This document shows positions 1 to 16,452 of a DNA stretch of 16,452 nt, one piece after another. Where the stretch lies: assembly GCA_029257755.1 (NCBI GenBank), contig JARIAP010000060.1:1-16452 (forward strand), read 5' to 3'. Position numbers and translations under genes: made by a program. The notes under the pieces are model-generated. The model saw nothing but the letters and a program-made list of their open reading frames with translations, had not been told where the DNA came from and did not search any database. Source of the DNA: Helicobacter sp. GTDB lineage: Bacteria > Campylobacterota > Campylobacteria > Campylobacterales > Helicobacteraceae. How positions within the stretch are numbered: the first letter of the stretch is position 1; every line of letters begins with the position of its first letter.

Positions 1-603
1 CTTATATCTAGCCCTATGCTCTATCTCTGCCCAAACATGTTGTAAAGAAGTTTTTATTTGTATCTCTGCACGGAAATCTTTAAAAATATTGTTATTTTTC
101 TTTATTTCATATTTTATCTTAGAATCTAAATTTAGTTTATCAATATCTTTAAGCATATGATTCTTAAAATATATAACTAAATGATTTCCTAAATAACCAA
201 ATTTTCTTTGTGTTGTTATCTCATGTGTTTTATCCACACTATTATCTTTATCTATACAATCTTTTAAATTATTTTCTAAAAACTTATCTATAACTTCTTT
301 ATCTTTTAAAGATATAGTAATAATTTTTAAACCTACTAAATCTGTTACTTGTTTTATAGGATTTTCATATTTATCTATTTTATCATCTCTGCTGATTTTA
401 CCTTTAAAGCTTTGAATCTCTTTTGTTCTTGATTCTATCTTAATGGATTTTTTATCTATTGCTTCATTGTTATGTAAGTTTTCAATTAAATTTTTTATAT
501 AAGCTTTTAAAAAAGATTCAAAAAATTTATATGTTTCTCTATTTTCACTAAATATTTTTACTTGCTCTTCAATATCATAATTTTTCTTTTTATTATCGCA
601 CAT
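1..603 (-). CDS. RelA/SpoT-domain nucleotide pyrophosphokinase, small alarmone synthetase-like (3' end outside window)
   Basis: I translated this frame by hand. It starts with ATG at 603, with AAAAGG six bases upstream, and stays open for 201 codons to the left edge, so the C-terminus is missing. The RelA/SpoT synthetase fold is recognisable. R59-K61 and S65-K67 match the ATP-binding R.K..S..K motif. D88-L-V-G91-L-K93 matches the D..G.R metal and nucleotide motif, with Lys for the usual Arg. G136-Y137...H141 matches the G-Y-x-x-x-H substrate motif. E180-I-Q-I-K-T185 followed by LQHVWAEIEH matches the E.Q.(R/K)T motif with catalytic Glu. Family knowledge: such domains transfer pyrophosphate from ATP to GTP/GDP to make (p)ppGpp, or in toxic variants pyrophosphorylate ATP or tRNA. 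The synthetase motifs begin near residue 55, so there is no room for the HD hydrolase domain of a long Rel/SpoT protein. Which product it makes cannot be told from this sequence. Confidence 0.85.
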   Translation of the reverse strand, partial: MCDNKKKNYDIEEQVKIFSENRETYKFFESFLKAYIKNLIENLHNNEAIDKKSIKIESRTKEIQSFKGKISRDDKIDKYENPIKQVTDLVGLKIITISLKDKEVIDKFLENNLKDCIDKDNSVDKTHEITTQRKFGYLGNHLVIYFKNHMLKDIDKLNLDSKIKYEIKKNNNIFKDFRAEIQIKTSLQHVWAEIEHRARYK

Positions 604-635
604 ACATAACCTTTTATTTTTAAAGATTTTATTTT

Positions 636-641
636 ATTATA
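636..641 (-). promoter_or_regulatory. -10 box for the RelA/SpoT-domain gene
   Basis: A perfect TATAAT lies on the minus strand, 32 bases upstream of the ATG at 603 and inside the 119-base gap after the aminotransferase gene. Transcription would start near 629, giving a short leader that includes the AAAAGG ribosome site. I see no clear -35 box, which is common for sigma-70 promoters in Campylobacterota. AT-rich spacers throw up this hexamer by chance, so this is only a plausible assignment. Confidence 0.4.
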
Positions 642-722
642 AAAATATTTAAAAATAACTTAATCAATATAACTATTTTAAAATAAATGACAATTAAAGC
701 CATAATAAATCAAACTTTATAA

Positions 723-1892
723 TCACCATTCAATTATTATAAATTTTTTTATATCTTGTAATGCTTTATAAATTACTTCTTTTTCTTGTGTTAATGCTAT
801 ACGAACATAATCAATACCACTACCATTTCTACCTAAATATGAACCCGGTAATACTTTATGCCCTGTTTGTTCATAAAGCTTTTTTGTAAAGAAAGTATCG
901 CTAGACATGTTTTTTGGTATTAATGTAGAATCTTTTTTTACATTTAACCATAAGTAGAATGTATATGGAAATATATTTACATTGCTAAACAATTGTTTAG
1001 CCATATCAAGATTAGTTGCAAATTTTTTTCTTATAAATTCTGCATATTCTTTTTCCTGCCATGCTATTACACTAGCCTTTTGCAATGTGTTTGGCATACT
1101 TATGCCTATATAAGTCCTAAAGATTCTATATTGATTTAATATATCTTTATCTCCCGCTATAAAACCACTACGAAGACCGGGTGTTGATAAACGCTTTGAT
1201 ATAGAATTAATTACAAAATTATTTTTAAAAGTTTTATTCCCTACTTGTAAGCATGCTTCAAGTAAGCTTGGTGGCGGTGTATCTTTGTATATTTCACTAT
1301 AACATTCATCATTTATTAATATAAAATTATATTCTAGGGATAATTTAACCCACTCAACTAATTCATGTAATCCTAGAATCTGTCCTGTTGGATTATTTGG
1401 AGAATTTAGTATAACTATATCTACTTTATTTAATTCTTCTTTTGATAATCTTGGTTTAAATAAATTATTTTCATTTAGTGGCATATATATTACATTTGCC
1501 CTATTAGCTAATTGTGTCCCCTCATAAATCTGGTAAAATGGATTTGGAAAAGCAATACATGGAGATTGATTTTTAATAAATTTATCATTAATGCAAATAA
1601 AATATGGAAAATTAAACAAAACTTCCCTTGAACCAAATGTAGGTATTAATTCTTCTTGTTGTAATTCCACATTAAACCTTTGTTTTACAAAATTAATTTG
1701 TGAATCAATTAATTCATTTTGCAAACTAGGATAATACCTAATTAAACTTGCATTTTCTTGTATCGATTTTACAACAGATTCTGGTGCATTAAATCCGGGT
1801 TCCCCTATACTTAAATTTATTCCTTCTTGTTGTGATTTGCAATATCTTAATAATTCCCTTAATTTTTCAAATGGGTATGGATTAAATTTCAT
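723..1892 (-). CDS. dapC: Succinyldiaminopimelate transaminase-type class I/II aminotransferase
   Basis: This is a PLP-dependent fold-type I aminotransferase of 389 residues, the normal length. The motifs appear in order: the N-terminal SIGEPGF (28-34); GSRE (87-90) in the cofactor phosphate region; NSPNNPTG (163-170); NDECYSEIY (194-202), with the Asp and Tyr that contact the pyridine ring; S230-I-S-K233, with K233 the Schiff-base lysine; LRSGF (240-244); and YVRIAL (362-367), with the substrate carboxylate Arg. The opening NPYPFEKLREL and overall pattern resemble proteins annotated as DapC in Helicobacter and Campylobacter. DapC makes N-succinyl-LL-2,6-diaminopimelate on the route to lysine and peptidoglycan meso-DAP. 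The substrate is inferred from family resemblance; another amino-acid aminotransferase is the alternative. AAAGG lies six bases before the ATG. No other DAP-pathway gene is in the window, so context does not help. Confidence 0.8.
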   Translation of the reverse strand: MKFNPYPFEKLRELLRYCKSQQEGINLSIGEPGFNAPESVVKSIQENASLIRYYPSLQNELIDSQINFVKQRFNVELQQEELIPTFGSREVLFNFPYFICINDKFIKNQSPCIAFPNPFYQIYEGTQLANRANVIYMPLNENNLFKPRLSKEELNKVDIVILNSPNNPTGQILGLHELVEWVKLSLEYNFILINDECYSEIYKDTPPPSLLEACLQVGNKTFKNNFVINSISKRLSTPGLRSGFIAGDKDILNQYRIFRTYIGISMPNTLQKASVIAWQEKEYAEFIRKKFATNLDMAKQLFSNVNIFPYTFYLWLNVKKDSTLIPKNMSSDTFFTKKLYEQTGHKVLPGSYLGRNGSGIDYVRIALTQEKEVIYKALQDIKKFIIIEW

Positions 1893-2072
1893 TATATTCC
1901 TTTGTTTAATATTGTATAGTATGAAATTTTATCAAAAATAGATGAAATTTACACAATTAAAGATAAACTAAATATGAAAAACATAATAAGAATGATTGAA
2001 ATAAAACTACATGTAAAATAAAAATATAAATAGTCGATTTTATTAGTAGCACAAAGCAATAAGGAATATAAA

Positions 2073-2708
2073 ATGAAAAAAATAAAGCTAATAGTTTGCG
2101 GAGTTTTTATATGTTTTATAAATGTAAATTATATCCTTGCAGGTGAACCTTATTCGCCTGATTTTTCCCTTTCTACACATATAATTAGTGAGCCACCTGC
2201 CCTTCCACAAGATTATGGTATAGAATTGCCAAATCAATGGGAATATTATCCTCCTCCTGTATCTGAATGGCAAAAAAATCCATTTTTACCAAATGAGCCA
2301 ATGCTTATGGAAGTATGTGCTATAACAAGCAAACAAATATATCAATATAACACAAAAGAAGAACTTATATCTGGTTGTTATAGAAATGATGTTGGTTTAA
2401 GTCATTTTATATTGCAACCATATCAATATTGGTCTATGTTATCAACCCTAAAAGGTGCTAACTTAGTGCTACAAAGTGCAATATTAAGCCCAAATCAAAC
2501 TATATCACCAAAAATTGTTATTTTTTATAGAAATATAAATCAACCAAAATTTTATTATACAAGTATAGAATTAGGTGATTTTTATAATGAATCAAGCGTA
2601 ATTGTTATAAATGAAAAAATATTTCAATACAATATTGATGTTATGAGAGCTTTTTATTCATTGGTATATGAAATACAGCAAGAGGCATATATGCCTGAAA
2701 ATAATTAA
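2073..2708 (+). CDS. Small exported protein of unknown function
   Basis: I do not recognise this 211-residue protein. It begins with a typical Sec signal peptide: basic MKKIK, a hydrophobic core (6-22), then a small-residue exit around L22-A-G24, so it is probably periplasmic or outer-membrane associated. There is no lipobox cysteine. The mature N-terminus (about 25-75) is rich in proline and aromatic residues. Only two cysteines, C82 and C102, remain after the signal, so one intramolecular disulfide is possible. The rest alternates hydrophobic and polar residues in a beta-like way and has no further membrane segment. AAGGA seven bases before the ATG supports the start. The gene is divergent from dapC and convergent with the envC-like gene, 13 bases away, so it is its own transcription unit. 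Composition matches its neighbours, and nothing suggests recent transfer. Confidence 0.75.
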   Translation: MKKIKLIVCGVFICFINVNYILAGEPYSPDFSLSTHIISEPPALPQDYGIELPNQWEYYPPPVSEWQKNPFLPNEPMLMEVCAITSKQIYQYNTKEELISGCYRNDVGLSHFILQPYQYWSMLSTLKGANLVLQSAILSPNQTISPKIVIFYRNINQPKFYYTSIELGDFYNESSVIVINEKIFQYNIDVMRAFYSLVYEIQQEAYMPENN

Positions 2709-2721
2709 TAATTTTAGAAAC

Positions 2722-4188
2722 TTATTTTTTAGAAATAACCTCTATTGGATTAATATGTTTTCCTGATTGGACAATTTCAAGATTTAATCTATCATTTATT
2801 CTTCCTATAACATAACCTTGTTTTATAACAAAACCTTTTTTAAGTGTTGGTGCAACTTTATCAAGCATAGAATATATAGAGTGCATTGAATTTGCATGTT
2901 CTATTACTACAACCTTTTTTAATCCAGCCATTTCTTGTGCATAAATTACTTTACCATCCATTATGCTATATACTTGAGAATCTTCCTTTTTAGATTTTAA
3001 CACAACACCATTGTTAAATATTTTTATTTTATATGCTGGATCTATATAATCCCCAAACGCTTGTTCTATTGTATATGAATCTAATGGAGAACCAGCTTTT
3101 TTACCTGTATATTTTGCTGTTTCTGGTCGCTGATATACACTATCTACCCTCTTTAATTCTTCAAAACTATCAATTGCTGATGTTGCATTACTTGAGCTTA
3201 TAGCCGCATCATATTTTTGTTTAATTGCTTTATGTTGTTGTCCTAAAAATTGTTCTGCTTTTTTTGTATCTGTTTTTGCTATTTTTTCTGCTTCTTCTTT
3301 TGCTTTTCTTTCTGCTTCTGCCTTTGCTAATTCCGCCTTTTTATGCTCTTGTTCAATCTTTTTCTTTCTCTCTTTCTCAAGCTTTGCTAATCTCTCTTTC
3401 TCAAGCTTTGCTAATCTCTCTTGTTCTTTGCGTTTTTTAATTTCTTCTTGTGTGTTTTTCTTTAAAATATTCAACTGCCCTAACAATTTATCTAATTCTT
3501 TCTTTTGCATATCAATAGCTTTTAATCTTTGATTATAAACTTGCATTTCATTTCGCATATTATCAACTAAGATTTTTTGTTTTGATATCATAGTTTGTAA
3601 ATCTTGATGCCTATTTTCTTGTGTTGTTATTATTTGTGTTACCTCTTTTATACTACTATTTGTATCGTTTATTTGTTTTAATATCATGTTTTGTTGTTTC
3701 TCTATATTTTTTATATTTGAAATAGTTTGTTTTTTTAGAATCTTAAATGCCTCTCTTGCTACAATATCATCCATACTTAATACTTCCTCATCGTCTAGGA
3801 CATAAGCTATTGTTGTATATTGCAATATTAATTTGCTAAGCTCTGTTTGTGATATTTCTAAAGATTCATTAAGTATTGCTAATTGATTTTCCAACATTTG
3901 CAATTTTGCTTCTTGTGTTTTATTTTGATCCTTATTGTCTTCAATATTCTTAGATAAACTTTGTATTTCTAAGTCAAGTTGTTTTATTTTCTTTACATTA
4001 TTACTTATATTTTGCCCTAATGTGCTTAACTTCAAATTTAAATTTGCTCTTTGTTTATCAATATCGCTTTTTTGTGCTTCATTTTTTTGTATATTTTTAT
4101 TTATTTCATTAATATCTGGATTATTTGAAGCGGTATAAAAAAACCAAAAAAACAAAAACAATATATAGATATAAAAAGATTGCCTCAT
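2722..4188 (-). CDS. EnvC-like murein hydrolase activator (coiled coil plus degenerate LytM/M23 domain)
   Basis: The protein has 488 residues from the preferred ATG at 4188. That start overlaps the ftsX stop as ATGA, has AAAGG seven bases upstream, and puts a signal or anchor segment (about 5-20) at the N-terminus. An in-frame ATG at 4227 would add 13 unlikely residues. Two long coiled coils follow (about 25-125 and 150-310), the second very rich in Lys, Glu and Ala. The C-terminus (about 370-485) is a LytM/M23 fold. The zinc and catalytic positions are gone: the H.G.D segment reads KIFNNGVVLK (389-398), YAHL reads YSML (439-442), and HLHFEI reads RLNLEI (467-472). This is the EnvC pattern: a non-enzymatic LytM domain that activates periplasmic N-acetylmuramoyl-L-alanine amidases at the septum. 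Placement right after ftsE and ftsX supports the role strongly. It ends 13 bases from the converging exported-protein gene. Confidence 0.85.
   Translation of the reverse strand: MRQSFYIYILFLFFWFFYTASNNPDINEINKNIQKNEAQKSDIDKQRANLNLKLSTLGQNISNNVKKIKQLDLEIQSLSKNIEDNKDQNKTQEAKLQMLENQLAILNESLEISQTELSKLILQYTTIAYVLDDEEVLSMDDIVAREAFKILKKQTISNIKNIEKQQNMILKQINDTNSSIKEVTQIITTQENRHQDLQTMISKQKILVDNMRNEMQVYNQRLKAIDMQKKELDKLLGQLNILKKNTQEEIKKRKEQERLAKLEKERLAKLEKERKKKIEQEHKKAELAKAEAERKAKEEAEKIAKTDTKKAEQFLGQQHKAIKQKYDAAISSSNATSAIDSFEELKRVDSVYQRPETAKYTGKKAGSPLDSYTIEQAFGDYIDPAYKIKIFNNGVVLKSKKEDSQVYSIMDGKVIYAQEMAGLKKVVVIEHANSMHSIYSMLDKVAPTLKKGFVIKQGYVIGRINDRLNLEIVQSGKHINPIEVISKK
3368..3415. repeat. 24-bp perfect tandem duplication inside the envC-like gene
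   Basis: Two identical 24-base units sit head to tail (3368-3391 and 3392-3415), and the first seven bases of a third copy follow. On the coding strand each unit encodes eight residues of the RLAKLEKE type, in the second coiled coil (about residues 258-274). The unit is a multiple of three, so gain or loss of a copy keeps the frame and only changes coiled-coil length. Confidence 0.85.
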
Positions 4189-4994
4189 GTTCTTGCCTTT
4201 GATAAAATGACAAAAATAACACAACAAAATGATGATATAAATGCGGCTAAAAACAATTTCAAAAAATCAAGCGGTATCTGGAATATATTTAAACCTATGC
4301 CAAGAGATTGTATTGTATCAAGCGTAATTTGTAAGCTTGCTATATAAAATACAATCAAAGATATTAAAAAACTTGCTATAAAAGAATCAATTAAAGCTAA
4401 TTTAAATAAACTTCTATTTCTTATCCAAATATTTGCACCTAAAATATCCATGATTTCCATTTTTTCTTTATTTGCATAACGCCAAATTTCTATTTGTTTT
4501 AGCATAAGCATAAAACTAATTAATGCTAAAATAATTGCAAAAGTAATAACACTAAGTTTAATAAAACTTAAAAGAGTATAATTTTCTAAATGTCTTTTTG
4601 AAAATGTATCAACAGATATTATATTTGTATTCTTTTTCAATACAGCTTCAATAGCATTTAATCTTTCTGTGCTAGGAAAATATTCAAGACTCAAACTATA
4701 AAAATATGGTAATTGTCTTGTAAGGTTTGTTAGATTTGCTTCACTAATATCTTTTGTAAGTTTTGCAATAGAATCTTTTGGATTAAGTTTAGTTAATTCC
4801 TTAGCTTCAACAATTTTAGATCTTACAGATTCAAATGTAATTGGCTTTCTTGCTGTAATCCCAATAGCATATTTTTGTGTTATAAATTGCTCTTGTTTTG
4901 CTACAATTCTTTCTAAAATAAGTAAGCATTGTAAGCTAAAAAGCATGGCAATAAGCGGTATTAGCAATGATAAGTGTTGTTTAAGCGTATTCAT
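4185..4994 (-). CDS. ftsX: Cell division protein FtsX, membrane subunit of FtsEX
   Basis: The protein has 269 residues with the FtsX topology: TM1 at about 8-27, a periplasmic domain of about 115 residues (28-143), TM2 at about 144-166, a cytoplasmic loop, TM3 at about 197-220 and TM4 at about 242-264. The loop after TM2 carries KEKMEIMDILGANIWIRNR (176-194), matching the charged FtsX segment followed by L-G-A that contacts FtsE. In other bacteria the periplasmic domain binds the EnvC coiled coil, and ATP cycling by FtsE is transmitted through FtsX to release EnvC autoinhibition at the division site. The start overlaps the end of ftsE by 14 bases, with GAAGG eight bases upstream of the ATG. 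The stop overlaps the envC-like start as ATGA, so the three genes are probably translationally coupled. Sequence conservation is low, as usual for this family, so the call rests on topology plus context. Confidence 0.88.
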   Translation of the reverse strand: MNTLKQHLSLLIPLIAMLFSLQCLLILERIVAKQEQFITQKYAIGITARKPITFESVRSKIVEAKELTKLNPKDSIAKLTKDISEANLTNLTRQLPYFYSLSLEYFPSTERLNAIEAVLKKNTNIISVDTFSKRHLENYTLLSFIKLSVITFAIILALISFMLMLKQIEIWRYANKEKMEIMDILGANIWIRNRSLFKLALIDSFIASFLISLIVFYIASLQITLDTIQSLGIGLNIFQIPLDFLKLFLAAFISSFCCVIFVILSKART

Positions 4995-5652
4995 TAATTA
5001 AACCTTCTTTTATTTCTATTTTTCTATATTTAAGGTTAAGGTGTTTTGGGATTCTATGTGTTACAACTACAATTGTAATATTTAATTGCTCATTTGATGA
5101 TTTCAATAATCCCCAAATCATATCACTTGAATAATCATCAAGATTTCCTGTTGGTTCATCACATAATATTAATCTTGGTCTATGTGCAATTGCTCTTGCT
5201 AATGCTACTCTTTGTTGTTCTCCACCGCTTAACTCTTGTGGGTATTTATTTGCTTTATGCAATAGATTAATATGTGATAATAATTTTTCTGCTTGTGTTT
5301 TTGTCTCTGTTTTTGGAAATTTATTTATAATCATTGGCAATGCTATATTTTTTTCAACATTCCAATCTTTTATAAGTTTATAATCCTGAAAAACAATTCC
5401 CATTTTTCTACGCAATAATGTTAATTTATGAGAACTAATTTTTTTCATATTATAATGTAAAACATCAAGCTCACCAGCTTGAATGCTCAAATTACCATAA
5501 ATAGAGCGTAAAAGTGTGATTTTACCACTAACACTTGCACAATATATAAACACAAAATATTTTGGGTATATTGTAAAATTTGCATTTTTAATTATAATTC
5601 CAGTTCGTTTATATCCTAAACATAGTTGCTTTGCTCTAATAATTGAATTCAT
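4981..5652 (-). CDS. ftsE: Cell division ATP-binding protein FtsE with an altered Walker A loop
   Basis: This is an ABC ATPase of 223 residues, normal FtsE length. Visible motifs are the A-loop Tyr (Y14), the Q-loop VFQD (87-90, Q89), signature LSGGEQQ (141-147), Walker B LILCDEP (161-167, D165 and E166), D-loop NLDD (170-173) and H-loop THR (198-200, H199). The anomaly is Walker A (38-46), which reads CASVSGKIT instead of GASGSGKST. K44 is kept, but G38 is Cys, G41 is Val, and the Mg-binding Ser is I45. Each change needs one G-to-T on the coding strand (window bases 5541, 5531 and 5519). With these residues, normal ATP binding and hydrolysis would not be expected. The frame is otherwise intact, so either the protein is an ATPase-defective partner of FtsX or the bases are wrong. 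AAGGAG lies eight bases before the ATG, which directly abuts the trmB stop. Confidence 0.9.
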
Positions 5653-6846
5653 TTATAATTCTCCTTTTTTTACTGCATTATCACCATGTTTTAGAATATT
5701 ACATAAAAATTTATGTGCTATAGTATGTGATTTTATATTTAATGGTTGTTTTAAATAATGTAGTTTATTATCTTCTAAAATTAAAAATGTATTAAATGGC
5801 ATATAAAAACTCCCAAATGAAATTTGAACGACACTAATATTTCTTTTAGAATTTGGTTTTGAATAATACAAATCACCAATATTAATAAATATAGAATCAT
5901 GTATCCATTTTTTATTACAAATATCTAAAAAATTTATTTGTTTTATATCAAATTCAAAATCTATTTGAGATAATGATTGTTGTTTGTCATATAATGGTTG
6001 TTTAAAAATATGTAATTCATAAATATCTTTTTTTAAATTTGTCCATCTTTGCTCATATTTACTAATAATCTTTGTGTCTTTATTCTTAAGCACCTCAAAA
6101 TGTGCATGGTCTGCACTTAATGCTTCATTTATACTATCTCGCACATATTCAAAATCATCGCTTCTTATATTAATATAACCATTATTTTTTAAAATTCTAA
6201 AACTATTTTCTAAGAAATCTCTACTAAATACTCTTCTGTGTTTTGCTTTATTCCAAGGAACCGGAAAATGTAAAAATATTGTATCTACACTATTTATATC
6301 AAGTGTTTGAATAATCTGTCTTGCATCAAAATTACATATATATAAATTTTTAATTTCATATAATTCAATTGCATTTAATACTTGCCTTATTGATGGAAAG
6401 TGAATCTCAAAGCCCAATATTATTTTATTTGTATTTGAATTTGCTAAATCTATTATATGCCTACCACTCCCAAAACCTATTTCTATTAAATCTGGTTTTA
6501 TATTTTTTAATTCATTTTCATTTAATAAAAATCCTGTTTGCATACCTTTTGTATGTTTTTTATTTACTTTATTTAAGTTATGTGAAATTATATCTAATCC
6601 GCTTGAAATAAAATTTAAAACTTTTTTTATTATATTTAAATCATTTGGACGAGTTAATTTATCAATCTTGTATAAAAAATCATTATCTCTTTTTATACAA
6701 CGAATAAAAAATATGGAATTATTATACAATATTGGTAATATTTGAAGGTTTGGATATTTATTATTAACTAAATATTCTGCAATATAAAAATTGTCATGCT
6801 TTATATTTGTTTGCATAAACATATTTTTGCTAATAAAATGTGGCAT
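5653..6846 (-). CDS. trmB: tRNA (guanine-N7-)-methyltransferase, long epsilonproteobacterial form
   Basis: TrmB transfers a methyl group from S-adenosylmethionine to N7 of G46 in the tRNA variable loop. The methyltransferase core occupies about residues 100-285: SAM-binding EIGFGSGRH (122-130), acidic residue in GFEIHF (145-150), the family signature HFPVPWNKAKHRR (193-205), RSDDFEY (228-234) and SKYEQRW (262-268), equivalent to the T.YE.R motif. At 397 residues it is much longer than the roughly 240 of E. coli TrmB. The additions are about 100 residues before and 110 after the core. I recall a similar long form in H. pylori, but the extra parts have no motif I can name. The ribosome site AAGGA has an eight-base spacer and overlaps the stop of the upstream Fn3 gene. 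The stop TAA directly abuts the ftsE ATG, so co-translation with ftsE is likely. Confidence 0.92.
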   Translation of the reverse strand: MPHFISKNMFMQTNIKHDNFYIAEYLVNNKYPNLQILPILYNNSIFFIRCIKRDNDFLYKIDKLTRPNDLNIIKKVLNFISSGLDIISHNLNKVNKKHTKGMQTGFLLNENELKNIKPDLIEIGFGSGRHIIDLANSNTNKIILGFEIHFPSIRQVLNAIELYEIKNLYICNFDARQIIQTLDINSVDTIFLHFPVPWNKAKHRRVFSRDFLENSFRILKNNGYINIRSDDFEYVRDSINEALSADHAHFEVLKNKDTKIISKYEQRWTNLKKDIYELHIFKQPLYDKQQSLSQIDFEFDIKQINFLDICNKKWIHDSIFINIGDLYYSKPNSKRNISVVQISFGSFYMPFNTFLILEDNKLHYLKQPLNIKSHTIAHKFLCNILKHGDNAVKKGEL

Positions 6847-6857
6847 CTATTATATCC

Positions 6858-8141
6858 TTATTTTTTATTAGAATCTTTATTATTTTTTTTATCTTCTTCT
6901 ACTAATAAAGAAAGCATTATTTTTTTACTAGGTAAAGATTCCATTCCTAATTTATCTACGCTAACAACATAATATATATAACTAATACCATCTTGTATGT
7001 TTTTATCTATAAATTGAGTATCCTTTATATCTGCAAAACGACTTACTTTACCATATCCTCCATCTTGCTTATACACTATATATCCTATAACTCTAGAGTC
7101 ATCTATCTTATCCCATTTTATAATAGCGATATTTTTTTCAAGTAAGCCTTGAGAAATTGTAGGCGATGTTGGTGGTGCTAGTGTTTGCCCAATAATTCCA
7201 TTTTCTTGTAAATTAGATTCAAGTTTATATTTATCAACAGAACTAACCTTATAATAACGAATAACCCCATCTTCATTGATCTTATCTATATACGATTCTC
7301 TTTGAACAAATGCTAACTTTGTATATATATCATTATTATTTGATACCCAAACATTATATCCTATTATATCTTTATTATCACTTCCTTTCCATTCTATCCA
7401 AATAGCTCTGTGTTTATTAGTGGTAGTGGTAATATCTGTAACCATATTTGGTATGGAACGAGTTTTACCTATTACTTCTTTACTTGGCACAGATTTAGCA
7501 CCATCATAACTTTGAGACACAATTCTATATGTATGTTCTGTATCATTTCCTATACCTTCATCAAAAAATTCAACCAACATGCGATTTGTTGTATATCCTA
7601 TACTAACGAATTTATTGTTTTTATCCTTTTTTTCAATTATATAATTTTTAACCATTGGATTTGGACTTGGACTCCAAAATATTTTAATTTTTTGTGCTAA
7701 TTCTTTTGAGGCATATACAAAATCTACAGGATCAATAAATGAAGTTTTTACTTTAAGTATATTACTCTTAGCAGATACCTTAGAATCTTTTCCAACAGAT
7801 GAAATTGCATAAAAATATTCTGTATTTGGCTCTAATTTATTTTCATAATAGTGAGTTGAATGTGCATTTTTAATAAATGATACTTTAATAAATTCTCCTT
7901 TTTTGTTTTTTCTATATATTATATATCCATCAATTAATGATATATCTTCTGGAATTTTCCATTCAAAACCAACAGAAGTTACATCTGGCAATGCACGAAA
8001 TGTTTTTATAACAGGCAATTTTTCATCAACTTCATCTTTGATTCCCATAAAACTAAAAATTTGCATTGAACATGCAGTAAAAAATAAATTTATTATCACA
8101 AACAATAATACATAAAAATATTGCATTTGTAATTTTATCAT
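6858..8141 (-). CDS. Fibronectin type III repeat lipoprotein
   Basis: The protein has 427 residues, with a hydrophobic N-terminus (about 8-22) ending in a lipobox-like LFFTAC, C24 being the likely lipidated cysteine. Four Fn3-like modules follow at about 48-133, 136-228, 231-320 and 322-412. Each shows the Fn3 pattern of a tryptophan or aromatic in strand B (such as IFW at 154-156, IEW at 249-251, IKW at 341-343), a G-Y-x-x-Y/W strand C (GYIIYR, GYNVWV, GYIVYK) and a Y-x-Y/x-V-x-x-V strand F (YFYAISSV, YYKVSSVD, IYYVVSVD). The tail after 413 is Lys, Asn and Asp rich. It is probably a membrane-anchored protein facing the periplasm or surface with a binding or scaffold role. H. pylori has an Fn3-domain protein at the equivalent place in the cluster. 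AGGAG ten bases before the ATG supports the start. It lies 11 bases before trmB. Confidence 0.85.
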   Translation of the reverse strand: MIKLQMQYFYVLLFVIINLFFTACSMQIFSFMGIKDEVDEKLPVIKTFRALPDVTSVGFEWKIPEDISLIDGYIIYRKNKKGEFIKVSFIKNAHSTHYYENKLEPNTEYFYAISSVGKDSKVSAKSNILKVKTSFIDPVDFVYASKELAQKIKIFWSPSPNPMVKNYIIEKKDKNNKFVSIGYTTNRMLVEFFDEGIGNDTEHTYRIVSQSYDGAKSVPSKEVIGKTRSIPNMVTDITTTTNKHRAIWIEWKGSDNKDIIGYNVWVSNNNDIYTKLAFVQRESYIDKINEDGVIRYYKVSSVDKYKLESNLQENGIIGQTLAPPTSPTISQGLLEKNIAIIKWDKIDDSRVIGYIVYKQDGGYGKVSRFADIKDTQFIDKNIQDGISYIYYVVSVDKLGMESLPSKKIMLSLLVEEDKKNNKDSNKK

Positions 8142-8203
8142 AGTTACTAAACTCCTAAATTATTAAATTGTGATTGCAAATATTTGTTTATTAATTATGT
8201 ATA

Positions 8204-9172
8204 TTAAAGCTCATTTTGCCACTTCTTTAAACATGATTCTAACTTATATTCATAATCTACAAAGTTTTCTTTTAAGAATTTTAGCAAATCTTTAGGTAAT
8301 TTTGCACTAAAAACCATTCCATTAAAGTAAAGAAGTTTTGCATGAAGCAACATTTTTGTCTTATAATTATTTTTTAATTTTTCTGGACTATATAAGGTAT
8401 CACCATAAATATACCTATCAATAGAACTCAAATGCACCCTTATTTGATGTGTTCTCCCGCTATATAACCTAACACCAATTAATTCAAATTCATTGTTTTT
8501 GCTTTGTGCGATTTTACGAAATTCACTTTTAGAATCTCTTGCATATGGAAATCTAGCTTTATCTAATTTTGCCATTTTTAGCCTATTATTTGGATTTCTA
8601 CCAATAAAACACTCTATAAACATATTATCTTTTAATGGTTTGTTTATTATACATATATATACTCTACCCATTGTGCGATTTTTTAACATATTAGCAAATA
8701 ATAAATGACTATCATTGTTTTTTGCAACAAGTATAGCCCCGCTTGTATCTTTATCAAGTCTATGAACAATGCCAAATCTTAAATCATCATTTATTGTTGA
8801 AAGTTTATAGTTATTTATTTTAAGATAATCTGTAAGTGTAAATCCAAAAACACTTGGTGCATGATGCACTACTAAATCTCTTGGTTTATTAAATATAACA
8901 TAGTCATTTGTTTCATGTATTATCTCTATATGAAAATCATTTGGAATTTCTACACAATCATTTAGTTTATTATTTTTTTTAATAGCATATATTTGTATTA
9001 TATCGCCTTTTTTTAATGCTCTACTTTTTTTAACTATAATATCATTTACTTTTATTAATTTTGATTCTATTAGTTGAATAATTTGTGAGCGAGAAATGTA
9101 TAAAACTTCATGCAATGCAATATCAATTCTAACATAATTATCTAAAATACAAAAATGATATATCATACACAT
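8204..9172 (-). CDS. rluD: RluA/RluD-family 23S rRNA pseudouridine synthase
   Basis: Counted from the ATG at 9172, the protein has 322 residues. I chose that start because AAGGA lies six bases upstream; a GTG at 9202 would add ten residues and has no ribosome site. An S4 RNA-binding domain comes first (about 14-60, with SRSQIIQLIESKLIKVN), then the RluA catalytic domain. The signature is GIVHRLDKDTSG (134-145), with catalytic D140, and RLYSGRTHQIRVHL near residues 235-248 is the second family motif. The enzyme isomerises uridines in 23S rRNA. S4 plus catalytic domain fits RluD or RluC, and the exact target uridines cannot be read from the sequence, so the gene name is by analogy. It is the first gene of the minus-strand unit leading through Fn3, trmB, ftsE, ftsX and envC-like. 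Its 5' side faces the divergent 6S/purD promoter. Confidence 0.88.
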   Translation of the reverse strand: MCMIYHFCILDNYVRIDIALHEVLYISRSQIIQLIESKLIKVNDIIVKKSRALKKGDIIQIYAIKKNNKLNDCVEIPNDFHIEIIHETNDYVIFNKPRDLVVHHAPSVFGFTLTDYLKINNYKLSTINDDLRFGIVHRLDKDTSGAILVAKNNDSHLLFANMLKNRTMGRVYICIINKPLKDNMFIECFIGRNPNNRLKMAKLDKARFPYARDSKSEFRKIAQSKNNEFELIGVRLYSGRTHQIRVHLSSIDRYIYGDTLYSPEKLKNNYKTKMLLHAKLLYFNGMVFSAKLPKDLLKFLKENFVDYEYKLESCLKKWQNEL

Positions 9173-9217
9173 GTGTAATCCTTTTTTTAAAATAATAATC
9201 ACATTTTATCTAAAACT

Positions 9218-9226
9218 TGCTATAAT
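9218..9226 (+). promoter_or_regulatory. Extended -10 promoter of the 6S-like RNA
   Basis: TGC directly followed by a perfect TATAAT (9221-9226) is an extended -10 element. It predicts a start near 9232-9234, exactly where the pairing strand of the RNA's closing stem begins (9235). No convincing -35 box is seen. This is the best promoter in the window. Confidence 0.65.
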
Positions 9227-9231
9227 TACAA

Positions 9232-9450
9232 TTGCCTGAAAGTTTCGTGTTTCTCCTTATAAAATTGGTAGTCTATTTAAAATACTTTTTTGGGTTGCAT
9301 TGAAGTATGTGTGTCGGTGTTTCTGTTCTATTATATAGTGAAAGACGCCATTGCGTTTTAGGATTTGTCGCCTAATTACTTCGTAATACCCTGTCTGTTG
9401 TAGCTTTGTTGGGCTTACACAATAAATGGGAGTATCGTTCTTTTGGGTTC
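9232..9450 (+). ncRNA. ssrS: Structured RNA upstream of purD, probable 6S RNA (purD motif)
   Basis: This stretch has no usable reading frame but is clearly less AT-biased than the other spacers and folds into a long, closed structure. Its ends pair: CCTGAAAG (9235-9242) with CTTTTGGG (9440-9447) makes eight pairs including two G-U, and CTCCT (9253-9257) pairs with GGGAG (9428-9432). Inside are two local hairpins: AAGACGC/GCGTTTT (9342-9348 with 9353-9359) and ATTAC/GTAAT (9375-9379 with 9383-9387). A closed rod about 200 nt long, with its own strong promoter, directly upstream of purD, fits 6S RNA, which binds RNA polymerase holoenzyme as an open-promoter mimic. I recall that the epsilonproteobacterial 'purD motif' and 6S RNA occupy this location. 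A purD leader or riboswitch is the alternative. End coordinates are approximate. Confidence 0.6.
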
Positions 9451-9492
9451 ATAAATTAATATAGATATTTATAAAAACAAATAAAAGGTACT

Positions 9493-10827
9493 ATGTTGCA
9501 CGATCAAACAAATAAAAAAATCTTAAACACTCAAAATATATTAATTATTGGCAATGGCAGTAGAGAATATAGCATAGCATTAGCATTAAGAAAAGATAAA
9601 AAAGTAAAAAATATCTTTTTTAGCCCACAAAATCCAGCCGCAACCCTATATTTGGAATCTAAACACATTGATTATAAAAATTATGATGAATTATTAAAAA
9701 ATATAAAACAACACAATATTTCACTTGTTATAATTGGACCTGAAGCACCTCTTATGGAAGGAATAAGTGATTTTTTAGAATCTAATGATATATTAGTGTT
9801 TGCACCAAGCCTTTCAAATGCAAAATTAGAGGGTTCTAAAGCATATATGAAATCTTTTATAAGTAACTTAAATATACCAACTGCAAAATATAAAGAAATT
9901 TCATTAAATAATAAACAAGAAGGATATGATTTTATAGAATCCATGCCATTACCTATAGTTCTTAAAGCAAGTGGTTTATGCGGTGGAAAAGGTGTTTTAA
10001 TATTAGATTCTAAAGAAGATGCTAAAAAACAACTTGATTTAATGCTTGATGGAACATTGTTTGGAGATTCTGGAAGACATGTAGTAATTGAAGAATTTTT
10101 AGATGGTTATGAATTATCTATATTTGCTTTAAGTAGTGGAAATGATTATATTGTTCTTCCTGCATGTCAAGATCATAAAAGACTTTTTGATAATGATAAA
10201 GGACCAAATACGGGTGGTATGGGAGCTTACACAAATTTACCACATAATTTATATAATAAAGAGTTAGAAGAAAAAATTAAACAAAGAATATTAACACCTA
10301 CATTTAAGGCATTAAAAGATTCTAATACTCCATATAAAGGAGTTATATTTGCGGGTATTATGGTTGTTGATAATGAACCTTATTTACTTGAATATAATGT
10401 GCGTTTTGGTGATCCTGAATGTGAAGTTTTAATGCCACTTTTAAAAACCTCTGTATTTGATATAATCCATTCATTTGCACAAGGTAAAATGATAAAAAAT
10501 ATAGAATTTCATAATAAATGCGTTATTTGTGTAGTTATGGCAAGTAGCGATTATGCACAAAATTTTAAATCAAAAGAATATCCCGCAAAAATAACTTTTA
10601 ATGATATAAATCCTAAAGATATAGATTTACCAACAGGCCACATAGTGTTTGCAAATACAATAATTAAAAATTCTATGATTTATGCAAATAGTGGTAGAAG
10701 TGTAATTGCAGTTGGAATTGGAGATACAATGCAAGAAGCAAGAAATAATGCTTACAATATTGTATCAAAAATTGAATTTAATGGAAAACATTATAGAAAA
10801 GATATAGCACATCAAGCATTAAAATAA
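9493..10827 (+). CDS. purD: Phosphoribosylamine-glycine ligase (GAR synthetase)
   Basis: PurD joins glycine to 5-phosphoribosylamine using ATP in the second step of purine synthesis. The ATP-grasp architecture is complete in 444 residues: N-terminal domain with ILIIGNGSRE (16-25), GPEAPL (82-87), central ATP-binding domain with KASGLCGGKGV (158-168) and EEFLDGYE (200-207), DHKRLFDNDKGPNTGGMGAY (227-246), the metal-binding NVRFGDPE (302-309), and a C-terminal domain to the end. There are about 15 residues before the usual start of the family (which normally begins at ILVIG), and the common GGREHA reads GSREYS, so the substrate-loop His is Tyr here. AAAGG lies close, four bases before the ATG. 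It is the first gene of a closely spaced plus-strand run and may be expressed partly by read-through from the 6S-like RNA promoter, as no separate promoter is evident. Confidence 0.95.
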   Translation: MLHDQTNKKILNTQNILIIGNGSREYSIALALRKDKKVKNIFFSPQNPAATLYLESKHIDYKNYDELLKNIKQHNISLVIIGPEAPLMEGISDFLESNDILVFAPSLSNAKLEGSKAYMKSFISNLNIPTAKYKEISLNNKQEGYDFIESMPLPIVLKASGLCGGKGVLILDSKEDAKKQLDLMLDGTLFGDSGRHVVIEEFLDGYELSIFALSSGNDYIVLPACQDHKRLFDNDKGPNTGGMGAYTNLPHNLYNKELEEKIKQRILTPTFKALKDSNTPYKGVIFAGIMVVDNEPYLLEYNVRFGDPECEVLMPLLKTSVFDIIHSFAQGKMIKNIEFHNKCVICVVMASSDYAQNFKSKEYPAKITFNDINPKDIDLPTGHIVFANTIIKNSMIYANSGRSVIAVGIGDTMQEARNNAYNIVSKIEFNGKHYRKDIAHQALK

Positions 10828-10836
10828 GAAGGAATA

Positions 10837-11388
10837 ATGGATAGATTAGAGGCAGATTTATATCGTGAAAACATTAAGATTGCATCTATTGTGTCGCGTA
10901 TTGGTGCATATATAATAGATACTATACTTATAACATTAATTATAACTATATTTTTTTCTGATAATCAAAAAAATAGCATTATAAATGCACAAAATGCTAT
11001 AAAACAAGCATATAATGCAGATTATACTAAAATTGAATTATCATCAACACCAGACAATACAGCTATGCTTGAAAACCTTAGAATCAACACAAAAGAAGCA
11101 CTTGATATTTTATTGCTTTACATGGGTATTTGTATTGGATTGCAAATAATTTATAACTTTATATTAATCTACAAATATGGTGCAACATTTGGGCAAATTA
11201 TATTAAAAATACGAGTTGTTGATTCTAATAATTTTGATAAACCGACACTACATGTATGTATGAAAAGAGCTATTGCTAAATGCTTTTTAGGAACAATTCT
11301 TTATATTGGCTTTATACTTGCATTCGTTGATAGATATTATCGCACAATTCATGATAAAATGAGCAATACAATTGTTATTGTTGCATAA
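10837..11388 (+). CDS. RDD family integral membrane protein
   Basis: The protein has 183 residues with three predicted membrane segments (about 22-40, 90-113 and 148-164). It carries the family residues R21 and D28 in the first helix (SRIGAYIID), the ATFGQIILKIRVVD motif (116-129) between helices, and a terminal H-D-K-M-S-N-T (172-178) that supplies the last conserved Asp. The loop between TM1 and TM2 is about 50 residues, long and polar. RDD proteins are poorly understood; transport or membrane-assembly roles have been proposed, and nothing here narrows that down. AAGGA precedes the ATG, nine bases after purD, and lptD starts 12 bases downstream. The same order purD, RDD, lptD is, as I recall, found in H. 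pylori. Confidence 0.85.
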   Translation: MDRLEADLYRENIKIASIVSRIGAYIIDTILITLIITIFFSDNQKNSIINAQNAIKQAYNADYTKIELSSTPDNTAMLENLRINTKEALDILLLYMGICIGLQIIYNFILIYKYGATFGQIILKIRVVDSNNFDKPTLHVCMKRAIAKCFLGTILYIGFILAFVDRYYRTIHDKMSNTIVIVA

Positions 11389-11400
11389 AAGATTCTCATT

Positions 11401-13860
11401 ATGTATAAAGTATTATTATATGGAATCATTATTTCAATACTTATAAATAACATTTTACAAGCAAAATCAAACAAAATAAATAAAAATACAACAAATTCTG
11501 CTACTTTTATATATGATGATAATAAGCAAAATTTAGTTCCTACTATGCCACCCGATTCAATCAAACAAAATGATCAAGAAAAACCAAAACAAAAAATATC
11601 TAATGATGAAAAAAAAGAAATAAATGAAAATTTAAAAACAGGAATTGAAAAAAGAGATACAGATTATACAAAAGTATTTGAATTATTAGGGGAAAATATA
11701 GAACATTATGATAATTTTATGGTTGTAAGTGGAAATGCAGTTTTAAAAAATAAAGAAGCATATATAATTGCAGATAAAATAACATATAATCCAAATAACA
11801 AACAAGCAAGATTAATTGGTAATGTTCGTATTTATAAAGGCAATACATTATCTGTATATACACAACAAGCAACAATTTATTTAAGTTCTAATTTTAGCAT
11901 AATTAGACCATTTTATATACAAGATACAGATACTGGTATTTGGACTAAAGCAGAGAGTGCAAGTCAGCAAAAATCAATTTATCGTTTTGCAGATTCCATT
12001 GTATCTGGTTGTTCTTTCACAAGTCCAGCATGGCGTATTGATTCAAGTAAGGGTGCTTATAATAAAGATTCAAATACACTTGCATTATGGAATCCAAGAA
12101 TATATATAGGTGATGTTCCTGTATTCTATTTTCCTTACTTAAAAGTTTCACTTGAAAATAAAAGGACAAGTGGAATTTTATACCCAACACTTGGAACTTC
12201 TGGAACAGATGGCTTTACTTATATTCAACCATATTTCATTGCATTGCAGAATTTTTGGGATATTACTATTAGCCCACAATTTAGAACATCTCGTGGTGGT
12301 GGTGCAAACTTTGAATTTCGTGCGGTTGATAGTAGCAATGATAAATATATTCTACATTTTAAATATTTTTATAATTCAGATGATTATGTAAATAGATTAA
12401 ACCTACTTAATCAACATATATATGGATTTGATTTTAAACATAGTAAAAGAGATATAATACAAAAATATTTTAGGGCAAAAACAAAACTTGATAATGCTAT
12501 GTATTTTGACTTAGCATTTATGAATGATATAGATTATATGCGTTTAGATGATGTGCGTTATTTTTTAAATACAACTTCATATGTTTCTAGAGCAAATATT
12601 TATACTCAAACAAACAATAATTATTTTGGTATTAACTTAAGATACTACTTAAACCTATATACACCTAACAGCAAGACTACTTTACATAATTTACCAAATA
12701 TACAATATCACAAATATATGGGTTCTTTATTTTTTAAAGAATTACTTTATTCTATTGATTATCAATCAAAATATGCTTATAGAGAGCAAGGTTACTCATA
12801 TTTATCAAATGAAATTAATATACCAATTGGAATGCAATTTTCATTTATAAATAAGTATTTTTCTATAGGTGCATGGTTAAATATATTTGGTGGTAATATA
12901 TTTGCTACAAATACCCAAGATACAAAAATATATATAACACCAACAAATACAACTGCTATGCAAAATTCTGTTGGAAACTATGCAAACCTTAACTATAAAT
13001 TATCAATACATAGTGATATTGGTAAAAAATATAAAAACTTTTTTCATTCTATGCAAACTTCCCTTATATTTAATGCCCCATTAGATAGAGCAGTTTTTAC
13101 AAATGGTATATTAGATAAACAAATTCTTACAAGTTTTGGAAAAATTGATCCCAATGTATTAACAAATATACAAAATGGTGCAAATATATGGAATCCACAA
13201 TTATTTAGCAATATATACCAAATGACAAAAAAGCTTGATATTAATATAGCAAATTATATTTACAACAGAAATGCTGCAGAAATATTTTATTGGAAAATAT
13301 CTCAATCATTTAATTTTGATGATTTAATATCACCGCTTCGTATTCCTATGGAAAATAAATTTGGAACTTCACCAATAGATGGGCTATTTTTTAACTTAAG
13401 CTTCTTTTATTCATGGTTTTATAATAATTTCACGGAATTAGCAGTTAATGCTAGTTACACAAAAGGTGCTTATGCTGCAAGTGTATCTTATTACTTAAAA
13501 AGAGATGATGCCGCATGGAGTATAGATCCTATAACATTAGCATATAAGTCAGTTGATTCATCAAATTATCTAAGTGCATCAATTAGAGGTGATTTAGGAT
13601 ATTTTGGTTTAGTGGCTGATTTAGGATATGATTTTCGCACATACAATATAGTTAATCTTGGTATTGGAATCTACAAAGATATTAAATGTTTTGGTATGGG
13701 TGTAAAAGCTGGTAGCAATAGAACTCCTATATTAACACAGGGAAATTCTATAAGTGTAATTGATAATATATATGTAAAAGCAGAATTTAAATTTGTGCCT
13801 TTAACAACATTTGGTTATACTTACAGATTAAGACCAATTATTGAAGAACAAAAACGATAA
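11401..13860 (+). CDS. lptD: LPS-assembly outer membrane protein LptD (OstA/Imp)
   Basis: LptD is the outer-membrane barrel that inserts lipopolysaccharide into the outer leaflet, working with LptE and the periplasmic LptA/LptC bridge. The protein has 819 residues: signal peptide 1-21 (ending NNILQA), a charged low-complexity linker (22-90), an OstA/LptA-like beta-jellyroll (about 95-165, with GNAVLKNKEAYIIADKITYN at 111-130), then the barrel from about 200. The region around RTSGILYPTLGTSGTDGF (255-272) is a strong family signature. The final residues alternate beta-strand style but the C-terminus is charged. There are only two cysteines in the whole protein, C204 and C763. They match the positions of the E. 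coli C173-C725 type disulfide in alignment by eye. No strong ribosome site precedes the ATG; translation may depend on coupling with the RDD gene 12 bases upstream. Confidence 0.93.
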   Translation: MYKVLLYGIIISILINNILQAKSNKINKNTTNSATFIYDDNKQNLVPTMPPDSIKQNDQEKPKQKISNDEKKEINENLKTGIEKRDTDYTKVFELLGENIEHYDNFMVVSGNAVLKNKEAYIIADKITYNPNNKQARLIGNVRIYKGNTLSVYTQQATIYLSSNFSIIRPFYIQDTDTGIWTKAESASQQKSIYRFADSIVSGCSFTSPAWRIDSSKGAYNKDSNTLALWNPRIYIGDVPVFYFPYLKVSLENKRTSGILYPTLGTSGTDGFTYIQPYFIALQNFWDITISPQFRTSRGGGANFEFRAVDSSNDKYILHFKYFYNSDDYVNRLNLLNQHIYGFDFKHSKRDIIQKYFRAKTKLDNAMYFDLAFMNDIDYMRLDDVRYFLNTTSYVSRANIYTQTNNNYFGINLRYYLNLYTPNSKTTLHNLPNIQYHKYMGSLFFKELLYSIDYQSKYAYREQGYSYLSNEINIPIGMQFSFINKYFSIGAWLNIFGGNIFATNTQDTKIYITPTNTTAMQNSVGNYANLNYKLSIHSDIGKKYKNFFHSMQTSLIFNAPLDRAVFTNGILDKQILTSFGKIDPNVLTNIQNGANIWNPQLFSNIYQMTKKLDINIANYIYNRNAAEIFYWKISQSFNFDDLISPLRIPMENKFGTSPIDGLFFNLSFFYSWFYNNFTELAVNASYTKGAYAASVSYYLKRDDAAWSIDPITLAYKSVDSSNYLSASIRGDLGYFGLVADLGYDFRTYNIVNLGIGIYKDIKCFGMGVKAGSNRTPILTQGNSISVIDNIYVKAEFKFVPLTTFGYTYRLRPIIEEQKR

Positions 13861-13869
13861 AGGAAATAA

Positions 13870-14538
13870 ATGATTAATACAATATATGAGGATTTTGCAC
13901 AAAGTGCAAAACTTGCACCAAAAAACTCGAAGATGATTATTCGACATTCCATAAGAGCAGATATACCACCAAATGATACAGGACTTAACATTTTGCTAAC
14001 AAGAGAAGGTGAAATTATGGCAGAACATTTTGGAAAACATTGTAAATTAAATATTGATAATATTCACTCAAGCAGTGTAAAAAGATGCTTACAAACAGCA
14101 GAACTTTTTGCTAAAGGATATAAAACATCAACTAACAAAGAACTAAAAATAACCTCTACAAATATATTAGCAGATTCATATATCAATAATACAGAAAAAG
14201 CACAAAAACTTTTTATGGATCATTCTCCATATTGGATTATATCTCAATTTTTGCGTAATAAAAAATTAAGTGGTATGAGAAACTTAAATGAAAGTATGCA
14301 AACATTATTTTCATATATATTTGCTAAAGAATATGATAATATGGAACTATTTGTAACTCATGATACATTTTTGAGTGCTATTGTATGTTTCTGCCATCAA
14401 ATACAACCAAATTATGATAATTTTGTTTGGCCTTATATGCTAGAAGGTGCATTTTTATATATGAAAGACAATAAAATACATTGCATATTTCGTGGGATAA
14501 CAAAATCAATAGAGTTTAATTTTAATGTAAGGATATAA
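13870..14538 (+). CDS. Histidine phosphatase family protein
   Basis: The protein has 222 residues and no signal peptide, so it is cytoplasmic. It shows the histidine-phosphatase catalytic set: IIRHSIR (23-29), where H26 would be the phosphorylated nucleophile and R25 and R29 bind phosphate; SSSVKRCLQTAE (67-78), which provides the third phosphate-binding Arg (R72); and VTHD (162-165), with the second catalytic His (H164). The common RHG is RHS here, as in some family branches. The substrate is unknown; the family covers sugar phosphates, phosphoproteins and phytate. AGGA lies five bases before the ATG, nine bases after lptD, and the AtpI-like gene follows six bases later. The position suggests co-transcription with the purD-lptD run, but nothing ties it functionally to LPS export. 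Confidence 0.82.
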   Translation: MINTIYEDFAQSAKLAPKNSKMIIRHSIRADIPPNDTGLNILLTREGEIMAEHFGKHCKLNIDNIHSSSVKRCLQTAELFAKGYKTSTNKELKITSTNILADSYINNTEKAQKLFMDHSPYWIISQFLRNKKLSGMRNLNESMQTLFSYIFAKEYDNMELFVTHDTFLSAIVCFCHQIQPNYDNFVWPYMLEGAFLYMKDNKIHCIFRGITKSIEFNFNVRI

Positions 14539-14544
14539 TGTATA

Positions 14545-14910
14545 ATGCAAAAACAAGATTCGCAAGATAATAAAAATATAGATTCAAATTATATAGATAA
14601 TGAAAGTAAAATTAAGAAAATAACAAGAGGTGCAAATGATCTATCTCTTGGAATTTCAATGATTGTGGCAGTTCTTATTGGATTTGGTTGTGGATATGGA
14701 CTTTATAAGTTGTTTGGTTATTATTGGCTTATATGGGTTGGATTAGCTTATGGTATTGCAGCAGCAATCTTAAATGTAGTAAAAGCATATAAAAGATTAT
14801 ATAAAGACTTAGACTCTCTAAAACATGAAGAAAAATACAAATATATGCAAGATAAGATCATAGAAAAAAGAGAAAAAGAAGCATTAAAAAGAAAAGAAAA
14901 AAATATATGA
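14545..14910 (+). CDS. AtpI/AtpZ-like small membrane protein
   Basis: The protein has 121 residues with two adjacent membrane helices (about 33-55 and 59-81) joined by a short turn (FGYY), rich in Gly. It has a polar N-terminus and a strongly basic C-terminal tail (82-121). The pattern LSLGISMIVAVLIGFGCGYG, then a second helix ending AxxxILNVVKAYK, matches the AtpZ/AtpI family (putative F0F1-ATPase gene-1 protein). AtpI assists c-ring assembly, and AtpI/AtpZ has been linked to magnesium uptake. The gene lies away from any atp operon in this window, so the link to ATP synthase is by homology only. AAGGA is present but eleven bases upstream of the ATG, overlapping the end of the phosphatase gene. 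An earlier ATG at 14538 is out of frame and stops after ten codons. Confidence 0.78.
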   Translation: MQKQDSQDNKNIDSNYIDNESKIKKITRGANDLSLGISMIVAVLIGFGCGYGLYKLFGYYWLIWVGLAYGIAAAILNVVKAYKRLYKDLDSLKHEEKYKYMQDKIIEKREKEALKRKEKNI

Positions 14911-14948
14911 AAATTTCTTAGTATAAAAAAGATAAATCCTAAAAATTT
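14911..14948 (+). terminator. Weak stem-loop after the AtpI-like gene
   Basis: AAATTT (14911-14916) and TTAG (14918-14921) can pair with CTAA (14939-14942) and AAATTT (14943-14948). This gives ten pairs with one bulged C and a 17-base loop, starting right after the stop codon. It lacks a following T-run and has only one G-C pair, so it is a weak candidate for an end point of the purD-lptD transcript. Confidence 0.2.
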
Positions 14949-14982
14949 ATTATCAATAAAACAATAAAATAAGATTCAATAT

Positions 14983-15033
14983 TATAATAATTTAATTTTT
15001 ATACATGTATTTAATTGTTATATAATAATTTAA
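14983..15033. repeat. Direct repeat flanking a palindrome upstream of ppk2
   Basis: The 13-mer TATAATAATTTAA occurs at 14983-14995 and again at 15021-15033. Between them is the perfect 10-base palindrome ATACATGTAT (15001-15010). Each repeat contains a TATAAT hexamer that could act as a -10 box. The second lies 63 bases before the ppk2 ATG, so the palindrome would sit just upstream of that promoter. This could be an operator. The region is extremely AT-rich, so chance repeats are not excluded. Confidence 0.4.
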
Positions 15034-15088
15034 GTATCTTTTAATAAAATATTGAGTATTCTACAATATTTTATTTAAAGGATATGGA

Positions 15089-16009
15089 ATGAGCAAAAAA
15101 CAAATAGTAATAAGACCAGAAGAGTCGCTAGATGTTAATGAGGTATATAGTAAAAAAATAATCAATGATCGCAATTTGTTTAAAAATGACTTTTATGAAA
15201 AAGAATTGCGTAAGCTAGAAATTGAACTTGTAAAACTACAAAGTTGGGTTAAAAAAGCAAATCAAAAAATTGTTATAATCATGGAAGGAAGAGATGGAGC
15301 TGGTAAAGGTGGGACAATCCGTGCTTTAACAACACATTTAAATCCAAGAGGTTGTCGTGTTGTTGCATTAGATAAACCAACAGAGAAAGAAAAGACAGAA
15401 TGGTATTTTAAACGCTATATTACCAATCTTCCATCAGGAGGAGAGATAGTATTTTTTGATAGAAGCTGGTATAATCGTGCAGGTGTTGAAAAAGTTATGG
15501 GGTTTTGCACACAAGATGAATATAGAGATTTTATATATCAAGTAAGCAATCTTGAACAAATGCTTGTAGCAAGTGGAACTATGATATTTAAATATTTTTT
15601 AGATGTATCACAAAAAGAACAAAAGAGAAGAATTGAAAGACGAAAAAGCGATCCATTAAGAGTATGGAAGTTAAGTCCTATTGATGCAAAATCATTGGGT
15701 TTATGGGATGAATACACAGAGGCTTTTGAAAAAATGTTTTCACGCACACATACTCCATATAGTCCATGGATGATTGTAGATTCTAATGATAAAAAGAGAG
15801 CGAGACTAAATATAGCAAGAGATTTATTAAGTAAAGTAGATTATGATGATAAAGACCAAAGCTCTGTGTGTCTTTTAGCAGATCCAAACATAGTTCATTT
15901 GTATTCACAACAAACAAACTTTATTAGAAAAAATAAAGATTTTACAATTTTAAAAGAAGAAAAAGAAAAAAGAGATAAAAAAGACAAAAAAGATGATGAA
16001 AAAAAATAA
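15089..16009 (+). CDS. ppk2: Polyphosphate kinase 2 (PPK2 family)
   Basis: PPK2 enzymes transfer phosphate between inorganic polyphosphate and nucleotides, usually making GTP or ATP from polyP. This 306-residue single-domain protein shows Walker A EGRDGAGKGG (66-75, K73), Walker B FFDRSWYNR (122-130, D124) and the Arg-rich lid around 176-192 (KEQKRRIERRKSDPLR). WKLSPIDAKS (193-202) and THTPYSPWMIVDSNDKKRARLN (220-241) are typical of the family. Length and lack of a duplicated domain fit a one-domain PPK2 such as those in Campylobacter. The nucleotide preference cannot be read directly. The tail after 287 is almost entirely Lys, Glu and Asp. AAAGGA six bases before the ATG supports the start. 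It stands alone between two non-coding spacers, with its own promoter candidates, so it is probably regulated independently. Confidence 0.95.
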   Translation: MSKKQIVIRPEESLDVNEVYSKKIINDRNLFKNDFYEKELRKLEIELVKLQSWVKKANQKIVIIMEGRDGAGKGGTIRALTTHLNPRGCRVVALDKPTEKEKTEWYFKRYITNLPSGGEIVFFDRSWYNRAGVEKVMGFCTQDEYRDFIYQVSNLEQMLVASGTMIFKYFLDVSQKEQKRRIERRKSDPLRVWKLSPIDAKSLGLWDEYTEAFEKMFSRTHTPYSPWMIVDSNDKKRARLNIARDLLSKVDYDDKDQSSVCLLADPNIVHLYSQQTNFIRKNKDFTILKEEKEKRDKKDKKDDEKK

Positions 16010-16038
16010 AAGTTTAATTTAATCATAAAAAATATTAC

Positions 16039-16070
16039 AATATAATCTTGCAAACACATAAGATTATATT
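16039..16070. repeat. Perfect 11-bp inverted repeat after ppk2
   Basis: AATATAATCTT (16039-16049) and AAGATTATATT (16060-16070) are exact reverse complements separated by ten bases, 30 bases after the ppk2 stop. It could fold as an RNA stem-loop ending the ppk2 message, or be a protein site. It is not followed by a T-run, so it is not a standard intrinsic terminator. Confidence 0.6.
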
Positions 16071-16155
16071 AATAACAATATAAATCTTAAAATATATAAT
16101 TACAAAAACATAAAAATATTAACAATCAAAATATAAAAAATGTTTTTTAAACTTC

Positions 16156-16178
16156 TAAAACTTAAAGTTTTAATTTTT
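16156..16178 (+). terminator. Possible weak intrinsic terminator between ppk2 and infB
   Basis: TAAAACT (16156-16162) pairs with AGTTTTA (16166-16172) around a three-base loop, followed by ATTTTT. The order of stem then T-run fits an intrinsic terminator on the plus strand, but the stem has one G-C pair and would be unstable. Confidence 0.25.
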
Positions 16179-16253
16179 ATCATAAAATATTAAAATATAA
16201 GATATATTTGAAAAATTGTTATATTTATAGTTTATTGCATAAGTTTTTATATA

Positions 16254-16262
16254 TGTTATGAT
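16254..16262 (+). promoter_or_regulatory. Extended -10-like element for infB
   Basis: TGT followed by TATGAT (16257-16262) resembles an extended -10 with one mismatch. It would start transcription near 16269 and give infB a leader of about 85 bases. No -35 box is evident, so this is a suggestion only. Confidence 0.3.
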
Positions 16263-16354
16263 TATTTTCAAAAGAATAAAACATATAAAAGTATAAAAAG
16301 ATTTGTTGATAAAGTCGATAATCTAAAAGAATAAATTGAGGAGACAATTAAAAT

Positions 16355-16452
16355 ATGTCAAAAGTGAGTATAAAAGAAATAGCAGATGAAGCTGCAAAAA
16401 ACTCAAAAGATGTTTTGGATAAAGCAAAGGAATTAGGCTTTAATGTTAGAAG
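16355..16452 (+). CDS. infB: Translation initiation factor IF-2, N-terminus only (3' end outside window)
   Basis: ATG at 16355 opens a frame that runs off the right edge after 32 codons. The visible residues, MSKVSIKEIADEAAKNSKDV then LDKAKELGFNVR, match the IF-2 N-terminal helical domain, which typically reads like the 'vRIhEIAKElG...KEiieKAkELGl' form in Campylobacter. IF-2 is the GTPase that brings initiator tRNA to the 30S subunit and joins the subunits. The GTP-binding domain lies beyond the window. AGGAG is eleven bases upstream of the ATG, a rather long spacing. Confidence 0.8.
   Translation, partial: MSKVSIKEIADEAAKNSKDVLDKAKELGFNVR

Follow-up and report, generated by a model that had tools for sequence, protein, structure and literature searches.

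Five clustered G:C-to-T:A changes in and beside the Walker A motif of FtsE from a Helicobacter draft genome, probably a local assembly error

The ftsE gene described here raises the question of whether a wild bacterium carries an FtsE whose ATP-binding loop has been destroyed, or whether the bases that say so are wrong. The window, i.e., the whole stretch of DNA that was analysed, is one entire contig (C52) of 16,452 bases. It belongs to a 1.31-Mb draft genome made up of 199 contigs and 67% complete, and named relatives put this genome close to Helicobacter bilis, Helicobacter trogontum and Helicobacter aurati. Its minus-strand genes include those for a fibronectin-type protein, a TrmB-like methyltransferase, FtsE, FtsX and an EnvC-like M23 protein. 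The ftsE frame (positions 4981-5652, minus strand) is open and encodes the ATP-binding subunit of the FtsEX cell-division complex, a protein of 223 amino acids. Residues 38-46 of this protein, the Walker A motif or P-loop (5515-5541, minus strand), read CASVSGKIT.

Both model score and orthology identify the protein as FtsE. TIGR02673 (FtsE) ranked first among 180 NCBIfam models with 198.2 bits, each of 13 genus mates held an orthologue (one match, 407-446 bits, 81-91% identity) in synteny with ftsX, and the best PDB matches were the Streptococcus pneumoniae FtsE entries 6z63 and 6z4w, spanning residues 3-219. The model score lies below the curated NCBI cut-off for TIGR02673 of 264.85 bits, and so do the scores of the canonical FtsE from all eight genus mates tested (210.5-217.5 bits). 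The low score was therefore rejected as the sign of a strange protein. The cut-off misses FtsE in this genus, because eight out of eight canonical mates fall short too, and naming FtsE by this threshold would overlook the protein here. A search for a second, intact ftsE within the 67% complete assembly found none, the next own-genome match listed being 39% identical. A plasmid search with FtsE returned only ABC proteins of less than 60% identity.

The surroundings of the gene are in good order. The start of ftsE adjoins the ORF of the trmB-like methyltransferase directly upstream (5653-6846, minus strand; Pfam PF02390), which is intact and altered at one of 103 invariant columns, and its end overlaps ftsX (4185-4994, minus strand), the intact gene for the permease-like partner, which was recognized by the Pfam FtsX model and is unaltered at all 134 invariant columns. 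The EnvC-like coiled-coil protein with an M23 peptidase domain (2722-4227, minus strand; Pfam PF01551) is likewise intact, with 0 of 161 invariant columns altered. The gene order trmB-ftsE-ftsX-envC is kept in all 13 genus mates. Near the contig ends, an aminotransferase gene, a 211-amino-acid ORF lacking a Pfam match and ppk2 (positions 723-2708 and 15089-16009) were unmatched in the genus-mate stretches; these stretches may not extend far enough for contig-end genes, or the gene order may differ. A reading made earlier from the sequence alone had described the frame and operon junctions as intact and all FtsE motifs other than Walker A as normal, and both descriptions held. The A-loop tyrosine, the Q-loop (FQDYKL), the LSGGE signature (LSGGEQQ), Walker B (LILCDEP), the D-loop (GNLDD) and the H-loop histidine (VTHR) are the same as in the 13 genus mates.

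Within the P-loop, that sequence-only reading had reported exactly three changes relative to the canonical motif, all of them G-to-T on the coding strand, at positions 5541, 5531 and 5519. The three are present as claimed. The codon alignment with the 13 genus mates gives five changes rather than three, with additional ones at 5559 and 5543, and the uniform direction applies to four of the five (5559, 5541, 5531 and 5519), while 5543 is a C-to-A change on the coding strand. Together they form a cluster of five G:C-to-T:A transversions within 41 bases (5519-5559, minus strand), resulting in D32Y, S37Y, G38C, G41V and S45I. Every one of the five alters an amino acid and four strike columns that are invariant in the 13 genus mates. 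Between 5500 and 5580 they are the sole departures from relative-invariant bases. As a consequence the Walker A pattern GxxGxGK[ST] of a functional ABC ATPase is lost, since other residues stand in place of its first and second glycines and of its serine.

Among the sequences read, the altered motif is confined to this assembly. The alignment with FtsE from related Helicobacter, proposed earlier as a check, showed that CASVSGKIT is shared by none of the 13 genus mates, none of which is a further assembly of this species (nearest FtsE, 91% identity). The site was further read in 29 of 120 other matched family genomes, namely those with loci, and in 33 of 34 Helicobacteraceae loci, the two sets overlapping. 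In total 62 of 63 related loci span all five sites; as they stem from two overlapping collections, distinct sequences were counted, of which there are 35. All 35 carry G, G and S at residues 38, 41 and 45, whereas residue 32 is D in 34 and E in one, and residue 37 is S in 31 and T in four. FtsE from H. bilis, H. trogontum and H. aurati (e.g., L039-L049 and L068) is like the window protein in overall sequence (81-91% identity) and has the same signature, Walker B and D-loop, but its P-loop is intact in every case and the window protein differs from it by the five clustered changes. The suggestion that the lineage uses an ATPase-dead FtsE is thus unsupported, while the two other options put forward earlier, fresh loss of function or wrong bases, are compatible with the data. 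Among the titles and abstract openings listed for FtsE, FtsX and EnvC, including those on Helicobacter and Campylobacter, none describes an ATPase-dead FtsE in this group. Two other loci in the collections are irregular: in one family genome (G004, C140:18410-19070) the ftsE match is broken by TGA stops into two pieces that overlap, and a contig of Helicobacter bizzozeronii CCUG 35545 (L072) matches FtsE well only from residue 114 onward; the two may be one and the same draft, with a frameshift or an error in ftsE.

The packing of the changes is far beyond what random placement yields. When the 19 G:C-to-T:A departures were placed at random on the 1,495 invariant G/C sites of window genes with at least three relatives, five within 45 bases occurred in 0 of 20,000 placements; the largest value, four within 45 bases, was reached in 38. 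Each of the 13 relatives, treated alike, showed at most three such departures within 45 bases. In the rest of the window the class accounts for 14 of 173 departures (19 of 178 with the cluster included), a count that is looser for genes with three relatives, excludes atpI (two relatives) and had no comparison relatives for the aminotransferase gene, the 211-amino-acid ORF and ppk2.

The remainder of the genome was sampled for comparison. Eight of 22 newly fetched stretches, chosen for length, were compared (L088, L097, L098, L100, L104, L105, L295 and L296); L089-L095 served for a Walker A check only, and L096, L099, L101-L103, L106 and L107 lay outside the comparison. At least four distinct relative sequences were required per control ORF, which dropped 10 of 52 selected ORFs. 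In the 42 that were retained (16,068 codons), 73 of 847 departures were G:C-to-T:A, with at most three within 45 bases; this count rests on six comparison relatives as opposed to up to 13 within the window, and among its relative sequences a genome may be represented more than once, or by a close paralogue. The sampled portion of the genome therefore shows no general G:C-to-T:A excess, and this sample supports neither a mutator lineage nor library-wide oxidative damage. Sixteen further ABC proteins of the genome have 19 readable Walker A motifs between them, all intact, a count that leaves aside the weak ABC matches C80, C116 and C100 and the first-domain motif of L093, which is cut by a contig end.

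Dense groups of altered columns do occur elsewhere in the sample. Within 14 codons, 5 of 8 invariant columns are altered in an L104 ORF and 4 of 10 in an L097 ORF, compared to 4 of 12 in ftsE, so the number of altered columns is not unique to ftsE. The largest G:C-to-T:A group outside ftsE lies in L104 (3251-3255), where three departures spaced over five bases replace DA by YY; the membrane protein concerned, perhaps a fumarate reductase cytochrome subunit, is variable in this tail region. Many mixed changes surround this group, which is probably ordinary divergence, and mixed change types are seen as well in the L097 group and at the end of an L296 ORF. What is distinctive of ftsE is the single mutation class together with a conserved motif.

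If the bases were real, the protein would be badly affected. A study on S. pneumoniae FtsE (PMC7468199) places the P-loop at residues 37-45, corresponding to residues 38-46 of the window protein; there the phosphates are bound by backbone nitrogens from G40 to K43 together with the side chain of K43. In the alignment, the S. pneumoniae protein (6z4w, 6z63) has the glycines and the serine that are replaced in the window protein, which keeps the lysine and its preceding glycine. With these replacements, the protein would be predicted to lose its binding of ATP and magnesium.

The constraint on the rest of the gene bears on when the changes could have arisen. Four of 164 genus-invariant FtsE columns are altered, all inside the cluster, leaving 0 of 152 outside it. 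The marks of a pseudogene, i.e., relaxed constraint, stops and frameshifts, are absent: there are no stops, none of the 152 outside columns is altered, and neither is any of the 134 in ftsX. Outside the cluster V20I, V57I and I117T were placed on the window branch, as opposed to one FtsE change on the sister branch, and one amino-acid change in ftsX was placed on the window branch. Divergence from the nearest relative at fourfold sites is 0.36-0.73 per gene. With a neutral branch length of 0.15-0.3, a lack of constraint along the whole branch would give 50-100 amino-acid changes at the 152 invariant codons; none was observed. Any period in which FtsE was unconstrained would therefore be limited to the last ~3-6% of the branch, a bound that comes from a simple rate model and presumes that a dead FtsE would be unconstrained. 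As there is no relaxation outside the cluster, the five changes either arose together and very late or are non-biological.

A single event, very recent or technical, is thus favoured by the one mutation class, the tight packing, the constraint on the rest of ftsE and on ftsX, and the lack of a similar cluster in the sampled genome. Between the two, we consider it somewhat more probable than all other readings taken together that the cluster is a local error in the draft assembly and no property of the living species. The consensus over ~41 bases would have been drawn from very few, perhaps duplicate, reads with G-to-T and C-to-A miscalls or damage, and the true FtsE of the organism would be an ordinary ATP-binding FtsE, the partner of FtsX and of the EnvC-like M23 protein encoded next to it. 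Both the scarcity of reads and the origin of the changes in miscalls or damage are inferred; low coverage at this site is plausible since the draft is in 199 contigs and 67% complete. An error is supported because all five departures in the stretch belong to a class that otherwise makes up 73 of 847 and 14 of 173, because none of the 152 invariant codons beyond the cluster is altered where 50-100 changes would be expected without constraint, and because the motif is kept in every relative read and the 134 columns of ftsX and the 161 of envC show no change.

Base-calling and 8-oxo-guanine artefacts of short-read sequencing feature G-to-T and C-to-A prominently, the classes seen in the cluster, according to two papers (PMC4381044, PMC12390751); what these describe are errors in reads and variant calls, however, and not in the consensus of an assembled bacterial genome. 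For MiSeq, C-to-A makes up 58-61% of C miscalls and G-to-T 40-45% of G miscalls, A and C sharing a laser and likewise G and T (PMC4381044). The same paper has A miscalls, mostly to C, as also prominent, so generic miscalling would predict further change types, and only G/C sites are altered here. In the relative L077, 25 of the 42 bases of codons 32-45 are A/T, yet the changes fall at G/C positions only. Ex-vivo 8-oxo-guanine damage is described as giving G-to-T without matching C-to-A, with low asymmetry in some samples (PMC12390751). The one-strand asymmetry holds for four of the five changes in the window; because the fifth is C-to-A, single-strand library oxidation fits less well, a point that is weak. 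Further points count against an error in the assembly. The cluster sits inside the 16,452-base contig, away from its ends, and the assembly is not generally error-ridden, because no such cluster appears in the rest of the window or in the 42 control ORFs. Assemblers also usually drop k-mers that are seen only once.

The strongest rival is that function was truly lost, and only very recently, which we regard as possible but rather unlikely. Here one event, such as error-prone copying of single-stranded DNA in which several guanines were damaged, would have put the five G:C-to-T:A changes into ftsE of the strain or population, leaving an FtsE that binds ATP poorly and an FtsX that signals improperly to the EnvC-like factor. 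Unrepaired 8-oxo-guanine is a biological source of G:C-to-T:A mutation, and the appearance of this class in both strand senses (4:1) fits with it. A single late event would explain the full constraint in the remainder of ftsE and in ftsX, and the position inside the contig and the restriction to G/C sites, set against the prominence of A miscalls, speak for real mutation, as do the amino-acid effect of all five changes, four of them at columns invariant in the 13 genus mates, and the absence of a similar cluster from the 42 sampled ORFs. However, the share of G:C-to-T:A is not raised in the sampled genome, which gives no sign of a mutator, and the changes, in a division gene that is conserved, must have become the consensus state of a wild population. 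Lesions of the ATP site of Escherichia coli FtsE also reportedly impair division.

That the window encodes a functional, non-canonical FtsE, a nucleotide-independent structural partner of FtsX whose catalytic loop has been released, is very improbable. Its remaining motifs and the intact operon would suit such a role. The variant is shared by 0 of 13 genus mates and 0 of 35 distinct related sequences, though, and the Walker B glutamate, the signature and the H-loop are unrelaxed, none of the 152 invariant codons beyond the cluster being altered. Moreover, D32Y and S37Y lie outside the P-loop and are of the same class, which suggests that the link between the five changes is the type of mutation and not function. 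We give equally little credence to a version in which FtsE lost its P-loop through a single recent burst of five changes and, though dead, serves as a scaffold for FtsX and the EnvC-like protein, the hydrolase switch being driven otherwise; a fixed ATPase-dead FtsE is unlikely.

Least probable of all is that the stretch is a mosaic, brought in by recombination with a divergent donor, by the joining of a chimeric contig at the P-loop, a conserved site, or by template switching. D32Y completes a 12-base palindrome, CAAAATATTTTG (coding strand, 5553-5564; self-match 5546-5571), which could be chance, codons 32-45 are nearest to L077 (86%) and codons 46-223 to L075, a weak point, and P-loops are sites where k-mer assemblers could misjoin; but the identity profile, the donor search and the own-genome match search all weigh against it. 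Binned identity, viewed for 9 of 13 relatives, does not switch in a sustained way anywhere in the window, and at codons with the same amino acid each of 11 genes matches the nearest relative, L075, at 66-74% of third positions. A search for exact donors, with k-mers of 12-16 bases that include two or more of the changes, gave a single 12-mer (in a search covering the window, L001-L008 and fetched stretches of the own genome), and the best non-self match to the 100-base stretch in the own genome spans 25 bases at 88% (E 0.0175).

Should the cluster be an error in the assembly, the locus would illustrate that a few dozen damaged bases in a draft genome can pass for a striking case of catalytic motif loss, and that one mutation class, a tight cluster and full constraint elsewhere serve to tell the two apart. 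Should the bases be real, the organism would test the structural role of FtsEX without the ATPase of FtsE in a wild bacterium, a question that laboratory mutants address in part.
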